NCBI RefSeq assembly: GCF_001426345.1 | Contig: NZ_LMEM01000014.1 | Coordinates: 62,001 to 126,000, forward strand | Direction of reading: 5' to 3' | DNA: 64,000 nt | Origin: Devosia sp. Root436 | GTDB taxonomy: Bacteria; Pseudomonadota; Alphaproteobacteria; Rhizobiales; Devosiaceae | In this document: piece by piece, positions 1 through 64,000 of the stretch | How the letters are laid out: each line of letters opens with the position of its first letter | How positions within the stretch are numbered: the first letter of the stretch is position 1 | Notes under the pieces: generated by a model | Database searches by the model: none | Told to the model about the DNA's origin: nothing | The model's input: the letters and a program-made list of their open reading frames with translations, nothing else | Made by a program: the position numbers and the translations under genes

Positions 1-357
1 ATCATCGAGAAGAGTCCGGTTCCGCTGGAGCTGATCGCCGAGCGCAGCCGCGTGATGCTGCATGCCGGCCAGCATGGCAGTCTCTGCATGGCGCTTGGCC
101 TGGGCCTGCCGCAGGTCGCTTTCCCGCAGCATCTCGAGCATCTCTACCATGCGCGCCGGGCCGCACAGCGCGGCACGGTTACGGTGTTCCAGCGCACCGA
201 GCGCGATGTGGCTGCGATCCGCCAATCCATCCGCGGCGTCCATGCCGATGCGGACCTTGCCCGGCGCGCCATTCTGCTGTCGGATGAGCTCTATCCGAGC
301 CTCTTCGGCGATATCGCTGCGCTGGTGCGTGGCCGTCTGCTGCCGTTGCTGGACTGA
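1..357 (+). CDS. Glycosyltransferase-like protein, C-terminal fragment
   Basis: The reading frame is open from the first base of the window and ends at the TGA at 355-357, so only the last 118 residues are seen. The segment H-A-G-Q-H-G-S followed by alternating small and hydrophobic residues and LPQVAFPQ resembles the C-terminal donor-binding part of UGT/MGT-type glycosyltransferases, where a conserved His-Gly-Gly motif is followed by a GVP-x-x-x-x-P-like stretch. This is a family-level guess from a fragment; substrate and pathway cannot be inferred. It is followed 82 bases later by ileS on the same strand. Confidence 0.5.
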
Positions 358-439
358 TCGGGCGAAATCACCCTTTGCCCCTTCCGCCTCCCCTTGCTAC
401 AACGCGCCGCAAATCCTCCCTTTTCCGATTGCCGTTTCC

Positions 440-3400
440 ATGACCGATACCGCCACGGGCGCCACCGAAACCGATTATTCGGCTACGCTTTTCCTGCCGG
501 AAACCAATTTCCCCATGCGCGCCGGGCTGCCCGAGCGCGAGCCGGGCTGGCTCAAGCGCTGGGAAGAGATGGATATTTACGCCCTGCAGCGCGAGCAGGC
601 CAAGGACCGGCCGCTCTTCACCCTGCATGATGGCCCGCCCTATGCCAATGGCAACATCCATATCGGACACGCCCTCAATAAGACGCTGAAGGATCTCGTC
701 GCCCGCTCCATGCAGATGCTGGGCTACAACTCGGCCTATGTGCCGGGCTGGGACTGCCACGGCCTGCCCATCGAATGGAAGATCGAGGAACAGTACCGCG
801 CCAAGGGCAAGGACAAGAACGACGTCCCCGTCGTCGAATTCCGCCAGGAATGCCGCACCTTTGCCGAGCAATGGGTCGATATCCAGCGCGAGGAATTCAA
901 ACGCCTCGGCGTGCTGGGCGAGTGGGACAATCCCTACCTCACCATGAGCTTCGACGCCGAAGCCCAGATCGCCCGCGAGCTGATGAAGGTGGCGACGACG
1001 GGTCAGCTCTATCGCGGCTCAAAGCCCGTCATGTGGTCAGTGGTCGAGCGCACGGCGCTGGCCGAGGCCGAGATCGAATATGCGGATTACGAGAGCGACA
1101 CGATCTGGGTGAAGTTTCCTGTATCAAGGATACTCACCGTCGCGTCCGCCGCAAAAGAAGGTGCTGTGCCGAGCGCGGCGGAGCTAGCCATCGAACGGCG
1201 AGAGCACCTCACTGGCGCTAGCGTTGTGATCTGGACCACCACGCCCTGGACGATCCCAGCCAACAGAGCGATCTCCTATTCCTCCAAAATAGCGTACGGC
1301 GTCTATGAAGTGACGAAGGCCCCGGACGGCAACTGGGCCCGCGTCGGCGAAAAGTACATCGTAGCCGACAATCTAGCCGCCGAAGTCTTCGCCAAGGCAA
1401 AGGTTGAGGAGTCGGTACGACTGCAAGGCATTCCTGCTTCCGTCATGGCAGGTCTGTCGTGCCATCACCCCCTTCGCGGTCTGGCCGGCGGATACAATTT
1501 TGACGTCCCCCTCCTCGATGGCGAACACGTCACCGACGACGCCGGCACGGGGTTTGTTCACACCGCTCCGGGCCACGGCCTCGATGACTTCGGGATCTGG
1601 ATGGACTCCGCTCGTCTGCTGAATGAGCGCGGCATCGACACCGCCATCCCCTATGTCGTCGGCGACGACGGTTTCTACACCTCCGAAGCCCCCGGCTTCG
1701 AAGGCGCCCGCGTCATCGACGACAACGGCAAGAAGGGCGATGCCAATAACCGCGTCATCGCTGCCCTCGCCGAGCGCAACGCCATGGTCGCCCGCGGCCG
1801 CGTCAAGCACCAATACCCCCATTCCTGGCGCTCCAAGAAGCCGGTGATCTTCCGCAACACCCCGCAATGGTTCGTCTATATGGACCGGCCCATCGCCTCT
1901 TCCCCTTCTCCCCTTGAGGGAGAAGGTGCCCGAAGGGCGGATGAGGGGTCTCTTCCCGACACCCTCCGCGCCCGCGCCCTTGCCGCCATCGACGCCACCA
2001 AATTCTATCCCGCCGCCGGCCAGAACCGCCTGCGCGCCATGATTGCTGATCGCCCCGATTGGGTGCTCAGCCGCCAGCGCGCCTGGGGCGTGCCGATCAC
2101 GGTCTTCGTCCACAAGGCGACCAACGAAATCCTCAAGGACGACCAGGTCAATCACCGCATCGCCCAGAGCTTCGAGGAAGAAGGTGCCGACGCCTGGTAC
2201 AAGCCCGGCGCTGCCGCCCGCTATCTCGGCGAAACGCGCAGTCCCGATGACTACGAGATGGTCACCGACGTTCTCGACGTGTGGTTCGATAGCGGCACCA
2301 CCCATTCCTGGGTGCTGCGCAACAAGCAGAAATGGCCGCATCTCAAATTCCCGGCCTCGATGTATCTTGAAGGCTCCGACCAGCATCGTGGCTGGTTCCA
2401 TTCCAGCCTGCTTGAATCCTGCGCCACCAATGGCTTCGCCCCCTATGACAGCGTGCTGACGCATGGCTTCACCATGGATGGCGAGGGCCGCAAGATGAGC
2501 AAGTCGCTGGGCAATGTCGTCGCCCCGCAGGAGATCATTCGCCAATACGGCGCCGATATCCTGCGCCTCTGGGTCGCCTCGTCCGACTATTCGGAAGATT
2601 TACGCCTCGGCAAGGAGATCATCCAGACCACGGTCGACAGCTACCGCAAGCTGCGCAACACGCTGCGCTGGCTCTTGGGCAATATCGCCCATTACCAGCC
2701 GGGTGACGAAGTCCCCTTCGCCGACATGCCCGAGCTTGAACAGTTGATCCTGCACCGCCTGGCCCAGCTCGATGAGCAGGTGCGTGGCGCCTACAAGGAA
2801 TACGACTACCGCAAGGTCGTGACCCTGCTGACCAACTTCATGAATATCGAGCTCTCGGCCTTCTATTTCGATATCCGTAAGGATGCGCTCTATTGCGACC
2901 CGATCTCCTCGGTCCGCCGCAAGGCCGCGCTCACGGTGCTGCATCACCTGTTCGATTGCCTCACCGCCTGGCTCGCGCCCATCTTGGTCTTCACCATGGA
3001 AGAGGTCTGGCTGGAGCGTCATCCCGAGGCCGGTTCATCGGTCCACTTGCGGCTCTTCCCAGAAGTGCCGCGCGACTGGCTCAATGATGATCTCGCCAGC
3101 AAATGGACGCTGATCCGCGCCGTGCGCCGCGTCGTCACCGGGGCGCTCGAAATCGAGCGTCGCGAAAAGCGTATCGGTTCCTCGCTTGAGGCGGCGCCGA
3201 AAGTGTTCATCACCGATGAGCGCTATCTGACGGCTCTGGCGGGCGAAGACCTGGCCGAGATCGCCATCACTTCGGCTATCGAGATCGGCAATGCCGACGC
3301 ACCGTCCGAGGCCTTCACGCTCGACGATGTCCCCGGCGTCGCCGTGGTTCCGGCCCTCGCCCAGGGCACCCGCTGCGCCCGCTCGTGGAAAATCCTCCCC

Positions 3401-3484
3401 GAGGTCGGCAGCGACGCGGACTATCCCGACGTCTCCCTGCGCGACGCGCAAGCCCTGCGCGAACGCGCGGCGGCGGGGCTGTAA
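440..3484 (+). CDS. ileS: Isoleucine--tRNA ligase
   Basis: Cytoplasmic class I aminoacyl-tRNA synthetase that charges tRNA-Ile with isoleucine. The 1014-residue product has the HIGH signature at residues 74-77, the editing-domain region in the middle, the KMSKS loop at 685-689, and an anticodon-binding C-terminal region. The C-terminal zinc ribbon looks degenerate: a CARSW motif remains but no second cysteine pair is seen. The start is the ATG at 440, which gives the usual N-terminus; the frame is open further upstream but that part has no family resemblance. Residues about 487-507 ([17 protein letters not shown] and flanks) are the translation of a palindromic repeat inserted in frame, between the TPQWF segment and the [13 protein letters not shown] segment. 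Confidence 0.97.
1898..1957 (+). repeat. Palindromic repeat (family A) in frame within ileS
   Basis: The hairpin CCTTCTCCCC-TTGA-GGGAGAAGG at 1904-1926 is followed by the smaller hairpin GCCC-GAA-GGGC at 1928-1938 and ATGAGGGG. The same unit occurs inside cobN near 15380 and between genes near 3610, 36555 and 45548. Here it is read in frame as part of IleS. Confidence 0.85.
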
Positions 3485-3499
3485 TGATAGGGCTAACAC

Positions 3500-3658
3500 C
3501 CTCTTCCCCTCGCCCCTTGAGGCAGAGGGATAGGAAATCCGCGTTCAGCGGATTTTCGAGGGTGAGGGGTGCTGCGCTCTCCCATGCTTGGATGCTGGTG
3601 GAACCAACCCCTCATCCGCCCTTCGGGCACCTTCTCCCTCAAGGGGAGAAGGGAGGGG
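3500..3658. repeat. Composite palindromic repeat (family A) between ileS and lspA
   Basis: The block opens with CCCTCTTCCCCTCGCCCCTTG and closes with a reverse-orientation family A unit (CCCCTCATCCGCCCTTCGGGC then CACCTTCTCCCTCAAGG). A short dyad, AAATCCGC-GTTCA-GCGGATTT, lies in the middle at 3536-3556. It fills nearly all of the 184-base gap between ileS and lspA and may act as a transcript-stabilising or attenuating structure (inference). Confidence 0.75.
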
Positions 3659-3668
3659 TGGATTCTGT

Positions 3669-4232
3669 ATGAACCTCCGCGCACTCGCCACCCCCTCAAC
3701 CTACATTTCCCTCACCACCGCCATCCTCGCCTTCGGCCTCGATCGCGCCCACAAGGCGTTCCAGGTCTCGGCCGATTGCGTTGCCGCCGGCGCGGCCCCC
3801 TGCGTCGAAGTCTTCACCAGCTATGTCCCGTTCTCCATGACCGGCTGGCGCGGCGGCGAGATTGTCCGCGTCACCGATTTCTTCGACTATGTCCTGGTCT
3901 GGAATACCGGCATTTCCTATGGCCTGTTCGATGGCCTGCCAGTCTGGGCCCTCGGCGTGGTCATGCTGGTCGCCATCGTCGCCCTCTCCATCTGGTGGTT
4001 GCGGGCCGATTCCGCGCTGATCCGCCTCGGCCTCGCCTTCTGCATCGGCGGCGCCCTCTCCAATGCCATCGACAGGCTGATCTACGGCGCCGTGGCCGAT
4101 TTCTTCCACCTCCACTGGGGCAACTGGTCGTTCTACATCTTCAACCTTGCCGACGTGGCCATAACTGTCGGCGTCATCCTGCTGATCGCCGATCTCATCG
4201 GCCTGGGCCGGCCACGCAAGTCGGCCGCCTGA
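3669..4232 (+). CDS. lspA: Lipoprotein signal peptidase (signal peptidase II)
   Basis: Inner-membrane aspartic protease that removes the signal peptide of diacylglyceryl-modified prolipoproteins. The 187-residue product has four hydrophobic segments and both family signatures: S-N-A-I-D-R with catalytic Asp135, and F-N-L-A-D with catalytic Asp162. The ATG at 3669 gives a normal N-terminus. The frame is open upstream to 3588, but that extension is translated repeat sequence. Adjacency to ileS is a widely conserved arrangement. Confidence 0.95.
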   Translation: MNLRALATPSTYISLTTAILAFGLDRAHKAFQVSADCVAAGAAPCVEVFTSYVPFSMTGWRGGEIVRVTDFFDYVLVWNTGISYGLFDGLPVWALGVVMLVAIVALSIWWLRADSALIRLGLAFCIGGALSNAIDRLIYGAVADFFHLHWGNWSFYIFNLADVAITVGVILLIADLIGLGRPRKSAA

Positions 4233-4316
4233 CCTGCTGGAACATGTTGCCGCCAGAATCTGGTCTTAGGCGGCATTATGCGCTATAAGCGCCGCCGACA
4301 TCTCGAAGGACGTTTC

Positions 4317-5024
4317 ATGCGTATTGGTTTGACCGGGCAGCAGCCTGCTCCTGGAGTGACTACCCGGATTGGATTGGCGTCGCTCGGCCTGGTGCTGGCG
4401 CTGGCGCTGGGCGCCTGTACCACGGTGGAAGGCACCAATGCGCTGACCGATTTCGGCACCTTTGAGCGCGAGGTCATGACGACCACCGCGCGCGGTGTCG
4501 GCCTGCTCCCCGGCGAGACGCCCAAGGAAGATATCACCACCGCCCGCGCCCCGCTGGTGCTGCCGGCCAGCGGCCAGGCCTTGCCGCCACCGGCGCCGGA
4601 AGCGGCCGTTGCACAACTGCCCACCGATAGCGACAGCGTCCAGATCGATGCCACCAATCTCACAGAGGCCGATATCCAGCGCCTGCGCAATGCCAAGGTC
4701 GTCGACCTGAGTTCGGTTTCCGGTCGCCCGCTGACCGAGCAGGAAACCCGCATGCTGGTCGCCCGCATGCAGGCGCACAATGCCGACGTGAGCACGGTCA
4801 ACGGCAAGCGTCCGCTCTACCTGCCGCCCGAGGAATATTTCACCCGCGTTGGCAGCGCCGACCTGGTCTGTGCCGCGCCCAATGGCGAGCTGGTTTCGCT
4901 CAACGATCCCAAATGCCCTGAATCGGTGCGCAAGGCCATCCGCGCCACCTATACCTCGCCGGGCGCCTCATCCAGTTCCGGTCCCGGTGTCGGGCTGACC
5001 GACGACGAGATCACGCTCGACTGA
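4317..5024 (+). CDS. Putative lipoprotein, unknown function
   Basis: A 235-residue protein with a long N-terminus, a hydrophobic segment at about 17-31 and a lipobox L-G-A-C ending at Cys34, so it is probably a lipoprotein processed by LspA, encoded just upstream. The mature part is rich in Pro, Ala and Thr up to about residue 100, then has a region with PLTEQETRMLVARMQ and PLYLPPEEYF. The start at 4317 follows GAAGGA; an ATG at 4278 in the same frame would place an implausible basic stretch before the signal. No family assigned; its position after lspA may be incidental. Confidence 0.8.
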   Translation: MRIGLTGQQPAPGVTTRIGLASLGLVLALALGACTTVEGTNALTDFGTFEREVMTTTARGVGLLPGETPKEDITTARAPLVLPASGQALPPPAPEAAVAQLPTDSDSVQIDATNLTEADIQRLRNAKVVDLSSVSGRPLTEQETRMLVARMQAHNADVSTVNGKRPLYLPPEEYFTRVGSADLVCAAPNGELVSLNDPKCPESVRKAIRATYTSPGASSSSGPGVGLTDDEITLD

Positions 5025-5143
5025 CGGTTGCCGTCGGTTTCACGTTTCCAAGCGGCCGGATCATCCGGCCGCTTCGCCTTTTCCGCGCCGCCCGCCCGAG
5101 CTTTCTCGCGCATATGGGTCCCGCATGACATGAAAGAATCGCC

Positions 5144-6949
5144 ATGAGCGACACTGCTCCCGCCAAACCCGATACCGGCGACCGTCTCGCCAAGGTCATT
5201 GCCCGCTCCGGCCTCTGCTCCCGTCGCGATGCCGAGGTGTGGATTACCGCGGGCCGCGTCGTCGTTAACGGCAAGAAGGTGCTGACGCCCGCCTTCAACG
5301 TCACCGATCGCGACAAGATCATGGTCGATGGCGCTCCGCTCGCCGCCCGCCAGGGCACCCGCGTCTGGCTCTATCACAAGCCGGCGGGCCTCGTGGTCAC
5401 CGAGAAGGATCCCGAGGGTCGCGAGACCATCTTCCAGCATCTCGAAGCCCACGGCCTGCCGCGCGTCGTCACCGTAGGGCGCCTCGATATCAATACCGAA
5501 GGGCTGCTGCTGCTGACCAATGATGGCGGCCTCAAGCGCGTCCTCGAACTGCCCGCCACCGGCTGGCTGCGCCGCTATCGCGTGCGCGCCCACGGCACCG
5601 TCACCCAGGCGGCGCTCGACAAGCTCAAGGACGGCATCGAGATCGACGGCATCAAATACGGCGCCATCGAAGCCACGCTCGAGCGCGAGCAGGGCGCCAA
5701 TGTCTGGCTCGTGCTGGCTTTGCGCGAAGGCAAGAACCGCGAGGTCAAGAATGTCCTCGGCGCCCTCGGGCTCGAGGTGAACCGGCTGATCCGGGTCAGC
5801 TACGGTCCGTTCCAGCTTGGCGATATTCCGGTCGGGGGCGTCGAGACCATCAAGGCCAAGATGCTGCGCGACCAGCTCGGCAAGAAGCTCGCCGATGCCG
5901 CCGACGTCGATTTCGACAGCGAGATGCCGGCCGAAGCCAATGCCCTGGTCGGTAAGCCGACCCGCGATCGCCTCACCGGCCGCGGCACCAATACGGTCGA
6001 AATCGCCCGCCAGCGTTTCCGCTTCACCGATGGCGCCGAAAAGACCGAGCAGGAAATTCGCGAGGAACGCCCCCGCCAGGATCGCCCCGGGCGCTTCGAC
6101 AGCCGTAAGCCGGTTTCCAGGCGCGAAGAATCGCGTGACGACGAATATGCTCCGCCGCCCCGCCACATCTATTTCGACGAGGATGGCCGCGCCCCCGAGG
6201 AATTCGTGCAGAAGCGCGGTCCCAAGGCCTTCACCCGCCGCGATCCCGATGACCAGCCCGCCAGCACCTTCGGCAAGCGCCCACCGCGCCCGGCCGGCGG
6301 CGGAAAGTCCCTGGGGGACAAGAAGCCCTTTGGCGAGAAGAAGAGCTTCGGCGACAGGAAACCCTTTGAAAAGAAGCCGTTCGGCGACAAGACCCGTGGT
6401 CCGCGTCGTGACGATGAGCGCCGTCTGGCCGGTGCTCGTGCCGGTGCCGAGCGCAGTGAACGCCCCGGCAGGTCCTTCGGCGATCGCCCGCGCGCTCCGC
6501 GCCCGGAAGGCGGGGCTCGCCCGCCGCGTGATCGTGAGTTCGCCGGCACTCCGCGCGGTCCGCGTCGCGGCGATACTGCTGCCGCCGAGCGTCCCGCCTA
6601 TACGCCGCGCGTTCGCCCCGATAGCGAGCGTGGCAAAGGCGCCGCCTTCAAGGGCGAGGCCAAGCGCCCCGGCCGCAATTTCTCGGAGAAGTCCAAAAGC
6701 TTCCGCCCCGAAGGCAAGCCAGGCCGCCCCGCCGGCGGCCGCCCGACACGTCCCGGCCGCGACGAATTCGGCTCCGAGGCCAAGACCTATGGCAAGCCGC
6801 GCATGCGCGCCGACGGCAAGCCCATGCCCAAGCGCGACGGCGCGGCGCCCGCCCGCGGCCCGCGTCCTGGTGGCAAGCCGGGCGGGAAGCCGGCTGGCCG
6901 TCCCACTGGTGGCGCCCGCCCGAGCGGCCCGCGTCGTCCCAAGGCATAG
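5144..6949 (+). CDS. rluB: 23S rRNA pseudouridine synthase with long basic C-terminal tail
   Basis: RsuA/RluB/RluE-family pseudouridine synthase acting on ribosomal RNA. An S4 RNA-binding domain (RLAKVIARSGLCSRRDAE) spans about residues 13-60. The catalytic domain follows, with the GRLDINTEG motif carrying catalytic Asp115 and a GKNREVKN motif near 196. The core ends near residue 265. The remaining roughly 335 residues are low complexity, rich in Lys, Arg, Gly, Pro and Asp, with recurring GDKKPFG, KSFGD and RRD-type units. Such tails occur in alphaproteobacterial homologues and are probably disordered and RNA-binding (inference). rsmD follows after only 3 bases, so the two rRNA-modification genes are likely cotranscribed. 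Confidence 0.92.
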   Translation: MSDTAPAKPDTGDRLAKVIARSGLCSRRDAEVWITAGRVVVNGKKVLTPAFNVTDRDKIMVDGAPLAARQGTRVWLYHKPAGLVVTEKDPEGRETIFQHLEAHGLPRVVTVGRLDINTEGLLLLTNDGGLKRVLELPATGWLRRYRVRAHGTVTQAALDKLKDGIEIDGIKYGAIEATLEREQGANVWLVLALREGKNREVKNVLGALGLEVNRLIRVSYGPFQLGDIPVGGVETIKAKMLRDQLGKKLADAADVDFDSEMPAEANALVGKPTRDRLTGRGTNTVEIARQRFRFTDGAEKTEQEIREERPRQDRPGRFDSRKPVSRREESRDDEYAPPPRHIYFDEDGRAPEEFVQKRGPKAFTRRDPDDQPASTFGKRPPRPAGGGKSLGDKKPFGEKKSFGDRKPFEKKPFGDKTRGPRRDDERRLAGARAGAERSERPGRSFGDRPRAPRPEGGARPPRDREFAGTPRGPRRGDTAAAERPAYTPRVRPDSERGKGAAFKGEAKRPGRNFSEKSKSFRPEGKPGRPAGGRPTRPGRDEFGSEAKTYGKPRMRADGKPMPKRDGAAPARGPRPGGKPGGKPAGRPTGGARPSGPRRPKA

Positions 6950-6952
6950 GCT

Positions 6953-7516
6953 ATGCGCATCGTCGCCGGCAAATTCCGCGGCAAGCAACTGACCTCCCCG
7001 TCGGACGATTCCATTCGCCCGACGGCCGACCGCGTCCGCGAATCAATGTTCAACATCCTCGCCAGCCGCCTCGGCCCGGTGTTTGAGGGCATCCGCGTGC
7101 TCGACCTCTTCGCCGGCACCGGGGCGCTGGGCCTCGAAGCCCTGTCGCGCGGCGCCAGCCACGTCACCTTCGTCGATACCGGCGCCGAAGCCCGCGGTCT
7201 CATCCGCGACCATATCGAGGCCTTCGGGGCAGGGGGCATCACCAAGCTGCTGCGCCGCGACGCCACTGATCTCGGCACGCCCGGCACTTTCGGTCAGTTC
7301 GACCTGGTCTTCCTCGATCCGCCCTATGGCAAGGGGCTGGGCGAACAGGCATTGGCCCACATCGCCGCCAATGGCTGGCTGGCCCCAGGCGCGACCATCG
7401 TCTTCGAGGAAAGCGCCGACGCGGCGGTAGAAATCCCCGAGGGTTTCACCCTGGACGACCGCCGGCAATATGGCGCGGCGGCGGTGCATTTTCTGAGGTT
7501 TGGGGAAGAGTCCTAG
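6953..7516 (+). CDS. rsmD: 16S rRNA (guanine(966)-N(2))-methyltransferase
   Basis: SAM-dependent methyltransferase that modifies G966 of 16S rRNA. The 187-residue protein starts MRIVAGKFRG, as is typical for RsmD, has the SAM-binding motif DLFAGTGALGLEALSRGA at 51-68 and the catalytic DPPY motif at 122-125. It begins 3 bases after the rluB stop and so is likely in one operon with it. Confidence 0.95.
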   Translation: MRIVAGKFRGKQLTSPSDDSIRPTADRVRESMFNILASRLGPVFEGIRVLDLFAGTGALGLEALSRGASHVTFVDTGAEARGLIRDHIEAFGAGGITKLLRRDATDLGTPGTFGQFDLVFLDPPYGKGLGEQALAHIAANGWLAPGATIVFEESADAAVEIPEGFTLDDRRQYGAAAVHFLRFGEES

Positions 7517-7569
7517 CGGGCGACCGCATATGCGGAGCGACCGGCTTCATCGGTTCCACTGAGCGTGGC

Positions 7570-7693
7570 TCCCTCTCCCCTGAAGGGAGAGGGTGGGGTG
7601 AGGGGTTCAGTGCTGGTGAAATGCACGGTGCCTTACATAGCGCTGAACCCCTCACCCGACCCTTTGGGCCGACCTCTCCCCTGAGGGGAGAGG
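7570..7693. repeat. Palindromic repeat (family B) between rsmD and zur
   Basis: The left arm CTCTCCCCTGAAGGGAGAGG plus GTGAGGGGTTCAG is mirrored by CTGAACCCCTCAC and ACCTCTCCCCTGAGGGGAGA. The whole 124-base block can fold into a long interrupted hairpin between two convergent genes. Close copies lie at 19469 and 27496. Confidence 0.8.
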
Positions 7694-7732
7694 TAGCTTC
7701 CTGGGCCTGCTGTCAGGAGCAACATCGCGCTC

Positions 7733-8146
7733 TCAGGCCACCCCCGCACAAGCCCCGCACTTCCCCCGGATTTCCATCGTCGTCCGCTCCACCCTGAACC
7801 CCTTCGCACCGGCCCAGTCCCCCAGCCGCTCCTCGATCACGGCATCGGCGAATTCATCCACCTTCCCGCACCCTTCGCAGATCGCAAATGCGATCAGCCC
7901 CTTGCGGTGGCAAAGCGCGTCAGCGCAGGCCACGAACGCATTGAGGGACTCCAGCCTGTGCGCCAGCCCGCGTTCCACCAGCTTGTCCAGCGCCCGATAC
8001 ACCTGCAAAGGCGCCCGCAGGCCATCTGCCCGCAGCTTGTCGAGAATGTCATAGGCGCTCAGCGGCCCTTCCGAATGGTTGAGCGCGCCCAGCACCAGCC
8101 CCTGGTTGCGCGTCAGGTCGCCGGGAACGTCGTGGCTATGTGCCAT
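7733..8146 (-). CDS. zur: Fur-family zinc uptake regulator Zur
   Basis: Zinc-responsive repressor of the zinc uptake genes. The 137-residue product is Fur-like: an N-terminal winged helix (about 10-70), then a dimerisation domain with the structural-zinc pairs CEGC (Cys90, Cys93) and CGAC (Cys130, Cys133), and a nearby CHRKG motif. It is the last gene of a znuC-znuB-zur transcription unit; its start overlaps the end of znuB by 11 bases. The two candidate operators at 10013-10050 between znuC and znuA fit Zur autoregulation through this operon. Confidence 0.9.
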   Translation of the reverse strand: MAHSHDVPGDLTRNQGLVLGALNHSEGPLSAYDILDKLRADGLRAPLQVYRALDKLVERGLAHRLESLNAFVACADALCHRKGLIAFAICEGCGKVDEFADAVIEERLGDWAGAKGFRVERTTMEIRGKCGACAGVA

Positions 8147-8954
8147 GGGGAACTCTCCTGCCGAACAGTCGCGAGACGGGAACCGTCAGCGACACAAGGA
8201 ATATGACCAGCGCCATCACCACGATCGAAGGCCCCGAAGCGGTGTCCCAGGTCCGCGATCCGAACAGGCCTCCCACGACCGCGATAGCGCCCAGCACCGC
8301 GGCCACCGCCGCCATCATTTCCGGCGTCGCGCTCAACCGCCGCGCTGTCGCCGCGGGGATGATCAGCAGCGAGGTGATCAGCAGCACGCCCACCAGCTTC
8401 ATGGCAATGGCGATGACCGATGCCATCAGGATCATCAGCACCAGCCGGCTCGTCTCCGGCCGCAGGCCCTCGGCCTCCGCCAGTTCCGGGCTCACCGTAG
8501 ACGCCAGCAGCGGCCGCCATGCCAGGATCAATATGGCGAGAATGGCCACCCCGCCACCATAGATGATGACGATGTCCTCCACCGACACGGCGAGAATGTC
8601 CCCGAACAGGAACCCCATCAGGTCGATGCGAACCGTGGTGAGAAATCCCACCAGCACCAGCCCCACCGCCAGCGTCGAATGGCTCAGGATCCCCAGCAGC
8701 GCATCGGTCGACAGCGTTGCCTGTTTTTGCAGCACGATCAGCGCCCCGGCCACCAGAGCCGCCACCGCAAACACCCCAAGCGTCATATTCATCGACAGGA
8801 TGATCGACAGCGCCACCCCGAGCAGCGCCGAATGCGCCATCGTATCCCCGAAATACGCCATCCGCCGCCACACGACAAAACACCCCAGCGGCCCCGCCAC
8901 CAAGGCGAGCCCGATGCCGGCAATGAGGGCGCGGGAGAAATAGTCACCGAACAT
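8136..8954 (-). CDS. znuB: High-affinity zinc ABC transporter permease
   Basis: Integral-membrane permease of the ZnuABC importer (ABC-3 family). The 272-residue product has about eight hydrophobic segments and the family motif GDTMAHSALLGVALS near residues 36-50. It lies downstream of znuC, separated by a palindromic repeat, and overlaps zur by 11 bases. Confidence 0.93.
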   Translation of the reverse strand: MFGDYFSRALIAGIGLALVAGPLGCFVVWRRMAYFGDTMAHSALLGVALSIILSMNMTLGVFAVAALVAGALIVLQKQATLSTDALLGILSHSTLAVGLVLVGFLTTVRIDLMGFLFGDILAVSVEDIVIIYGGGVAILAILILAWRPLLASTVSPELAEAEGLRPETSRLVLMILMASVIAIAMKLVGVLLITSLLIIPAATARRLSATPEMMAAVAAVLGAIAVVGGLFGSRTWDTASGPSIVVMALVIFLVSLTVPVSRLFGRRVPHGT

Positions 8955-8958
8955 CGCG

Positions 8959-9136
8959 TACCCCCTCCCGAGCTGCGCTAGGCCTGCGGCGAAGCTGCGC
9001 TACCCTCCCCTCAAGGGGGAGGGTGATATCGAGGGTGTGGCACAAGCATGCCAATGGCACCGCACGCACCCTCCCCCTTGAGGGCAGGGCAAGCAGAGCT
9101 TGGCGCGCAGCGCCTAGCGGCGCTCGGGAGGGGGTA
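8959..9136. repeat. Palindromic repeat (family F) overlapping the znuC 3' end
   Basis: Perfect 14-base outer arms, TACCCCCTCCCGAG at 8959-8972 and CTCGGGAGGGGGTA at 9123-9136, enclose two smaller hairpins (CCCTCCCCTCAAGGGGGAGGG at 9003-9023 and CCCTCCCCCTTGAGGG at 9069-9084). The element fills the znuC-znuB gap and overlaps the last 23 bases of znuC, supplying its terminal IPPPERR codons and stop. Confidence 0.85.
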
Positions 9137-9962
9137 TTTGCCCCCGCCAAAAACTCAACGCCCATGACTGTGTCCCCTCATGCTCATGCGTATGGCCATG
9201 CGCATGCCCCTCTGCCACCACACACCCATCGTCATGATGCTCATGGTCGTGATGGTGCTCGTAGATCGCCAGCGTATGCGCCGCCCGTTCCCCGAACAGC
9301 TTGAGATATTCGGGGCTCCGCTTTACCGCGCTCGGCGTGCCGCGGCAGCACACATGCCCGTTGAGGCAGATCACCGTATCGGTCTCCGCCATCACCACAT
9401 GCAGGTCGTGCGAAATCATCAATATCCCGCTCCGCGTCGTATCGCGGATTTGCCGCACCAGCTCATAAAGCGCCACTTCCCCGGAAAAATCGACGCCCTG
9501 CACCGGCTCATCCAGCACCAGCAGGTCGGGCTTGCGGATCATCGCCCGGGCGAACAGCACGCGCTGGAATTCCCCGCCCGACAGCTCCTGCACCGCCGCC
9601 TTGCGCAGCCGCGCCGCACCCACCGCCTCCAGCGCCGCGTCGATATCGGCAGGCGCATGCCGCCCGGTCAGCGTCATCAGCCGCTCCACCGTCAGCGGCA
9701 AAGTCCAGTCGATGCTCAGCTTCTGCGGCACATAGCCGATGCGCAGCCCCGGCTGCCGGGTCACCGTTCCCGTGGTCGGCTTCAGCACGCCGGTCGCCAG
9801 CTTGGCCGTGGTCGATTTGCCCGACCCGTTCGGCCCGATCAGCGTCACGATCTCGCCCCGCGCTATGGTCAGGTCCACCCCGCTGACCAGCGTGCGACCG
9901 CCCCGGCTCACGCCGGCATTGCTGAGCGTGATCAATGTTTCTCTCGGCACGATGGCGTTCAT
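9114..9962 (-). CDS. znuC: Zinc ABC transporter ATP-binding protein with His-rich tail
   Basis: ATPase of the ZnuABC zinc importer. The 282-residue protein has Walker A GPNGSGKS at 43-50, the ABC signature LSGGE at 127-131 and Walker B LLVLDEP at 147-153. After the ATPase core, residues about 235-265 are rich in His, Asp and Glu (EHHHDHEHHDD and HAHGHTHEHEG), a common feature of ZnuC that may bind zinc. The last residues, IPPPERR, are read from a palindromic repeat. It is transcribed divergently from znuA. Confidence 0.95.
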   Translation of the reverse strand: MNAIVPRETLITLSNAGVSRGGRTLVSGVDLTIARGEIVTLIGPNGSGKSTTAKLATGVLKPTTGTVTRQPGLRIGYVPQKLSIDWTLPLTVERLMTLTGRHAPADIDAALEAVGAARLRKAAVQELSGGEFQRVLFARAMIRKPDLLVLDEPVQGVDFSGEVALYELVRQIRDTTRSGILMISHDLHVVMAETDTVICLNGHVCCRGTPSAVKRSPEYLKLFGERAAHTLAIYEHHHDHEHHDDGCVVAEGHAHGHTHEHEGTQSWALSFWRGQIPPPERR

Positions 9963-10012
9963 TGCGGCCTGCCTGGAAATTTCTGCGAACGTCCCTTGAC
10001 GCCCTTCAATAC

Positions 10013-10025
10013 GTTATAGCATAAC
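10013..10025. promoter_or_regulatory. Candidate Zur operator 1
   Basis: GTTATAGCATAAC is a near-perfect dyad (GTTAT/ATAAC arms) resembling alphaproteobacterial Zur boxes. It lies in the 104-base gap between divergent znuC and znuA and overlaps a possible znuA promoter (TTGACG at 9996-10001, CATAAC at 10020-10025, spacer 18). Confidence 0.65.
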
Positions 10026-10037
10026 ACTGCCGCAAGC

Positions 10038-10050
10038 GTAATAACATAAC
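10038..10050. promoter_or_regulatory. Candidate Zur operator 2
   Basis: GTAATAACATAAC matches the first box at 11 of 13 positions and lies 25 bases (start to start) from it, 17 bases before the znuA start. Two spaced boxes would allow repression of both divergent units. Confidence 0.55.
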
Positions 10051-10066
10051 ATATCACGAGGTCGCC

Positions 10067-11011
10067 ATGAAACTGTTCGCCCCCTTCGCCCTGCTGGCCA
10101 CCGCGCTCCTCACCACCGCCGCCATGGCGGCCCCCAGCGTGGTGGCCTCTATCAAGCCGGTGCATTCGCTGGTGGCTGCGGTCATGGCCGGCGTTGGCGA
10201 ACCCACCCTCATCGTCAAGGGCTCCGCCTCGCCCCACACCTACGCCCTCAAGCCCTCCGACGCCGGCGCCCTCGAAGCCGCCGATATCGTGTTCTGGACC
10301 GGCCACGGCATGGAACTGTTCCTCGGCGACGCGCTCGAAACCCTGGCCACTCGCGCCACCGTGGTCGAACTCGCCGATTCCCCCGGCATCACCCTGCTCC
10401 CCGTCCGCGAAGGCGGCGCCTTCGAGGCCCACACTCACGAAGGCGAGGATCATGAGCACGAAGACCACGATCACGATCATGACCACGACGAGCATGGCGA
10501 GGGCGACATGCACTTCTGGCTCGATCCGGAAAACGCCAAGCTGATGGTCGCCCAGATCGCCACGACGCTTGCCGGGGCCGATCCGGAAAATGCCACCACC
10601 TATCAAGCCAATGCCGAAGCCGAACAGATCAAGCTCGATGAACTCGAAGCCGAGCTCGCCAGGACGCTGGCCCCCGTCGCCGACAAGCCCTTCATCGTCT
10701 TCCACGACGCCTATCAGTATTTCGAAGCCCGCTTTGGCCTCGACGTCGCCGGTTCGGTCACCGTCACGCCCGACGTCATGCCCGGCGCTGCCCGCATCGA
10801 CGAACTCAAGGCAAAGGTTGCCTCCCTGGGCGCCACCTGCGTCTTCGCCGAACCCAATTTCAAACCCACCATCATCGGCGCCATCACCGAAGCCAGCAGC
10901 GCCAGATCAGGCGTGCTCGACCCCGAGGGCGGCGCCCTCACCGAAGGCGCGGACCTCTATCCCAACCTGCTGCGGGGCCTCGCCACCAGCCTGGTGGATT
11001 GCCTGGACTAG
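10067..11011 (+). CDS. znuA: Zinc ABC transporter periplasmic binding protein
   Basis: Periplasmic high-affinity zinc-binding protein feeding ZnuBC. The 314-residue product has a signal peptide ending near AAMAAP (about residue 23), the cluster A-I domain fold with zinc-ligand histidines in SASPHTYALKP and DMHFWLDPENA, and an acidic His-rich loop at about 124-147 (HTHEGEDHEHEDHDHDHD) typical of ZnuA. It is divergent from znuC with candidate Zur boxes between. Confidence 0.95.
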   Translation: MKLFAPFALLATALLTTAAMAAPSVVASIKPVHSLVAAVMAGVGEPTLIVKGSASPHTYALKPSDAGALEAADIVFWTGHGMELFLGDALETLATRATVVELADSPGITLLPVREGGAFEAHTHEGEDHEHEDHDHDHDHDEHGEGDMHFWLDPENAKLMVAQIATTLAGADPENATTYQANAEAEQIKLDELEAELARTLAPVADKPFIVFHDAYQYFEARFGLDVAGSVTVTPDVMPGAARIDELKAKVASLGATCVFAEPNFKPTIIGAITEASSARSGVLDPEGGALTEGADLYPNLLRGLATSLVDCLD

Positions 11012-11062
11012 AGGGTATCGCAAGCGATCTGCCTTGGGAACTCATGAGCACTAGCACACCCG

Positions 11063-11163
11063 ATGTCATCCCGGCGAAGGCCAGGATCCATCCTGAGGTC
11101 TATCCGCGTCCAGACGAGGCTGAGCTATTTCAAGATGGATTCCGGCCTTCGCCGGAATGACAC
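11063..11163. repeat. Palindromic repeat (family C) after znuA
   Basis: ATGTCATCCCGGCGAAGGCC at the left and GGCCTTCGCCGGAATGACAC at the right form the arms of a roughly 100-base imperfect hairpin. A close copy lies at 20098. It sits between the convergent ends of znuA and the DUF486-like gene. Confidence 0.8.
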
Positions 11164-11194
11164 CGTGATTGAACCAAATGCGGAAACACCATTG

Positions 11195-11590
11195 CTACTT
11201 GATCGGCCCCTTGAAGATGAAAAACGCCCCCAGCGCGATCAGCCCGAAGCCGAGCCCGTGGTTCAGCGTCAGCTTCTCGCCGAAATAGAACACGGTGAAC
11301 ACCGCGAATACCGAGAGCGAAATGACTTCCTGGATGGTCTTGAGCTCGGAGGGCGAATAGACCGCTTCCCCGATCCGATTGGCCGGCACGGCCAGCCAAT
11401 ATTCGAAAAAGGCGATGCCCCAGCTGATGAGCACCGCCGCCCACAGCGCCGATGTCGGCCATTTCAGGTGCCCATACCAGGCAAAGGTCATGAAAACATT
11501 GGAAGCAAGCAGCAGCCCGATCGGGGCCAGGGTAGCGAAGTTGAAGCCCAAGGCTTCCTCCTGAGGACCATATTCCTCGTCATTACCCAT
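11195..11590 (-). CDS. DUF486 / DMT-like small membrane protein
   Basis: A 131-residue protein with four hydrophobic segments. The core from LLLASNVFMTFAWYGHLK to GEKLTLNHGLGFGLIALGAFFIFKG matches the DUF486 family of drug/metabolite-transporter-like proteins, usually about 115 residues. Function unknown. The start at 11590 (ATGGGTAATG) is chosen because the longer in-frame start at 11653 would translate the adjacent repeat. The GGGAA that could serve as ribosome-binding site for 11590 lies within that repeat. Confidence 0.8.
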   Translation of the reverse strand: MGNDEEYGPQEEALGFNFATLAPIGLLLASNVFMTFAWYGHLKWPTSALWAAVLISWGIAFFEYWLAVPANRIGEAVYSPSELKTIQEVISLSVFAVFTVFYFGEKLTLNHGLGFGLIALGAFFIFKGPIK

Positions 11591-11640
11591 CGTGTCATTC
11601 CCGCGAAAGCGGGAATCTCTCTTTCCGGCAATTGTAAGAG
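11591..11640. repeat. Palindromic repeat (family D) upstream of the DUF486-like gene
   Basis: GTGTCATTCCCGCGAAAGCG followed by GGAATCTCTCTTTCCGGCAA and then a shorter, less complete right arm (AAGAGAGATTCGCG). It fills the gap between the DUF2164 and DUF486 genes and appears to supply the ribosome-binding region of the latter. Confidence 0.7.
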
Positions 11641-11654
11641 AGATTCGCGCCACC

Positions 11655-11909
11655 TCAGCGCAAATGCTTGGTCGGCTGCTCCAGCCCGAAAATCTCGTCG
11701 GTGAGGCTGTCCATCCGCTCGCGGATCAGCCCCTGCGCGTCATAGAGCCCGCGGTTGTAGAAATAGGCGCCCATCTTGTCGACGAAGAACATCATCAGCA
11801 TTTCCGCCGGAATGGCGCCGATATCCTGGTCCAGCTCCTCGCGGAAATAGTCCTGGATTTCGCCGGCAATGGCCTTGGTTTCCTCGCGGCTGAACTTGAT
11901 CGGCTTCAT
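11655..11909 (-). CDS. DUF2164 family protein
   Basis: An 84-residue protein beginning MKPIKFSREETKAIAGEIQ and containing YFREELDQDIGAIPAEMLMMFF, the pattern of the small DUF2164 family of unknown function. No signal peptide or membrane segment. It is upstream of the DUF486-like gene on the same strand, with a repeat between them. Confidence 0.8.
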   Translation of the reverse strand: MKPIKFSREETKAIAGEIQDYFREELDQDIGAIPAEMLMMFFVDKMGAYFYNRGLYDAQGLIRERMDSLTDEIFGLEQPTKHLR

Positions 11910-12003
11910 GGCGGAAATCTCCTTTCAGCTCCCGTTCATAACGCGAGTCGCTGATTGCAGATGTCTGCCCTTAAGGGCAGTCTGGGCCACAAGAGGAGAA
12001 ATC

Positions 12004-12603
12004 ATGCTTGCCCGCGCGTCGTTTTTCGCAGCACTCGCCGTCTCCACGCCAGGCTTTGCCGAGGAGATCGCCTGCGAGGGTGTCTTCGGTATCGACAGTT
12101 CCGAGGCCCGCCTTATCGAGATCTACGGCGCCGATAATGTCGTCACCGGCATCGTGCCGGGTCCCGAAGGCACGGAAATGCTGGCCACGACGGTCTTCCC
12201 CGATGATCCCAAGCGCAGTCTGCAATTCGTCTGGTGGAACGAGGAGGCGCTGAGCGATCCCAGCTATGTCGAGCTGCCCGCCAAGCTCTCCGCCCCCGGC
12301 GGCGTTCACATCGGGCAGCCCCTGGCCGAGGTCGAGGCCATCAATGGCGAGCCCTTCACGCTGCTGGGCTTCGGCTGGGACTACGGTGGCAGCGCGGGCT
12401 TTGAAACGGGCGCTTTGTCCGGCTTGCCCGACGGCTGCATTCTCAACGTCCGCTTCGAATATGGCGAGTCTCCCGAAGGGCTCGATACCCTGCCGGCCAT
12501 GGGCGACAAGGAGCTTTCCTCCAACGATCCCCTGCTGGCGCAGATGCAGGTGCGGCTCTATGCCGTCTCCATCGGCTATCCCCATCCAGATTTCCGCGAT
12601 TGA
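12004..12603 (+). CDS. Putative secreted protein, unknown function
   Basis: A 199-residue protein with a short signal peptide (MLARASFFAALAVSTPGFA, cleavage near residue 19) preceded by a strong AAGAGGAG ribosome-binding site. The mature part has two cysteines (in EIACEGVFG and DGCILNVRF) that could form a disulfide, and a central segment GGVHIGQPLAEVEAINGEPF resembling the repeat-like motif of some periplasmic binding or inhibitor domains. No family recognised. It lies directly upstream of the cobalamin riboswitch but is not expected to be controlled by it. Confidence 0.75.
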   Translation: MLARASFFAALAVSTPGFAEEIACEGVFGIDSSEARLIEIYGADNVVTGIVPGPEGTEMLATTVFPDDPKRSLQFVWWNEEALSDPSYVELPAKLSAPGGVHIGQPLAEVEAINGEPFTLLGFGWDYGGSAGFETGALSGLPDGCILNVRFEYGESPEGLDTLPAMGDKELSSNDPLLAQMQVRLYAVSIGYPHPDFRD

Positions 12604-12634
12604 CCCCGACCCCTTCGCGGGCGTAACTCTGGAC

Positions 12635-12822
12635 CTGTGTTGGTTCCCCGCGTCCGCTGCGGCAAGGGGATCAAAAGGGAACACGGTGCGACGTACCCAT
12701 CAGGGCGCAAAACCGTGGCTGCCCCCGCAACTGTAAGCGGTGGGCCTCCTCAATCAGCCACTGATCCATCGGGTCGGGAAGGCGAGGGGGCTGCCATCAC
12801 CGCGAGCCAGGAGACCTGCCGG
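12635..12822 (+). ncRNA. Cobalamin riboswitch
   Basis: The leader shows the conserved elements in order: GGTTCCCCGCG, AAAGGGAACACGGTGCGAC, AAACCGTGGCTGCCCCCGCA with ACTGTAAGCGG, AATCAGCCACTG, GGTCGGGAAGGCGAGGGGGC, and the B12 box GAGCCAGGAGACCTGCC at 12804-12820. It precedes cbtB by about 50 bases. GGCAC at 12821-12825 can pair with GTGCC at 12866-12870 beside the GGAGG of cbtB, which suggests translational control when cobalamin is bound (inference). It probably represses the downstream cobalt-uptake and cobalamin genes. Confidence 0.95.
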
Positions 12823-12872
12823 CACATGAACCGAGCTGAACGCTCATCTATTCCGTGCACGGAGGGTGCCAC

Positions 12873-13055
12873 ATGAATACCACGACCGCCTCGACTGGCC
12901 TCCAGTCTCTCTCGATTTCCCAGCGCATCATTGCCGGTTCCCTGGCGATTCTGCTCGGGCTGACGCTTCTCGTTGGCACCGGCTTTGCGGGCGATTTCCG
13001 CCTGCATAACGGCGCCCACGACACCCGCCACGCCATGGGCTTCCCCTGCCACTAA
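12873..13055 (+). CDS. cbtB: Cobalt transporter subunit CbtB
   Basis: A 60-residue protein with one transmembrane segment (about residues 19-39, IIAGSLAILLGLTLLVGTGF) and a His-containing C-terminus (HDTRHAMGFPCH), the pattern of CbtB, which is found with CbtA under cobalamin riboswitch control. Start at 12873 follows GGAGG. Predicted role: cobalt uptake across the inner membrane for cobalamin synthesis. Confidence 0.9.
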   Translation: MNTTTASTGLQSLSISQRIIAGSLAILLGLTLLVGTGFAGDFRLHNGAHDTRHAMGFPCH

Positions 13056-13078
13056 GGGCAGGTTTCAGGGAAATCGAA

Positions 13079-13843
13079 ATGATCCGCAATCTGTTTGCCG
13101 CTGCGCTTCTCGCAGCCCTTTGTGCTGGCCTCGTCACGGCCGCCCTCCAGCATTTCCGCGTCACCCCGCTCATTCTCCACGCCGAGACCTTCGAGGGTGA
13201 AGGCGGACACAGCCACGGCGCCGAGCCCGTTGCCGCCGACCACGAACATGCCGCCGGCACGCCCCAGCATGAGCATGACGCCATCGCCACCACCGCAGCC
13301 GAGCCCGAGGAATGGGCCCCGGCCGATGGTTTTGAGCGCACCGCCTATACCACCCTGGCCACCGTCCTCGCCGCGGCCGGCTTCGCGCTGGTCATCGGCG
13401 CCGTCTCCATGTTTGCGGGCGTGCCCATCACCTTCGCCAATGGCTTTCTCTGGGGCATTGCCGGCTTCGTCACCTTCTCGTTGGCCCCGGCCTATGGGCT
13501 GGCGCCCGAACTGCCCGGCATGCCCGCCGCCGATCTCGGTGCCCGCCAGGTCTGGTGGGTCGGCACGGCCCTCGCCACCGGCGCCGCCTGCCTGCTGCTG
13601 GCCAAGACCCGCGCCGGATGGGCCTTCGCCGTCGCCATCGCTTTGGTCGCCATCCCCCACATCATCGGCGCCCCCGCCGCGCCCGATGAGCCGAGCGCCG
13701 TTCCCGCCCACCTCGCCACCGAATTTGCCGCCATCACGCTCGGCACGTCGCTGGTGTTCTGGCTGGTCCTCGGGACTGTCTTCGGCAAGCTCAATGACGT
13801 TTTTGCTGCTCGCAGCAGCGTTCCCAACGGGGTGCCCGCATGA
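13079..13843 (+). CDS. cbtA: Cobalt transporter CbtA
   Basis: A 254-residue membrane protein with about five hydrophobic segments, starting MIRNLFAAALLAALCAGLVT. A His-rich segment (GGHSHGAEPVAADHEHAAGT and PQHEHD, about 42-67) lies between the first and second membrane segments. This matches CbtA, the partner of CbtB in predicted cobalt uptake. It starts 23 bases after cbtB and overlaps cobW by 4 bases (ATGA). Confidence 0.9.
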   Translation: MIRNLFAAALLAALCAGLVTAALQHFRVTPLILHAETFEGEGGHSHGAEPVAADHEHAAGTPQHEHDAIATTAAEPEEWAPADGFERTAYTTLATVLAAAGFALVIGAVSMFAGVPITFANGFLWGIAGFVTFSLAPAYGLAPELPGMPAADLGARQVWWVGTALATGAACLLLAKTRAGWAFAVAIALVAIPHIIGAPAAPDEPSAVPAHLATEFAAITLGTSLVFWLVLGTVFGKLNDVFAARSSVPNGVPA

Positions 13844-14895
13844 CCAAGATACCCACAACCGTCATCACCGGCTTCCTCGGCGCCGGCAAGACGACCCTGG
13901 TGCGCCATCTCCTGGCCCACGCCCCCAAGGGCAAGCGCATCGCGCTCATCATCAACGAATTCGGTGACCTCGGCGTCGACAAGGATATCCTCGCCGGCTG
14001 CGGCGACGAAACCTGCCGCGAAGAGGATATGGTCGAGCTTTCCAACGGCTGCATCTGCTGCACCGTGGCCGACGAGTTCATCCCCACCATGCAGGCGCTG
14101 CTGGCCCGCCCGGAAAAGTTCGATCACATCGTCATCGAAACCTCGGGTCTCGCGCTGCCCCAGCCGCTGATCCGCGCCTTCAACTGGCCCGAGATCAAGG
14201 CCCAGGTCACCATTGACGGCGTCGTCACCGTCGCCGACGCCTCGGCCCTTGCCGAGGGCCGGTTCGCGTCCGACGAAGCCGCCGTCGATGCCCAGCGCCG
14301 CCAGGACGAAATGCTCGACCACGAAACGCCTTTGGGCGAACTGTTCGAGGACCAGCTTTCCGTGGCCGACCTCGTCGTCGTCAACAAGGCCGACCTCGTC
14401 GACGACGCGACTCTCGACAAGGTGGAAGCCAATCTGCGCGCCGAAATGCGCCCCGGCGTCGGCCTCATCCGCGCCCGCAACGGCCATGTCGATATCGCGG
14501 CCCTGCTCGGCATGGGCATGGGCAGCGAGGACGATATCGCCAACCGCCCCAGCCACCACGAACTGGAGCATGGTGGCGAGACCCACGAGCACGACGATTT
14601 CGACAGCTTCTCCATCCGCATACCCAGCGTGAACAGCAAGGCCGACCTGCTCGCGGTCATCGAACAGACCATCCGCGACCACGACGTCCTGCGCCTCAAG
14701 GGCTTCGCTGCCGTCCCCGGCGCCGCCGCGCGCCTCGCCATCCAGGCCGTCGGGCCCCGCGTCACCGCCTATTTCGACCGCCCCTGGAAAGACGGCGAAG
14801 TTCGCGACACGGCCCTGGTCGTCATTGGCGAACAGCCGCTCGACCGCGCGGCCATTACGCAGAGCCTGCAGAAAGCAGCGGCGCTCGCCGCCTGA
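13840..14895 (+). CDS. cobW: Cobalamin biosynthesis GTPase CobW
   Basis: COG0523-family GTPase and metal chaperone, thought to deliver cobalt for insertion by the CobNST chelatase. The 351-residue product has Walker A GFLGAGKT at 11-18, the metal-binding CICC motif at 71-74, and NKAD for guanine recognition near residue 184. A His/Asp-containing linker (HHELEHGGETHEHDD, about 233-247) separates the GTPase and C-terminal domains. It overlaps cbtA by 4 bases and is 3 bases before cobN. Confidence 0.95.
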   Translation: MTKIPTTVITGFLGAGKTTLVRHLLAHAPKGKRIALIINEFGDLGVDKDILAGCGDETCREEDMVELSNGCICCTVADEFIPTMQALLARPEKFDHIVIETSGLALPQPLIRAFNWPEIKAQVTIDGVVTVADASALAEGRFASDEAAVDAQRRQDEMLDHETPLGELFEDQLSVADLVVVNKADLVDDATLDKVEANLRAEMRPGVGLIRARNGHVDIAALLGMGMGSEDDIANRPSHHELEHGGETHEHDDFDSFSIRIPSVNSKADLLAVIEQTIRDHDVLRLKGFAAVPGAAARLAIQAVGPRVTAYFDRPWKDGEVRDTALVVIGEQPLDRAAITQSLQKAAALAA

Positions 14896-14898
14896 CAA

Positions 14899-18803
<3,905 letters not shown>

Positions 18804-18807
<4 letters not shown>

Positions 18808-19445
18808 CCGACAAACCAGCCAAAAAAACCGACCTGATGACCGAGGCGGAGCGCGACGCCTACCATGCCGAGAAAATGAAGAAGAAGCGCGAGGCGCGGA
18901 ACAAGATTCTCGCCACCAAGACCCAGGAAAAGGGCCTGCTGATCGTCCATACCGGCAAGGGCAAGGGCAAATCCACCGCCGCTTTCGGCATGGTCTTCCG
19001 CGCTTTGGGCCACGGCTTCAAGGTCGGCGTCGTGCAATTCGTCAAGGGCGTCTGGGAAACCGGCGAGCGCGACGTGCTCGACAAATTCCCCGATCTCGTC
19101 ACCATCAATGCCATGGGCGAAGGCTTCACCTGGGATGTCGCCGACCGCCAGCGCGACCTCGCTGCCGCCCGCAAGGCCTGGGACCAGGCCAAGGCGCTGA
19201 TATCAGATCCGAGCTACAAGCTGGTCCTGCTCGACGAACTCAACATCGTCCTGCGCTACGATTATCTCCCGCTTGAGGAAGTGGTCGACTTCCTGGCCAA
19301 CAAGCCCGCTGACAAGCACGTCATCGTCACCGGCCGCAACGCCAAGGACGAAATCATCGAAATCGCCGATCTCGTCACCGAAATGACCGAAATCAAGCAC
19401 CACTTCCGCGCCGGCGTGAAGGCCCAGAAGGGCATCGAGTTCTAG
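18804..19445 (+). CDS. cobO: Cob(I)yrinic acid a,c-diamide adenosyltransferase
   Basis: Transfers the 5'-deoxyadenosyl group from ATP to cob(I)yrinic acid a,c-diamide. The 213-residue protein (CobO/BtuR family) has the P-loop GKGKGKST at 51-58 and the motifs FVKGVWETGE and LLDELNIVLRYDYLP. The start is a TTG at 18804 that overlaps the cobN TGA and sits 7 bases after GGAGG; the next in-frame ATG is at 18837. Translational coupling with cobN is likely. Confidence 0.94.
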
Positions 19446-19468
19446 GGCCAAGGCCCGCTGAGCGTGGA

Positions 19469-19568
19469 CTCCCTCTCCCCTCAGGGGAGAGGGTGGGTGA
19501 GGGGTTCAGTGCTGGTGAAATGCACAGTGCCCAACGCTGCGCGCCGACCTCTCCTCTCAGGGGAGAGA
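19469..19568. repeat. Palindromic repeat (family B) after cobO
   Basis: CCCTCTCCCCTCAGGGGAGA then GGGTGAGGGGTTCAGTGCTG, ending with GACCTCTCCTCTCAGGGGAG. It has the same internal GTGCTGGTGAAATGCACRGTG segment as the copy at 7570. It lies between convergent cobO and the secreted protein gene. Confidence 0.8.
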
Positions 19569-19579
19569 TGTGACGCCCC

Positions 19580-20047
19580 TCAGCAATTCCCCCGCAAACT
19601 CCCCACCAGCTTCTCCACCACCCGGTCCATCTCCGAGGCATCGGTCACCGAATAGTCCATCCGGAATGCCGCATAGCTCGTCCCGTCACACAGCAGCACC
19701 ATGCGCTGGTAGAGGATCCGGAATCCCTTGATCGCCGACCAACTGGCCCAGCGCGGCGTGACCGCCTGATAGGTCGTGTTCCACGCCTCCGCTTCGCTCC
19801 AGGCCATGCGCTGGCTCACTTCGTCCTCGAAGCTCCCGGTCAGGTTCCCGCCCCACACCGTCAGATAGCTCGGGTTACGCCCACCCGCGAACGTCGCGCC
19901 ATCGCCATTCTCGCTCTCTCCTTGGCTGCTGAAACCGGGCGGAATATCCACGCCATAGCCGAACCGATCATTGTCATAGTGGTCCCAGCCCTGCGCGAAA
20001 GCGGGGGCGGCGAGGAGGGTGAAAAGGGCAATGAGCAGAATACGCAT
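19580..20047 (-). CDS. Putative periplasmic protein, unknown function
   Basis: A 155-residue protein with a clear signal peptide (MRILLIALFTLLAAPAFAQ, cleavage near residue 18), then WDHYDNDRFGYGVDIPPGF, a pattern seen in small secreted proteins of alphaproteobacteria whose function is not known. Two cysteines (in VLLCDGTSY and at the very C-terminus GNC) could pair. It lies between cobO and a CDF transporter, on the opposite strand from the cob genes. Confidence 0.75.
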   Translation of the reverse strand: MRILLIALFTLLAAPAFAQGWDHYDNDRFGYGVDIPPGFSSQGESENGDGATFAGGRNPSYLTVWGGNLTGSFEDEVSQRMAWSEAEAWNTTYQAVTPRWASWSAIKGFRILYQRMVLLCDGTSYAAFRMDYSVTDASEMDRVVEKLVGSLRGNC

Positions 20048-20097
20048 CCCCGAATCCTGCCTGCGTCGCAGGTTGGGTGCAAGTCACGAAAATCTCG

Positions 20098-20198
20098 ATG
20101 TCATTCCGGCGAAGGCCGGAATCCATCCTGAGATAGCGCAACGTCCCCGGGTGCGGATAGACCTCAGGATGGATCCCGGGCTTCGCCGGGATGACATC
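20098..20198. repeat. Palindromic repeat (family C)
   Basis: ATGTCATTCCGGCGAAGGCC with GGAATCCATCCTGAG at the left and CTCAGGATGGATCCCGGGCT with TCGCCGGGATGACAT at the right form a roughly 100-base hairpin. It is a copy of the element at 11063 and lies upstream of the secreted protein gene. Confidence 0.85.
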
Positions 20199-20231
20199 GC
20201 GTAAGCAGGAAGAGGCCAGAAGGCCTCCGCC

Positions 20232-21131
20232 TCAAACCACCACAATCCCCGCATGCTTGGCCTTCTCCTCCGGCTCCACATGAATGGTGATCAGCACGTC
20301 CTTTACCGTCTCGCGCAGCTTGGCCTCGATCCTGTCGCAGATGGCATGCGCCGCATCCACGCTCATCGCTCCGGGCACGACGAGGTGGAAATCGATGAAG
20401 GTCATCTTTCCCGCCTGCCGCGTGCGCACGTCATGCGCCTCGATGGCGCCCTCGGCATTGGCGGCGATCACCTCGCGGATGGTCTTTTGCGTCTCGACCG
20501 GCACCGCCACATCCATCAGCCCGCCCACGCTCTGCCGGATCACGCCCCAGCCCGACCACAGGATATTGAGCGCCACCAGCCCGGCCAGCACCGCGTCGAG
20601 CACGGCCCAGCCGGTAGCGAATACCAGGCCCAGCCCCACCAGCACGCCAATGGTCGAAACCACATCGGTCATCAGGTGCTTGCCATCGGCCTCCAGTGCC
20701 GGCGAGCGTACCGTCCGCCCATGCCGGATCAGCACATAGGCCCAGATTACATTGATCGCGGTGGCGACCACGCTCACCGCCAGGCCCTGCACCGGCGCCT
20801 CCGGCAGTTCCGGCGCCATGAACCCCAGCGCCGCCTCGCGCAGGATCAATATCGCCGCCACGATGATCATCACGCCCACGATGACCGCCGAGAAATATTC
20901 CGCCTTGTGATAGCCATAGGGCAGGGCGGCATCGGCCGGCTTCTGCGCCAGCCGCACCGCGATCAGCGCCACCACGGCCGTCACCACATTGACGATCGAT
21001 TCCAGTGCATCCGAATAGAGCGCGATCGACCCGGTTGTGGTCCAGGCCAGGAATTTCAGCCCGAGCACGATCAGCCCCACGAGCAGGCTCGCTCCGGCAA
21101 TGGCCAGCGTTCTGTTTGCGGTGATGCTCAC
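20232..21131 (-). CDS. Cation diffusion facilitator family transporter
   Basis: Inner-membrane CDF antiporter exporting a divalent metal. The 299-residue product has six hydrophobic segments; metal-site residues are suggested by YSDALESIVN in segment 2 and HLMTD in segment 5, and a cytoplasmic C-terminal domain has the typical FIDFHLVVPGAMSVDAAH pattern. The family Asp in SDxxD is replaced by Glu here. Its position inside the cobalamin region hints at cobalt or nickel efflux, but zinc, iron or manganese are equally possible. The GTG at 21131 (GGAA 10 bases upstream) is preferred; an ATG at 21173 in the same frame lacks a ribosome-binding site. Confidence 0.88.
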   Translation of the reverse strand: MSITANRTLAIAGASLLVGLIVLGLKFLAWTTTGSIALYSDALESIVNVVTAVVALIAVRLAQKPADAALPYGYHKAEYFSAVIVGVMIIVAAILILREAALGFMAPELPEAPVQGLAVSVVATAINVIWAYVLIRHGRTVRSPALEADGKHLMTDVVSTIGVLVGLGLVFATGWAVLDAVLAGLVALNILWSGWGVIRQSVGGLMDVAVPVETQKTIREVIAANAEGAIEAHDVRTRQAGKMTFIDFHLVVPGAMSVDAAHAICDRIEAKLRETVKDVLITIHVEPEEKAKHAGIVVV

Positions 21132-21378
21132 GTCAGGGGTTCCGGTATGGCTGTCCCCAGCCCATAGACCCACGTGTTGCTCGCAGCAAGTCCTTGAATT
21201 TGCAAATCATTTTCAGAAGCATTCCGATCTGGATCGCCCCAGCCGCAAGCCATTGATTGACCACGCGCTTCCCCCCGCCTACAACGAATTCGCGCAGCGT
21301 TCCCGCGATGGAACTGAAACAGAATTCGGTGCGGTCGACCCAATCAGGGGACCAAGTCCGAACTGCACGAGGCGAGAG

Positions 21379-21798
21379 ATGACGCAACTATCGGGACGCA
21401 TCGTCGCCGGAATCGGCTTTGCCAGCGCCGCCACGGCCGATGAGGTGATCGGCCTGATCGAGGCCAGCCTCGCCGAGGCCGGTCTGGCCTCCGGCCACCT
21501 TGCCGCCATCGCCACCCACAGGCGCAAGCTGGGCACCATGCTGCCGCTCAGCGTCGCCGCCCATTTCGGCGTGCCGCTGCGCCTGCTTGATGACAGGGAC
21601 TTGCCGATGCTCGGCCTTGCCGAAGGTGCCGCCGCCGCCGCCGGCCCACTGCGCCTGGGCAAGCGCAAATCGGCCTATGCCACCTGCGCCTTGGCCGATT
21701 GCCGCCCCGGCTTCACCATCGCCGCCTTCGGTCAGCCGCCGATATCCAGCGCCGCGATGGCCTCGTCGAGGCTCGCCACTTCATTGGCCGGGCCATAG
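21379..21798 (+). CDS. cobE: Cobalamin biosynthesis protein CobE/CbiG C-terminal-like
   Basis: A 139-residue protein beginning MTQLSGRIVAGIGFASAATADEV, which matches the CobE / CbiG C-terminal domain family (G-I-G then A-T-A-x-E, with ATHRRK and the late S-x-Y-A-T-C-A). CobE is needed in the aerobic pathway, though its exact activity is unsettled. The start at 21379 follows GAGGCGAGAG; upstream in-frame sequence is not family-like. Its last 67 bases overlap the 3' end of cobK on the other strand. Confidence 0.8.
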   Translation: MTQLSGRIVAGIGFASAATADEVIGLIEASLAEAGLASGHLAAIATHRRKLGTMLPLSVAAHFGVPLRLLDDRDLPMLGLAEGAAAAAGPLRLGKRKSAYATCALADCRPGFTIAAFGQPPISSAAMASSRLATSLAGP

Positions 21799-22460
21799 AC
21801 CGGCCGCGCGATCATGACCACCTTGACCCCCAATTGCTTTGCCGCTTCCAGCTTGGCCGCGGTCTGTCCGCCGCCCGAATTCTTGGTGACCAGATGAGTG
21901 ATCCCCTCGCGCTTCATCAGCGCCACTTCGTCGCTCACCGAATAGGGCGGCCGCGTCTGCAACAGGCTGGCATGCCGTGGCATCTCCATGGCCGGCGCTT
22001 CGATCGTCCGCACCACGAATTGGCAATCGTCCCGCTCGAGGAAATGTGCCAGTCCCGTATGCCCGGTGGTCAACAGCACATCGGCATTGGGTGGCAGCGC
22101 CGCCGCCGCCTCGGCCACGGTCTCCACCGTAGTCCATTCCGCGCCGATCTGCTGCTCCCATGCCGGCCGCATATAGCGCACCAGCTTCACCCCCGCCTGC
22201 TGCGCCGCCGCCACCGCATTGATGGAAATCAGCCCCGCATAGGGGTGGGTCGCATCCACCAGCCGCTCGATTCCCGCCACCTTGAGATAGGCCGTCAGCC
22301 CCGGAATCCCGCCGAACTTGCCCATGCGCAATCCGCCCTCGGGGAGCTTGGGGTCCTGCGTGCGCCCCGCCAGCGAGGTCGTCACCTCATGCCCCATCGC
22401 CACCAGCCGATTGGCCAGCTCCCGCGCCTCGCCCGTGCCGCCCAGGATCAGGATTTTCAT
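21732..22460 (-). CDS. cobK: Precorrin-6A reductase
   Basis: NADPH-dependent reduction of precorrin-6A to precorrin-6B in the aerobic cobalamin pathway. The 242-residue protein has MKILILGGTGEARELA at the N-terminus, ATHPYA near residue 68 and VTKNSGG near residue 192, all CobK/CbiJ signatures. It is transcribed against the other cob genes and converges on cobE with a 67-base overlap. Confidence 0.93.
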   Translation of the reverse strand: MKILILGGTGEARELANRLVAMGHEVTTSLAGRTQDPKLPEGGLRMGKFGGIPGLTAYLKVAGIERLVDATHPYAGLISINAVAAAQQAGVKLVRYMRPAWEQQIGAEWTTVETVAEAAAALPPNADVLLTTGHTGLAHFLERDDCQFVVRTIEAPAMEMPRHASLLQTRPPYSVSDEVALMKREGITHLVTKNSGGGQTAAKLEAAKQLGVKVVMIARPVYGPANEVASLDEAIAALDIGG

Positions 22461-22532
22461 AGCTCTAGCGGTGCTCCTTTTCGTCAATGTGCCCATTCGG
22501 GCCGAGGCCGACAAGAGCGCCGTTCGCGCGGC

Positions 22533-22600
22533 CCCACCCCACCCTCAGTTCATCGCCTCCCTCCCCCTTGTGGGGAGGGATCAAGGGTGGGTGTGAGTCA
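22533..22600. repeat. Palindromic repeat (family F) between cobK and cobA
   Basis: CCCCACCCCACCCTCAG, then CCTCCCTCCCCCTTGTGGGG, then AGGGATCAAGGGTGGGTGTG. It resembles the in-frame copy in cobN at 17264 and the intergenic copy at 43151. It lies between the divergent starts of cobK and cobA. Confidence 0.75.
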
Positions 22601-22624
22601 CGCTGTCTGGAAAGGCTATCGTTG

Positions 22625-23434
22625 ATGCAAGGCCATTTCGCTGCTCTCGATCACGCCGATTTCCCGCCGCTGGAGCCCGGCTCAGTCTGGCTCGTCGGCG
22701 CCGGCCCCGGTGGTCCGGGTCTCGTCTCGCTACTGGCCTATCACGCCCTCGGCCAGGCCGATGTCATCGTGCATGACGCGCTCGTCTCGCCCGACCTCAT
22801 GGCCATGGCGCCGGAACACACACAACGTGTGTTCGCCGGCAAGCGCGGCGGCAAGCCCTCGCCGAAACAGGCCGACATCACCCTGCAACTGATCGACCTT
22901 GCCCGCGCGGGCAAGCGCGTCCTGCGCCTCAAGGGCGGCGATCCCTTCATGTTCGGCCGCGGCGGCGAGGAAGCGGGCGCCCTGGTCCGCGCGGGCGTGC
23001 CCTTCCGCATCGTCCCGGGCATATCCTCGGGCCTTGCCGGGCCCGCCTATGCCGGCATCCCGATCACCCATCGCGACACCAATCACGCCGTCATCTTCCT
23101 CACCGGGCACGATGAAACCGGCGCCGTCCCCCATTCGGTCGATTGGGCCGCTATCGCCAATGCCGCCCCGGTCATCGTCATGTTCATGGCGGTCAAGCAC
23201 CTCCCCTCCATCGCCCAGAAGCTCCTCGCCGCCGGCCGCCCCGCCACCGACCGCCTCGCCGCGATCTCCCACGCCGCCACCCCCCAGCAGTCCATCATCG
23301 AAACCACCCTGGCCCAGGCCCACACCCTGACCGGCGTGCCCACCCCCGCCATCGTCGTTCTCGGCCCCGTCAGCGCCTATCGTCAGTCGCTCGATTGGTA
23401 TGTCGGCGAAGCCCGGAGGCATGTCTTTGGCTAG
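22625..23434 (+). CDS. cobA: Uroporphyrinogen-III C-methyltransferase
   Basis: SAM-dependent methylation of uroporphyrinogen III at C2 and C7 to precorrin-2, the entry into the corrin branch. The 269-residue product has the two SUMT signatures: VGAGPGGPGL at 24-33 and KGGDPFMFGRGGEEA at 103-117. It lacks the CysG-type dehydrogenase/ferrochelatase domain. Start ATG at 22625. It is followed by a repeat and then cobB. Confidence 0.95.
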   Translation: MQGHFAALDHADFPPLEPGSVWLVGAGPGGPGLVSLLAYHALGQADVIVHDALVSPDLMAMAPEHTQRVFAGKRGGKPSPKQADITLQLIDLARAGKRVLRLKGGDPFMFGRGGEEAGALVRAGVPFRIVPGISSGLAGPAYAGIPITHRDTNHAVIFLTGHDETGAVPHSVDWAAIANAAPVIVMFMAVKHLPSIAQKLLAAGRPATDRLAAISHAATPQQSIIETTLAQAHTLTGVPTPAIVVLGPVSAYRQSLDWYVGEARRHVFG

Positions 23435-23454
23435 GCAAGGGACTCCTGGTTTGC

Positions 23455-23588
23455 GCCCCCTCCCCCCTGAGGGGAGAGTAGTGTCGCTAGGCCCGAAGGG
23501 CCGTAGCAGAGCTGGGGTGGGGGTCCCTTGCTTCTTGCCTCGAACGGCGACCCCCACCCCCAACCCCTCCCCTCAGGGGGGAGGGGAG
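23455..23588. repeat. Palindromic repeat between cobA and cobB
   Basis: Nested dyads: CCCCCTCCCCCCTGAGGGGA at the left pairs with TCCCCTCAGGGGGGAGGGGA at the right, and GGGGTGGGGGTC pairs with GACCCCCACCCC inside. It fills almost the whole cobA-cobB gap. Confidence 0.8.
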
Positions 23589-23611
23589 CCAACGCTCGGT
23601 GCGAACCAGCC

Positions 23612-24901
23612 ATGACATCAGGCCTCGTTATATCGGCCCCGCGCTCCGGCTCGGGCAAGACCACCATCACCCTTGGCCTGCTCGCCGCCCTGCGCCGCGC
23701 CGGCACCGTCGTCGCCCCCGCCAAGACCGGCCCCGACTATATCGACCCCGCCTTCCTCGCCCGCGCCGCCCTGCGCGAGGCGGTCAATCTCGACCCCTGG
23801 TCCATGAGCGCTGCCCGCCTCAAATCCCTCGCCGCCACCCAATCCACCGGCGCCGACCTCCTGTTGGTCGAAGGCGTCATGGGCCTCTTCGATGGCGCTG
23901 CCGACCATACCGGCTCCACCGCCGACCTTGCCGAACTGCTCACCCTTCCGGTCATCCTCGTGATCGACTCCGAGCGCCAGAGCCAGTCCGTCGCCCCCCT
24001 TGTCGCCGGCTTCGCCAATTGGCGCCCCGGCGTGCGCATTGCCGGCACCATCCTCAACCGCACCGCTTCCATGAAGCACGAGCGCATGCTGCTCGACGCC
24101 CTCACCGCCACCGGCATACCCTGCCTCGGCGCCATCCCCCGCGACGCGGCCCTCGCCCTCCCCGAACGCCATCTTGGCCTCGTCCTGCCCGGCGAAGTCG
24201 CCGCCTTCGACACCTTCCTCGATGCCGCCGCCGAGGCTGTCGCCAGCTACATCGATCTCCCCCGCCTCACCGCCCTCGCCACCCCCGTCGCCGAACCCGA
24301 CTCGTCCCCCGCGCCGCTGCCCCCTCTCGGCCAGCACATCGCCATCGCCCGCGACGACGCCTTCGCCTTCCTCTATCCGCATATCCTCGATGGCTGGCGC
24401 AGCATGGGCGCCGAACTGAGCTTCTTCTCGCCCCTGCTCGATGAAGTCCCGGCCGCCGCTGCCGACGCCGTCTATCTCCCCGGCGGCTATCCCGAACTCC
24501 ACGCCGCCAGGCTGGCGAATGCGACCAATTTCAGATCCGGCCTCCACGCCGCCCGCGACCGGGGCGCGCTGCTCTACGGCGAATGTGGGGGCTTCATGGT
24601 CCTGGGTGAAACGCTTATCGACAAAGCCGGGCAGGGCCATGCCATGGCCGGCCTCCTCCCCGTCACCACCCGCATCGATCGCCCCAAGCGCATCCTCGGC
24701 TATCGCCGCCTCACCCAGTCCGGCGCGCTGCCCTGGCCCGGCCAGCTCAACGGCCACGAATTCCACTATTCCTCCGCCAAACAATCCCGCCTGCCGCCCC
24801 TCTTCGCCGCCACCGACGCCCTGGGCACCCCGCTCCCCCCCATGGGCGCCGCCATCAACCGCGTCATGGGCTCTTACGCCCATGTCGTGGATGCGGCATA
24901 A
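23612..24901 (+). CDS. cobB: Hydrogenobyrinic acid a,c-diamide synthase
   Basis: Glutamine-dependent amidation of hydrogenobyrinic acid at the a and c side chains. The 429-residue protein has an N-terminal dethiobiotin-synthetase-like ATP-binding domain ([11 protein letters not shown] at 8-18) and a C-terminal class I glutamine amidotransferase domain with nucleophile Cys325 in [11 protein letters not shown]. The start at 23612 is the ATG before TSGLVISAP; the longer frame translates the upstream repeat. cobQ starts 8 bases after its stop. Confidence 0.94.
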
Positions 24902-24909
24902 CCCTCGTC

Positions 24910-26370
24910 ATGGCTAAATCCCTGATGTTCATGGGCACCGGCTCCGATGTCGGCAAATCCCTCCTCGTCGCCGGCCTCTGCCGCGCGCTGGCCAATCGCG
25001 GCCTCCGCGTCGCCCCCTTCAAGCCGCAGAACATGTCCAACAATGCCGCCGTCACCACGGATGGCGGCGAAATCGGCCGCGCCCAGGCCCTCCAGGCCCG
25101 CGCCGCCCGCCGCGACCCGATCACCGCCATGAACCCGGTTCTCCTCAAGCCCGAGCAGGAAACCGGCTCCCAGGTCGTGGTTCGCGGCCAGCGCCGCGCC
25201 TCCATGTCGGCCCGCGCCTACTGGCAGGAACGCGGCAAGCTCATGCCCGAAGTCCTCGCCGCCTTCCACGACCTCGCCGCCACTGCCGATATCGTCCTCG
25301 TCGAAGGCGCCGGCAGCGCCTCCGAGGTCAATCTGCGCGCCAACGATATCGCCAATTTCGGCTTCGCCCAGGCCGGCAATATCCCGGTCGTTCTGGTCGG
25401 CGACATTCACCGCGGCGGCGTCATCGCTTCCCTCGTCGGCACTTTCGCCGTCATCGACCCAGCCGACGCCGCCCGCATCCGCGCCACCCTGGTCAACAAG
25501 TTCCAGGGCGATCCCGCCCTCTTCGCCGATGGCGTGACATTCCTCCAAACCCGCACCGGCGTCCCCTGCTTCGGCCCCGTTCCCTGGTTCGCCGACGCGG
25601 CAAAGCTCCCCGCCGAAGATGTCCTCGCGCTGGAAAGCTATGCCGGCAGCAGGGCAGGTGCCTTCACCATTGCCGTGCCCCGCCTGCCGCGCGTCGCCAA
25701 TTTCGACGATCTCGATCCCCTCCGCGCCGAGCCCGGCGTCAGCGTCATCATGGTCGAGCCAGGCCAGCCGCTGCCGCGCAACGCCGATCTCGTCATCCTG
25801 CCCGGCTCCAAATCCACCCGCAGCGATCTCGCCGCCCTGCGCCAGAATGGCTGGGACATCGACCTCATGGCCCATGTCAGGGCCGGCGGCAGGGTCCTCG
25901 GCATCTGCGGCGGCTATCAGATGCTCGGCCGCACCATAGCCGACCCCGATGGCGTCGAGGGCAGCTCCGGCACCAGCCCCGGCCTCGGCCTGCTCGACGT
26001 CGAAACCGTGCTCACGCCGGTCAAGCAGCTCCGCGTCGAACACGCCACCCACGCCGCCACTGGCGCCGCCATATCCGGCTACCACATGCATATGGGCGTC
26101 ACCTCCGGCCCCGACACGGCCCGCCCCTTCGCCCATGTGTCGGGGGCCCCCGAAGGCGCCACCAGCATGGACGGCCGCGTCACCGGCACCTATCTCCACG
26201 GCCTCTTCGCTGCCGACCCCTTCCGCCGCGCCATGCTCGGCAATGCCGCCAGCCCCGATCTTGCCTACGAGGCTAGCATCGAGCAAACCCTTGACGATCT
26301 CGCCGCGCACCTGGAACGCAACTTGGACATAAATGCCCTGCTGGCACTTGCCGGACCCCTTACGCCCTAG
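24910..26370 (+). CDS. cobQ: Cobyric acid synthase
   Basis: Amidates the b, d, e and g side chains of adenosylcobyrinic acid a,c-diamide using glutamine and ATP. The 486-residue product has the ATP-binding motif [11 protein letters not shown] at 9-19, FKPQNMSNN near 37, the amidotransferase nucleophile Cys333 in [10 protein letters not shown], and the late GTYLHGLF motif. It follows cobB by 8 bases and was probably cotranscribed from cobA or cobB. Confidence 0.96.
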
Positions 26371-26376
26371 AAAAAC

Positions 26377-26461
26377 CACGGCGTCATTCCCGCGAAAGCG
26401 GGAATCTCCCTTCGGACGCACCACCAGGGGCGTTTCCCGCTTTCGCGGGAATGACGCCGTG
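26377..26461. repeat. Palindromic repeat (family D) between cobQ and cobD
   Basis: Perfect 27-base inverted arms at 26377-26403 (starting CACGGCGTCATTCCCGCG) and 26435-26461 (ending CGGGAATGACGCCGTG) enclose a 31-base loop. It is 6 bases after the cobQ stop. Confidence 0.9.
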
Positions 26462-26509
26462 GGTAAACGGGAGTGTGACACTGCGGGTAGAATTCAAACG
26501 GACGCCACC

Positions 26510-27472
26510 ATGCACGCCTTCATCGCCCCCCTCGCGCTGCTGCTCGAACGCTGGCTCGGCTATCCGCAGCGCCTGGTCGATCTCATCGGCCATCCCGTCA
26601 TCTGGATGGGCCGCTTCATCACCTTCATGGAAAAGGGCGTCGACAAGCGCGAGCGCACGCCCCGCCAGCGCCGCGATGCCGGCATTTTCACGCTCGGCAT
26701 CCTGCTGCTGGTCACGCTTGTCGTTACCCTGATGGTGCAGCAGCTCCTGCGCAGCTTTCCACTCGGCTGGGTCCTCGAAATCCTCGTCGCCACGCCCTTC
26801 CTGGCGCAGAAGGAACTCGGCCGCTCCGTCGAGGCCGTTGCCACCGCCCTGCGCACTTCGCTCGATGCCGGCCGCGAAGCGGTCAGCCACATTGTCGGCC
26901 GCGACCCCCAGGCGCTCGATGAAGCCGGGGTCGCCCGCGCGGCCATCGAAACCCTGGCCGAAAGCACCTCCGACGGTATTGTCGCCCCCTGGTTCTGGCT
27001 GGTCATCTTCGGCCTGCCCGGCATTGCCCTCTACAAGGCCATCAACACGGCCGATTCCATGATCGGCCATATGAACGCCCGCTACCGCGACTATGGCTGG
27101 GCCGCCGCCAGGCTCGACGATCTCGTCAACTGGCTGCCCTCCCGCCTCACAGCCATCCTCGTCACCGCGGCCTGCTTCTTCACCCCACATGCCAGCCCCG
27201 GCAGCGCCTGGGCCATCGCCGTCAGGGATGCGCGCAAGCACGCTTCGCCCAATTCCGGCTGGCCCGAATCCGCCTTCGCCGGTGCATTGGGTTTCAAGCT
27301 GGGGGGCGCGCGCAGCTATGATGGCGAGGTGGTCGACCTGCCCAGCTTCGGGACCGGCAAATCCGAACTGGTGGGAAGCGACATCCTGCGCGCGCTGGAG
27401 CTGTATCGCAGTACGCTGAATGTGCTGCTGGGGGTGAGCGTGGTGATTGGGCTGCTGGGTTGGGTGGCCTAA
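26510..27472 (+). CDS. cobD: Adenosylcobinamide-phosphate synthase
   Basis: Inner-membrane CobD/CbiB, which attaches the aminopropanol arm to adenosylcobyric acid. The 320-residue product has several hydrophobic segments and the family pattern HPVIWMGRFI near the N-terminus, ESTSDGIVAPWFW near 151, INTADSMIGH near 178, and GWPESAFAGALG near 257. The start at 26510 is preferred because upstream in-frame codons are translated repeat sequence. It ends the cobA-to-cobD run. Confidence 0.94.
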   Translation: MHAFIAPLALLLERWLGYPQRLVDLIGHPVIWMGRFITFMEKGVDKRERTPRQRRDAGIFTLGILLLVTLVVTLMVQQLLRSFPLGWVLEILVATPFLAQKELGRSVEAVATALRTSLDAGREAVSHIVGRDPQALDEAGVARAAIETLAESTSDGIVAPWFWLVIFGLPGIALYKAINTADSMIGHMNARYRDYGWAAARLDDLVNWLPSRLTAILVTAACFFTPHASPGSAWAIAVRDARKHASPNSGWPESAFAGALGFKLGGARSYDGEVVDLPSFGTGKSELVGSDILRALELYRSTLNVLLGVSVVIGLLGWVA

Positions 27473-27495
27473 ACGAAAGAGAGCCACGATGCGAT

Positions 27496-27621
27496 CCTCT
27501 CTCCCTGAGGGGAGAGGGTTAGGGTGAGGGGTTCAGCGTGTGGGTATATCCCGATGCCGGCCCCAGCTCTGAACCCCTCACCCGACCCTGCGGGTCGACC
27601 TCTCCCCTCAGGGGAGAGGTA
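27496..27621. repeat. Palindromic repeat (family B) between cobD and cobU
   Basis: CCTCTCTCCCTGAGGGGAGA then GGGTGAGGGGTTCAG on the left; CTGAACCCCTCACCCGACCC then ACCTCTCCCCTCAGGGGAGA on the right. It lies between convergent cobD and cobU. Confidence 0.82.
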
Positions 27622-27640
27622 GGGCAGGCGAGCGTCAAAT

Positions 27641-28189
27641 CTAAGCCTCATGTATCCGCGGTTCCCGCCCAGTCGCGCCCTTGAGCGTCATCGGCAGTCC
27701 GGCCACGATGAAATGCACCTCGTCGCAAATCTCCGCCAGCCGTTGATGCGCCGATCCCGCCAGGTCGCGAAAGGTCCGCGCCATGGCATTGTCGGGCACG
27801 ATGCCCAGCCCGACCTCGTTGCTGACCAAAATCACCTTGGCCGCCTTGATCTGCACCAGCGTTGCGCCCAGTTCGCTCACCGCCTTGGCCACGTCCTCAT
27901 TGGCCAGCAGCAGGTTGGTGATCCACAGCGTCAGGCAATCGACCAGGATCACGTCATGATCCGCCGCTGCCTTGATCAGCGCATCCGATAGCGCCAGCGG
28001 CTCCTCGATAGTGGTGAACTGTGCTGCCCGCCCGGCCCGGTGGCTGGCTACGCGGTCGCGCATTTCGGCGTCCAGCGCTTCCGCCGTGGCGAGATAGGCC
28101 GGTCGTCTGCCGCTGCGGATGGCCAGCTGTTCGGCAAAGGCCGTCTTGCCCGATCGCGCCCCGCCCAGAATCAGCACATGTCCTGTCAT
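27641..28189 (-). CDS. cobU: Adenosylcobinamide kinase / adenosylcobinamide-phosphate guanylyltransferase
   Basis: Bifunctional CobU (CobP in the aerobic nomenclature): phosphorylates adenosylcobinamide, then transfers GMP to give adenosylcobinamide-GDP. The 182-residue protein has Walker A GGARSGKT at 9-16, a SHRAGR motif with the candidate guanylylated His near residue 50, DCLTLWITNLL, and VSNEVGLGIVPDN. A GGAGGAGG ribosome-binding site precedes the ATG at 28189. It is convergent with cobD and divergent from the kinase gene at 28405. Confidence 0.95.
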   Translation of the reverse strand: MTGHVLILGGARSGKTAFAEQLAIRSGRRPAYLATAEALDAEMRDRVASHRAGRAAQFTTIEEPLALSDALIKAAADHDVILVDCLTLWITNLLLANEDVAKAVSELGATLVQIKAAKVILVSNEVGLGIVPDNAMARTFRDLAGSAHQRLAEICDEVHFIVAGLPMTLKGATGREPRIHEA

Positions 28190-28404
28190 TGCGATGCCCT
28201 CCTCCGCCGTCCGCCACGGCGCCTATGGCAGCAAAAAGCGCGAGCGTCCAACCGGTTGCGCCATCCACGCATGCAAGCCGCGCCGTCAGCGCCCTTGGCG
28301 GCTGCTTTTTGTGCCTTATCCTACTTTCGTCTTAGCATCTTTCGCATTATGGTCCGCGCCGAACCGACACCCTAGAATCCCTCCAAGCTTCGGAGATCTT
28401 TCGC

Positions 28405-29346
28405 GTGACCAGATACTATCTTGGCGTCGATGGCGGCGGCACCAATTGCCGCGTGCGTCTGGCCGATGAGAATCTGAAAACGCTCGCCGAAGTCAAGAAT
28501 GGCCGTTCCAATCTGCAGATCGACGATGGCGAGCCCGCCTTCAAGGCCATAAGCGACGGCACGCGCGACGTGTTCAAGGCGGCCGGCCTCGATTATGCCG
28601 AAACCGCCAATACCTATGCCTGCTTCGGCATGGCCGGCGGTCGCATGGATTCTGCGCGCGCCGAATTCGCCGCGCGCCCCTGGCCCTTTGCCGGCGTCAA
28701 GGTCTATGACGATATCGACATCGCCCATGCTGGCGCCTTGGATGGCGGGGAGGGCGGCGTCATCATCGTCGGCACCGGCTCGGCTGCCATGTCCATCGTC
28801 GATGGTCAGCGCCATCAGGCCGGTGGCTGGGGCTTTCCCATTGGCGACCAGATGAGCGGCGCCATTCTCGGCCGCGAACTGGTGCGTTATGCCGTAGAGG
28901 CAGAGGACGGGCTGGTCGGGGCCTCCCCGCTCACCAGGGCGGTCATTGCCCAGCTTGGCGGGGACAACCAGGCCGTCATGACCTGGTCCTTCGGCACCGC
29001 CAAGGATGTGCGCATTGTCGGCGCCGACGGCTCGGACGGGCATGATGACCTGCTGGTCGGCCGCGCCCCGGCCGAATTTGGCCGCCTCATGCCGCTCTTC
29101 TTCGAGCATTTCGACAAGGGCGACCCGGTCGCCGCCAAAATGATGGAACTCGAGCTGAGCTATATCGACACCTATGTTCGCTGGTTCCAGTCGCACAATG
29201 CCAGCGTCATGGCCGTTGTCGGTGGCTTCGGCGAACGCCTGTTCCCCATTCTCCAGCAGCGCTACGGCAATTTCGTCGCCCTGCCCAAATTCGAGCCCCT
29301 CCATGGGGCCGTCATCCTCGCTCAGCAGAACTTTGCGTCAAACTAA
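28405..29346 (+). CDS. BadF/BadG/BcrA-type kinase, probably N-acetylglucosamine or glucosamine kinase
   Basis: A 313-residue ASKHA-superfamily ATPase with the phosphate-binding motif GVDGGGTNCR at 7-16, a second loop VGTGSAA near 131, and GGWGFPIGDQMSG near 147, which is typical of N-acetylglucosamine kinase-like proteins. The likely reaction is ATP-dependent phosphorylation of an amino sugar. The GTG start at 28405 follows CGGAG. zwf begins 13 bases after its stop, so it may be cotranscribed with zwf; its precise substrate is not determined by sequence. Confidence 0.85.
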   Translation: MTRYYLGVDGGGTNCRVRLADENLKTLAEVKNGRSNLQIDDGEPAFKAISDGTRDVFKAAGLDYAETANTYACFGMAGGRMDSARAEFAARPWPFAGVKVYDDIDIAHAGALDGGEGGVIIVGTGSAAMSIVDGQRHQAGGWGFPIGDQMSGAILGRELVRYAVEAEDGLVGASPLTRAVIAQLGGDNQAVMTWSFGTAKDVRIVGADGSDGHDDLLVGRAPAEFGRLMPLFFEHFDKGDPVAAKMMELELSYIDTYVRWFQSHNASVMAVVGGFGERLFPILQQRYGNFVALPKFEPLHGAVILAQQNFASN

Positions 29347-29359
29347 GGGACTTGCCCCA

Positions 29360-30841
<1,482 letters not shown>

Positions 30842-30848
30842 TAGATCT

Positions 30849-30979
30849 TGCCACGCCCTCGTGGTTCGAGGCGCTGAAGAAGCGCACCTCACCATGAGGC
30901 CTGTCGATACCCCGAGCTGGAAGTAGCCCTCATGTGAGGTGCGAGCCCTTCGCGAGCCTCGAACCACGAGGGCGTGGCA
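30849..30979. repeat. Palindromic repeat (family E) between zwf and pgl
   Basis: 23-base perfect inverted arms at 30849-30871 (TGCCACGCCCTCGTGGTTCG...) and 30957-30979 (...CGAACCACGAGGGCGTGGCA). Internal CTCACCATGAGG and CCTCATGTGAGG segments are mutually near-complementary. A second copy lies at 48687. It separates zwf from pgl within the likely operon. Confidence 0.88.
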
Positions 30980-30991
30980 CAAAGGAACAAG

Positions 30992-31687
30992 ATGACCATC
31001 GACCGCCGCACATTCGCCGATAAGCCCACCCTCGCCAGGGAACTGGCCGAGTCCGTGGCCGATCGCATCCGCGCATCCATCGAGACGCGCGGCATTGCGG
31101 CGATCGCCGTCAGCGGCGGCTCCACCCCGGCCCGTTTCTTCCAGGCCCTCGGCAAGACCAAGGATATCGACTGGTCCAAAGTCATCGTCACCCTGGTCGA
31201 CGAACGCTGGGTCGATGACACCAATGACCGCTCCAATGCGCTCCTGGTCAACGAGCGCATGCTGCAGGGCCCCGCCGCCACCGCTCGCTTCTTCCCGCTC
31301 TATTCGGGCGGCACCGAGCCCGACGCGACCCACGTCGCCAAAACCAACGCGCTCCTCGCCGACCTGCCTGACCAGTTTGCCGCCGTCATTCTCGGCATGG
31401 GCAATGACGGCCACACCGCCAGCTTCTTCCCCGGCGGCGATACGCTCGACGCAGCGCTGAGCGCCGATGGCCCCACGCTGGCCATTCGCGCCCCCGGCGC
31501 GGGCGAGCCGCGCATAACCTTTACCCTTCCGCGTCTCCTCCGCACGGACGGGCTGTACCTTCATATCGAAGGGGAGGAAAAGGCCGACGTGCTCGACACG
31601 GCTCTGGGCGATGGTCCCGTCGCGGACATGCCCATTCGTGCCGTCCTGCGGTCCGGCCACGCCGTCACTGTCTACTGGTGCCCCTAA
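30992..31687 (+). CDS. pgl: 6-phosphogluconolactonase
   Basis: Hydrolyses 6-phosphogluconolactone to 6-phosphogluconate. The 231-residue protein (DevB type, NagB-like fold) has [14 protein letters not shown] near 40, [14 protein letters not shown] near 70 and [14 protein letters not shown] near 137. Start ATG at 30992 after AAGGAACAAG; the in-frame GTG-type extension lies in the repeat. Confidence 0.95.
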
Positions 31688-31760
31688 GTCCCCTCGGCGG
31701 TCCCCAATCGACCGCCCTGGCCACCGAAGGGTTCCAGGCCATCATAGGTTAGGAGCCACC

Positions 31761-33575
31761 ATGTCTGTCCGTCAGGCCATCCAGGATGTTACCGATCGCA
31801 TCGCGGCGCGCAGCCGCGACAGTCGCCGGGACTACCTGAACCGGCTCGATGCCGCGCGCGAGGCCGGCGTCAATCGCGCCGTGCTCTCCTGCGGCAACCT
31901 CGCCCATGCCTTCGCCGCCTGCTCCCCCGCCGAAAAGGCCCAGCTCGCCGGCACCAAGTCGCTCAATCTGGGCATCGTCACCAGCTACAACGACATGCTC
32001 TCGGCCCATCAGCCCTATCAATTCTACCCCGACATCATCAAGGAAGCGGCCCGTTCCATCGGCGCCACCGCCCAGGTCGCCGGTGGCGTCCCCGCCATGT
32101 GCGATGGCGTCACCCAGGGCCAGCCCGGCATGGACCTTTCGCTCTTCAGCCGCGACGTCATCGCCATGTCCACGGCCATTGCCCTCAGCCACAACATGTT
32201 CGATGCCGCCGTCTATCTCGGCATCTGCGACAAGATCGTGCCGGGCCTGCTCATCGGTGCACTGACCTTCGGCCATCTCCCGGCTGTGTTCATCCCCGCC
32301 GGCCCCATGCCCTCGGGCCTGCCCAATGACGAAAAGAGCAAGGTCCGCCAGCTCTATATGGAGGGCAAGGTCGGCCGCGCCGAACTGCTCGAAGCCGAAT
32401 CCAAGTCCTACCATTCGGCCGGCACCTGCACCTTCTACGGTACGGCGAACAGCAACCAGATGCTCATGGAAATCATGGGCCTTCATCTGCCCGGCGCCAG
32501 CTTCGTCAATCCCGGCACCCCCCTGCGCGATGCCCTGACCAAGGAAGCCACCGTCCGCGCCCTCTCGCTCACCGCGCTGGGCAACAACTACACTCCGGTC
32601 GGCCACGTCATCGATGAAAAGGCCATCGTCAATGGCCTGGTTGGTCTCCACGCCACCGGCGGCTCCACCAACCACACCATGCACCTCATCGCCATCGCCG
32701 CCGCCGCCGGCCTCCAGGTCACCTGGGACGACATGAGCGACCTCAGCGATGCAACCCCGCTGCTCGCCCGCGTCTATCCCAATGGCGTGGCCGACGTGAA
32801 CCACTTCCATGCCGCCGGCGGCATGGGCTTCCTCATCCAGGAACTGCTCGAAAGCGGCCACCTGCATGAAGACGTCAAGACCGTCTGGGGCGAGGGCCTC
32901 TCCGGCTACAAAGTCGAAGCCAAGCTCATCGAAGACAAGCTGACCTTCGAGCCCGCCCCCAGCGAATCCGCCCTCCCCAAGGTCCTCACGGGCACCAAAA
33001 CCCCGTTCCAGACCTCCGGTGGCCTCAAGCTCCTCACCGGCAATCTCGGCCGCTCGGTCATCAAGGTCTCCGCCGTCAAGCCCGAGCATCGCGTCGTCGA
33101 AGCCCCCGCCCGCGTCTTCCACGGCCAGGAGGGCCTGCAGGCCGCCTTCAAGGCCGGCGAACTCACCGGCGACATGATCGCCGTGGTCCGCTTCTCCGGC
33201 CCCCGTGCCCTCGGCATGCCCGAACTGCACAAGCTCACCCCCTCGCTCGGCATCCTGCAGGATCGCGGCTTCAAGGTCGCCCTACTCACCGACGGCCGCA
33301 TGTCCGGCGCGTCAGGCAAGGTTCCCGCCGCCATCCACATGACCCCCGAGGCCATCGACGGCGGCCCCATCAGCAAGATCCGCGACGGCGACATGATCCG
33401 CCTCGACGCCAATGAAGGCACCCTGACCTTCCTCGGCGACGAAAAGGAATTCCGCTCGCGCACTCCGGCCGTGCAGGACCTGCGCGACCAGCATTTCGGC
33501 ATGGGCCGCGAACTGTTTGCCGGGTTCAGGAGCCTGGTCGGCGTGGCTGATCGTGGGGCGAGCGTGTTTGGCTGA
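31761..33575 (+). CDS. edd: Phosphogluconate dehydratase
   Basis: Dehydrates 6-phosphogluconate to KDPG in the Entner-Doudoroff pathway; IlvD/Edd family iron-sulfur enzyme. The 604-residue product has [13 protein letters not shown] near 113, CDKIVPG near 156, [14 protein letters not shown] near 300 and [14 protein letters not shown] near 512. Start at 31761 follows AGGAG. It ends the zwf-pgl-edd run. Confidence 0.97.
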
Positions 33576-33707
33576 GGGATTGTGAGTGTCAAATGCTCCG
33601 CATCGCCACCTATCCTAAAGCCAACCTTGGCTCCACTTGCTGGCCGCTCCTTGATTTATGCCAGCCGCGCTGCCATGCATTAGTATGACCTAATCTTGGG
33701 GGCACAG

Positions 33708-34106
33708 TTGCCAGATAAGGTAGCAAAATGGCTGATGTTCTCCGTCCTAATTTCGTTGGCCCCATTACTGGCTAGCTGGATATGGGCGGCAGCGAGTTCT
33801 TCTGAACCAGTCGGACTTTACACAGTGATACGACAGGGAGATCTGTGTCTGCTTGCGGCCAGTTTCTGCGCAGTTGGCATTGGCGAATTGATTGGAATTA
33901 AGCGAAGCAGCCAGACGCTGATGATCTTCGTGGGCGGAACATCGGCCCTTACAATTATGCTATCGGTCTTCCTCTATGCGCTCCTGCGGAACGCGGCATC
34001 GCTTCCCAATGAGGTGTATGTCGTGGGCACGTCCGTGGTGCTTTTTGTAATTGGAGTGGTTGCCTCAACTGTTAGTATCGCGATCTCGGAGATAACCGAT
34101 GCCTGA
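33708..34106 (+). CDS. Small integral membrane protein, unknown (island gene 1)
   Basis: A 132-residue protein with about four hydrophobic segments (near 8-24, 38-58, 66-86 and 100-122 in this numbering) separated by short loops; no family recognised. The base composition is visibly more AT-rich than the neighbouring edd and mutL, and codons such as TTA, ATA and AGC/AGT are more common. The TTG at 33708 follows GGGGG by 7 bases; a TTG at 33696 in the same frame is another possibility. It overlaps the next gene by 8 bases. Confidence 0.6.
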   Translation: MPDKVAKWLMFSVLISLAPLLASWIWAAASSSEPVGLYTVIRQGDLCLLAASFCAVGIGELIGIKRSSQTLMIFVGGTSALTIMLSVFLYALLRNAASLPNEVYVVGTSVVLFVIGVVASTVSIAISEITDA

Positions 34107-34320
34107 CTTGATTCAGCTAGGCTTTTCGCTCGGCGTCTTAGTTGCGGCAGTTGGAGCGATTGTCAGCGTCGTGATGACCTTTAGGATGAGCCTAGCGCTT
34201 CGCCAGATCGAACGTCGCATTGCAACAAAAGAAGGGCAGGTTGTTAGCACAGCTAATGAGGAAGATGTGAAGTCGCCCCACCCATTGCCCGCAGATGGAG
34301 TGGGGGAAGCTGATGAGTGA
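34099..34320 (+). CDS. Single-pass small membrane protein, unknown (island gene 2)
   Basis: A 73-residue protein with one strong membrane segment (about 6-30, QLGFSLGVLVAAVGAIVSVV) followed by a charged cytoplasmic-type tail. No family recognised. It overlaps the preceding gene by 8 bases and the following one by 8 bases, which argues that the three are translated together. AT-richer than the surrounding genome. Confidence 0.6.
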   Translation: MPDLIQLGFSLGVLVAAVGAIVSVVMTFRMSLALRQIERRIATKEGQVVSTANEEDVKSPHPLPADGVGEADE

Positions 34321-34597
34321 CTTCCGTTTTGTTGTGGTTAGTTGGGATACCAATGGTCGCGAAAGGGACCGGGAGAAATTCGTTGAAGCTCTAAATAAAG
34401 CAAACGACTGGATTGAATTTCGGGAGAATACGTGGCTCGTTTGGACTAAACAGAGCTCCAAAACTTGGTATAATCGACTTAAGCCTCATATCGGCGATAG
34501 GGACAACGTATTTGTTGTTGCCGCGGACATCTCTGATCGGGGTGGTTGGATGCCGCGCGCGTTTTGGGATTTCGTGCGGAGCAAGTCATCAACCTGA
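34313..34597 (+). CDS. SinR-like / Cas2-fold-like small protein (island gene 3)
   Basis: A 94-residue protein, MSDFRFVVVSWDTNGRERDR at its start. The order of a beta strand (FRFVVVSWD), a charged helix, WIEFRENTWLVWT, a second helix, then DNVFVVAAD and a late GWMPRAFWDFV resembles the small proteins often labelled SinR family, which have a ferredoxin-like fold similar to Cas2. The catalytic Asp typical of active Cas2 may correspond to Asp12, but this is uncertain. The start at 34313 follows GGGGGAAG and overlaps the previous stop. No CRISPR array or cas1 is nearby, so a CRISPR role is not supported. Confidence 0.55.
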   Translation: MSDFRFVVVSWDTNGRERDREKFVEALNKANDWIEFRENTWLVWTKQSSKTWYNRLKPHIGDRDNVFVVAADISDRGGWMPRAFWDFVRSKSST

Positions 34598-34636
34598 ATC
34601 AGGGCTCCTCTATGCCACGTGGCTCTCGACTCTATA

Positions 34637-36454
34637 CTATCGCGTCCGCCCGAACAGCCGCTCGATATCCTTCTTCTTGAGCTCCACATAGGTCGGCCGC
34701 CCATGGATGCACTGCCCCGAATGGGGCGTCGCCTCCATGTCGCGCAGCAGCGCATTCATCTCATCCACCCGCAGCCGCCGCCCGGATCGCACCGAGCCGT
34801 GGCAGGCCATGCGGGCGATGATCGCTTCCATCCGGTCGCTCACCGCCGCGATGCTCTCCCATTCCGCGAGCCCGTCCGCTACGTCGCGCACCAGCCCGTC
34901 AATGTCCGAATTGCCCAGCAAAGCCGGCGTCTCGCGCACCGCTACAGCCCTTGGCCCGAACCGTTCGAGATAAAGCCCGAACCGCTCCAGCTCCCCCGCC
35001 GCCTCTTCCAGTCGCGCGCAATCCTCCTCCGGCAGCTCCACCACCAGCGGGATCAGTTGCGCCTGGCTCGGCACCGGCCCGGAGGCCAGTTGCGCCTTGA
35101 ACCGCTCATAGACCAGCCGCTCATGCGCCGCATGCTGGTCCACCAGCAGCAGGCCCTCGCCATTCTGCGCAATGATGAAATTGTCGAACATCTGCGCCCG
35201 CGCCGTGCCCAGCGGATAGTCCACCAGTTCAGGCGCTGCCTCCGGCTCCATCCGCGCGCTGGGCTCGTTGAGCCCTTCCAGCGTGGCGCCGAAATCCGGC
35301 GCAAACGGCCTGGTGCTGCCTACGCCCACCCGCTCATACCCGGCAAACGGTGCCACGGTCTCGGCCCGCCATGTCGGGGCAGGGGCGGGCGAGGGCGCCT
35401 GATAGGCCGGCGCCGTGAACGCCCCCAGCACATCCTCGGCCACCGTGCCCGACGCCTTGAACCCCGCCGCTGCCAGCGCCTCGCCAATGGCCCGGATCAC
35501 CGCGCCGCGCACCGCCCCGGCATCGCGAAACCGCAGTTCCGCCTTTGCTGGATGTACGTTGACGTCCACCTCGCCGGGGTCGATGGCGATATAGAGCGCC
35601 ACGACGGGAAAGCGGTCGCGGAACACATAATCGGCATAGGCCGCCCGCACGGCGCCCACCAGCACCTTGTCCTTCACCGAGCGGCCATTGACGAAATAGA
35701 ACTGGCTGAGCGAATTGGCCCGCGTATAGGTCGGCAGTCCCGCCAGCCCCGCCACCACGACGCCATGCCGGCTGGTCGCCAGCGTCACGGCATTCCGCGC
35801 AAAATCGTCGCCGATCACCTGGCCCAGCCGTGCCTGCAAGGCTCCTGTCCCGGTCACGGAAGGCCAGTTGCTCGCTGTCCGGTCGCTGCCATTGAGCACG
35901 AAGTGGACGCCCGGATTGGCCATGCCCAGGCGCTTGACCACATCGGTGATCGCCCCCGCCTCGGCCCGGTCGGTCTTGAGGAATTTCAGCCGCGCCGGCA
36001 CATTGGCGAAGAGGTTCCTTACCTCGACGATGGTCCCCCGGTTCATCGCCTGCGGCACCGGCCCAGTGCGCAGCCCGTTGCGCACCTCGATCCTGAGCCC
36101 GCTCTCCGCCTGCGCCGTCCGCGAGGCAATGCTCAGCTCCGCCACAGACCCGATCGAGGCCAGTGCCTCGCCCCGGAACCCCAGCGTTCGGATATCGTCC
36201 AGCTCGTCCTCGCTGAGCTTGGACGTCGCATGCCGCTCCACCGACAGCACCAGGTCGGCCCGGTCCATGCCATGCCCGTCATCCTCGATGCGGATAAGCC
36301 CCTTGCCGCCCGCCGCCGTGGTCACCACCACCCGGCCGGCGCCCGCATCGATGGCATTTTCGACCAGTTCCTTGACCACGCTGGCGGGCCGCTCCACCAC
36401 CTCGCCGGCAGCAATGCGGTTGATCAGGTCTTCGGGTAGCTGGCGGATGGGCAA
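34637..36454 (-). CDS. mutL: DNA mismatch repair protein MutL
   Basis: GHKL ATPase that couples mismatch recognition by MutS to strand incision. The 605-residue product has the ATPase motifs ENAIDAGAG at 32-40, DDGHGMD at 58-64 and TLGFRGEALASI at 90-101. The C-terminal part carries DQHAAHERLVYE, the metal-dependent endonuclease motif found in species lacking MutH. The start is a TTG at 36454 preceded by AGGAGA; the frame is open to 36631 but that part is translated repeat DNA. Confidence 0.96.
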   Translation of the reverse strand: MPIRQLPEDLINRIAAGEVVERPASVVKELVENAIDAGAGRVVVTTAAGGKGLIRIEDDGHGMDRADLVLSVERHATSKLSEDELDDIRTLGFRGEALASIGSVAELSIASRTAQAESGLRIEVRNGLRTGPVPQAMNRGTIVEVRNLFANVPARLKFLKTDRAEAGAITDVVKRLGMANPGVHFVLNGSDRTASNWPSVTGTGALQARLGQVIGDDFARNAVTLATSRHGVVVAGLAGLPTYTRANSLSQFYFVNGRSVKDKVLVGAVRAAYADYVFRDRFPVVALYIAIDPGEVDVNVHPAKAELRFRDAGAVRGAVIRAIGEALAAAGFKASGTVAEDVLGAFTAPAYQAPSPAPAPTWRAETVAPFAGYERVGVGSTRPFAPDFGATLEGLNEPSARMEPEAAPELVDYPLGTARAQMFDNFIIAQNGEGLLLVDQHAAHERLVYERFKAQLASGPVPSQAQLIPLVVELPEEDCARLEEAAGELERFGLYLERFGPRAVAVRETPALLGNSDIDGLVRDVADGLAEWESIAAVSDRMEAIIARMACHGSVRSGRRLRVDEMNALLRDMEATPHSGQCIHGRPTYVELKKKDIERLFGRTR

Positions 36455-36552
36455 GGGCGATTCTCCTGCGGCCAATATAGGGCAGGGGACCGCGGTTTCC
36501 GACCCGGATTTGTGCGCGTGGTGAGATACCCTCAACCCCTTGGGGAGGGGCG

Positions 36553-36656
36553 CTTCCCTTCTCCCCCTATGGGCGAAGGTGCCCGAAGGGCGGATGAGGG
36601 GGCACGGAGCCATCCGCTGGCATTGCAGCATGGGAGAGTGCAGAACCCCTCACCCC
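36553..36656. repeat. Palindromic repeat (family A) between mutL and the hydrolase gene
   Basis: CCCTTCTCCCCCTATGGGCG, GAAGGTGCCCGAAGGGCGGA and TGAGGGG match the family A unit seen in ileS, cobN and at 45546. It then continues with a less conserved part ending AACCCCTCACCCCGATT. Divergent genes flank it. Confidence 0.75.
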
Positions 36657-36693
36657 GATTGACCAATCCCCCACCGCCGGGTCACCTAGCGCC

Positions 36694-38394
36694 ATGACGG
36701 AACTGCGCACATCGCGCTGGCATGCCCTGGGCCACCGCGCCAATGCGGGCTGGGACATGGTGGCCTACCATTTCTCGCCGCCCGGCCTGCTGCTCGGTTC
36801 GGTGCTGTTCGCTCTTTCGCTCACCCCTTCGCTGCTGCCGCGCACCGAACTGGTGCAGGGCATCCTTTCCGGCTGCAGCTTTGCCGTGGGCTATGGCATC
36901 GGCAATCTCGCCCACTGGTCCTGGGGCTTTCTCGGCCTGCGCGTGCCGCCGGGGCGGATCACGCGCCTGCTCGGCTTCCTCATTGCCCTGGTCTGCCTCA
37001 CCGTGGTCGGCATTGCGCTGGGCAATGCCAATCTCTGGCAGAATTCGGTACGATCAGTCATGGGCATGGCGCCGGTTGCCACCAGCCAGCCCCTGCTGAT
37101 TGCCGCAACCGCGCTGCCAGTCGCGCTGCTGCTGATGCTGACAGGCAAGCTGCTGGTCATGCTGGTCCGCTTCATCTGGGGCAAGCTCCCCGCCGCCATG
37201 CCGCCCCGCGCCGCCATGCTGCTCAGCGCGCTCCTGGTCGGCGCCGTGCTGGCGCTGCTGGTCAATGGCGTCGTGCTGCGTGGCGCCCTCCGGGCCGCCG
37301 ACCGCTTCTATGAACGGCTCGATGCCGTCGTGTCCGACGAGGGTGGCGCCCCCGCAAGACCCCGCCAGACCGGCAGCAGCGCCTCGCTGATCCTCTGGAA
37401 CACGATCGGGCGCGATGCCCGCATCTATGTGCAGAGCGGCCCCGCCGCCTCAGCCATATCGGCCATGACGGGCAAGCCGGCCATCGAGCCGCTGCGCACC
37501 TATGTCGGCCTGCGTTCGGCCGAGAGTGTCGGCGCCCGCGCCGAACTGGCTTTGGCCGAATTGCAGCGCATTGGCGCCTTCGACCGTTCGGTGCTGGTCC
37601 TGGTCATGCCCGTGGGCACCGGCTGGGTCGATCGCGCCGCCATCGATACGCTGGAATATCTCCATGGCGGCGATGTCGCCACCGTCGCCGTGCAATATTC
37701 CTATCTCACCTCGTGGCTCTCCCTGCTGGTCGAGCCCGGCTATGGCAGCGACACCGCCCAGGCCTTGTTCCAGGCGGTCTATGAATACTGGACTGCCTTG
37801 CCGAAAGACCATCGCCCGCGCCTCTATCTCTATGGCCTCAGCCTGGGCGCCCTGGCCTCGCAGGCCTCCACCCAGCTCTATGACGTGCTGGGCGATCCCT
37901 TCCAGGGCGCGCTCTGGGCCGGTCCGCCCTTTTCCAGTTCCATCTGGAGCTGGGCCACCGCCAATCGTCAGCCCGATACGCCCGCCTGGCTGCCGCGCTT
38001 CGGCAATGACACGGCCATCCGCTTCCTCAACCAGTCCGGCACCGCCCATTGGCCCGCCGTGCCCTGGGGACCGATGCGCACGGTGTTCCTGCAATATGCC
38101 AGCGACCCCATCGTCTTCTTCGATCCCAGTGCCGATTGGCGCCGCCCGGCCTGGCTCGACGAGCCGCGCGGCCCCGACGTGTCGCCTGCCCTCAACTGGT
38201 ATCCGGTGGTCACCTTCCTGCAACTGGCCCTCGACATGGCGCTGGCGCAGACCTCGCCCATAGGCTACGGCCATGTCTATGCCCCGCGCGACTATATCGA
38301 TGCCTGGGTCGAGGTAACCCAGCCCCCCGGCTGGACCAAGGCCGAGCTCGAAGCGCTAAAGCGCAAGATTCCCGCCGACGAGTACCTGCCATGA
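36694..38394 (+). CDS. Membrane alpha/beta-hydrolase (PF10081/PF15420-like)
   Basis: A 566-residue protein with an N-terminal membrane domain (about five hydrophobic segments to residue 205) followed by a soluble domain with the nucleophile elbow YGLSLGALASQ (Ser383). The layout matches the alpha/beta-hydrolase family with a conserved N-terminal membrane domain. Substrate unknown. The TGA overlaps the ATG of the deaminase gene. Confidence 0.85.
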   Translation: MTELRTSRWHALGHRANAGWDMVAYHFSPPGLLLGSVLFALSLTPSLLPRTELVQGILSGCSFAVGYGIGNLAHWSWGFLGLRVPPGRITRLLGFLIALVCLTVVGIALGNANLWQNSVRSVMGMAPVATSQPLLIAATALPVALLLMLTGKLLVMLVRFIWGKLPAAMPPRAAMLLSALLVGAVLALLVNGVVLRGALRAADRFYERLDAVVSDEGGAPARPRQTGSSASLILWNTIGRDARIYVQSGPAASAISAMTGKPAIEPLRTYVGLRSAESVGARAELALAELQRIGAFDRSVLVLVMPVGTGWVDRAAIDTLEYLHGGDVATVAVQYSYLTSWLSLLVEPGYGSDTAQALFQAVYEYWTALPKDHRPRLYLYGLSLGALASQASTQLYDVLGDPFQGALWAGPPFSSSIWSWATANRQPDTPAWLPRFGNDTAIRFLNQSGTAHWPAVPWGPMRTVFLQYASDPIVFFDPSADWRRPAWLDEPRGPDVSPALNWYPVVTFLQLALDMALAQTSPIGYGHVYAPRDYIDAWVEVTQPPGWTKAELEALKRKIPADEYLP

Positions 38395-38840
38395 CCAGCC
38401 AATCCCCCATGGACCTCGCTCTGTCGCTTGCCGAAGAAGCCGCCGCCAATGGCGAAGCCCCGGTCGGCGCCGTGGTCATGGAGGGCGATACGATCCTCGC
38501 CGCCGAGCGCAACCGCATGAAGGCCCTGGGCGACCCCACCGCCCATGCCGAAATGCTGGCCATTCGGACCGCGCTGAAAACCCGCGGCACCGGCCGGCTC
38601 GATGGCTGCGACCTCTATGTCACCCTCGAACCCTGCGCCATGTGCGCCGGGGCCATCGCCCACGCCCGCCTGCGCCGCCTCTATTTCGCCGCCGAGGACA
38701 CCAAGGCCGGCGCAGTGGAAAACGGCATCCGCCTCTTCGCCCAGCCCACCTGCCACCACGCCCCCGAAGTCATCTCCGGCCTCGGCGCCACCCGCTCCGA
38801 AACCCTGCTGCGCGACTTCTTCCGCGCCCTGCGGGAGTAG
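38391..38840 (+). CDS. tadA: tRNA-specific adenosine-34 deaminase-like nucleoside deaminase
   Basis: Zinc deaminase that converts the wobble adenosine of tRNA-Arg(ACG) to inosine. The 149-residue product has the zinc-site motifs AHAEM (His52, Glu54) and PCAMC (Cys82, Cys85). The length and N-terminal GEAPVGAVV fit TadA, though a related guanine or cytosine deaminase cannot be excluded from sequence alone. It overlaps the hydrolase gene by 4 bases (ATGA). Confidence 0.88.
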   Translation: MTSQSPMDLALSLAEEAAANGEAPVGAVVMEGDTILAAERNRMKALGDPTAHAEMLAIRTALKTRGTGRLDGCDLYVTLEPCAMCAGAIAHARLRRLYFAAEDTKAGAVENGIRLFAQPTCHHAPEVISGLGATRSETLLRDFFRALRE

Positions 38841-38862
38841 GCCGCGGACTTGTCGGTTCCTG

Positions 38863-38997
38863 TCCTCCCTCCCCTTGAGGGGGAGAGCTATCGCATATGA
38901 CGCCTCCGCCGGGCGCGGGCTCCCTCTCCCCTGAGGGGAGAGGTGACTTGCGCTTCACTCCATATGCAATAGCCCTCCCCTCAAGGGGGAGGGAGGC
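38863..38997. repeat. Palindromic repeat with a nested second family
   Basis: Outer arms CCTCCCTCCCCTTGAGGGGG and CCCCTCAAGGGGGAGGGAGG bracket the inner TATCGCATATG/CATATGCAATA dyad and a central CTCCCTCTCCCCTGAGGGGA hairpin of family B type. It sits between convergent tadA and the GFA-family gene. Confidence 0.8.
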
Positions 38998-39023
38998 GAT
39001 GAATTGAGGGTAGGGCGGATATC

Positions 39024-39530
39024 CTACCGCTCCACCAGCATGGCCACCGCCGACAGCGCCAGCCCGGCCATCATGGAAAACGGATACATGGCATGCCCCG
39101 GCACGTCACCGGGCAGCGCTACCCCGGGCGCCGCGAATTTCGTGCAGATCCGCCATTGTACCGGCGGCACCGCGCCCTCCAGCCGGTCGCGATAGAGCGG
39201 CACCCAGTGCCGGGCGTCATCGAAGGTGACGGCCATCGGCGTGTTGCAGCATCTGGCCACCATCCGGTTGGTCTTGGAGTCCGGGGTGAGCTTGTGCGCC
39301 TCCAGCAAATGCCCGCCCCTGGTCGGCGTCACCCGGTCCTTGCGATAGAGCACATTGGCCGTGCCCCCGGCCGCGTCGAGCAGCGGCGGCGCATCGGGCA
39401 GGGCGGCCAGGGCCAGCCCCGCCGCCTGGCAATCGTCGCAATGGCAGATCACGCTGGCAATGGGTTTCCCCCAAGCCTCGATTTCCACCTGCCCGCAGCT
39501 GCAGCGCGCAATGACCAGCCTGTCCTTCAT
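39024..39530 (-). CDS. GFA-family protein (glutathione-dependent formaldehyde-activating-like)
   Basis: A 168-residue protein with the zinc-binding pattern of the GFA family: CSCG near residue 11, CHCDDCQAAG near 30, and later CCNTPM. A C-terminal hydrophobic segment (MMAGLALSAVAMLV) may anchor it in the membrane. Family members range from formaldehyde-activating enzymes to proteins of unknown role; no substrate can be assigned. Start ATG at 39530. Confidence 0.82.
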   Translation of the reverse strand: MKDRLVIARCSCGQVEIEAWGKPIASVICHCDDCQAAGLALAALPDAPPLLDAAGGTANVLYRKDRVTPTRGGHLLEAHKLTPDSKTNRMVARCCNTPMAVTFDDARHWVPLYRDRLEGAVPPVQWRICTKFAAPGVALPGDVPGHAMYPFSMMAGLALSAVAMLVER

Positions 39531-39578
39531 ACCCCCAGTCCAGCCCATTGCCGGGGATTCGACAAGCCGGTTGTCGTT

Positions 39579-40457
39579 TCAGTCCGGATTGCTCTCCACC
39601 ACCGGCACCTTGCCGGCGATATAGGCCTCCACCTTGTCGGCCAGGATGCGCTTGAAGCGCTCCTTCTCGATTTCGGCATGCGCTACGATCTCGCGCACCC
39701 GCCAGAATTCCAGCGCGCCGAAATTGGCCACATGCGGGCGGATATAGATATCGGGCGGATAGGCCGCCATCATATGCGCCGTCAGCGAATGCATCATGAT
39801 CTGGGCCGAGCCGAACCAGATATCGAGCGCCTTGTGGTCGGTCTTGGCGATGCCCTCCGAGGGGTCGCCATTGACGTCGATACCGATCAGGAAATCGGTG
39901 TCGATATCGGCCTGGTCGAGCGGCAGCGGATTGACCACCCCGCCATCCACCAGGATATGGTTGGCATAGACGACCGGCTTGAACAGGCTCGGAATGGCGA
40001 TGGACCCGGCAATGGCCGGCCGCAGCAACCCGGTATTAAACACCACCTGGTGCCAGCTCTGGAAATCGGTCGCCACCACATAGAGCGGCACCTTGAGGTC
40101 TTTGAATTCGAGCGGAAAACTGGCCGGCGTGAACGCATCGACGATGCTGGTGGCGTCGAGCTGCATCGAAATGCCGTTCTTGAGAATGCCGCTGATGCCG
40201 CGGATCTGCGTCGCCCACAGCTTGGTGGCGATGGTGCGCATCGTGCCCAGCACTTCATAGGAATGTTCGCGCAATTCCTTGCCGGTCATGCCCGCCGCCC
40301 AACCCGAGCCGATCAGCGCGCCGATGGAGGTGCCCGAGATGACCGAGGGCTTGAGCCCCAGCTCGTCCATGGCTTCGATATAGGGAATATGCGTCAGCCC
40401 GCGCGCCGACCCACCACCCAGCGCTACGCCGATCCGAGGTCCAGAAACCGTGTCCAT
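39579..40457 (-). CDS. Patatin-like phospholipase
   Basis: Predicted Ser-Asp dyad lipid acyl hydrolase of the RssA/patatin type. With the start at 40457 the product is 292 residues: oxyanion-hole motif GGGSARG at 14-20, GTSIG with nucleophile Ser44, and the catalytic Asp in DGGVVNP. The start at 40457 follows AAGGAG by about 11 bases. The frame stays open to an ATG at 40691, which would add 78 Pro- and Arg-rich residues and overlap purD by 92 bases; that is considered less likely. Confidence 0.9.
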   Translation of the reverse strand: MDTVSGPRIGVALGGGSARGLTHIPYIEAMDELGLKPSVISGTSIGALIGSGWAAGMTGKELREHSYEVLGTMRTIATKLWATQIRGISGILKNGISMQLDATSIVDAFTPASFPLEFKDLKVPLYVVATDFQSWHQVVFNTGLLRPAIAGSIAIPSLFKPVVYANHILVDGGVVNPLPLDQADIDTDFLIGIDVNGDPSEGIAKTDHKALDIWFGSAQIMMHSLTAHMMAAYPPDIYIRPHVANFGALEFWRVREIVAHAEIEKERFKRILADKVEAYIAGKVPVVESNPD

Positions 40458-40599
40458 CCCGCCCCGCTCCTTGCCTTGGCTGCGCAGCCGTTCGGCAAGC
40501 GCCCGGCCGCGCAGTTGCAGCGGGGTAGGCGAGCGTTTGGGCGGCGTCTCGTCAAAGACGGTCTTGAGGTAGGGTACGCCGCCGAAGTTTAGGAAGGGT

Positions 40600-41874
40600 T
40601 CAAGGCGCGGTTCGGGCGATTTCGCGCCAGCCGATGTCTCGGCGGCAAAAGCCTTCTGGCCAAACAATCTGCTCCACACCTGCGTAAGCACGGCTTTGCG
40701 CCTCTTTCACGTCCCTGCCCAAAGCGGTGACGTTGAGCACGCGACCACCAGAGCTAAGTAAACGCGCGCCATCGCGGCGCGTTCCGGCGTGAAAGACCTG
40801 CAGAATATCGCTGTCGATCCCCTCGGCGCCCCTGATTTCGCTGCCCTTGCCATAGGCGCCCGGATAACCCTGCGTCGCCATGATGACGGTCAGCGCATAC
40901 TGGTCCTTCCACGCCACGTCATGGCCAGCCAGCGTTCCCGTCGCCGTGGCATGCAGCAGCGGTAGCAGGTCGCTCTCCATGCGCATGACAAGCACCTGCG
41001 TTTCGGGGTCCCCGAACCGCGCATTATATTCCACCAGCTTGGGCCCATCCGCCGTCAGCATCAGCCCGGCATAGAGCACACCCTGATAGGGCGTCCCCCG
41101 CGCCGCCAGCCCCATCACGGTCGGCCAGATCACCCGCGCCAGCACGTCCTCATAAATCTCGCGCGTCATCACCGGCGCCGGCGAATAGGCGCCCATCCCC
41201 CCGGTATTGGGCCCGGTATCGCCATCAAAGGCCCGCTTGTGGTCCTGCGCCGTGGTCAGCGGCAGGATGTCCTTGCCGTCGCACAGCACGAAGAGCGAAA
41301 CCTCCTCGCCCTCCATATATTCCTCGATCACCACTTCGGCGCCCGACGCCCCGAACGCCCCGGCAAAGCAGTCGATAATGGCCGCCTCGGCCTCCTCGAC
41401 GCTCATGGCCACGGTCACGCCCTTGCCCGCAGCCAGCCCATCGGCCTTGATGACGATGGGCGCGCCCTGCGTAGAGAGATACGCCAACGCCGCCGCCTCG
41501 TTGTCGAAGCGGCCATAGGCGGCGGTGGGAATATCCATCTCGTCGCACAGCGCCTTGGTGAAGCCCTTCGATCCCTCCAACTGCCCCGCCGCCTTGCTCG
41601 GGCAGAAGCAGGTGATCCCGGCCGCGCGCACATCGTCGCCCAGTCCGGCCACCACCTGGGCGTCAGGCCCCACGACGACAAAGTCGATGGCCATTAGCTT
41701 GCAGAAGTCGGTCACGGCCTTGTGGTCGGTAATGTCGATCACGACATTCTCCGCCACCGCCCCGGTCCCGCCATTGCCCGGCGCAATGAACAGCTTGGTC
41801 AGCTCAGGCGACTGCGCAATCTTCCACGCCAGCGCATGCTCACGCCCCCCCGACCCGATCACCAGAACCCGCAT
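40600..41874 (-). CDS. purD: Phosphoribosylamine--glycine ligase
   Basis: ATP-grasp ligase in purine synthesis, joining phosphoribosylamine and glycine. The 424-residue product begins MRVLVIGSGGREHALAW, has PSKAAGQLEGSKGFTK near 107 and the conserved ATP-grasp end YNARFGDPETQ near 287. Start ATG at 41874, divergent from the sigma factor gene. Confidence 0.96.
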   Translation of the reverse strand: MRVLVIGSGGREHALAWKIAQSPELTKLFIAPGNGGTGAVAENVVIDITDHKAVTDFCKLMAIDFVVVGPDAQVVAGLGDDVRAAGITCFCPSKAAGQLEGSKGFTKALCDEMDIPTAAYGRFDNEAAALAYLSTQGAPIVIKADGLAAGKGVTVAMSVEEAEAAIIDCFAGAFGASGAEVVIEEYMEGEEVSLFVLCDGKDILPLTTAQDHKRAFDGDTGPNTGGMGAYSPAPVMTREIYEDVLARVIWPTVMGLAARGTPYQGVLYAGLMLTADGPKLVEYNARFGDPETQVLVMRMESDLLPLLHATATGTLAGHDVAWKDQYALTVIMATQGYPGAYGKGSEIRGAEGIDSDILQVFHAGTRRDGARLLSSGGRVLNVTALGRDVKEAQSRAYAGVEQIVWPEGFCRRDIGWREIARTAP

Positions 41875-41995
41875 GCCATGCCTCCGTGCTTGTGCGGGCG
41901 TGATGCACGAGCCGGAAACAGGTGGCAATTGTTTTTGTAAGAAACCCGTCGCCGCCGCGACTGTTGATCCTGTGAGTAGAGCAAAGAGGCGAGGC

Positions 41996-42524
41996 ATGCT
42001 CCATCGGGCCAAACGCGAAGCGCAGTATCGGAGCATTGCCGACCGGCATGGCGCCGCCATTGCGCGTCTGGCCGCCGTTTACGAGAAGGACCCCGCCTTG
42101 CGGCAGGATCTGGAGCAGGACATCCACCTCCATCTCTGGCGGAGCCTCGACGGCTTCCGCGAGCAATGCAGTCTCAGCACCTGGACCTGGCGGGTGGCGC
42201 ATAATGTCTGCGCCCGCCATGTCGACAAGGCCGTGCGCTCCCGCTCGGCCGGTGACTGGATCGACATCGACAGCGTCGAACCGGCCGACCAGGCGGGCCA
42301 CGCCCGAACAGGCCACCGGCACGGCGCTGACCCTGGAGCGGCTCTATGCCCTGGTCGACCGCTTGCGGCCGACCGATCGGCAGGTCGTGCTGCTCTATCT
42401 CGAAGATGTCGATGCCGACGCGATTGCCGAGGTGACGGGCCTGTCGTCAGGCGCCGTCGCCACGCGCATCCACCGCATCAAGGCGCTGCTGGCGCAAGGA
42501 TTTCAGCCGGAGGCAGCGTTATGA
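41996..42524 (+). pseudogene. ECF sigma factor, frameshifted
   Basis: An ECF-type sigma-70 gene split between two frames. From the ATG at 41996, region 2 is seen (DLEQDIHLHLWRSLDGFREQ and STWTWRVAHNVCARHVDK). The second half, in the +1 frame, carries region 4 (RPTDRQVVLLYLEDVDAD, AEVTGLSSGAVATRIHRIKA) and ends at 42524, overlapping the next gene. Deleting one G from the GGG run at 42295-42297 joins them cleanly (DQAATPEQATG). Thus either a real one-base insertion or a sequencing error. As written, the first frame reads on into the downstream membrane protein gene. Confidence 0.75.
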
Positions 42525-43120
42525 CCACCTCGCCCGATTTCAACTCACCTGACCCCAAAGCCCTCTGGAAAGGACAGGCTATGACTCCGCAGACCTTGAC
42601 CGCCGAACTGCTCGAAACCCGCTCGCGGCGGCTCGATGACCGCATCGGCAAGCGCAATCGCTGGGAATATCTGGCGGGCCTGATTACCGGCACCGTCATG
42701 CTGGTGCTGGGCCTCTTCGTGCTGCTGTCCGGGCCGCTCGATCCGTCCGCCATCCTGGCCGGCGCGGGCTTCCTGCTGCTGGCGGCCGGCGCGGGCATCG
42801 CCACGCTGCAACTGCAACGCCGTACCGGTGGCGGCACGTCCATCGATGGCGGCACGGCGATCCTCGCCAGCTACCGCGCCGAACTGGTGCGCCAGCGCGA
42901 CGCGCTGCGCTCGATTATGCTGTGGTACGTGCTGCCCTTCGTCCCGGGCTTCCTGCTGATCTACGGCTCCGCCCTCTTCGCCGACGGCTTTGTCTGGGGC
43001 GCCCTGATCCCCGCCGGCATCACCATCGCCTTCCTCGTGTGGGTCTACCACGCCAACCGCAAGGCCGCCGGCTGCATCGACGACGAAATCAGGAAGCTGG
43101 ATCACCAGGCGCGCGGCTAG
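42521..43120 (+). CDS. Membrane protein downstream of ECF sigma factor, possible anti-sigma-like
   Basis: A 199-residue protein: soluble N-terminus (about 1-50) with a helix LLETRSRRLDDRIGKRNRWE, then two pairs of hydrophobic segments (near 52-90 and 131-178). Its ATG overlaps the stop of the sigma-factor gene (ATGA), suggesting coupling, and its position and topology would fit an anti-sigma factor, but no zinc-binding anti-sigma motif is seen. Confidence 0.7.
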   Translation: MTTSPDFNSPDPKALWKGQAMTPQTLTAELLETRSRRLDDRIGKRNRWEYLAGLITGTVMLVLGLFVLLSGPLDPSAILAGAGFLLLAAGAGIATLQLQRRTGGGTSIDGGTAILASYRAELVRQRDALRSIMLWYVLPFVPGFLLIYGSALFADGFVWGALIPAGITIAFLVWVYHANRKAAGCIDDEIRKLDHQARG

Positions 43121-43150
43121 TTGGGTGCGTGACTGCTGATGGAGCTACGA

Positions 43151-43274
43151 TACACCCTACCCACCGGGCGGCACCTCCCCCTATGACGGGGGAGGTTGGG
43201 AGGGGGTGTCGGTTGGCCCCGATATCGGGGCCAAACCTCCCCCACCCTTGATCCCTCCCCGCAAGGGGAGGGTG
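43151..43274. repeat. Palindromic repeat (family F) between the membrane gene and gshA
   Basis: ACACCCTACCCACCGGGCGG then CCTCCCCCTATGACGGGGGA then GGTTGGCCCCGATATCGGGG (a GGCCCCGATATCGGGGCC dyad at 43214-43231) and CCTCCCCCACCCTTGATCCC. Lies between convergent genes. Confidence 0.75.
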
Positions 43275-43347
43275 TCGACTGAAACGGCAGCGCAAAGCGC
43301 AGCCAAGCTCAACACAGGGACACCGTGTAGGGGTTAGCGCATAACCC

Positions 43348-44718
43348 CTACATCTCCGCTTCCTTGAACACCCGCGTCACATCCCCGTCCCATTCGCCGC
43401 GGAACTTGTCGATCCAGCGCTGGGCCGGCGACTTGGCCAGCCGTATCGTCTCTTCCAGCGGCGCCAGGTGGATGGTCTCATCCTTGCCCTGGGCGTTGCG
43501 CCGGCCGCGCCGCACCAGCCCGGCCTCGGCAATGCCCACGGCCTGCGCCGCTACATCGTAGAGATTGGATCGGTCATGCGGCGTCATCAGCGCCAGCCGC
43601 GGCACTTCGCGGCGCATCTCGTCGCGCTCCTCGCGCGTCCACGGTTCGATCAGCTCATAGGCCGCTTCCAGCGATACCGGGTCATAGAGCAGCCCGGTCC
43701 AGAACGCCGACAGCGCCGTCACCGATTTCTCGTCGCCCATATCGGCGCCGCGCATTTCGAGGAACTGCTTGAGCCGCACTTCCGGGAAAATGGTCGACAG
43801 GTGGTCTTCCCAGTCCTTGATCGTGGGCTTCTCGCCCGGCAATTGCGGCAGCTCACCGCGCAAAAACGCCCGGAAACTTTCGCCCGCCACATTCACATAT
43901 TGCTTGTCGCGGATGACGAAATACATCGGCACATCAAGCGCATAGTCGGCATATTGCTCGAAGCCGAACCCCTCGTCGAAGGCAAAGGGCAGCATGCCGG
44001 TGCGGGCATCGTCGGTATTGAGCCAGATGTGGCTGCGGAAACTGAGATAGCCGCTTTCCCGGCCTTCCGAGAAGGGCGAATTGGCAAACAAGGCCGTCGC
44101 CACCGGCTGCAGGGCCACCGCCACCCGCAGCTTCCGGACCATGTCGGCTTCGCTGGAAAAATCGAGATTGGCCTGCACCGTGGCCGACCGGAACATCATC
44201 GATGTGCCCAGCGTGCCGACCTTTTCCATATAGGGCTTCATGATGCCGTAGCGCGATTTCGGCATGGAACAGATCTGGTCGACCGACCATATGGGCGTCA
44301 CACCGAGGCCCAGGAAATGAATGTCGAGTGGCGCCGCCACCTTTTTGCTGACCCGCATATGCTCGGCCAGCTCCGCCGCCGTGCCATGCAGGTCCGCCTG
44401 CGGCGAGCCACTGAGCTCGAACTGCCCGCCCGGTTCCAGCGAAATGCCCCCGGCCACCTCGTCGTTGCGCAACCCGATCGGGTTCTCGCCATCGTAGAAC
44501 GGATGCCAGCCGGTCTCGGCCTGGATGCCATCGAGCAGCGCGCGGATGCCGTCAGGCCCTTCATAGGCCACCGGCCGCAGCGGATTGGTGTGGAACACAT
44601 GCTTTTCGTGTTCGGTGCCGATGCGCCATTCGCTCTCGGGCTTGGCCCCGCGCGCCATGGCCTCGATCAGGTCGGCCCGCGATTCGATTCTGGGCGAATG
44701 GGTGTCGGCGCCGGCCAT
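43348..44718 (-). CDS. gshA: Glutamate--cysteine ligase
   Basis: First step of glutathione synthesis, of the GCS2-type found in alphaproteobacteria and plants. The 456-residue protein has EWRIGTEHEKHVF near 29, ISLEPGGQFELSG near 90 and PKSRYGIMKPYM near 146. The start at 44718 follows AGAGGA. It is downstream of rsmE in the same orientation, an arrangement known from Hyphomicrobiales. Confidence 0.95.
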   Translation of the reverse strand: MAGADTHSPRIESRADLIEAMARGAKPESEWRIGTEHEKHVFHTNPLRPVAYEGPDGIRALLDGIQAETGWHPFYDGENPIGLRNDEVAGGISLEPGGQFELSGSPQADLHGTAAELAEHMRVSKKVAAPLDIHFLGLGVTPIWSVDQICSMPKSRYGIMKPYMEKVGTLGTSMMFRSATVQANLDFSSEADMVRKLRVAVALQPVATALFANSPFSEGRESGYLSFRSHIWLNTDDARTGMLPFAFDEGFGFEQYADYALDVPMYFVIRDKQYVNVAGESFRAFLRGELPQLPGEKPTIKDWEDHLSTIFPEVRLKQFLEMRGADMGDEKSVTALSAFWTGLLYDPVSLEAAYELIEPWTREERDEMRREVPRLALMTPHDRSNLYDVAAQAVGIAEAGLVRRGRRNAQGKDETIHLAPLEETIRLAKSPAQRWIDKFRGEWDGDVTRVFKEAEM

Positions 44719-44793
44719 GGGCAGTCCTCTGGAACTGAGGTGTTCAATACTGGCCGGGAACATAACGTTGCGTGGGCCGAAAGCAATCGCCTT

Positions 44794-45534
44794 TTATCGC
44801 CAATCGCCGATGATAGCTTGAATAACCGCCAAGGCCGCCACGGCCGCCGTGTCGGCCCGCAGGATTCGCGGCCCCAGGCTGACAGGCACCACATAGGGCA
44901 GGGCGCGCAATCTGGCGCGTTCCTCGTCGGCAAATCCCCCTTCCGGCCCGATCAGCAGGCCGACCGGGCGGCCCCGAAGCCCTTCAAGCGCCGTCACCGG
45001 CGAAGACGAAGCCTCGCCCTCATCGGCAAAAATCAGCGCCCGCTCCGCCGGCCAGCCATCGAGCAGCCGCTCTAGCGTCACCTCCTGCTCGACCGTGGGC
45101 ACAGCAAGCACTTCGCATTGCTCGGCCGCCTCGATGGCATTGGCCACCAGCCGCTCATGCTTGAGCCGGGACACCTGGGTAAACCGCGTCAGCACCGGCT
45201 GGATCGTGCCGGCGCCCATCTCCACCGCCTTCTGGATCACATAATCCAGCCGCTCCGTCTTGAGCGGCGCAAAGCCGTACCAGAGCTCCGAACGCGGCGT
45301 TTGCCCCGCGATCTGCTCGACCAGTTCGAGCACCACCGACTTCTTGGAATCACCGACGAGCCGGCACAGCCACGCCCCATCCCGCCCATTGAACAGCACC
45401 ACGTCGTCGCCAACCGACTTCCGCAGCACGGCGGCCAGATACAGCGACTGCTCCTTGCCCAGCGTGAGTTGCGCCCCCGCGGCAAGGTCCGGCGCGACAA
45501 ACAGGCGGGGCAGGGCGGCATGGCTACGGGGCAT
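44794..45534 (-). CDS. rsmE: 16S rRNA (uracil(1498)-N(3))-methyltransferase
   Basis: SPOUT-family methyltransferase for U1498 of 16S rRNA. The 246-residue product has the N-terminal PUA-like region (PRLFVAPDL near 9), QKAVEMGAGTIQPVLTRFTQ near 106 and the C-terminal knot motifs LLIGPEGGF and SLGPRILRADTA. The start at 45534 is chosen because the longer frame enters a repeat. Confidence 0.95.
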   Translation of the reverse strand: MPRSHAALPRLFVAPDLAAGAQLTLGKEQSLYLAAVLRKSVGDDVVLFNGRDGAWLCRLVGDSKKSVVLELVEQIAGQTPRSELWYGFAPLKTERLDYVIQKAVEMGAGTIQPVLTRFTQVSRLKHERLVANAIEAAEQCEVLAVPTVEQEVTLERLLDGWPAERALIFADEGEASSSPVTALEGLRGRPVGLLIGPEGGFADEERARLRALPYVVPVSLGPRILRADTAAVAALAVIQAIIGDWR

Positions 45535-45545
45535 AGGGCTGGGCT

Positions 45546-45697
45546 CCCCTTCTCCCCTTGTGGGAGAAGGTGCCCCGAAGGGGCGGATGAGGGGTTTCGG
45601 GCGCCACCATAAACGCTGTATGCGTGGAGAGAACCCCTCACCCTGATTTTCTGCTGAACGCAGAAAATCAAACCCTCTCCCACAAGGGCGAGGGGAA
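45546..45697. repeat. Palindromic repeat (family A) between rsmE and ubiA
   Basis: CCCTTCTCCCCTTGTGGGAG, AAGGTGCCCCGAAGGGGCGG and ATGAGGGG, followed by a distal part with the dyad GATTTTCTGC-TGAAC-GCAGAAAATC at 45645-45669 and CCCTCTCCCACAAGGGCGAG. The distal dyad resembles the internal dyad at 3536-3556. Divergent genes flank it. Confidence 0.8.
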
Positions 45698-45724
45698 ATG
45701 CGGAGCGTGTGGAAGGCCTCGCCC

Positions 45725-46654
45725 ATGACCGACAATACACCCACCTCCGTTCCCGACGCCAAACGCGGCAACTGGCTCGATCGCTACGCCCCTGCCTGGC
45801 TCAAGCCCTATGGCCGCCTCGCCCGCTGGGACCGCCCCATTGGTTTCTATCTCCTGTTCTGGCCCTGCGCCTGGGGTCTCGGCCTCGCCGCCGTCGCCAA
45901 CCCCGCCCAGGGTTTCGACTGGTGGACCGCCGTGCTGATGTTCATCGGCGCCATCCTCATGCGCGGCGCCGGCTGCACGTTCAACGACATCGTCGACCGC
46001 GATATCGATATGCAGGTCGCCCGCACCCGCCTGCGCCCGATTCCGTCAGGCGCCGTCACCGCCCGCGATGCTTTGGCCTTCCTCATCGCCCAGGCCCTGC
46101 TCGGCTCGGTCATCCTGTTCCAGTTCAATCGCTTCACCGTCTGGGCCGGGGTGGCCTCGCTGGTGCTGGTGGCCATCTACCCCTTCATGAAGCGCATCAC
46201 CTGGTGGCCACAGGCGTTTTTGGGCCTCGCCTTTTCCTACGGCGCCCTGGTCGGCTGGACCAGCCAGACCGGCGCCCTCGCCTGGCCGCCCGTGCTGCTC
46301 TATGCCGGAACTATCCTCTGGGTCATCGCCTATGATACCATTTACGCGTTGCAGGATATCGAGGATGACGCTCTCGTCGGCGTCAAATCCACGGCCCGCC
46401 TGTTCGGCGACCGGGTGAAGCCCGCAGTCGCCACGCTCTATGCCGGAGCCCTCATACTCTGGAATGCGGCATCGGTATTGGCGGGTGGTGGCCTCGTCTT
46501 CGCCACCTTGTCGCTCCTGGCCGCCGCCATGCTGGCCTGGCAGGTCTGGACAGTCGATGCGAACGAGCCCGACAATCCCCGGCTCCGCTTCGACAGCAAC
46601 AAATATGTCGGAATTGTCCTGGCCCTCGCGCTGTTAGCCGAGTGGGTGTGGTAG
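45725..46654 (+). CDS. ubiA: 4-hydroxybenzoate polyprenyltransferase
   Basis: Inner-membrane prenyltransferase that attaches the polyprenyl tail to 4-hydroxybenzoate in ubiquinone synthesis. The 309-residue product has the two Asp-rich motifs NDIVDRDID (near 91) and YDTIYALQDIEDD (near 202) and about eight hydrophobic segments. Start ATG at 45725. Confidence 0.95.
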   Translation: MTDNTPTSVPDAKRGNWLDRYAPAWLKPYGRLARWDRPIGFYLLFWPCAWGLGLAAVANPAQGFDWWTAVLMFIGAILMRGAGCTFNDIVDRDIDMQVARTRLRPIPSGAVTARDALAFLIAQALLGSVILFQFNRFTVWAGVASLVLVAIYPFMKRITWWPQAFLGLAFSYGALVGWTSQTGALAWPPVLLYAGTILWVIAYDTIYALQDIEDDALVGVKSTARLFGDRVKPAVATLYAGALILWNAASVLAGGGLVFATLSLLAAAMLAWQVWTVDANEPDNPRLRFDSNKYVGIVLALALLAEWVW

Positions 46655-46739
46655 TTCGCGTTAGCGAAATGCCGTGTTTTTCGGCCGCTTGGTGACGCCA
46701 GATGCTAACAGTCTGCTAGCCAATCGACCCCAAACGTCA

Positions 46740-46771
46740 AAAGGGCCGACCGCACCACCGGTCGACCCTTT
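46740..46771. terminator. Candidate hairpin terminator between convergent genes
   Basis: AAAGGGCCGACCG (46740-46752) pairs with CGGTCGACCCTTT (46759-46771) with one mismatch and a 6-base loop. It lies in the gap between convergent ubiA and the following minus-strand gene. The U-run is short, so strength is uncertain. Confidence 0.55.
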
Positions 46772-46797
46772 CAACGTGCTTTGGAGGAGCAGAAAAC

Positions 46798-47313
46798 CTA
46801 TGCGTCGGGCTGCATGCCCGGCTTGCGGCGGTTGAGGAAACGCGGGCGGCGACCGGCCTCGGCCACCAGCTTGCGGCGGCCCTGATGGTTGCCCACCATG
46901 ACCCCGTCGACCTGCTGGCTATAGGGCATGTAGGCGCCGTCGCCGGCCTTGATGAACAGCGGCAGGCGGAGCTTCTTGCCCCAGTTCTGCCACTCGGCCA
47001 CGACGTTGTGGTTGCCCTCTTCCTCGAACACCCGATAGTTCAATTCGCCGTCGGAATGGACCAGTTCGATCGAGCTGGTCAGCACGCCTTCCTCGGAAAT
47101 CCTTGTCGCCACGGCCACGCCGATGAATTCGGTCACCGGCACCTTGACCTTGATGGCCACGCCGCTCTGCTCGAGCATGCGGCGCACGGTAACGGTCTTG
47201 ACCGGGTCCTTGGGGCCGTTGTCGTTCGCCGCGACGAACCGGCGGTCTGCCAGCGCCGGGCGGCCGAAAGCCAGAACGACCGAGGTCCCTTCCATAGCGA
47301 CACCATGAACCAT
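46798..47313 (-). CDS. Conserved alphaproteobacterial protein, possibly DUF6101
   Basis: A 171-residue soluble protein containing RFVAANDNGP (near 26), a beta-rich middle (VKVPVTEFIGVAVATR, then SSIELVHSDGELNYRVF) and a basic C-terminus (RRPRFLNRRKPGMQPDA). I recall proteins of the DUF6101 family beside ubiA in related genomes, so that label is tentative. The start at 47313 follows AGGAAGG; an ATG at 47334 is also in frame. Confidence 0.7.
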   Translation of the reverse strand: MVHGVAMEGTSVVLAFGRPALADRRFVAANDNGPKDPVKTVTVRRMLEQSGVAIKVKVPVTEFIGVAVATRISEEGVLTSSIELVHSDGELNYRVFEEEGNHNVVAEWQNWGKKLRLPLFIKAGDGAYMPYSQQVDGVMVGNHQGRRKLVAEAGRRPRFLNRRKPGMQPDA

Positions 47314-47579
47314 TTGAATTCGCCTTCCTGTCAACTTCGAGAGCTGATTTTTGGTGCTCTCTTTGTAGGCCCACCATACCCCGGCCCCTTACCTGCCCCC
47401 TTAATCGGTTCGGTTAAGTTTATCTTGTTTTCCGAGAGGGTTAGCAGGGTCTTGCACCGGGTAGGGAGCGGTTAACCGCATGGGCTGCCGGCCTGTTAAC
47501 CCTGCCACATTTGCCGCCGCGATCACGCCATGCGGCGCGCCTCTTGCTCCAATCCCGCGCCAAGCCTAAAAGGCCCGCA

Positions 47580-48443
47580 ATGCCTGCTCCCGCCACCACT
47601 TACAGCGACGATCTCGAACTGCTCCGCTCCTCCGCGGTGGCGGCGGGCATCATTGCCAGCGGCTATTTCCGCCGCGACGTAAAGAGCTGGACCAAGGAGA
47701 ATTCCTCCCCGGTGAGCGAGGCCGATATCCTGGTCGATCGCTACCTGGCCGCGTCCCTCCTGCGGGCCCGCCCCGATTACGGCTGGCTGAGCGAGGAAAC
47801 CGCCGACAATCCGAGCCGCCTCAATTGCGACCGCGTCTTCGTCGTCGACCCCATCGACGGCACCCGCGGGTTCCTCCGCGGCGAGGACAGCTGGACCGTA
47901 TCATTGGCGATAGTCGAGAACGGCATCCCCGTCGCGGGCGTGGTCTATGCCCCGGCGCGTGACGAAATGTATGAAGCCGCGCGCGGCGAAGGCGCCCGTC
48001 TCAATGGCAAGCCGATCCGGCGCAGCCGCCGGGCCGGCGCCGCCCCGCTGATCCCGGCGCCCGGCGCCGTGCATCAGGAAATGCAGGCTGCCGGCCTCCA
48101 CTATACCCGCGGCCCGGCCTATCCCTCGCTGGCCTACCGGCTGGTCCAGGTGGCCACCGGCAAGCTCGACGGCGCCGTCGCCCGCCGCGGCAGCCAGGAC
48201 TGGGACATCGCCGCAGCGGCGCTGATCCTTGAGGAAACAGGCATCGGCTTTGCCGATGTCTGCGTCGGCTTCCCTCGTTTCAACAGACGTGATGTGCGCC
48301 ACGGGGCGCTTGCGGCGCTCAGCGACATGAGCCTAAAACCGCTGGTCCACGCGGCGCTGATCAAGGTCTATGGCTGTCCGGCTGCAGACACCGGCGATGC
48401 CGGATTGCCCATTCCTTCACACACGGACCTGACCGATGGCTGA
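47580..48443 (+). CDS. Inositol monophosphatase family / 3'(2'),5'-bisphosphate nucleotidase-like
   Basis: A 287-residue member of the lithium-sensitive phosphatase family with metal-site residues in LSEETADN (Glu72/Glu73) and VVDPIDGTRGF (Asp90, Asp93), and the later QDWDIAAAALILEE. CysQ-type PAPase and inositol monophosphatase are both possible. The ATG at 47580 overlaps no upstream gene; its last 8 bases overlap the DUF4170 gene. Confidence 0.88.
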   Translation: MPAPATTYSDDLELLRSSAVAAGIIASGYFRRDVKSWTKENSSPVSEADILVDRYLAASLLRARPDYGWLSEETADNPSRLNCDRVFVVDPIDGTRGFLRGEDSWTVSLAIVENGIPVAGVVYAPARDEMYEAARGEGARLNGKPIRRSRRAGAAPLIPAPGAVHQEMQAAGLHYTRGPAYPSLAYRLVQVATGKLDGAVARRGSQDWDIAAAALILEETGIGFADVCVGFPRFNRRDVRHGALAALSDMSLKPLVHAALIKVYGCPAADTGDAGLPIPSHTDLTDG

Positions 48444-48681
48444 AAAAGAAGATCCCTCCAAGCAGTTGCTGCATCTGGTGATCGGCGGCGAACTCTCGAG
48501 CCTCGAAGGCGTGACCTTCGCCGATCTCGACAAGGTCGATATCGTCGGGCTCTATCCGAACTATGCTTCGGCCTATGCGGTTTGGAAGCAGAAGGCGCAG
48601 ATGACCGTCGACAGCGCCCAGACGCGCTACTTCATCGTCCACCTGCACCGCCTGCTGGAACCGGAAACCCACAAGCCGTAG
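48436..48681 (+). CDS. DUF4170 family protein
   Basis: An 81-residue protein with LLHLVIGGELSSLEGVTFAD and GLYPNYASAYAVWKQKAQMT, the conserved pattern of DUF4170, a small alphaproteobacterial family of unknown function usually beside the phosphatase gene as here. The 8-base overlap with that gene suggests translational coupling. Confidence 0.85.
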   Translation: MAEKEDPSKQLLHLVIGGELSSLEGVTFADLDKVDIVGLYPNYASAYAVWKQKAQMTVDSAQTRYFIVHLHRLLEPETHKP

Positions 48682-48686
48682 CGATA

Positions 48687-48818
48687 GTGCCACGCCTCGT
48701 GGTTCGAGGGTCGCTACGCTCCCGCCTCACCATGAGGCTACTTGTAGCGCGGTGTCCCAGTAGCCCTCATGGTGAGGTGCGAGCTCTTCGCGAGCCTCGA
48801 ACCACGAGGGCGTGGCAC
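48687..48818. repeat. Palindromic repeat (family E)
   Basis: GTGCCACGCCTCGTGGTTCG at the left and CGAACCACGAGGGCGTGGCA at the right are near-complementary arms; inside, CTCACCATGAGGCTAC and GTAGCCCTCATGGTGAG form a second long stem. It is a copy of the element at 30849 and lies between convergent genes. Confidence 0.88.
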
Positions 48819-48820
48819 AC

Positions 48821-49972
48821 TTACTGAACCAGCGCCTCGATGATCGCCGCCATCGCCCCCGGCCCGCCGATCCGCTGCCGGCCGATATTGGCCAGCCGCC
48901 GGCGCTCCTCGTCATCACCGAGCAGCTTGCGCAGGGCCGCCCCGACGGCCGGAGCCTCCGCCGCAACCACCGTCCGCGCTTCCCCGAACAGCATCTGCTC
49001 GTCATTGAAGCGCGAGCGCCGGTCGCGCGGATTGACGAAGGTGATGGCCGGCTTGCCCAACCCCAGTGCCTGCACCGTTGCCGTGCCCGCCTGCGACAGC
49101 ACCAGGTCCGACGCCGCCAGCAGGTTGCCCATCGCCCCGCCGCGCGCCATGTGGATGGTCAAATCCCCATCCGACAATTCCCCCAGATCGGCTGGTTCGG
49201 TGCTCAGGAGCGACGTACGCTTGAGCCCTGTCTTCTTGGCGAGCTCATCCACGCTGATGCTGCCGGCGACGGCCAGGAATACGTCCGGGCGCAGCCCGGC
49301 CGGCAGGGTGCGCAACGCATTGACCTGCAGGGCAAAGCTCTCGGCCGTGAGCGCCCGGCTTCCCGGCAGCAGCGTGACGGCCAGTGGCCGCGTGTGCCGC
49401 GACGGCGCGTCATAGTCGCCATGGGGGATGGCATCCATCATCACATTGCCGGCCGAACGGGCATCGACGCCAATCTGTTCGAGCGAACGCGCCAGATTAT
49501 CGGCGCGGCAGAACACCGTCCTGCAGGCGCGCTTGATGGTCCAGCGCTCCGGGCTGGAATAGAGCCGGGCAGAACCCGTCTTGTAGACATCGAGATAGTA
49601 GAGGTCGCGATGGCCGGTCACGGTGCAGGCCAGCACGCCCACCATGTCCCCGACCACGACCACGCGATCATATTTGCCTTTGATCTTGCGCAGGAAGTTG
49701 AGCGCCGGAGGCACCGTGCCCAGGCCGCCGGTGGCGATATCGCGCCGCAACGAGCCCTTGACGTTGCGCCAGCCCTCCGAGGCCAGCGTGGCGCGCGGCC
49801 CCACGATAGGGCAGACGCCGGCATAGGCATTGCCCGCCCCGATCATCGGATAGGCTTCCACGATCGCCGAACTGGGCATACGCGCAACAATCGCGGCCGC
49901 GATGGCATCCTCGCCATGGCCGTTGGAAATGAACAGGAACCGGTTTTGGCCCGACGCTTCGGCCGCCACCAT
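48821..49972 (-). CDS. Lipid-A-disaccharide synthase-related glycosyltransferase-like protein
   Basis: A 383-residue protein with FISNGHGEDAIAAAIV near the N-terminus, a central nucleotide-binding region (PLAVTLLPGSRA near 202), and SDLVLSQAGTATVQALGLGKP near 302, a GT-B-type donor-site pattern. This matches the LpxB-related proteins of unknown substrate. Start at 49972 shares one base with the stop of the upstream DUF2093 gene (TGATG). Confidence 0.8.
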   Translation of the reverse strand: MVAAEASGQNRFLFISNGHGEDAIAAAIVARMPSSAIVEAYPMIGAGNAYAGVCPIVGPRATLASEGWRNVKGSLRRDIATGGLGTVPPALNFLRKIKGKYDRVVVVGDMVGVLACTVTGHRDLYYLDVYKTGSARLYSSPERWTIKRACRTVFCRADNLARSLEQIGVDARSAGNVMMDAIPHGDYDAPSRHTRPLAVTLLPGSRALTAESFALQVNALRTLPAGLRPDVFLAVAGSISVDELAKKTGLKRTSLLSTEPADLGELSDGDLTIHMARGGAMGNLLAASDLVLSQAGTATVQALGLGKPAITFVNPRDRRSRFNDEQMLFGEARTVVAAEAPAVGAALRKLLGDDEERRRLANIGRQRIGGPGAMAAIIEALVQ

Positions 49973-50193
49973 CAGGCTCCGCGGCCGAAGCGCTCGAAAG
50001 CGGTATGGGCCGCCGTGGCGTCCGCATAGGGCTCCTGCCGGTCGACGCTCCAATAGAACAGCTCATCGAGCGGAATGGGCTTCTGCGTGATGGCGCAGCG
50101 CACGAAGCTGCCGGGTTTGAGCACCACATAGTCGCCGTCGAGATAGCGGATGACCGCCTCGGTGGGCGCGAAGCCCTTGTCGAAGATGTTCAT
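49972..50193 (-). CDS. DUF2093 family protein
   Basis: A 73-residue protein with MNIFDKGFAPTEAVIRYLDG and FVRCAITQKPIPLDELFYWS, matching DUF2093, a short alphaproteobacterial family of unknown role commonly found next to xseA. It lies 49 bases after xseA and is joined to the next gene by a TGATG overlap. Confidence 0.88.
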   Translation of the reverse strand: MNIFDKGFAPTEAVIRYLDGDYVVLKPGSFVRCAITQKPIPLDELFYWSVDRQEPYADATAAHTAFERFGRGA

Positions 50194-50242
50194 GCTGGCT
50201 TTCCTTCAACCTTCCCCCCGATATAGCGAGCAACGGGGCCGA

Positions 50243-51856
50243 TCAAAAGAGGCTTTCCTGAGTGTCCTTGTCCGATTGTGGGCGTGGCTTCTTCTTTATG
50301 ACCGGACTGCCTGATATCGTCGCCCCAACCTCGCCATCGGCGAATTCGATGGCGATGGGCGCGCCGGGCAACAGCCCCTCGCGTTCATGCACCAGATTGC
50401 CCTCGGCATCCTTGATGACGGCATAGCCCCGCGCCAGCACGCTCTTGTAGCTCAGCGAGTCAAGCAGTTTGCCGGCTTGGGCCAGCGCCACGCCGCGCAG
50501 GCTCAGGCCCTGCAGCATGCTGGCATAAAGCCGTGTCCCCAGCGGCCCCAGCCGTGTCTGCCCATGGCGCAGCTCGGCCCGCAGCGCATTGGCCGAGAGT
50601 TTCGGTCCGGTGGCATCGAGTTGTGCCCGCTTGCGCTCGACCAGGCGGATGGCCGAAGTCCCGAGGCGTTCGGCGCGAGGATCGTAGGTCAGCCGCGAGC
50701 GGTCGACCGTCTTGCGCAAGCCGGCCTCGGCGCGCATCGACAGGTTTTTCAATCGCTCGCCGAATTCCGCCTGCCGTCGTGCCAGCAATTGCGGCCCCAG
50801 TCGCGGCTCGACCCGCGACAGCCGTACGCGATGGTCCTGCACCGAATGGCGCAGCCCGGCAAAGAGGTTGCTGGCGGCATGGTCGAGCCGTTGCCGCTGG
50901 GTCGAAACCAGGTCCGCCGGCCGCGGCAGGCCCGCACTGGCGGCGCGCAGCCGGTCACGGGCGCTGCTGGCAATGCGCCGCGCCCCCTGCCGCTGGCGCG
51001 AGCCCAGGTCGTCGACATAGCCGATCAGCTCCGTCCGTACCGGAACGGCAGCCTCGGCCGCGGCCGTTGGTGTCGGCGCTCGCATATCCGAGGCGTAATC
51101 GACCAGCGTCGTGTCAGTCTCGTGGCCGACGGCGGAGATGATGGGGATGCCGCTGGCGGCAACCGCCCGCACCACGGCTTCCTCGTTGAAGCCCCACAGA
51201 TCCTCGATGGAACCGCCGCCGCGCGCCACGATCAGCAGGTCCGGGCGGGGGATGGGGCCATCCGACGGCAGCGCATTGAAACCCTCGATGGCGTTGACCA
51301 CCTCGGGCGCGCAGGTGTCGCCCTGCACCCGCACCGGCCAGACCAGCACATGGCTGGGAAAGCGGTCGGCAAGACGATGGAGGATGTCCCGGATCACCGC
51401 CCCGGTGGGCGAGGTGATGACGCCGATGACCCTTGGCAGATAGGGCAGGGGCCGCTTGCGCTCGCGGGCGAACAGGCCCTCGGCATGCAGCTTGCGCCGC
51501 CGCTCCTCCAGCAGCGCCATCAGCGCGCCGGCGCCCGCCGGCTCGATATTGTCGATCACAATCTGGTATTTCGAGGAGCGCGGGAAGGTGGTCAGCCGCC
51601 CGGTGGCGATGACTTCAAGACCCTCCTGCGGCTTGAAGGTCAGCCTAGCATAGCTGGTCTTCCACACCACCGCATCGATCGAGGCGTTTTCGTCTTTGAG
51701 CGTGAAATAGGCGTGGCCCGAGGCATGCTGGCCGCGAAAGCCCGAGATTTCGCCGCGCACCCGCACATGGCCGAACTCATCCTCGACCATGCGTTTGACC
51801 GCCTGGGAAATCTCGCTGACGGAAAATTCGGCGGCATTGGTCAGGGCTTCGGCCAT
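50243..51856 (-). CDS. xseA: Exodeoxyribonuclease VII large subunit
   Basis: Large subunit of exonuclease VII, which degrades single-stranded DNA. The 537-residue product has an N-terminal OB-fold (VRGEISGFRGQHASGHAYF near 33), then GVITSPTGAVIRDI near 146, VARGGGSIEDLWGFNEE near 208 and SAVGHETDTTLVDYASD near 240, and a long helical C-terminal region. It heads the xseA-DUF2093-glycosyltransferase run and is divergent from the toxin-antitoxin-like pair. Confidence 0.95.
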   Translation of the reverse strand: MAEALTNAAEFSVSEISQAVKRMVEDEFGHVRVRGEISGFRGQHASGHAYFTLKDENASIDAVVWKTSYARLTFKPQEGLEVIATGRLTTFPRSSKYQIVIDNIEPAGAGALMALLEERRRKLHAEGLFARERKRPLPYLPRVIGVITSPTGAVIRDILHRLADRFPSHVLVWPVRVQGDTCAPEVVNAIEGFNALPSDGPIPRPDLLIVARGGGSIEDLWGFNEEAVVRAVAASGIPIISAVGHETDTTLVDYASDMRAPTPTAAAEAAVPVRTELIGYVDDLGSRQRQGARRIASSARDRLRAASAGLPRPADLVSTQRQRLDHAASNLFAGLRHSVQDHRVRLSRVEPRLGPQLLARRQAEFGERLKNLSMRAEAGLRKTVDRSRLTYDPRAERLGTSAIRLVERKRAQLDATGPKLSANALRAELRHGQTRLGPLGTRLYASMLQGLSLRGVALAQAGKLLDSLSYKSVLARGYAVIKDAEGNLVHEREGLLPGAPIAIEFADGEVGATISGSPVIKKKPRPQSDKDTQESLF

Positions 51857-51906
51857 GCCTTCTGGTGCGACATCGGGCGAGTCAGGTCAAGAGCGGCGTC
51901 GGCAGT

Positions 51907-51935
51907 TTGGTTTTTAGACGGAATTGCCGTATATC
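51907..51935 (+). promoter_or_regulatory. Candidate promoter of the toxin-antitoxin-like pair
   Basis: TTGGTT (51907-51912) and TATATC (51930-51935) with a 17-base spacer lie 18 bases before the ATG at 51954, in the gap to the divergent xseA start. Confidence 0.45.
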
Positions 51936-51953
51936 TTGGCCCGTGAGGTAGAG

Positions 51954-52517
51954 ATGGCATTGCGCGCGTATGTGGAAGAGTTTGACGAGTTGGCGGCAAG
52001 TATGCCGGCGGCGCCAAACGTTGTTGCCGCAAATGACATCGGTGGTGTCCCGTCGCGTGAACTGATCAAGTCGCTCGAAAAAATCGATCGGCTGATGGTT
52101 GAGTGGCGCAACCACACGATCACGACCATCCACAACTTTCGGGCCTCATTGCTGGCGGCGCAGAAGGCCGGGAACGATGAGGCCATCCGATACGTATGCA
52201 ACGATATACTTCCCTTAATTGTCTCCAAGGTTGCGGAAGTCTGCCAGATGGTCGACGAGTGGCAATATCTGTCACCTGAGGCAGAGCTTGCCCTTGCTCG
52301 CGGTGCTGCCCGTTCCAAGGCAGATAGGGGATTCGCCAAGTTTTTCCGGAAGCGACGGTATGCGATCATGTCAACAAACCTGGATCGCGCGCGACGTCTT
52401 CGACACAGCGCGCAGTCCCTGATCTGGGAGTTTGACCCGGAGGCGCGAGAACGCACAGGTACACTTTCGTCGATCGGTGATCTTGAGGATTACTTTAATG
52501 GGCTCGCCGCGGAATAG
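51954..52517 (+). CDS. Unknown helical protein paired with a RelE-like toxin (candidate antitoxin)
   Basis: A 187-residue soluble protein predicted from sequence to be mostly helical (MALRAYVEEFDELAASM, then ELIKSLEKIDRLMVEWR, AQKAGNDEAIRYVCNDILPL, and a basic stretch FRKRRYAIMSTNLDRARRLR near 135). It is unlike the usual short DNA-binding antitoxins. The next gene starts immediately after its stop codon, with no gap. Start at 51954 follows GAGG; the region is AT-richer than xseA. The antitoxin role is inferred from position only. Confidence 0.65.
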   Translation: MALRAYVEEFDELAASMPAAPNVVAANDIGGVPSRELIKSLEKIDRLMVEWRNHTITTIHNFRASLLAAQKAGNDEAIRYVCNDILPLIVSKVAEVCQMVDEWQYLSPEAELALARGAARSKADRGFAKFFRKRRYAIMSTNLDRARRLRHSAQSLIWEFDPEARERTGTLSSIGDLEDYFNGLAAE

Positions 52518-52784
52518 ATGGTCGCCCTGCATCGGACGCGGCGTTTCGACAAACGTGTTGCTGCGCTTGGCTCAGAAGAACGCACCCGTGCGCTCAAATC
52601 GTTGAAGCAGTTCCTTGCCGACCCACGTCATCCATCATTGCACTTCGAAAAGCTTAGCGGCAGTGACTACCGAACAATCCGCGTAGACATGAATTTCCGG
52701 ATCGTAATGTTACAGAATTTCGATGGTAGTTTCGACCTCATAGACGTGGATAGTCACTCCACCATCTACAACAAGTATGGCTAA
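52518..52784 (+). CDS. RelE/ParE-superfamily toxin-like protein
   Basis: An 88-residue protein with the RelE/ParE pattern: a short N-terminal strand (VALHRTRRFDKRVAAL), a helix ALKSLKQFLADP, then HFEKLSGSDYRTIRVDMNFRI and a late DLIDVDSHSTIYN. The DYRTIRVDMNFRIV segment matches the conserved strand with arginines found in RelE-family toxins. It directly follows the candidate antitoxin gene. The likely role is ribosome-dependent mRNA cleavage or a related growth-arrest activity, untested here. Confidence 0.72.
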   Translation: MVALHRTRRFDKRVAALGSEERTRALKSLKQFLADPRHPSLHFEKLSGSDYRTIRVDMNFRIVMLQNFDGSFDLIDVDSHSTIYNKYG

Positions 52785-52805
52785 GGCCCCGAGTCTCGTC
52801 CGTCA

Positions 52806-53693
52806 CTACTCCGCCGCTTCCGCTGTCCGCGGCGCCGGCAGGTTGCCCATCGACTGCACGATGTGGTTCGCCAGCGCATCATAGATGCCGCCATAGGCAT
52901 GGCTGGCGCGCTTCAGCGCGATCTGGGCGTCACCGAGCCGGGGCAGGCCCACCTCGTCATTGACCACCCGCATGCCCGGCTGCAGCGCGCTTTCGGGCAG
53001 GAAGCCGATGGCCAGGTCCGACAGCACGGCGCTGGAAATGGCGGTGGCGTTGGACGAGGTATAGGCCACCCGATAATCCTTGCCGCTGCGCTCCAGCGCT
53101 TCCATCGCGTCCTTGCGCCAGATGCAGTATTGCGGCCCGCAGGCGATGGCGATCGGATCGCTGGCCAGCGCCCGGCCGCCATGGCTGGCCACCCAGAACA
53201 TCTTTTCGGTGCGGAACAGTTCGCCGTAATTCTGCTCGGTGCCCTGGGTGAAGACGATGAGGTCATAGCGCCCCGCCCGCATGCCTTCGAGCAGGTGCTC
53301 GGAGGCCATGCAGGCCACATCGACCGCGATCTTGGGATGGGTGCGCTGGAAGCTGGACAGGATCACCGGCAACAGCCGCACCGCATAATCGTCCGGCACG
53401 CCGAAGCGGATCGAACCGGCCAGGTCGCCATCGGAGAAATGGTCGAGAATCTCGGCATTGGTGCGCAGCATCTTGCGGGCGCGGGAATAAAGCGCCTCGC
53501 CATGCAGGGTGAGTGTCACGCTGCGCCCGTCGCGGGTCAGCAGCGTCTGGCCCAGGCGTTCTTCGAGTCGCTTGATCTGCATCGACACGGCCGATTGGGT
53601 CTTGTTCACCCGGCGCGCCGCCTCGGTGAAACTGCCGCAATCGGCAATGGCGCAGAAGCTCTGGAGCTGGTCGAGATCGAGGGGAGCGGTCAT
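52806..53693 (-). CDS. LysR-type regulator, LsrB/VtlR-like
   Basis: A 295-residue LysR-family protein with the N-terminal winged helix (LDQLQSFCAIADCGSFTEAA, then RVNKTQSAVSMQIKRLEERL) and a C-terminal effector domain with PDDYAVRLLPVILSSFQ. The N-terminus resembles the LsrB/VtlR group of Hyphomicrobiales, known to activate small DUF1127 genes and AbcR-type small RNAs. It is divergent from a DUF1127 gene here, which fits, but the subgroup call is by recall. Confidence 0.82.
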   Translation of the reverse strand: MTAPLDLDQLQSFCAIADCGSFTEAARRVNKTQSAVSMQIKRLEERLGQTLLTRDGRSVTLTLHGEALYSRARKMLRTNAEILDHFSDGDLAGSIRFGVPDDYAVRLLPVILSSFQRTHPKIAVDVACMASEHLLEGMRAGRYDLIVFTQGTEQNYGELFRTEKMFWVASHGGRALASDPIAIACGPQYCIWRKDAMEALERSGKDYRVAYTSSNATAISSAVLSDLAIGFLPESALQPGMRVVNDEVGLPRLGDAQIALKRASHAYGGIYDALANHIVQSMGNLPAPRTAEAAE

Positions 53694-53735
53694 GACGACA
53701 ATCCATCACCCAAATTGATAGAGTGGATGAAATCT

Positions 53736-53750
53736 ATTTGTTAGACGAAT
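53736..53750. promoter_or_regulatory. Candidate LysR-type operator
   Basis: ATTTGTTAGACGAAT is an imperfect dyad (ATTnGTnnnACnAAT) of the LysR T-N11-A type, lying between the divergent LysR and DUF1127 genes, 100 bases before the DUF1127 start. Confidence 0.45.
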
Positions 53751-53849
53751 GGATGTCCAGAGCGCAATGTCACCAGCATCGACGCAATTGACCCTGCGGC
53801 GAACCCCGCCGACCTCCCTTCGGCACAACCACATGTCTGGAGACTTACC

Positions 53850-54107
53850 ATGGCTCTCTCGCTTCCCGGCGAGCGGTCACTTGCGGCCGCCACGCCTGCC
53901 AATCCATTTGCCGCATTCGCGCGCTGGATCGCCAAGGCACAAGCCGCTCGTACCCGTCGGGTAGCGCTGTCGGCCCTGTTGGAACTCGATCATAGCAGGT
54001 TGAGCGATCTGGGCATTTCGCGCGACGACGTGGTCGCCGCCCTGGCGTGCAACACCCATGCCGGCCCGATGCTCAACGCCGCCCGCGCCCGCAACGCCCG
54101 CGTCTGA
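53850..54107 (+). CDS. DUF1127 domain protein
   Basis: An 85-residue basic protein whose C-terminal part (RRVALSALLELDHSRLSDLGISRDDV, read in two halves) is a DUF1127 domain, an arginine-rich motif that in related bacteria is linked to RNA-binding and stress or phosphate responses. The start is the ATG at 53850 after TGGAGA. It ends before a strong terminator at 54239. Confidence 0.85.
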   Translation: MALSLPGERSLAAATPANPFAAFARWIAKAQAARTRRVALSALLELDHSRLSDLGISRDDVVAALACNTHAGPMLNAARARNARV

Positions 54108-54238
54108 TCGACGTTCCGATTTCGAGTTTGCGCCGGCATGCCTCCGCCGCCGCTTCCCTGTTGGTACGATCAATCCTTGCGAGCGCTCGTGCCATCTCCC
54201 GGGCCGGTTTTGCCGCCGGTCCCGTTTCCTGATGACTT

Positions 54239-54274
54239 GCCGGACGGTGCCCTGCGCACTTGTCCGGCTTTTTT
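54239..54274 (+). terminator. Intrinsic terminator after the DUF1127 gene
   Basis: GCCGGAC (54239-54245) and GTCCGGC (54262-54268) form a stem, extended inside by GTGC/GCAC, followed by six T (54269-54274). It lies 131 bases after the DUF1127 stop and abuts the 3' end of the PilZ gene. Confidence 0.85.
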
Positions 54275-54275
54275 G

Positions 54276-54530
54276 TCAGGGCTGGCCGATGAACTGCACG
54301 CCGATCTCGAACTCGGTCTTCCACATGGCCGTGCAGGCGAACTTGCGCCCGTCATCCATGAGCAGGTCGAACGTGTCGGGTATCCCCACAATGCCGGCGA
54401 CCTTCAGCCGCGCGCCGGTCTCGGACAAGTTCCGCACCATGCACTGAAAGGTGGAGAAGCCGTCATTGATGACGATGCGGCCACCCTTGAGCACCCGCTG
54501 GCGGGGGGCTGCGCGATGTTCCTCGGTCAT
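54276..54530 (-). CDS. PilZ domain protein
   Basis: An 84-residue protein consisting of one PilZ domain: RQRVLKGGRIVIND near the N-terminus, then VRNLSETGARLKV and FDLLMDDGRKF. The RxxxR of canonical c-di-GMP-binding PilZ is only partly matched (RAAPRQR). It may sense c-di-GMP or be a degenerate PilZ. Start at 54530. Confidence 0.82.
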   Translation of the reverse strand: MTEEHRAAPRQRVLKGGRIVINDGFSTFQCMVRNLSETGARLKVAGIVGIPDTFDLLMDDGRKFACTAMWKTEFEIGVQFIGQP

Positions 54531-54547
54531 GAATGTCCCTCCGTGGA

Positions 54548-55060
54548 TCAGGGGAGCTGGGCGAACCCATCCTTGAAGCCATTGAGCGACACCGGAATGC
54601 CGATGCCCTCCTCGGGCGTCTTGAACACCACGAAAATGGCATTGCTCCCGTTTGACAGCGTTTCGATCAGGCTGTCATCCAGCACCACCTCGGCCACGCA
54701 GCCATTGGGCAGGCAGCGCACGAAGGCGACCCGCCCCATATCCTTGCCATCGACATTGAGGCCGAGCCCGTTGGGCAGCAGCACGCCGAGCGGCGCCAAT
54801 ACGCGCAGCAGCCGCGCTTCGCGATCGGCCGTGCGCAGCACGATCACCGACAGGCCCACATTGGGCTGATCCTCGGCCATCACATTCTGGATGATGGCGC
54901 ATTGCTCGAAGCTGGCGCCCGGCGGCGTATCGCAGCTCATCTGCCAATCGCCATACTGGGCGCGGACCACGCCCTGCCCGAAGCTGATGCCGGCCGTCGC
55001 CGCAACCACGGCCAGAGCAAGGCCCATGCCGGCCAGACAGTGCTTCACAATCCGCTTCAC
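54548..55060 (-). CDS. Invasion-associated locus B (IalB) family protein
   Basis: A 170-residue secreted protein: signal peptide near residues 1-32 (LAGMGLALAVVAATAGISFG), then AQYGDWQMSCDTPPGASFEQ with the conserved cysteines (DWQMSC, EQCAI, FVRCLPNGC), typical of the IalB family. Function in the periplasm or outer membrane is not defined. The start is the GTG at 55060 after GGGAG. Confidence 0.85.
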   Translation of the reverse strand: MKRIVKHCLAGMGLALAVVAATAGISFGQGVVRAQYGDWQMSCDTPPGASFEQCAIIQNVMAEDQPNVGLSVIVLRTADREARLLRVLAPLGVLLPNGLGLNVDGKDMGRVAFVRCLPNGCVAEVVLDDSLIETLSNGSNAIFVVFKTPEEGIGIPVSLNGFKDGFAQLP

Positions 55061-55385
55061 TCTACAATTCTCCCGACGAATCGCGTGCCAACGCGAGGCT
55101 TTGTCTGTTTCCGACAGGCAGGGGGCCAAGTCAACCAAGGCCCGGATTTGCTGGGGATATGGCAGCCAAACTGCGGCGACGGTGAGGCACAGGGTAGGCC
55201 AGTGCCGCGCAATATGACGCAGTTGTGGCCCCGCTTGCCGCAATGGACTTGGCGTTTCCGATGTGATTTAGGTCAGGGCAGAGTTTTTCGCTCCGAGGTT
55301 GAGTCGGGGCGGCGTTTGCTATGCCGCTGTTTTCGCCCCTCAATCCCGGTGTGGACACACCAATTGAAGTCGACAGGGGGTTTAG
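55061..55385. other. Upstream region between the IalB gene and the oxidase operon
   Basis: No convincing gene is seen. It holds the divergent promoters of the IalB gene and ctaC, and an FNR/FixK-like dyad at 55263-55276. A GGGGG ribosome-binding site for ctaC is at its right end. Confidence 0.6.
55263..55276. promoter_or_regulatory. Candidate FNR/FixK-type site upstream of ctaC
   Basis: GTGATTTAGGTCAG matches TTGAT-N4-ATCAA at 7 of 10 positions. It lies about 110 bases before the ctaC start. A redox-linked control of the oxidase would be plausible, but the match is partial. Confidence 0.3.
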
Positions 55386-56309
55386 GTGACCGGGCAGTTC
55401 TTGAAAAAGATGGGGGCTCTTTCGGCGGCCGCGATGGCGCTGATGCCAGCTCTGGCCGCCGCGCAGGAAGAAACCGGCTACACTGCCGGTCATCCGCTCC
55501 CTGGCCAGTTCCACCTGCAGCGCTCCGTGACCCCGATCATGGATTCCATCACCGCCTTCCACGATGGCATCCTGATGTGGACCATCAGCCTGATCGTGCT
55601 GTTCGTGCTGGCGCTGCTGCTGTGGATCGCCTTCCGCTTCAATGCCAAGCGGAACCCTGTGCCGGCCGGCTTTACCCACAATACACTGGTCGAGATCGTC
55701 TGGACGGTCCTGCCCGTCGTCATCCTGATCGTCATCGCCATCCCGTCCTTCGGTGTTCTGAGCGACCAGCTCACCACGCCCGATGGGGAGCGCAAATATC
55801 TCGGCTCGAACATCTTCTCGTTTGGCGAAGTCGAGGTTCCTGCGCCCGAACTCACCATCAAGGCCACCGGCCAGCAGTGGTATTGGGATTATGAATATGT
55901 CGACCAGGGTGTTGCACTCACCTCGCTGATTCTCGACGAGGAAGATCGCACCGCGACCAAGCCGGGCCAGCCGCGCCTGCTGGCCGTCGACAACGAACTC
56001 GTCGTTCCGGTCGATACCACCGTGCGCGTGCAGGTCACTGCCGATCCGCTCGGCGTTATCCACGCCTTCGCCGTCCCGTCCTTCGGCATCAAGATCGATG
56101 CCGTGCCGGGTCGTCTCAATGAAACCTGGTTCAACGCCCGCGAGACCGGCATCTATTACGGTCAGTGCTCGGAGCTTTGCGGCCGCGATCACGCCTTCAT
56201 GCCGATCGCCGTGCGCGTGGTCACCAAGGAAGAATTTGCAGCCTTCATGGCGGCGTTTGAAGGTGGCGACTATGCCGCCGCCAGCGCTACGCTTGCGGCA
56301 GTGCAGTAA
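55386..56309 (+). CDS. ctaC: Cytochrome c oxidase subunit II
   Basis: CuA-bearing subunit of the aa3-type oxidase that accepts electrons from cytochrome c. The 307-residue product has a signal-like N-terminus (to about residue 26), two membrane segments (near 61-83 and 103-125), and the CuA site: His226 in GVIHAF and GQCSELCGRDHAFM with Cys261, Cys265, His269 and Met272. Start is the GTG at 55386 after GGGGG. ctaD follows after 25 bases. Confidence 0.96.
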   Translation: MTGQFLKKMGALSAAAMALMPALAAAQEETGYTAGHPLPGQFHLQRSVTPIMDSITAFHDGILMWTISLIVLFVLALLLWIAFRFNAKRNPVPAGFTHNTLVEIVWTVLPVVILIVIAIPSFGVLSDQLTTPDGERKYLGSNIFSFGEVEVPAPELTIKATGQQWYWDYEYVDQGVALTSLILDEEDRTATKPGQPRLLAVDNELVVPVDTTVRVQVTADPLGVIHAFAVPSFGIKIDAVPGRLNETWFNARETGIYYGQCSELCGRDHAFMPIAVRVVTKEEFAAFMAAFEGGDYAAASATLAAVQ

Positions 56310-56334
56310 GAACACGGGTCAGGGGAAACAATAA

Positions 56335-58029
56335 ATGGCCGATACCGCTCACCTCGAAGCCCACGCAACCGGACACGACGCGTCCTCGCATCATGAGCCC
56401 ACCGGCTGGCGCCGCTGGGTCTATTCGACCAACCACAAGGACATCGGTGTGATGTACCTTGTCTTCGCGATCTTCGCGGGGGTCATCGGCGGCCTGCTTT
56501 CCGGCGTCATGCGCATGGAACTGCAGGAGCCCGGCATCCAGATTTTCCACGGCCTGGCCGCCATGGTCTACGGCATCGAAGGCGGTGAAGCCCTCGACGC
56601 CGGCAAGCACATGTATAACGTGTTCACCACCGCGCATGCGCTGATCATGATTTTCTTCGTGGTCATGCCGGCCACCATGGGCGGTTTCGCCAACTATTTC
56701 GCACCGCTGATGATCGGCGCGCCCGATACCGCCTTCCCGCGTATCAACAACATTGCCTTCTGGCTGTTGCCGCCCGCCTTCATCCTGCTGATGCTGAGCC
56801 TGTTCTTTGAGGGCACCGGCCCGACCGCGCTCGGTTTTGGCGGTGGCTGGACCATCTACCCGCCGCTGTCCTCGACGGTCGGCCACCCTGGCCCTGCCAT
56901 GGATTTTGCCATCCTGTCGCTGCACGTGGCCGGTATCAGCTCGATCCTGGGCGCCATCAACCTCATCACCACCATCTTCAACATGCGCGCTCCGGGCATG
57001 ACGCTGCACAAGATGCCGCTGTTTGCCTGGTCCGTGCTGGTGACTGCTTTCCTGCTTGTGCTGGCGCTGCCGGTGCTGGCTGGCGGCATCACCATGCTGC
57101 TGACCGACCGCAACTTCGACACGGCCTTCTTCAAGCCGGCCGAAGGCGGCGATCCGGTGCTGTTCCAGCATCTGTTCTGGTTCTTCGGCCACCCCGAAGT
57201 GTACATCATGATCCTGCCGGGCTTCGGCATCGTCAGCCACATCGTGTCGACCTTCAGCCGCAAGCCGATCTTCGGCTACATGGCCATGGCCTATGCCATG
57301 GTCGCCATCGGCTTCGTCGGCTTCGTCGTGTGGGCCCACCACATGTACACGACCGGCCTCAGCCTCGACGTGCAGCGCTACTTCGTGGCGGCCACCATGG
57401 TCATCGCCGTGCCGACGGGCGTGAAGATCTTCTCGTGGATCGCCACGATGTGGGGCGGCTCGATCACCTTCAAGTCGCCCATGCTCTGGGCCATCGGCTT
57501 CATCTTCCTGTTCACCGTCGGCGGCGTGACCGGCGTGGTGCTGGCCAATGCCGGCGCCGACCGTGCCCTGCACGACACCTATTACGTGGTTGCCCACTTC
57601 CACTACGTGCTGTCGCTGGGCGCCGTGTTCTCGATCTTCGCGGCCTGGTACTACTGGTACCCCAAGATGTTCGGCTACATGTACAACGAGTTCCTGGCTC
57701 AGCTGCATTTCTGGGTCATGTTCGTCGGCGTGAACCTGATCTTCTTCCCGCAGCATTTCCTCGGCCTTGCCGGCATGCCGCGCCGCTATATCGACTATCC
57801 GGATGCGTTCGGCTTCTTCAACCGCATCTCCTCGATCGGCTACTACATCACCTTCGCCGCCATGCTGATCTTCTTCTATGCGACCTGGGAAGCCTCCCGT
57901 AAGAAACGTCCGGCGGGCGACAACCCGTGGGGTGAAGGCGCGACGACGCTGGAATGGACCCTGTCCAGCCCGCCGCCGTTCCACCAGTTCACCACGCTGC
58001 CCAAGATCGACTCGACCAACGCACACTAA
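56335..58029 (+). CDS. ctaD: Cytochrome c oxidase subunit I
   Basis: Catalytic heme a/a3-CuB subunit. The 564-residue product has twelve membrane segments and the CuB-ligand motif [17 protein letters not shown] with His286 and Tyr290 (the cross-linked pair), and His335/His336 in WAHHMYTTG. Typical aa3-type sequence. It is the second gene of the operon. Confidence 0.97.
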
Positions 58030-58083
58030 GACCCATTCGGGCCGCGTTCGCGCGGCCCGCCTCCACCAACCAAGGCAAAGCCA

Positions 58084-59019
58084 GTGGCTCTGATCGACGA
58101 CAGCAGGAACCTGCCCGGCATGGCCGGCGAAGCACGCGTGGAGGATTACCTCGCGCTGCTGAAGCCGTCGGTCATGCAACTGGTCGTGTTCACCGCCATT
58201 GTCGGCCTGATCGTTGCGCCGGGCGGCATCAATCCCTTCATCGGCATCATTGCCGTGGCCTGCATCGCCATCGGCGCCGGCGCGTCCGGTGCGCTGAACA
58301 TGTGGTATGATGCCGATATCGACGCCATCATGAGCCGCACGCAGAACCGCCCCATTCCGGCGGGTCGCATAAGCAAGGAAGAGGCGCTGGTCTTCGGCCT
58401 TGTGCTGTCGGTCTTCTCGGTGGCCCTTTTGGGCCTGGCGACCAACTGGGTCGCGGCCGCATTGCTGGCCTTCACCATCTTCTTCTACGCCGTCATCTAT
58501 ACGATGTGGCTCAAGCGCTCGACGCCGCAGAATATCGTTATCGGCGGCGCCGCAGGCGCCTTCCCCCCGGTTGTCGGCTGGGCTGCGGTGACCGGCACGA
58601 TCTCCTTCGAAAGCGTTGTGCTGTTCCTCATCATCTTCCTGTGGACCCCGCCGCATTTCTGGGCCCTGGCGCTCTACAAGCAGTCCGACTATGGCGCTGC
58701 CGGCGTGCCGATGATGCCCAATGTGGTCGGTGAAGCCTCCACCAAGCTGCAGATTTTCGTCTACACGCTGGTCCTGGCGGCCGCTGCCATGCTGCCGACC
58801 TGGTTCGGCTTTGCCGGCGGTGTCTATACCACCGTGGCTGTCATCACCGGGGCCTCGTTCGTCCTGCTGGCCTGGCGCCTGCTGCGGACCCGCGAAGACG
58901 TGGCCATGCGCAAGTCGGCCCGCACGCTGTTCAATTACTCGCTGAGCTATCTGTTCATCGTGTTCTTCGCCTTCATGACCGACAATCTTTTGACCCGCTT
59001 CGGGGGCTTTTCCCTATGA
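58084..59019 (+). CDS. ctaB: Heme o synthase (protoheme IX farnesyltransferase)
   Basis: Converts heme b to heme o for the oxidase. The 311-residue membrane protein has the prenyltransferase motif [19 protein letters not shown] near 76-94 and several hydrophobic segments. GTG start at 58084 after CAAGGCAAAG. It overlaps coxF by 4 bases. Confidence 0.96.
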
Positions 59020-59198
59020 GCGCTCCAGACGAAATCCGCAGCGTCGAGATCGAGCCGCCCGAGGTTGCCGCCAGGCGCGCCAGGCTGCGCCGCCGCCGCT
59101 CCATTGCGCTCGGCATCGCGCTGGCGCTGTTCGCGCTCACCTTCTATGCGCTGACCATCGTCAAGATGGGTCCGGCCCTGTTCGACCGGGCGCTCTGA
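59016..59198 (+). CDS. coxF: CoxF-like small membrane protein
   Basis: A 60-residue protein with a basic region ([10 protein letters not shown]) before one hydrophobic segment (about 31-52). It matches the small CoxF open reading frame found between ctaB and ctaG in alphaproteobacterial oxidase operons; its assembly role is presumed. It overlaps ctaB by 4 bases and ctaG by one. Confidence 0.82.
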
Positions 59199-59764
59199 TG
59201 GCTGAACTGCATCATCCCGGCATCGACCCCGCAATGGCGCGCCGCAACAAGCGCGTGGCGATGGTCGGCATGTTCGTCGCCGTCGGCATGGTCGGCGTGG
59301 CCTATGCGTCGGTGCCGCTCTACCAGCTCTTCTGCCAGGTCACCGGCTTTGGCGGCACACCGCAGACTGCCGCCGATAGCCCCAAGGGTGCCATCGCCCG
59401 CCAGATGACAGTGCGCTTCGACTCCAACGTCGCCAACGACCTGGCCTGGACCGTGCACCCCGCCGCCTCGATCACCGACCACATCGGCAAGGTCGATACT
59501 GTCAACTATGTGGCCACCAACTATTCGGACAAGCCGATAACCGGCATGGCCGTGTTCAACGTCTCGCCCGAGCGGGCAGGCGTCTACTTCAACAAGATCG
59601 AATGCTTCTGCTTCACCGAGCAGACGCTGCAGCCCGGCGAGACCGTGGACATGCCGATCGTGTTCTTCGTCGATCCCGAGCTTGACGACAACCAAGAGCT
59701 CGACACCATCAAAGAGATCACGCTCTCTTACACTTTCTACGCTTCAGACAACGAGGGAAGCTGA
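59198..59764 (+). CDS. ctaG: Cytochrome c oxidase assembly protein CtaG (Cox11)
   Basis: Copper chaperone that supplies CuB to subunit I. The 188-residue product has one N-terminal membrane anchor (about 20-40) and the copper-binding motif CFCFTEQ with Cys136 and Cys138. ctaE follows after 2 bases. Confidence 0.96.
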   Translation: MAELHHPGIDPAMARRNKRVAMVGMFVAVGMVGVAYASVPLYQLFCQVTGFGGTPQTAADSPKGAIARQMTVRFDSNVANDLAWTVHPAASITDHIGKVDTVNYVATNYSDKPITGMAVFNVSPERAGVYFNKIECFCFTEQTLQPGETVDMPIVFFVDPELDDNQELDTIKEITLSYTFYASDNEGS

Positions 59765-59766
59765 CC

Positions 59767-60600
59767 ATGGCCGCAATAGCCAAGAACCACGACTATCACA
59801 TGGTCGAACCCAGCCCATGGCCGTTTGTCATGTCGGCCGCAGTGCTGGTGATGGCCATCGGCGCCATCTCCTGGATGCACGAATGGACTCCGTGGATTTT
59901 CTTCGTCGGCCTCGCCGGGGTGCTCTACACCATGTATGCGTGGTGGAGCGACGTCATCAAGGAAGCCAACCAGGGCGACCACACCCCGGTCGTGCAGATG
60001 CACCACCGCTACGGCATGATGCTGTTCATCGCCTCCGAAGTGATGGTGTTCTTCGGCTTCTTCTGGGCCTATTTCGACGGCTTCTTCCGCCTCGATGACG
60101 TCGAGCAATATGCGCGCGTCGCTGCCACGTCCGGCATGTGGCCGCCGACGGGCGTCGAACTGTTCGATCCGTTCCACCTGCCGCTGTTCAACACGCTGCT
60201 GCTGCTGACCTCGGGCACGACGGTCACCTGGGCGCACCATGCGCTGCTCGAAGGCGACCGCGAAGGCCTCAAGTGGGGCCTGGTGCTGACCGTGCTGCTC
60301 GGTGCGCTGTTTACCGGCGTGCAGGCGCTGGAATATAGCGAAGCCGGCTTTGCCTTCAGCCACAACATGTATGGCGCCACCTTCTTCATGGCCACCGGCC
60401 TGCACGGCTTCCACGTGCTGATCGGCACCATCTTCCTGCTGGTCTGCCTGATCCGTGCGCTGCGGGGCGATTTCACCCCCGAGCGTCACCTCGGCTTCGA
60501 ATTCGCCGCCTGGTACTGGCACTTCGTGGACGTGGTCTGGCTGTTCCTGTTTGCCTCGATCTATGTCTGGGGCAGCTGGGGCGTGGCGATCCACCACTAG
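59767..60600 (+). CDS. ctaE: Cytochrome c oxidase subunit III
   Basis: Membrane subunit of the aa3-type oxidase. The 277-residue product has seven hydrophobic segments and FASEVMVFFGFFWAYF-like sequence near 84 plus HFVDVVWLFLFASIYVWGSWG near the C-terminus. Starts 2 bases after ctaG. Confidence 0.96.
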   Translation: MAAIAKNHDYHMVEPSPWPFVMSAAVLVMAIGAISWMHEWTPWIFFVGLAGVLYTMYAWWSDVIKEANQGDHTPVVQMHHRYGMMLFIASEVMVFFGFFWAYFDGFFRLDDVEQYARVAATSGMWPPTGVELFDPFHLPLFNTLLLLTSGTTVTWAHHALLEGDREGLKWGLVLTVLLGALFTGVQALEYSEAGFAFSHNMYGATFFMATGLHGFHVLIGTIFLLVCLIRALRGDFTPERHLGFEFAAWYWHFVDVVWLFLFASIYVWGSWGVAIHH

Positions 60601-60666
60601 GTCCGCCCGGACGCGATTTACGGGGGCGCAGCCGCAAGCTGCGCCCCGCTTTGTTTGGAGAGCCGC

Positions 60667-61020
60667 TTGTCCCAGCCGTCGCCCATCCTCACCGGCCTCA
60701 TGTGCCGCTGCCCGCGTTGCGGCAAGGGCAGGCTGTTCGCCGGCTATCTCAAGGTGGCGCCGACCTGCGCGGCCTGCGGGCTCGACCTCAAGTTTGCCGA
60801 TAGCGGTGACGGCCCGGCCATCTTCGTGATCTTCCTCGTGGCGCCCATCGTCATCATCCTGGCGCTCATCGTGGGCGCTCTGTTCAATCCGCCGCCCTAT
60901 ATCCACCTGATCCTGTGGATCCCGGCGACGCTGATCCTGTCGCTGCTGCTGCTGCCGCCTTTCAAGGGCGTGCTGGTATCGCTGCAATATCGGCATGACG
61001 CGCATGAGGGACATCAATGA
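60667..61020 (+). CDS. DUF983 family protein
   Basis: A 117-residue protein with zinc-ribbon cysteines (C15PRC18 and C34AAC37) followed by two membrane segments (near 52-72 and 80-102); matches DUF983, often found in cytochrome oxidase operons. The TTG at 60667 follows GGAG by 6 bases and is preferred over the TTG at 60655. It overlaps the SURF1 gene by 4 bases. Confidence 0.85.
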   Translation: MSQPSPILTGLMCRCPRCGKGRLFAGYLKVAPTCAACGLDLKFADSGDGPAIFVIFLVAPIVIILALIVGALFNPPPYIHLILWIPATLILSLLLLPPFKGVLVSLQYRHDAHEGHQ

Positions 61021-61775
61021 GCCAGGAGCGCCGCCACAATCCGGTCATGACCTGGACCTTCGTGGTGCTGATGCTGGCGCTCGCCGCCACCTGCGTCTGG
61101 CTCGGCACCTGGCAGATGCACCGGCTGGCCGAGAAGGAAGCGCTGATATCGGCCGTGGACGCCCGGCTGGGCGCCGCCCCGGTGCCGGTGCCTCCCGCCG
61201 CGGACTGGGCCGCGCTCGATCTCGATGCGCTCAATTTCCAGCCGGTCTCGCTGACCGGCAGCTTCCGCTACAACCAGACCGTGACGGTCTTCACCAGCCT
61301 GGCCAATGCGCGCGGCCCGGCCTCCGGCCCCGGCTACTGGGTGGTCACCCCCTTCGTGCTGGCCGATGGCGGCACGGTCTTCGTCAATCGCGGTTTCGTT
61401 CCCCAGGATTTCCAGGAAGCCGCCGTCACCGACGGGGAGGGCAACGAAAGCCAGGTCACCATCACCGGCCTGCTGCGCCCCGGCGAAGCCGCCGGCTTCA
61501 TGACGCCGGAACCCAACATGTCCGACCGGATCGATTGGGTACGCGATCCCGTCCGGCTTGCCGCCATGGTCGATCCGGCGCTGGCGCCCATCGCGCCCTT
61601 CTACATCGACCTGCCGGCCGGTCCCGCCGGGCAATTGCCGCAGGGCGGCGAGACCGTGGTCGAGTTCCCCAACAACCACCTGGGCTACGCCTATACCTGG
61701 TACGGCTTTGCCATCGTCGCCATCGTCATGCTCGGCTTCTGGTACGCCCGCCAGCGCGCCGCCGGCAAGGGTTGA
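61017..61775 (+). CDS. SURF1 family protein
   Basis: Heme a insertion/assembly factor of the cytochrome c oxidase. The 252-residue product has membrane segments at both ends (about 10-32 and 224-244) and the family pattern LGTWQMHRLAEKEALI near 28, GPGYWVVTPFVLADGGTVFV near 103 and NNHLGYAYTWYGFA near 220. It ends the oxidase operon. Confidence 0.94.
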   Translation: MSQERRHNPVMTWTFVVLMLALAATCVWLGTWQMHRLAEKEALISAVDARLGAAPVPVPPAADWAALDLDALNFQPVSLTGSFRYNQTVTVFTSLANARGPASGPGYWVVTPFVLADGGTVFVNRGFVPQDFQEAAVTDGEGNESQVTITGLLRPGEAAGFMTPEPNMSDRIDWVRDPVRLAAMVDPALAPIAPFYIDLPAGPAGQLPQGGETVVEFPNNHLGYAYTWYGFAIVAIVMLGFWYARQRAAGKG

Positions 61776-61844
61776 GCCAGCAAACTTGCGGCTCGGCCCC
61801 TCTTTGACTAGGTTGCAGCAATTCTAAAAGGGCTCTTCCCCCGA

Positions 61845-63236
61845 ATGCAGTTTGTCTCAACGCGCGGCCAGGCGCCCGTGCTCGGTTTCTCTGACGCGGT
61901 TCTCGCTGGCCTGGCTTCCGATGGTGGGCTCTATGTGCCGCAGAGCTGGCCCCAGTTCAGCCCCGCCGAGATCGCTGCTTTCGCCGGCAAGCCCTATGCC
62001 GATGTCGCCTATGCCATCATCAGCCGCTTCACCGGCGACGAGATCGCGCCGGGCAAGCTCAAGGCCATCCTCGAGGAAGCCTATGCCGCCTTCCGCCACC
62101 CCTCGGTGGCGCCGCTGCTCGAACTCGAGCCCAACCATTTCGTGCTGGAACTGTTCCATGGGCCCACTCTGGCCTTCAAGGACGTGGCCATGCAGTTCCT
62201 GAGCCGGGTGATGGATCATATCCTGGCCGAACGCGGGCTCCGGGCGACCATTGTCGGCGCCACCTCGGGCGATACCGGCTCGGCCGCCATCGAGGCCTTC
62301 CGCGGACGCGACACCACCGACATCTTCATCCTGCACCCCCAGGGCCGCACCTCGCCGGTGCAGCGCCTGCAGATGACCACGGTGCTCGACGCCAATGTCC
62401 ACAATATCGCGCTCGAAGGCACGTTCGACGACTGCCAGAACATCGTCAAGGCGCTGTTCAACAATCACAAGTTCCGCGACCGCGTGCGCCTCTCGGGCGT
62501 CAACTCCATCAATTGGGGCCGCATCGTCGCGCAGATCGTCTATTACTTCACCGCGGCCGTTTCCCTCGGCAGCCCGCACCGCAAGGTCAGCTTCACCGTG
62601 CCGACAGGCAATTTCGGCGACATCTTCGCCGGCTATTGTGCCAAGGCCATGGGCCTGCCGATCGATCGCCTGATCATCGCCACCAATGCCAACGACATCC
62701 TGCGCCGCACCATGGATAGCGGCCGCTACGAGATGGATGGCGTCGCCCCCACCATCAGCCCGTCGATGGATATCCAGATTTCATCCAATTTCGAGCGCCT
62801 GCTGTTCGAAGCCGCCGGCCGCGATGCCGGTGCCGTGGTCCGCATGATGGATGGCCTCAAGCAATCGGGTGGCTTCGCCCTGCCGGACAATGCGCTGGCT
62901 GCCATCCGCCGCGATTTTGCCGCCGGCACGACCGGCGAGGCCGAGACGAAAGCGACCATTGCCGCGACCCTCAAGGCCTCCGCCTACCTGCTCGATCCCC
63001 ATACCGCCGTGGGCGCCCATGTGGCCCGCGCCCATCTCGGCGCCACGCCGATGGTGACGCTCGCCACCGCCCATCCCGCCAAATTCCCGGCCGCCGTCAA
63101 GGACGCCTCCGGCATCGAGCCGGCTTTGCCGGCCTGGCTGGCCGATCTTCATTCCCGCCAGGAGCGCCTCAGCGTCCTTGCCAATGACCAGACTGCGGTC
63201 GAAGACTTCATCTCGGCGCGTACGCGCGCTGCCTGA
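61845..63236 (+). CDS. thrC: Threonine synthase
   Basis: PLP enzyme converting O-phosphohomoserine to threonine. The 463-residue product has the PLP-lysine motif HGPTLAFKDVAMQF with Lys112 and the SGDTGSAAIEAF phosphate-binding loop near 141. Start ATG at 61845. The M16 peptidase gene follows, a common arrangement in alphaproteobacteria. Confidence 0.97.
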   Translation: MQFVSTRGQAPVLGFSDAVLAGLASDGGLYVPQSWPQFSPAEIAAFAGKPYADVAYAIISRFTGDEIAPGKLKAILEEAYAAFRHPSVAPLLELEPNHFVLELFHGPTLAFKDVAMQFLSRVMDHILAERGLRATIVGATSGDTGSAAIEAFRGRDTTDIFILHPQGRTSPVQRLQMTTVLDANVHNIALEGTFDDCQNIVKALFNNHKFRDRVRLSGVNSINWGRIVAQIVYYFTAAVSLGSPHRKVSFTVPTGNFGDIFAGYCAKAMGLPIDRLIIATNANDILRRTMDSGRYEMDGVAPTISPSMDIQISSNFERLLFEAAGRDAGAVVRMMDGLKQSGGFALPDNALAAIRRDFAAGTTGEAETKATIAATLKASAYLLDPHTAVGAHVARAHLGATPMVTLATAHPAKFPAAVKDASGIEPALPAWLADLHSRQERLSVLANDQTAVEDFISARTRAA

Positions 63237-63290
63237 CGAAACGGGGGCCAGGCGGTCGCTCGACCGCCAGGCCTCGTGGAGGAGCCTCGC

Positions 63291-64000
63291 GTGAGCGTAC
63301 AATCGACGACCCTTGATAACGGCATGGTGGTGCTGACCGACGACATGCCGCATCTCGAAAGTGCTTCCCTCGGCGTCTGGGTCAAGGCTGGGGCGCGCAG
63401 CGAGCGCAAGGCCGAGCATGGCATCTCGCACCTGCTCGAACACATGGCCTTCAAGGGCACCACGTCGCGCACGGCCCTGCAGATTGCCGAGGCCATCGAG
63501 AATGTGGGGGGCGATCTCAACGCCGCCACCTCCATCGAGCATACCGGCTATTTCGCCCGCGTGCTCAAGGACGACGTGGTTCTCGCCGCCGATATTCTCG
63601 CCGATATCCTGCAAAATTCCCTGTTCGAAGATGACGAACTCACTCGCGAGAAACAGGTGATCGTCCAGGAGATCGGCGCGGCGCGAGACAATCCCGACGA
63701 CCACGTCTTCGACCTGTTCCAGCAAGCCGCCTTTCCCACCCAGCCGATCGGCCGCACCATTCTGGGCACGGTGGATTCGGTGCGCGAATTCAATCCTGAC
63801 ACCATCCGCAAATATATGGGCCGCAACTATGTGGGCGATCACATGGTGATGGCCGCCGCCGGCAATGTGGACCATGACCAGCTGGTCGATGTGGCGCGCG
63901 AGCGCTTCGCCACCCTCAAGCCCAATGGGGCGCCCGCGCCGCAGCGTGCCGAATATCATGGCGGCGAGGAGCGGCTGATCTCCGAGCACGAGCAGGCCCA
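63291..64000 (+). CDS. M16 family zinc peptidase (processing-peptidase-like), 5' part
   Basis: The first 236 codons of a pitrilysin-family peptidase. The inverted zinc motif HLLEH lies at 47-51 (His47, Glu50, His51), with ENVGGDLNAATSIEHTGY near 72 and the distal Glu in EIGAARDNPDDH near 128. Resembles bacterial homologues of the mitochondrial processing peptidase beta subunit. The GTG at 63291 follows GGAGGAG. The gene runs out of the window. Confidence 0.95.
   Translation, partial: MSVQSTTLDNGMVVLTDDMPHLESASLGVWVKAGARSERKAEHGISHLLEHMAFKGTTSRTALQIAEAIENVGGDLNAATSIEHTGYFARVLKDDVVLAADILADILQNSLFEDDELTREKQVIVQEIGAARDNPDDHVFDLFQQAAFPTQPIGRTILGTVDSVREFNPDTIRKYMGRNYVGDHMVMAAAGNVDHDQLVDVARERFATLKPNGAPAPQRAEYHGGEERLISEHEQA

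What the first reader, a model, noticed from the sequence alone, without database searches (positions are those of the whole stretch)
51954..52784. Candidate toxin-antitoxin pair with an unusual 187-residue partner
The second gene looks like a RelE/ParE-type toxin; the gene before it, ending one base before the toxin start, is not a standard short antitoxin but a helical 187-residue protein of unknown family with a basic patch. The pair has its own promoter-like sequence and an AT-richer composition, which is typical of mobile TA modules. Order antitoxin-toxin also fits.
Basis: partly seen in the sequence, partly recalled or inferred. Interest (0 to 1): 0.75.

Follow-up and report, generated by a model that had tools for sequence, protein, structure and literature searches.

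The report
Toxin with an oversized helical antitoxin
Two touching genes in an alphaproteobacterium look like a mobile toxin-antitoxin pair in which a small RelE/ParE-type toxin is held in check by a helical protein twice its size that belongs to no catalogued family, and the same kind of pair recurs in other bacteria and viral contigs.

Summary
A 187-codon gene (51954-52517) ends at the base before an 88-codon gene (52518-52784). The small protein is a RelE/ParE-superfamily toxin by profile and predicted fold, with invariant Arg61 and His80 as in RNase-type members. The 187-residue protein matches nothing in Pfam, NCBIfam, PHROGs or PADLOC; it is predicted to be a long-helix bundle with a loose C-terminal tail.

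The pair is not a one-off. Diverged copies with the same order and touching or overlapping genes occur elsewhere in the genus, in Methylorubrum, in distant Pseudomonadota (once in tandem) and in two viral contigs. In a 279-genome scan with the partner profile alone, 7 of 8 strong hits sat directly before a ParE-like toxin; at the eighth the toxin frame is broken near a contig end. In 20 of 25 readable genus junctions the site is an empty xseA-lysR gap, so the module is an insertion.

I rate it a new variant of type II toxin-antitoxin modules: known toxin fold, unclassified large antitoxin without a recognisable DNA-binding domain. The insecticidal protein Txp40 ends in a related domain, so the module may be its split counterpart. 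Toxicity, neutralisation and binding are untested.

The parts
51892..52805 (.). Inserted segment that carries the pair; conserved flanks end at 51891 (left, upstream of xseA) and resume at 52806 (right, 3' end of the lysR-type gene)
   Evidence: blastn of the junction against same-genus loci; 20 of 25 readable junctions have under 200 bp between xseA and lysR
51945..51948 (+). Likely ribosome-binding sequence GAGG
   Evidence: read from sequence; inference
51954..52517 (+). 187-residue helical partner, proposed antitoxin
   Evidence: ORF; no family hit; predicted helices 2-15, 34-71, 75-103, 108-118, 122-160, mostly pLDDT 73-92; relatives always before a ParE-like toxin
52278..52424 (+). Basic stretch of the partner, about residues 109-157
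   Evidence: charge profile
52401..52514 (+). C-terminal tail of the partner (residues 150-187), proposed toxin-binding segment, containing FDPEA...LSSIGDLEDYFNGL
   Evidence: only region shared across the two partner groups by profile-profile comparison (hhalign E 2e-4 over the last ~63 residues); residues about 170-188 have pLDDT under 50 in the fusion model
52518..52784 (+). 88-residue RelE/ParE-superfamily toxin
   Evidence: PF24732 and phrog_1213 hits; close relative L018 passes PF24732 and PF05016 cut-offs; fold match to YoeB/YafQ/RelE, Z about 10-11.5
52647..52649 (+). Toxin Glu44 codon, conserved in 9 of 10 long-partner toxins aligned
   Evidence: alignment A20
52698..52700 (+). Toxin Arg61 codon, invariant
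   Evidence: alignments A20, A21
52755..52757 (+). Toxin His80 codon, invariant; aligns with catalytic His84 of HP0894
   Evidence: role of His84 from PMC7584586

Best explanation
It is a mobile type II-like toxin-antitoxin module. The 88-residue protein is a RelE-fold toxin, most likely a ribonuclease that stops translation, because it keeps the Arg and His of RNase-type relatives. The 187-residue protein is the antitoxin: a folded bundle of long helices with a flexible acidic C-terminal tail. I propose that the tail folds over the toxin's active face, as the tails of smaller antitoxins do, and that the bundle holds or dimerises the complex or senses a trigger. The touching stop and start codons would couple translation so that antitoxin is made first. 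Shown: gene order, toxin superfamily, recurrence of the pair, absence of a known antitoxin domain, insertion into a conserved gap. Inferred: toxicity, RNase activity, neutralisation, tail binding, coupling.
For: Toxin: phrog_1213 E 5e-5; relative L018 above Pfam cut-offs for PF24732 (33.2 vs 24.4) and ParE_toxin PF05016 (28.4 vs 23); profile hits HP0894, RelE3, RelE, RelK, HigB, YoeB in the PDB (E 5e-5 to 0.09); model part 189-273 matches YoeB 2a6r Z 11.5, rmsd 2.2, 78 residues, and YafQ 4mmj Z 11.4; L41, R61, H80 invariant in 18 toxins. Pair: same order and junction in L002, L018, L052, L004/L053, L024, L041/L043/L036, L068 (two), L069, L070, L071. Co-occurrence: partner profile gives 6 places in 8 related genomes, each directly before a toxin start; partner scan of 279 genomes gives 8 strong places, 7 followed by an intact toxin. 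Long-partner toxins cluster on the toxin tree: 5 changes against 12.8 when shuffled, 0 of 500. Acidic partner and basic toxin in 13 of 14 pairs (partner pI 4.5-6.0, toxin 9.2-10.9). Mobility: empty site in relatives, and G028 carries its relative pair at another locus while its own xseA-lysR junction is empty.
Against: No experiment. No DNA-binding domain was recognised in the partner and no operator is shared between copies, so autoregulation is unsupported. The C-terminal similarity is modest: the window tail ranks about 16th among 1047 control tails against the g2 profile, L052 worse, and L059 is not supported. Neither fold gives a reliable complex: pTM 0.55 and 0.43, and coordinates could not be inspected. 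The module is rare in its genus (3 of 75 genomes with any profile hit, one of them with a short antitoxin).
Confidence: 0.75

Rival explanations
1. The toxin acts as a ParE-type gyrase poison and not as a ribonuclease; the rest of the toxin-antitoxin reading stands.
For: Pfam names are ParE-like (PF24732, PF05016), and the fold is shared by gyrase poisons and RNases (PMC10440598). ParE structures 5czf and 3kxe also match the model.
Against: R61 and H80 are invariant; H80 aligns with HP0894 His84, a catalytic residue (PMC7584586). The best structure and sequence matches are RNases (HP0894, RelE, YafQ, YoeB, HigB).
Confidence: 0.15
2. The helical partner is not a direct neutraliser. The two genes are a split form of a two-domain effector like Txp40, where the helical part has a delivery or host-side role.
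For: Txp40 (PDB 7xbj) is the top Foldseek hit of the read-through fusion (E 4.5e-4), and its C-terminus matches the toxin profile by sequence (E 0.0015 and 5e-4).
Against: The whole-chain superposition is poor (TM 0.25, rmsd 22), and the partner profile does not list Txp40 among its PDB hits. No secretion signal or secretion genes were seen beside the pair. The modules sit in small mobile insertions and a provirus like ordinary TA pairs.
Confidence: 0.07
3. It is an anti-phage defence module: the helical bundle senses infection and then releases the toxin, so the large antitoxin is a sensor and not just a clamp.
For: The bundle is larger and more variable than binding needs (identity 12-28% to the window protein while toxins keep 30-57%). 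Copies occur in a provirus and a viral contig. The same chromosomal gap holds other accessory cargo, including a HigBA-like pair.
Against: No PADLOC hit and no defence genes were identified next to the pair. Rapid divergence also fits toxin specificity or drift.
Confidence: 0.2
4. The pair is a decayed or inert remnant, or the two genes are adjacent by chance.
For: Rare in the genus and low G+C foreign DNA.
Against: Both frames are intact, the toxin's conserved residues are kept, and the arrangement recurs at unrelated loci with diverged sequences.
Confidence: 0.05

Closest known systems
DinJ-YafQ and HP0894-HP0895 (RelE/YafQ-type mRNA interferase modules)
   Same: Toxin size, fold (YafQ Z 11.4) and profile match (HP0894 E 5e-5); C-terminal catalytic His aligns.
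   Different: Their antitoxins are short proteins; here the partner is about 155-190 residues, mostly long helices, with no known DNA-binding domain. The HP0894 Glu58 is not clearly conserved here.
ParDE / PaaA2-ParE2
   Same: ParE-superfamily toxin following its antitoxin; PaaA is also an antitoxin family found specifically with ParE (PMC4803016).
   Different: ParD has a ribbon-helix-helix domain and PaaA2 is small, with a third gene PaaR; neither feature was found here.
Standard relatives of this toxin paired with ~66-aa, Phd-like or MazE/AbrB-like antitoxins
   Same: Related toxins, same order, overlapping genes.
   Different: Antitoxins are 66-115 residues and unrelated by sequence to the long helical partner.
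MqsRA and HicAB
   Same: Antitoxin larger than toxin (PMC4803016).
   Different: MqsA and HicB are other folds and the toxin gene comes first.
Txp40, 40-kDa insecticidal toxin (PDB 7xbj)
   Same: C-terminal domain related by sequence to these toxins (E 5e-4); top Foldseek match of the fusion.
   Different: Single chain; relation of its remaining part to the partner is not established.

Membership tests
RelE/ParE superfamily toxin | RelE fold | tested here: met
   Model residues 189-273, mostly pLDDT 85-97, match YoeB, YafQ and RelE at Z 10-11.5
RelE/ParE superfamily toxin | Profile match above a curated cut-off | tested here: inconclusive
   Window protein 19.5 bits against a cut-off of 24.4; its 50% identical relative L018 passes two ParE models
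RelE/ParE superfamily toxin | RNase-type active-site residues | tested here: met
   R61 and H80 invariant in 18 sequences; H80 aligned with HP0894 His84. The catalytic Glu is less certain (E44, 9 of 10)
Type II toxin-antitoxin module | Two adjacent co-directional genes, antitoxin usually first, coupled junction | tested here: met
   Stop and start touch in the window; overlaps of 1 or 4 bases in most relatives
Type II toxin-antitoxin module | Conserved pairing across genomes and patchy, mobile distribution | tested here: met
Type II toxin-antitoxin module | Antitoxin neutralises toxin by protein binding | not testable with these tools
   Needs expression and binding assays; models do not resolve the complex
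Type II toxin-antitoxin module | Antitoxin has a DNA-binding domain and autoregulates | tested here: inconclusive
   No DNA-binding family hit in any of 10 partners; no shared operator. Not all type II antitoxins bind DNA
ParDE | Ribbon-helix-helix ParD antitoxin | tested here: not met
   No RHH family match; partner is a long-helix bundle
PaaR-PaaA-ParE | Small PaaA antitoxin and third regulator gene | tested here: not met
   187-aa partner, two genes only between xseA and lysR
Txp40 | Single chain of about 370 residues ending in a RelE-like domain | tested here: not met
   Two separate genes here; only the toxin domain is related by sequence
Known antitoxin families (Phd/YefM, MazE/AbrB, HigA, RelB/DinJ, Panacea and others in the libraries) | Profile match of the partner | tested here: not met
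   No significant match in Pfam, NCBIfam, PADLOC or PHROGs

The most novel reading that the evidence does not exclude
The partner founds a new class of large, folded helical antitoxins that neutralise RelE-fold RNases without binding DNA and may act as trigger sensors; an insecticidal toxin (Txp40) arose by fusing such a pair into one chain.
Probability: 0.2. Interest if true: 0.8.

Novelty: new variant of a known kind. Interest (0 to 1): 0.55.

Why it matters
Type II antitoxins are usually small and classified by their DNA-binding domain. This partner is about twice the size of its toxin, carries no recognisable DNA-binding domain, and is invisible to four family libraries, so annotation pipelines will miss both the antitoxin and many of its fast-diverging relatives. 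If confirmed it adds an antitoxin family, raises the question of how such modules are regulated, and gives a concrete hypothesis for how a secreted insecticidal toxin could derive from a chromosomal toxin-antitoxin pair.

Tried and rejected
Promoter and terminator consensus scan: nothing above chance. Shared operator: inverted repeats upstream of eight copies are not common to them; only the window and L052 share a GCCG(T/A)ATAT(C/-)TTGGC-like word. Nearest homologues on plasmids or in phage records: partner and segment DNA give none in plasmids; toxin hits are mostly N-terminal domains of longer frames annotated 3'-5' exonuclease, or pairs with other antitoxins. Partner from single-sequence scans of genome and viral contigs: none. 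Partner fold against the PDB: best Z about 13 to long-helix bundles (Sso2, STAT, MukF), no better than expected for any helical bundle, so not used. L059 (Nitratiruptor phage, 129-aa partner) and L004 as members of the partner family: L059 not supported and L004 borderline by the tail test. Literature: no held paper describes such an antitoxin in the searches made; the Txp40 structure paper is not held.

Full report
What is there. The window holds two co-directional genes between xseA (50243-51856, minus) and a lysR-type gene (52806-53693, minus). The first runs 51954-52517 (187 aa); its TAG is followed at once by the ATG of the second, 52518-52784 (88 aa), in the same frame. The pair is richer in A+T than its surroundings.

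The small protein. It matches PF24732 ParE_like weakly and PHROG 1213, 'RelE-like toxin'. Its relative in Methylorubrum rhodinum (L018, 50% identical) passes the Pfam cut-offs of both PF24732 and PF05016 ParE_toxin. A profile of 18 relatives finds HP0894, RelE3, RelE, RelK, HigB and YoeB among solved structures. In the AlphaFold model the toxin part is mostly confident (pLDDT about 85-97) and matches YoeB, YafQ and RelE (Z 10-11.5). Leu41, Arg61 and His80 are invariant, and His80 falls on the catalytic His84 of HP0894 (role stated in PMC7584586). I therefore favour an RNase over a gyrase poison; this is inference.

The large protein. No hit in Pfam, NCBIfam, PADLOC or PHROGs, nor for relatives. 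The model shows long helices to residue 160 and a low-confidence tail of about 25 residues. The helical part resembles many helical bundles no better than chance would allow, so no fold assignment is made.

Recurrence. A same-genus genome (G028) has a 155-aa partner (25% identical) and a 57% identical toxin at another locus. Further pairs: L018 (Methylorubrum), L052 (viral contig), L004/L053 (a genome with two near-identical copies, and a provirus contig), L024, L041/L043/L036. A phylum scan adds L068 (two pairs in tandem), L069, L070 and L071. Other relatives of the toxin instead follow standard short antitoxins (~66 aa, Phd-like, MazE/AbrB-like). On the toxin tree the long-partner state needs 5 changes against a shuffled mean of 12.8 (0 of 500), with few columns and several unresolved forks.

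Are the partners one family? Profile-profile comparison of {window, L002, L018, L052} with {L068a, L068b, L069, L070, L071} gives probability 46%, E 2e-4, confined to the last 63 residues and aligned end to end. In a held-out test, the first group's tail profile ranks four of the five second-group tails in the top two of 1047 controls; the reverse is strong for L018 and weaker for the window (rank about 16) and L052. L024 and L041/L043 are probable, L004 borderline, L059 unsupported. The bundle itself diverges too far to align with confidence, so the shared tail is the best evidence of common origin and the reason I place toxin binding there.

Co-occurrence. In eight related genomes the partner profile finds six places, each abutting a toxin start; the seventh toxin there has a short antitoxin. 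In 279 genomes of the phylum the partner profile finds eight strong places; seven are followed by an intact toxin, the eighth (G860) by a toxin frame broken within about 160 bases of a contig end, where a sequencing error cannot be excluded. The ninth, weak hit lies in a 693-aa frame and is probably a coiled-coil chance match. The two scans overlap in genomes, so they are not independent samples.

Mobility. xseA is followed by the lysR gene in 25 of 30 readable same-genus loci (the window's own included); 20 have under 200 bp between them. Homology to the window stops at 51891 and resumes at 52806, so about 0.9 kb was inserted. G028 has an empty junction but carries its own pair elsewhere. Other species use the same gap for a HigBA-like pair (L137) or an acetyltransferase-like gene (L112).

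Txp40. The fusion obtained by reading the TAG as a residue has PDB 7xbj, Txp40, as its best Foldseek match (E 4.5e-4, but TM 0.25 and rmsd 22). Independently, toxin profiles match only the C-terminal stretch of Txp40 (residues 322-365, E 0.0015 and 5e-4). So the toxin domains are related; whether the partner and the rest of Txp40 are related is open. From memory, and not checked here because the paper is not held, the Txp40 structure report likened its C-terminal domain to type II toxins.

Mechanism and limits. Most likely the large protein is an antitoxin that binds the toxin through its acidic C-terminal tail, with translation coupled by the touching codons. Toxicity, binding, RNase activity and regulation are not shown.

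Verdict. A real, recurrent and mobile module, best filed as a new variant of a type II toxin-antitoxin system with an unclassified large helical antitoxin.

Noticed in passing
L137 (gap 3115-3826) and L112 (gap 3112-3622): The xseA-lysR gap is a cargo site in this genus: one species holds a HigB/HigA-like pair there and another an acetyltransferase-like gene.
   Followed up: partly
Loci L023-L042 of the class scan; plasmid hits H3-H7: ParE-like domains sit in frames of about 650-860 residues; those on Thermus and Meiothermus plasmids are annotated 3'-5' exonuclease, which suggests a toxin-like domain fused to a helicase or nuclease.
   Followed up: no
L068:33-1761: Two complete partner-toxin pairs in tandem, toxins about 60% identical.
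   Followed up: partly
L004, L053, L060, L065: One genome (G178) has two near-identical copies of a long-partner pair; the same sequence lies in a provirus contig of IMG/VR.
   Followed up: partly
L018:3474-4267: Partner gene is AT-rich (G+C 0.44) while the toxin gene is 0.61, in a 0.69 locus; the two genes may have different histories.
   Followed up: no
window 51926-51940 and L052:1920-1933: Similar near-palindromic words (GCCGTATATCTTGGC, GCCGATATATTGGC) upstream of both pairs; a possible operator or chance.
   Followed up: partly
PDB 7xbj residues 322-365: The C-terminus of the insecticidal protein Txp40 matches the toxin profile by sequence.
   Followed up: partly
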